Assembly (NCBI GenBank): GCA_913040875.1
Contig: CAJWHX010000092.1
Coordinates: forward strand, 1-10,087
From: an uncultured Pseudomonadota bacterium
Lineage (GTDB): Bacteria > Myxococcota > UBA796
Direction: 5' to 3'
DNA length: 10,087 bases
Below, one piece after another: positions 1 to 10,087 of the stretch (the first letter of the stretch is position 1; the number at the start of each line of letters is the position of its first letter). A program made the position numbers and the translations under genes. The notes under the pieces are model-generated. The model did not search any database. It was not told the origin of the DNA and worked only from the letters and a program-made list of their open reading frames with translations.

Positions 1-180
1 TCTTTTATAGAAATTTCATCCCCACTTCCTACATTATAAATTTCTGATTCAAGATTATTGATTAATGAAAAGAGAATGGCCTCTGCCAAATCATCTACAT
101 GAAGAAATTCACGAAGTGGTTCTCCAGTTCCCCACAAAATAACATCTTTATGATTGTTAATTTTAGCTTCATGAAACTTG
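1..180 (-). other. GDP-L-fucose synthase (Fcl/WcaG-type) C-terminal fragment, foreign to its surroundings
   Basis: Read on the minus strand in the frame of the upstream EEP gene, residues from about 218 on match the C-terminal part of GDP-L-fucose synthase, the epimerase/reductase that makes GDP-L-fucose for surface polysaccharides: KFHEAK, then VILWGTGEPLREFLHVDDLA, then a YNVGSG segment. No start and none of the N-terminal Rossmann part is present, so it is a fragment. By direct count 57 of the first 180 bases are G or C (32%), against 108 of the next 240 (45%), and its codons favour AAA, ATT and AAT. It therefore looks as if it came from another genome or region, joined at a short shared stretch. 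Confidence 0.75.
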
Positions 181-830
181 TTGATTTGCTTCAGTTTGGC
201 ATCTTCCTCTGAAAAGGCCTCCAAATGAGTGTTCACCGCATAAAAGTTGTCATTCCAAGGCAAATCAATCTTGGCTGTCAAAACGTGCCGTTTCAAGTAC
301 AAATACCTGTAGTAGCCGGGGTATGCGTCCACTAGAGGCAAAGATATCCGAGTAGCCTCTGAAATCGGCCAGCGACTCAATATAGCATTTCCAAAATCAA
401 TGTGCCCCATTCCATCTGTCGGGAGAAAATCTACTCGATGCTGAGAAGCATACGCACCATAGTTTAAGGGTGTATTGTCCAACAGATACTGTGTCTGATC
501 GATGTATCCTGAACGAAGTGAACTTCGGTCCACCTCTTGAAGAATCAGGATGTCTGGGTCAACATCTGTGATGAACTCCGCCAGATTGTCTAAGTGCGTG
601 TACACTTCTTCATCCGTCATATTATAGCGCCCCCCCTCACACTCCCAAAAGAAGGTCAGTCTAGCACCACCATACTTTATATTGTAATTCAGAACCAGCA
701 GCTCATCCTGTTCAGATGGCGCCTGTTGCAACGTATTGGCTTCATACAGAAAAGCGGGTTCTTCATCGTTAAAATTGGCTCGAAAGGTTGTACCATCACA
801 CCCTGTCAGCCACAATATTACAGAAAACAT
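1..830 (-). CDS. EEP-family (endonuclease/exonuclease/phosphatase) lipoprotein, chimeric with a GDP-L-fucose synthase fragment; 3' end beyond window
   Basis: The ATG at 830 is preceded by GGAG five bases upstream and, further up, by an in-frame TGA. The frame stays open to base 1 (276 codons seen). Residues 1-11 form a very short lipoprotein signal ending in the lipobox LTGC (Cys11). Residues 44-215 carry the landmarks of the EEP fold, a metal-dependent phosphodiesterase family: NYN (48-50), QEVD with the metal-binding Glu99, GNAILSRWP (147-155) and NTHLEA (200-205). Substrate cannot be told; DNase, sphingomyelinase-like and phosphoinositide phosphatase roles are all possible. The family's last motifs (GDFN and SDH) are missing, because after INKFHE (216-221) the protein becomes GDP-L-fucose synthase-like: WGTG (233-236), REFLHVDD (240-247), NVGSG (266-270). 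The gene lies 21 bases after the repeat-protein gene, probably in the same transcript. EEP identity is confident; the natural existence of the full-length chimera is doubtful. Confidence 0.8.
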   Translation of the reverse strand, partial: MFSVILWLTGCDGTTFRANFNDEEPAFLYEANTLQQAPSEQDELLVLNYNIKYGGARLTFFWECEGGRYNMTDEEVYTHLDNLAEFITDVDPDILILQEVDRSSLRSGYIDQTQYLLDNTPLNYGAYASQHRVDFLPTDGMGHIDFGNAILSRWPISEATRISLPLVDAYPGYYRYLYLKRHVLTAKIDLPWNDNFYAVNTHLEAFSEEDAKLKQINKFHEAKINNHKDVILWGTGEPLREFLHVDDLAEAILFSLINNLESEIYNVGSGDEISIK

Positions 831-851
831 TTGTACTCCAACTCAGATAAA

Positions 852-1997
852 TTAATCAAGAAGATTCACTTCATTTCGACGACGGAACCCCAAGGACAGT
901 AGGACCATCAGCATTCCAAACATCGATGTCTCATCTATAGTAAAGCACCCCGTTTTGGTTTCAACAACAGTATACCCCCCACTCAATGTTGCCTGATCAT
1001 TGTCACCTTGGACTACGGACACATCGTGGGTACCAACTGGAAGAGCCGTCGGGACCTGAGCAACAATGGCATTTTCACCAACCACCTCGACATCTGAACA
1101 CATCAATCCGCCAATATATAGCATTGCATCACTGGTAAATCCGTCGCCAGTTGCGGTAACCGTTACCACCTCTCCAAAAGTTCCTTCATTGGGTGTGAGA
1201 GTCGATAAAGAGAGTACGTCCATTGGTTCGGAGGACGGTTCGCTTGAAGGCTCGGAACTGGGCTCGGCAGCCGGCTCTGCACTTGGCTCAGAAGACGGTT
1301 CACTACTCGGCTCGGTGGAGGGTTCGGAACTGGGCTCCGTGGCTGGCTCACTTGAAGGTTCAGAACTGGGCTCAACCTCCACATCACCATTTGTGGATGC
1401 CTTGGCACGAATCACCCACGATCCAGGCTGTTGTGTATTGGTAATTGGATTGGTAATCGTATCGACTTGTCCTTCTAAATAGACATAGGTACCAGTACTT
1501 GGGGAGGCACTGTGCAAAACAACCCCCGCATTGTCAAAACTGTCGTAGGGCCAAGTTCCGACTGCGGGATCTGGTGCGCACACCCAAACAGCAAACGATC
1601 CACTTGTCACGCTTAGTGCCCCTGTACCAGTTTGGGGATCTAGAAGACTAAGAGCATTCAACGCTTGAGAATTAATTGTTATGGAAAAATTTGTTAACGG
1701 CCAATCAAAGTTCCCAAATTGTGTCGGTGCAGCTCCACTTCCAAGCAGTTGTATCCCCATCTCAACATAGGTAGAAATGTTGTCTAAGGTTCCGTACTGA
1801 GAGGCGAAAAACACTTCAATGGTGTGGACATTCACTGGATAATCAGAAGCGTCAGGAGTCAATACGCTGACGACGCATTCAGGATATTCAAGCCAAGCCA
1901 CCATATCTCCAAATCCAAATGAATTGTTTGTGGAGGTGTCATTCTGAATCGTGATCTCAGTGGCATTTGCAGATGTCATTAGGAGAAGAGAGAGCAT
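852..1997 (-). CDS. Secreted Ser/Glu/Pro-repeat protein with IPT/TIG domain and MYXO-CTERM-like tail
   Basis: The protein has 381 residues. The start at 1997 has AAAGG seven bases upstream; the frame above holds only non-start codons back to a TAG. Residues 1-13 are a short signal peptide with likely cleavage after ANA. Residues 14-205 form a beta-rich domain I do not recognise, with Cys41 and Cys140 as a possible disulfide. Residues 209-258 are an acidic linker of [12 protein letters not shown] units. Residues 262-345 look like an IPT/TIG immunoglobulin-like domain ([21 protein letters not shown], ending GGYTVVE). The end carries GC (350-351), a hydrophobic stretch (about 358-370) and RRR (372-374), the layout of MYXO-CTERM sorting tags. 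That tag normally marks proteins that are processed at the C terminus and displayed on or released from the outer surface. Role: surface or secreted protein, function unknown. It is the first gene of a pair with the EEP lipoprotein. Confidence 0.85.
1224..1373 (-). repeat. In-gene tandem repeat coding EPSS-type units
   Basis: About 150 bases of imperfect tandem repeats code for residues 209-258 of the secreted protein. Units are three or four residues long: EPSSEP with variants EPATEP, EPSTEP, EPSAEP and EPAAEP. On the plus strand it appears as recurring GGCTCGG / GGTTCGG / GGCTCAG blocks. Synonymous differences between copies show that the array is not freshly expanded. It likely acts as an extended, negatively charged spacer between the N-terminal domain and the IPT/TIG domain, and could vary in length between strains. 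Confidence 0.9.
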
Positions 1998-2094
1998 TGA
2001 CGCGCCTTTGATGAGGATTGACCGCTATGACTAAACTATCATATGGTACAATCTATCACACTACCTATAAATTCGACAGAGACCTTGACTGAAT
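1998..2094. promoter_or_regulatory. Divergent intergenic promoter region
   Basis: This 97-base gap separates the repeat-protein gene (minus) from the hydrolase gene (plus), so it should hold both promoters. A candidate -10 for the minus direction is TATGAT (2038-2043, minus strand), which would give a leader of about 33 bases. For the plus direction TATAAA (2066-2071) is a candidate -10. Neither has a convincing -35 at the usual distance, so both are weak calls. AT-rich sequence around 2031-2075 fits promoter use. No clear operator palindrome was seen. Confidence 0.35.
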
Positions 2095-3180
2095 ATGTAT
2101 CCAACCCTACTCCTTCTATCTTCAATCTTCAGTGCCTGTAAAGACTCTGTACTCCCAACAGCAATTGATACTTCAACACCTGACGAAACCTACGATGCTG
2201 GAATGAGGGATATTACATTTACCGACTCACGAGGAAAAGAGTTGTTGATGACAGTGTGGTATCCGACCACTGTTGAAGCCGATCGAGAGCCCGACACCTA
2301 CGAACCGTTCTCGATCGCATTGAATGGATACAAATCGACCAGTCCCGTTGTGAACAATGCCCCCCTCATCGCATTTTCACATGGATTCTTTGCCATTCGA
2401 TATCAGTCGGCATTTCTGATGGAACACCTCGCCCAGCACGGATTTGTAGTGGTTGCCGTGGACCATCCATTCAACACTTTATACGACTTTGAAGATGCAC
2501 ATACCGCGCGTGTACTGCTGGAACGTCCCGATGACCTACGGTCAGCCGTAGACAAGGTGATTGAGTTGTCCGAGGATGAAATAGATCCGCTATTTGGAGC
2601 CGTAGATGGCTCTCAATACATCGCAATGGGGCATTCTTTTGGTTCGCACACCGCTACGGTATTGGGTGGTGGTGACCTAGATTATGATGGGTTGATTGAG
2701 TTTTGTGAATCCTTTCCCAATGAACGGGTCTGTGGTTATTTGGATGGTCTGGACAATGTTGATGTTACTCAGTATGGGGATGTCGATCAGCGAGTCATCG
2801 CTACCATTCCAATATCACCGGGACTCTGGTATACATTTGGTGCAGCTGGTTCAGGCCTACAATCTGTGTCCAACCCCTTGGTCATTGCAGGGAAAGATGA
2901 CGGTGTATTGGGATACGAGACAGAAGCGCTTCCCTACTTCGACGCGCTATCCAGTCCCAAGCATCTTTTTACAATGAACAACACGGGTCATTATGGGATG
3001 ACCAATATCTGCGATATCGCTGGATTTCTATCCGAGGAATGTACTGAAGAAGGATGGCAAAGTGTTGAAGAGGTTCAAGAGGCGACCGAGACAATTGTGA
3101 CTGCTTTCATCGCTTCTCAATTTTACAACACTGAGTTTTCCCTTATAGACTCAGATTGGATACACTATCAATCCGAATAA
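2095..3180 (+). CDS. Alpha/beta-hydrolase lipoprotein, PAF-acetylhydrolase / dienelactone-hydrolase type
   Basis: The protein has 361 residues. The ATG at 2095 follows an in-frame TGA only three codons upstream, so no longer start exists; the ribosome site is weak. Residues 1-15 are a lipoprotein signal with lipobox FSAC (Cys15), so a membrane-anchored protein in the periplasm or on the surface is expected. The catalytic order of the alpha/beta-hydrolase fold is visible: HGF (96-98) for the oxyanion hole, GHSFG (179-183) with nucleophile Ser181, VIAGKDDG (263-270) supplying the acid Asp268 or Asp269, and GHY (298-300) with His299. The opening (RDITFTDSRGKELLMTVWYP, 38-57) is typical of PAF-acetylhydrolase-like and predicted dienelactone hydrolases. 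Likely an esterase or lipase on short acyl or phospholipid substrates; exact substrate unknown. Cys204, Cys213, Cys306 and Cys316 may form disulfides. It stands alone on its strand, diverging from the repeat-protein gene and converging on the kinase-like gene. Confidence 0.87.
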   Translation: MYPTLLLLSSIFSACKDSVLPTAIDTSTPDETYDAGMRDITFTDSRGKELLMTVWYPTTVEADREPDTYEPFSIALNGYKSTSPVVNNAPLIAFSHGFFAIRYQSAFLMEHLAQHGFVVVAVDHPFNTLYDFEDAHTARVLLERPDDLRSAVDKVIELSEDEIDPLFGAVDGSQYIAMGHSFGSHTATVLGGGDLDYDGLIEFCESFPNERVCGYLDGLDNVDVTQYGDVDQRVIATIPISPGLWYTFGAAGSGLQSVSNPLVIAGKDDGVLGYETEALPYFDALSSPKHLFTMNNTGHYGMTNICDIAGFLSEECTEEGWQSVEEVQEATETIVTAFIASQFYNTEFSLIDSDWIHYQSE

Positions 3181-3188
3181 CTATCGAA

Positions 3189-5372
3189 CTATGGGCTCTT
3201 TACACGCTTGAAACCCGATTTTCGCATCGCATTGGACATTTCAACCCAACCGAACTTATCTTCAACCGGTGTGCATACCTCTAGATCAAATGGAGCCAGC
3301 ACACACCATCCTGTCTTTTCAAATTTCCCAGGTAATGGTTGTATGGAACCAGAAGAGAAGGACTTTGCCATCCATGAATAGTACGAGTGGACATCCTTAG
3401 GCTCCCAGGCTTCTTGAAGTTTGGTCGTACCCCTCCCCCTTTTGGAATAAGATCGACCACGATTGTCTGTCAGTCGATCATACCACTCTTCAGTTGTCCA
3501 ATCACTCTGTTTGCGGAGTCCAACCACATAATCCATTAATGTCTCCGAACCCAACAACGGACTTTTCTCTGAAGTTTCGGGACCAGCGTTGATCAAACAA
3601 CGATTGATGGCGAACTCCAAATGAGCAGTAAACACACTGTGAGGATACAACTCATCATCGTACAAATCTATCAGGTTCGTACAGACATCATCCAACAGGA
3701 CGGACTGTTCGAGAACCAAATCTCCTTTTGTGTTGATGATGGACATCCAAAGTAAGGAGAGTTCAGCCTCAGACCAGAATGGCAGCTTTGATTTCATGAT
3801 CAGCTGATGCGTCATCGTCAATGCTTGATCGCACATGGATGTTGTTTCTTCAGCACCTTTTGACGCACCCAAATGACTGATACAAGTTGCCAAATCAAAA
3901 TATCGAGCCACAAATCCCACAACGTTGTCTGTGTAATCGTGCTTTTCTAACGCTAGAAGTTCCTGATGTACATCAGAACAATGTCCCTTTTGGTATATCT
4001 TGTGAAATGCTTTGGGATGTGGATACTCTGTTCGAATGGGACAGGATATCAACCCTGCGCCTTGTCCCTTAGGGAGTTGACTGCTGAGAAACAAACGCAT
4101 GGCTGTGATTGCCGGAGTGGTTTCCTGGTTACTCTGTTCTAGGACGCCTTTCACAGATTTCAAACCAGACTCAAATTCAGCATCTGAGTTTGTATACAAC
4201 GGCTCTACAGTTTCAAAGACATTCAACGTTGTCCTTTTGATGGGGATGAATTTTGTCCACACCAGCCATACCAGACCAACTAAGACAATCAGCCCCACAC
4301 CCCACATCATCATTGGTAGTACAGAAGCCAAACTGGAGTTATCCTTATCAGTGACAACAGGAGGCACTTCTGCTTCGGGCTCTTTCTTCAGCATAGGTCC
4401 AGGATCCGACAATCGATGGGTTAATGGCCCCTTTAATGGGCTCTCCAATGAATCATGAGGGAGTTGCATGAGTTCATCGACCATGTACTTAAATTCCTCA
4501 TTTAAGTGTAGATAGCTCCGACCCAACAGTTCACACAAACACAAATACACATCGGCGGCCCAACCGTGCTGTTCCACATAATGATAATTGGGACTTCGTT
4601 TTGCCACCTCTCCATAACGCATGCGCGTGGTCAGACGTATGTATTGCTCGAGATAGGAAAACCCCAGTGACGGATCTGCATCATACATCAAGTGGTTCAA
4701 CGGAGAATACGGAGCGGGTTTCAGTTTCCTTGTCTTTTCCTTATCAATTTGTGGTCTCATGATGGATTCAACATCGATCCAGACACACTGGTAGCGGACC
4801 TGATTTCGATATGAAGGTTTCTTTGTCAGGTATATATTCCCCTCACGATTCTCCAATCCCAAAATCACGTCATAAAAGCACAGCCCAGCCCGATGTAAAT
4901 CTTCAAACATCTCCAGATAGGCATCGACAATCTGCTTTCGCTCTCCATCACTATAATCAGCCGGAGAGTTCCTTAGTCGAACAACCTGAATCCACGGTTG
5001 AAATATATAGACAGCTTCATTCCCAAAGTACAATCTGGAATCCCCAAAACCTGGTAGATATTTCCACAGACCACTGCGATCCAATAAGAGAGTGTAGGCG
5101 TGAAGTAAATAGGTTACATCCAATTCTGCTTGAGTCGCGTTGCTGTGATGTTTAAACTGAAATATCTTTGGAAATTCTCGGATAAACAACCAACGATTAC
5201 ACAGCCTTTGCGATATTTGCTGAGCAAGGTCAATATTGACAATCTGTCTTGTCCGCAACGCGATCTTGTAGCATTTGAACTCTTCACCGGTCTTTAATCG
5301 AACGTGATAAACGCTCCGATGAGGCACATCCTTCTTCGAAAAATCGTTGATAATGACAAAATCTGGCTGCAT
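3189..5372 (-). CDS. Membrane protein with divergent protein-kinase-like domain and Cys-containing C-terminal domain
   Basis: The protein has 727 residues. The only plausible start is ATG at 5372 (in-frame TAA eleven codons upstream); no Shine-Dalgarno site is visible. Residues about 20-325 resemble a protein kinase. CYK (34-36) could be the ATP-binding lysine. LHRAG followed by FYD (166-168) stands where HRD is expected, NIYL (179-182) where the NILL of the catalytic loop is expected, WIDVE (198-202) where DFG is expected, and AADVYLCLCELLG (272-284) matches subdomain IX. No glycine-rich loop is seen, and the catalytic-loop lysine and spacing are abnormal, so it may be a pseudokinase. A Kdo/WaaP-type lipopolysaccharide-kinase relative is an alternative. 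Residues about 352-373 are one membrane helix. Residues 374-727 are unrecognised, lack PASTA repeats and contain eight cysteines (444, 465, 497, 514, 564, 592, 690, 700), which suggests an oxidised, extracytoplasmic domain. Charges flanking the helix do not settle the topology. It follows the SEDS-PBP gene by 72 bases, suggesting a shared operon and role in wall-synthesis control. Confidence 0.72.
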   Translation of the reverse strand: MQPDFVIINDFSKKDVPHRSVYHVRLKTGEEFKCYKIALRTRQIVNIDLAQQISQRLCNRWLFIREFPKIFQFKHHSNATQAELDVTYLLHAYTLLLDRSGLWKYLPGFGDSRLYFGNEAVYIFQPWIQVVRLRNSPADYSDGERKQIVDAYLEMFEDLHRAGLCFYDVILGLENREGNIYLTKKPSYRNQVRYQCVWIDVESIMRPQIDKEKTRKLKPAPYSPLNHLMYDADPSLGFSYLEQYIRLTTRMRYGEVAKRSPNYHYVEQHGWAADVYLCLCELLGRSYLHLNEEFKYMVDELMQLPHDSLESPLKGPLTHRLSDPGPMLKKEPEAEVPPVVTDKDNSSLASVLPMMMWGVGLIVLVGLVWLVWTKFIPIKRTTLNVFETVEPLYTNSDAEFESGLKSVKGVLEQSNQETTPAITAMRLFLSSQLPKGQGAGLISCPIRTEYPHPKAFHKIYQKGHCSDVHQELLALEKHDYTDNVVGFVARYFDLATCISHLGASKGAEETTSMCDQALTMTHQLIMKSKLPFWSEAELSLLWMSIINTKGDLVLEQSVLLDDVCTNLIDLYDDELYPHSVFTAHLEFAINRCLINAGPETSEKSPLLGSETLMDYVVGLRKQSDWTTEEWYDRLTDNRGRSYSKRGRGTTKLQEAWEPKDVHSYYSWMAKSFSSGSIQPLPGKFEKTGWCVLAPFDLEVCTPVEDKFGWVEMSNAMRKSGFKRVKSP

Positions 5373-5444
5373 GGGACTACGTACGGGGGTTGGGTTGCGC
5401 GTTTAATGTATCTGATACCGCAGTGGTCATCAAAGGGACCTAGA

Positions 5445-8400
5445 TTATGGAACCATATCCAAATCCACTAACACTTGAACAATCTCTTCTGCGATCGGAC
5501 CGGCTATTCCTCCCCCGGTGATGCTACCTGCTGAATCTGGTTTGTTCTCCGTTCTCGGAACACGAACCACTATCCCTATTCGCTCATCAGTCAATTGTTT
5601 CGTATTAGCAGGATCTCTTTGTTCTACCAATGCCACATATATCGCCATGTTTGAAGGTATTTTTTTGCCGTCTTTTGTTCGATACTTTCGTGTTACTCCG
5701 TATGGTGCTTCATAATCTTCAATCCAAAGAACCCTTTCATTGGATCGACCTTTGTTGTATACCTGCTTACGAATGAAATCCCCTTCCTTCTCTGTCGAGT
5801 ACGAATTAAACGCGATGTTGTGATCTCCCGTTCCTGTCTTCCCATACACTCTAACTGATGGGATACGAGTACTTTGTCCAGCTGCAACAACATGATCAAA
5901 CATCCCTTTTAAAACATAGGCTTCAATTTGGCTACCACCAGTTCCATCCAACAATGAATGGAAATCCCCTATCGACTTTTTCTCTCTCTGTTCAGGATGC
6001 AAATAAGCGTCCCAAGATTCTAGGTAAGGTTGATAGTTCGTTGAGACCGACTGAAGTACACCAGCCATCTGATAGACATCCATCAACAGCTCTTGCCCCC
6101 AACCATTAGAGGCAGCCCCACGAGATTTTGGATCTTTCAACTTACATTCTCCATACGCACCAAATCTCAATCCCTTTTCGGCACACACCTTGGTCAGGAC
6201 TTCTGGATGTGTATGCTCATACGCCAATGCCGCAAAGTACTGATTGCAGGATTGTGTAATCGCCCATGATAAATTTGTTTTTCCAGATGTCGTTTTGTTG
6301 TGCGTGGAGTACCCCTTTTGCAAACCATAGTCTTTGATCGAACAGTCACTACCCTTCTTACATGGCCAGTCTGAATCTTCGGGAAGATATCCATTGTGGA
6401 CATCACATTTGTGTTCAAAATCGGTGAACCCACCTTCAATCGCCGCAAGGGCATGGAGAACTTTAAAAGTAGAGGCAGGTACCATACTGGAATTTAAATT
6501 GTTGCGACCATACCCGTACATCCCTCTGTCTGCAAACAAATTTGGATAATCCTTTGCCTCCATATACTTTTGGAAGCTGCTGTGCGGCTTTGTCGCCTGA
6601 GCCTGGGATAAGATTTGTCCTGTTTTCACATCAAACACAATCGCTTGTACAGACGGTGCCTCCAAAAGTTCCTGATGATCTTTCAGGATACCGCGCACCT
6701 TATCCTGCAACGTTGCATTCAATCCTATTTGTACAATTGTTTGGGGCACCACCTTCTCGAAGTCAGCAATGTAACGAAGCTGCTCAGCCACATCGGCCTG
6801 AGAAAAATTGTGCAAGGAGACAATTTCATCTTCATAGTTTGAAATCAGTCTCTCCATCGCTACAGGAAAGTAAAACTGATGAGCACCGAGCGCAGTGTTT
6901 CCAGAATGTAGTTTTTTCAAGCCACCGATCATTTCTTTGGAGACCTTACAGTATGTATCTCTAAACTGCAACTTGCCATTTCTACCAAAATACACCTTTG
7001 TTTTTGCGACACCATTGGTCACATCCGGAGTGTGGTGATCAATTTCTACCGTACCATCCACCAAGCATCCGACACGTTCAATCTTGGCAACACATTGTCC
7101 CGGTTCAGATAAATCTTCAATATAAATACTTCGTGCAGAGCCTCGACCTATTTGGTTTCCATCAATGGTATTGAGACCATATTTCACCGTATCCCCTTTT
7201 AAATCGGTAATAGAACAGGTACCTTTCGAACTCTTAATGCCCACTCTTTCTTCTACCTTAGTATTCCAGGTCGCTACTACACACACGTTGCTACCCTCGT
7301 CTTCAACGTCGTCATAATTCAAAGACCGTATTCTTACTTTGGGGCGCCCAACCTGAACTAAATAGGGCGCAAACTGACTATCCATGTTTGTCTCATCGTG
7401 CTTAAAGAACCAAACACTGTGGTTGGGGTCAAGAATTTCCTCTTCAGCAGATAGGTATGGAAGCACAACTGTTGAACCGGTTTCAGACACCAACGTACAT
7501 CCTTTCGTTGGATCATTGGAATCTACAGGAACACCGATACTCTTTTCTTTCCACAAACGTCCTGTACGGACCTTCTGAACAGTACAATTGTACTCGTTCT
7601 CCTGATCATCCATTGACGTATATGCACCGATTTCCTCAACTAGTTTTCGGGTCTTTGCACTCGAACCTTGAAGGGTTTGACCGGCGTATTGATGGTACTC
7701 TCCGTCTTTCAATACACAGATCTTGTTGTAGTAAACCTTATCCTCCATCGATTCTTGGGTTAATCCCCTCAAGGTATACTCATGCTCTTGCTCAAAATGA
7801 TGTAGAAAGAAATCCTCTTGATTGAAGTGTTCAAAGCGATATTTGCCATCCTCATCTTTGATCAAGGAAGACTCTAAGGACGCAGCATCCTTGCCATCGA
7901 AACTGGAATCAACAATCTGTCCACTTACGCTCAACTGATCGGTCAACAAGAATAGTCTTGGATTCACAACACGTTTGATACTTTTGTCAGCTTGGATATC
8001 ATAGCGCACCCGAGTACTGTACTGATGACCGTGAAGCTTGGTTTCCTTGAAAGCATAGCCCATTACAATGACCATCGTAATGACGATCAACAGTAGCATA
8101 CCACCGATTCTAGATGGTTCGGCAACAACAGCATCTCTACTACCCCTATCTCGTGGAAGGTACGCCGCCGCAACCATGGCGACCAAAATCATATTGAGCA
8201 GTAGAGAAAATCCAGAGTGCGAAATAAATGGCAATACGATTCCAGTAAAAGGAATGAAGTCAAAATTTCCACCGAAATGAACGACTACTTGACCAAAGAT
8301 GAGCGCCGCCAACCCAAGAGACAAACCATATCGAGGATAAAAACTTTGCTCCTTGGTTTGATACAGCGAAATGGCACCCCAAATCAGCCCCAAGAAAAGC

Positions 8401-9722
8401 CCCATCACAACACATAAACCCAACCAACCAAATATCTCAATCAAGGCCGAGCCCGCTCTATCGTTGTATCCAAACGCCATACTGGCTACGTACAATCCAT
8501 CTCGTCCCTCTTGAGCGAACAATCCCGTTCCACGGCCGTTCAAACCTCCAGCAGCAATGCCCCACAATGCCTTAGCAAAATCTGGACTGGATGCAGTGCC
8601 GACGACGTAATCATCTCTGATTCCACTGGTGATAAAATAATCTCCAAGAGCCCAGTCACCGAGTCGTTCCTGAGTTCCAAAAATCCACTCTGGCTCCCAC
8701 TTCTTAAGTCCAAATGCCAGTGCATACAACGCCAAACCCAATATCCATACGGTCCATTCAAAGACAACAGAGAAACACACCAACAGAACAGCAAAGAAAA
8801 TAATTAACCCCGCTCCCAAATCATTGAGGAGTTTCAGAAAAATTAGCATGAATGTTATCAATAGGAGACCAAATCCGGCTGTAAACCACTTGAGCTTATT
8901 CATCCTTATGTTGTCGCCTCGACGCGTTTGCACGGCCTGCGTGACCCACCCTGACAATCCGACAATCAGTAAAACCTTCAACGGCTCCAATACCGTAATG
9001 CCACCCACAAAACTCGAAGGCAACAAGAAAAATATCGGAAAGAGAACAAATGCAATAAAGAATCGCCGTCGATAATGAACACCATTGCAAGCCTGAATAA
9101 AATCAGACTCTGTACGGAATCCAGAACCAACTTTCACAAACATGTTGACCAACTTTCCATCACGAACATCTACATGAGCGGCATTAAAAAGGAATACCAA
9201 TGTCGCAAAAAACCAGCAATAACTTGGCCAAATAAAGGGATTGGTCCAGCTGAACCAGTCTGCGTCGCGTGCAAAATAAAAGTTATAGGGCTGTCCGTAG
9301 GCTTTCACCGCACCCTGCAATGGATTGTGTGTTCCTATTTGAAGAACGTATCCGACCACCATCAATGCCAACATCGACAGAAGGACCAAGGCGACTTGAG
9401 CATTGCTTATATAACTCGCCCTCTTCTGAGATCCTTCTCCCAATAAAACCATCCGAGTCGATACAAGAGCGGCAAATATGAGACTGGTGACAGAAAAGAG
9501 TCCATATGTCACGTGAAAAAAGAACCACGCATTTGCCTTTTCATCTTTGTAGAGCAATTTCTCTTCATAGTTGACATGTTTAATATACTCAAACAGCGTT
9601 CCATCCGAATTTGTTAACGTCAGCTGTTCAATCAATTCAATACTAGTCCCTAGAACATACACGGCCGTAAAATATCCGACTGCCAGTATCGTGACCCAGC
9701 ACAGAAAAAATAGTTTCTTCAT
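5445..9722 (-). CDS. Single-chain SEDS glycosyltransferase (RodA/FtsW-type) fused to class B penicillin-binding transpeptidase (PbpA-like)
   Basis: The protein has 1425 residues. ATG at 9722 has GGGGA five bases upstream. Residues 1-525 are a polytopic SEDS domain, which polymerises lipid II into glycan strands. It carries GGLNGRGTGL (392-401) and ND at 420-421, where Asp421 sits exactly eight residues before the Glu of the IEIFGWLG block, matching the catalytic Asp of RodA. LPFISHSG (497-504) is the usual signature near the end of the domain. About 270 residues precede the core, with extra membrane helices. A basic linker (522-538) and a helix (539-557) lead outside. NPRL (587-590) and SGQIVD (600-605) resemble the opening of a PbpA pedestal. 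Residues 656-985 are unrecognised, with eight cysteines. The transpeptidase domain (about 990-1420) has all three motifs: STFK (Ser1084, Lys1087), SCN (1158-1160) and KTG (1295-1297). It should therefore both polymerise and crosslink peptidoglycan. Whether it serves elongation or division is not shown. The reading frame is unbroken and topology is consistent, so the fusion looks real. Confidence 0.93.
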   Translation of the reverse strand: MKKLFFLCWVTILAVGYFTAVYVLGTSIELIEQLTLTNSDGTLFEYIKHVNYEEKLLYKDEKANAWFFFHVTYGLFSVTSLIFAALVSTRMVLLGEGSQKRASYISNAQVALVLLSMLALMVVGYVLQIGTHNPLQGAVKAYGQPYNFYFARDADWFSWTNPFIWPSYCWFFATLVFLFNAAHVDVRDGKLVNMFVKVGSGFRTESDFIQACNGVHYRRRFFIAFVLFPIFFLLPSSFVGGITVLEPLKVLLIVGLSGWVTQAVQTRRGDNIRMNKLKWFTAGFGLLLITFMLIFLKLLNDLGAGLIIFFAVLLVCFSVVFEWTVWILGLALYALAFGLKKWEPEWIFGTQERLGDWALGDYFITSGIRDDYVVGTASSPDFAKALWGIAAGGLNGRGTGLFAQEGRDGLYVASMAFGYNDRAGSALIEIFGWLGLCVVMGLFLGLIWGAISLYQTKEQSFYPRYGLSLGLAALIFGQVVVHFGGNFDFIPFTGIVLPFISHSGFSLLLNMILVAMVAAAYLPRDRGSRDAVVAEPSRIGGMLLLIVITMVIVMGYAFKETKLHGHQYSTRVRYDIQADKSIKRVVNPRLFLLTDQLSVSGQIVDSSFDGKDAASLESSLIKDEDGKYRFEHFNQEDFFLHHFEQEHEYTLRGLTQESMEDKVYYNKICVLKDGEYHQYAGQTLQGSSAKTRKLVEEIGAYTSMDDQENEYNCTVQKVRTGRLWKEKSIGVPVDSNDPTKGCTLVSETGSTVVLPYLSAEEEILDPNHSVWFFKHDETNMDSQFAPYLVQVGRPKVRIRSLNYDDVEDEGSNVCVVATWNTKVEERVGIKSSKGTCSITDLKGDTVKYGLNTIDGNQIGRGSARSIYIEDLSEPGQCVAKIERVGCLVDGTVEIDHHTPDVTNGVAKTKVYFGRNGKLQFRDTYCKVSKEMIGGLKKLHSGNTALGAHQFYFPVAMERLISNYEDEIVSLHNFSQADVAEQLRYIADFEKVVPQTIVQIGLNATLQDKVRGILKDHQELLEAPSVQAIVFDVKTGQILSQAQATKPHSSFQKYMEAKDYPNLFADRGMYGYGRNNLNSSMVPASTFKVLHALAAIEGGFTDFEHKCDVHNGYLPEDSDWPCKKGSDCSIKDYGLQKGYSTHNKTTSGKTNLSWAITQSCNQYFAALAYEHTHPEVLTKVCAEKGLRFGAYGECKLKDPKSRGAASNGWGQELLMDVYQMAGVLQSVSTNYQPYLESWDAYLHPEQREKKSIGDFHSLLDGTGGSQIEAYVLKGMFDHVVAAGQSTRIPSVRVYGKTGTGDHNIAFNSYSTEKEGDFIRKQVYNKGRSNERVLWIEDYEAPYGVTRKYRTKDGKKIPSNMAIYVALVEQRDPANTKQLTDERIGIVVRVPRTENKPDSAGSITGGGIAGPIAEEIVQVLVDLDMVP

Positions 9723-9770
9723 CTATTCCCCAAATAAATACAATCTTTTCAGAACCAAAGACACCTTAAA

Positions 9771-10087
9771 CTAAGGTTGCGGATTTGTGGAAGTGACTTC
9801 AGAATTGGCATTAACGTCAGTCTCCGAAATATTTTGTTCCACCGCACACTCATCCAGAAACAATCCCAATCCAATACCAAACAACAAAGCTGCCCCTATA
9901 ACTGGAAGCCAAAAGGTCGCTCTCTTTTCAGATCGGGCAACCACTACCTTTGGTTCTACTCGATCGAGTCGGATGCAAAAGCCACTCGCATTGTCTTCAA
10001 ACAGGTGCTGCTTTTCTCTGATCATCGCTTCTGCGATTTCCTGAGGAGTTGACAGACCAAAGTACAACCCCAACTCGTATGCCGTAT
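9771..10087 (-). CDS. Partial: C-terminal end of a membrane protein, probably PP2C-type Ser/Thr phosphatase (PstP-like)
   Basis: The frame is open through the window edge at 10087, so the start is not visible. A TTG at 10073 could be taken as a start, but the reading continues above it and has no ribosome site. Stop TAG is at 9771-9773. About 105 codons are visible. The first 45 residues contain a helix (STPQEIAEAMI) and then EDNAS followed by a strand (GFCIRLDRVE). That is the layout of the end of PP2C phosphatases, where DN-[A/I/V]-[S/T] supplies a metal-binding Asp just before the last strand. A basic stretch (RSEKR) precedes one membrane helix (TFWLPVIGAALLFGIGLGLFL), and a short acidic tail of about 27 residues ends the protein. 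PP2C followed by a membrane helix is the PstP architecture. The next gene, SEDS-PBP, starts 48 bases on. The phosphatase call rests on a short match and on context. Confidence 0.5.
   Translation of the reverse strand, partial: TAYELGLYFGLSTPQEIAEAMIREKQHLFEDNASGFCIRLDRVEPKVVVARSEKRATFWLPVIGAALLFGIGLGLFLDECAVEQNISETDVNANSEVTSTNPQP

Follow-up and report, generated by a model that had tools for sequence, protein, structure and literature searches.

Organisation of the locus

The window, by which we mean the whole analysed stretch of 10,087 nucleotides, encodes on its minus strand, where all features described below are located, a 1425-residue protein that joins a SEDS domain to a class B penicillin-binding protein (PBP) (5445..9722). 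The open reading frame begins with ATG and comprises 1425 codons free of internal stops; at the base composition of the window, a random open run of this length has a probability of about 2.5e-33. Two Pfam domains, PF01098 and PF00905, score above their cut-offs within this frame and bear out the preliminary description, which had recognised both activities in a single unbroken chain. A protein search limited to 0.55-1.75 of the query length, a filter that would hide a separate SEDS-only relative, yielded nine fused relatives of the same architecture (1378-1534 aa, 30-82% identity), each with both Pfam domains, contrary to the case, considered earlier, that close relatives always have two genes. 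A break between residues 515 and 560 had also been considered; the window frame contains no stop there, and the homologues continue across this segment.

The SEDS half and membrane topology

The SEDS core (residues 246-519; 8166..8987) is matched by PF01098 with an E-value of 1.8e-13 (50.7 bits against a cut-off of 26.4), and the same domain is found at E up to 0.01 in all nine members of alignment A1, which consists of the window protein and eight relatives. Identity to the window protein within this family is 42-91% in the SEDS core, higher than in residues 611-1020 or in the N-terminal membrane region (residues 1-240; 9003..9722), a divergent part (23-81%) with five hydrophobic segments by hydropathy. 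The catalytic Asp421 (8460..8462) named in the preliminary description is present: phmmer pairs it with the HTDF-motif Asp of 6bar (residue 255 by count along the alignment), and it is the same in 9/9 A1 rows and in 15/15 rows of a wider alignment. We take 6bar to be the RodA of T. thermophilus and its HTDF Asp (255) to be catalytic. The label "RodA/FtsW", on the other hand, proved too specific, as the protein scores only 54.1 bits with the FtsW model TIGR02614 (cut-off 337.5) and 49.5 bits with the RodA model TIGR02210 (cut-off 336.7).

SEDS proteins usually have ten membrane helices. Averaged over the nine members, hydropathy places nine hydrophobic segments ahead of Asp421, another three between it and residue 522, and a further one at residues 539-557; the count of 12 up to residue 522 was obtained at a threshold of 1.3, which segment 325-343 just reaches, and without this segment the predicted topology would flip. 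An N-terminus on the inside would put both Asp421 and the PBP half outside, where the two enzymes are expected to have them, so that hydropathy supports the workable topology proposed earlier. A short linker, predicted to be cytoplasmic (residues 523-538; 8109..8156), lies between hydrophobic segments 504-522 and 539-557. The latter (8052..8108) had been described as an extra helix; the helix exists, but it corresponds to the N-terminal anchor that class B PBPs usually have. The junction (residues 515-575) is gap-free in 8/8 aligned A1 relatives, only two of which have an insertion (of two residues), and keeps the same length in 7/9 rows, the window included.

The PBP half

The transpeptidase domain (residues 1024-1425; 5448..6653) contains a match to PF00905 at residues 1027-1301 (58.7 bits against a cut-off of 22.1) and four invariant cysteines (1106, 1159, 1180 and 1193). 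All three transpeptidase motifs listed in the preliminary description were recovered: STFK (Ser1084-Lys1087; 6462..6473), with S1084 and K1087 the same in 9/9 A1 rows, and SCN (1158-1160; 6243..6251) and KTG (1295-1297; 5832..5840), each likewise the same in 9/9. A transpeptidase domain with SxxK, SxN and KTG that follows a single anchor helix identifies the C-terminal half as a class B PBP; its score with the PBP2 model TIGR03423 (45.4 bits) is far below the cut-off of 455. The predicted structure of a 1200-residue piece has a mean pLDDT of 49.6 and is usable in its transpeptidase part only; the best Foldseek rows were PBPs, and a second comparison, limited to residues 772-1200, matched the transpeptidase part of the model to class B PBPs.

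Between the head of the PBP half and this domain lies an enlarged extracytoplasmic region (residues 611-1020; 6663..7892), in which no Pfam family was detected in the nine A1 members at E up to 0.01. It carries eight cysteines that are the same in all nine rows (669, 713, 742, 814, 836, 877, 886 and 925), and all 12 invariant cysteines of the A1 family lie in the half with a predicted outside location. The eight are absent from five further fusions that were aligned (P0026-P0028, P0033 and P0034). Between the NPR motif and the catalytic Ser there are 456-570 residues in the window subfamily versus 191-282 in a sister fusion family, A2. What sets the locus apart is membership of a divergent subfamily whose extra region is long and rich in cysteines. 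This region, with its invariant cysteines, probably represents a version of the PBP pedestal braced by disulphides; it would hold the transpeptidase in position and might also be a target of activating signals.

The NPR motif itself (residues 587-589; 7956..7964), at the head of the PBP half, is present in 9/9 A1 rows, 15/15 rows of the wider alignment and 12/13 A2 rows. As a marker of the wider SEDS-PbpA lineage we rejected it, because N-x-R rather than NPR is common there: N-x-R occurs in 31/35 fused-locus rows (18 of them NPR) and in at least 34/47 separate-locus rows (4 NPR), compared with 2 of the 14 canonical PBP rows shown out of 15, while NPR stands at another place in 2/15. The window shares the N-x-R that characterises this lineage of 80 loci, a criterion that is our reading of these alignments and has no published definition.

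Distribution of SEDS-PBP fusions

The preliminary description held such natural fusions to be rare. A search with the A2 family retrieved 80 genome loci; at 34 of them a single frame encodes both domains, and these 34 come from records of Acidobacteriota, Actinomycetota, Bacillota, Chloroflexi, Myxococcota and Rhodothermota. A passage of a 2023 paper (PMC10449877), citing the genome paper of Rhodococcus sp. RHA1, also states that natural single-ORF SEDS-PBP fusions exist. The supposed rarity is not borne out: natural fusions are widespread and already in print. In the portions of the open-licence full-text literature covered, we found one statement that single-ORF fusions exist and no description of the window subfamily.

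Profile comparison aligned A1 with A2 over 873 columns, from SEDS through transpeptidase, with an E-value of 1.2e-44. The SEDS tree is unrooted and was built by a quick method from rows with a SEDS match across the whole profile; it includes 30 of the 34 fused loci (all but L029, L039, L048 and L077) and 38 of 42 separate loci. A branch with support 95 sets the A1 family and four other fusions apart from the rest; one of the four (L019) is labelled Myxococcota. The window family is part of a wider SEDS-PbpA-like lineage in which fusion or splitting has recurred, and the recurrence of fusions across phyla provides evolutionary support for the SEDS-PBP pair as the working unit.

Whole genomes were searched with the A1 profile in partly overlapping sets. 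At 1e-20, one of 377 genomes matched, through the SEDS part of a distant fusion in G004, and none of 288; at 1e-30, none of 317 and none of 47; at 1e-10, 28 of 57, in the SEDS part only. An empty profile result is uninformative in a set without a known positive, and these searches turned up no genome of the window's own lineage. Two peptide patterns each gave no sighting of the family in the genome_contigs and viral_contigs collections.

All 11 fusion-bearing genomes examined contain two other SEDS genes or gene pieces, so the fusion is an additional synthase there. For the same reason, the removal of partner choice, which the preliminary description had inferred from the permanent pairing, may not extend to the cells of these relatives, where other pairings may exist.

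Neighbouring genes

The upstream gene end (104 aa; 9771..10085) is separated from the fusion by 48 bases. The downstream gene (727 aa; 3189..5372) has three homologues at E up to 1e-3 and a structural model with a mean pLDDT of 40; it possibly encodes a degenerate kinase domain, a membrane helix and an extracytoplasmic domain. Neither neighbour has a Pfam family over cut-off or a PDB sequence match. A PP2C gene was found within 2 kb upstream at 17/34 fused and 18/46 other loci, and a kinase gene on the same strand within 3 kb at 21/34 and 21/46, with profiles seeded from L033 and with loci cut at contig ends counting as misses. A PP2C-fusion-kinase operon in the window, attractive by analogy with these loci, was considered but gained no significant support: the PP2C profile matched the 104-aa upstream end with an E-value of 0.13 and the kinase profile gave 0.36, while profile-profile comparison of the neighbours gave probabilities of 3% for kinase (P 0.014) and 0.3% for PP2C. 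The far end of the contig, at about 1-220, looks chimeric.

Proposed function

We interpret the protein, with a probability of about 0.85, as a natural bifunctional peptidoglycan synthase that would combine a SEDS polymerase and a class B transpeptidase in one chain. The N-terminal SEDS glycosyltransferase would polymerise lipid II via Asp421, the short cytoplasmic linker and anchor helix would lead the chain back across the membrane, and the C-terminal transpeptidase would crosslink the new glycan through Ser1084. The covalent link would fix in a 1:1 ratio a SEDS-PBP pair that is elsewhere formed from two proteins. Sections of two papers (PMC6207328, PMC10449877) describe artificial RodA-PBP2 fusions that polymerise lipid II and bind labelled penicillin, and with which rod shape is largely restored.

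It is unlikely that only one half is catalytic, with the SEDS half reduced to helping the transpeptidase as scaffold or lipid carrier, or vice versa. The SEDS part falls far short of the RodA and FtsW model cut-offs and sits on a long branch (3.2 changes per column in the SEDS tree), and because of this strong divergence polymerase activity is possibly altered or lost despite the Asp. Nevertheless, D421, S1084, K1087, S1158, N1160 and K1295 are identical in 9/9 A1 rows and 15/15 rows of the wider alignment, and the SEDS core is better conserved than the segments on either side of it that were compared. Very unlikely is a chain made fused and then cut in the linker to give an ordinary two-protein pair, as only about 16 residues separate the two helices and the junction keeps its length in most rows, even though a passage in PMC6207328 describes partial cleavage in the linker of an artificial RodA-PBP2 fusion. 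An assembly or sequencing artefact joining two neighbouring genes is barely credible in spite of the apparently chimeric opposite contig end, given nine different fused homologous proteins and a junction without gap in 8/8 and without insertion in 6/8.

On the reading as a bifunctional synthase, natural fusions provide structural biology and enzymology with SEDS-PBP complexes in a built-in 1:1 ratio, to which the window subfamily adds a conserved cysteine-rich part whose role in activation is open to deletion tests. A rather unlikely extension would have this 400-residue disulphide-braced region replace separate activators of the MreC or FtsQLB/FtsN type, so that a single molecule would act as polymerase, crosslinker and activator; it might serve an uncultured lineage as its main synthase and be tuned by a degenerate kinase encoded alongside.

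Comparison with known systems

Class A PBPs likewise have both activities in one chain, but their polymerase is GT51, which is unrelated to SEDS, and no GT51 domain was among the Pfam matches to the window protein at E up to 1; the fusion is, as proposed earlier, analogous but unrelated to them. The RodA-PBP2 and FtsW-FtsI complexes of E. coli have the same two activities and domain types, but they consist of separate proteins with low sequence similarity to the fusion. PF21922, presumably the PbpA dimerisation domain and taken here as a mark of the actinobacterial-type RodA-PbpA pair, is listed for P0029, P0030 and P0032 and was detected in none of the nine A1 and none of the 13 A2 members (E up to 0.01). 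The actinobacterial pstP-rodA-pbpA-pknA-pknB locus, as presented in part of PMC6554272, shares the SEDS-PbpA pair but encodes it by two separate genes. Loci related to the window often resemble it in having PP2C upstream and a kinase nearby, whereas the window's neighbours gave no significant match. Family A2 (P0009-P0021, with genome relatives mostly from Acidobacteriota) is homologous over those 873 columns and shares the domain order, junction, NPR and catalytic motifs, but its members have 878-1145 residues, against 1378-1534 for the window relatives. The single-ORF fusions mentioned in PMC10449877 are alike in combining SEDS and PBP in one ORF. Relative to the fusions compared here, which do not include the Rhodococcus protein, the window family shows strong divergence, and its cysteine-rich region is much longer.

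Architecture of the fused protein

The window fusion is a divergent, cysteine-rich variant of already known SEDS-PBP fusions. It is encoded on the minus strand (5445–9722) by a single open reading frame of 1425 codons, a length with a chance probability of about 2.5e-33 at 45% GC, and Pfam places both the SEDS domain (PF01098, residues 246–519) and the transpeptidase domain (PF00905, residues 1027–1301) above cut-off. Together with the fused relatives, this confirms the preliminary description of SEDS and PBP domains in one frame. The start ATG is preceded by what appears by eye to be a Shine-Dalgarno-like stretch and lies 48 bases beyond the end of a same-strand upstream gene, whose 104-aa end had no matches in profile, PDB sequence and Pfam searches. 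Promoter-like sites were not in excess in 5200–10087 (four found, 8.3 expected).

The first protein search yielded 21 proteins, comprising eight full-length relatives (1407–1534 aa, 37–82% identity), which with the window protein form alignment A1, and 13 shorter SEDS-PBP fusions (878–1145 aa). An alignment-based second search returned 17 proteins, P0008 not among them, and added one family member, P0025 (1378 aa, 30% identity, both Pfam domains listed). Both domains were matched in all nine A1 members and in all 13 members of A2, the sister fusion family. Over residues 515–575, all eight A1 relatives align to the window protein without a gap; six have no insertion and two carry two additional residues. 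The homologues thus bear out neither a stop or frameshift at the junction nor a rule of two separate genes in relatives, the two findings that had been named as speaking against a fusion.

Asp421 aligns with the aspartate of HTDF in RodA (6bar residue 255, counted along the alignment). D421, S1084, K1087, S1158, N1160 and K1295-T-G are identical in all nine A1 rows, and D421, N587, S1084, K1087, S1158, N1160 and K1295 in 15 of 15 in a wider alignment. Averaged hydropathy gives 12 hydrophobic segments up to residue 522 (325–343 is borderline) and a thirteenth at 539–557. The 'extra helix' proposed earlier is the ordinary anchor of a PBP. If the N-terminus is inside, Asp421 and the PBP half are predicted to lie outside and the linker in the cytoplasm.

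Relationship to other SEDS-PBP proteins

By curated models the SEDS half is neither RodA nor FtsW; the initial 'RodA/FtsW' label is too specific. Profile comparison of A1 with A2 (E 1.2e-44) extends across the SEDS core, the junction and the NPR motif. In an unrooted SEDS tree of 105 rows (52 fused, 53 separate; quick method, SH-aLRT support), the nine A1 rows form one side of a branch with support 100, and A1 plus four other fusions (P0011, P0013, L019, L033) one side of a further branch with support 95. Locus L019 carries a Myxococcota label, and the L033 genome came from the search that covered the phylum of L019. Because the branch leading to A1 measures 3.2 changes per column, this placement is provisional.

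All nine A1 rows carry NPR, as do 12 of the 13 from A2. Across the wider loci its middle residue varies: of 35 rows from fused loci, 31 have N-x-R (NPR in 18), and of 47 rows from separate loci, at least 34 do (NPR in 4). Among canonical PBPs, N-x-R is found in 2 of the 14 rows listed (15 in all). Since the middle residue varies and canonical PBPs seldom have N-x-R, our reading of the alignments suggests that N-x-R, not NPR, marks the wider SEDS-PBP lineage.

The distance from NPR to the catalytic Ser is 456–570 residues in the nine A1 rows, as opposed to 191–282 in the 13 rows of A2. The window protein has 19 cysteines, of which 12 are invariant in A1. These 12 all follow residue 660 and fall in the half predicted to lie outside; the five cysteines of the membrane half all vary within A1. 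Up to six disulphides would fit the invariant set. In the alignment P0025 retains 11 of the 12, and another of its cysteines lies close to the twelfth position. The five more distant fusions that were aligned (P0026–P0028, P0033, P0034) lack the enlarged region's eight cysteines. The pedestal of class B PBPs sits where the A1 enlarged region lies. Because of this position, and because PBP2 changes can activate RodA (PMC6207328), the region may represent an elaborated pedestal.

Distribution of fusions

The A2 genome scan kept the best 80 loci of at least 589 relatives, a sample biased toward fusions because the query was fused. Of these 80, 34 carry both domains in one stop-to-stop frame, 42 in separate neighbouring frames, and four the PBP part only (L016, L018, L031, L075). 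By record title, the 34 fused loci among these best 80 comprise Acidobacteriota (14), Bacillota (10), Actinomycetota (5), Chloroflexi, Rhodothermales and Deltaproteobacteria (one each) and unnamed bacteria (2). For these loci, fetched with a fused query, 34 of 80 contradicts the supposed rarity of natural fusions, and PMC10449877 states that SEDS-PBP fusions occur as single ORFs. In the SEDS tree, at least six switches between the fused and the separate state fall on well supported branches; therefore, fusion or splitting is recurrent.

Thirteen genomes chosen from those behind the 80 loci were searched for PF01098. A fused frame is present in eleven, each of which has two other SEDS genes or gene pieces as well; these include a 78-residue contig-edge frame in G004 and a gene matched in two pieces in each of G002 and G003. 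PF00905 matches number 2–9 per genome in all 13. Within the 11 fusion-bearing relatives, the fusion represents an extra synthase. Searches of whole genomes with the A1 profile, and of genome and viral contigs with peptide patterns, recovered no genome from the window's own lineage. Besides its two other SEDS genes or pieces, the L048 genome (G006, titled Chloroflexi) has two fused frames, one of 1123 aa on contig C127 and one at the edge of C460.

Genomic context and proposed mechanism

The downstream gene (3189–5372) encodes a protein of 727 aa, for which three homologues were found at an E-value limit of 1e-3. Inspected by eye, its segments 'CYKIAL', 'FYDV...GNIYL' and 'WIDVES' resemble kinase motifs in kinase-like order; the protein has no significant kinase profile match and no Pfam domain above cut-off. 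Among the best 80 of at least 589 relatives, a PP2C phosphatase lies near 17 of 34 fused and 18 of 46 other loci, and a Ser/Thr kinase near 21 of 34 and 21 of 46. The actinobacterial pstP-rodA-pbpA locus likewise has PP2C and Ser/Thr kinases nearby (PMC6554272). For the window fusion, a PP2C/kinase link is a lead.

Elsewhere in the window, 2095–3180 encodes an alpha/beta hydrolase akin to the PET hydrolase-like and PAF-acetylhydrolase families, and 852–1997 a protein that carries a Ser-Glu-Pro repeat run and a TIG domain, with arginines after its C-terminal hydrophobic segment. The minus-strand frame in 1–830 joins an endonuclease/exonuclease/phosphatase domain (residues 62–165) to a sugar epimerase end (residues 215–268), with G+C of 32.5% in 1–200 versus 45% in 200–830; this is probably a chimeric contig end.

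In the proposed mechanism, the SEDS half would polymerise lipid II and the PBP half would crosslink the product, with the covalent link holding the two at 1:1. Such a mechanism is plausible and ordinary for SEDS-PBP pairs. Artificial E. coli RodA-PBP2 fusions are active and insensitive to moenomycin (PMC6207328, PMC10449877), and covalent linkage is therefore compatible with function.
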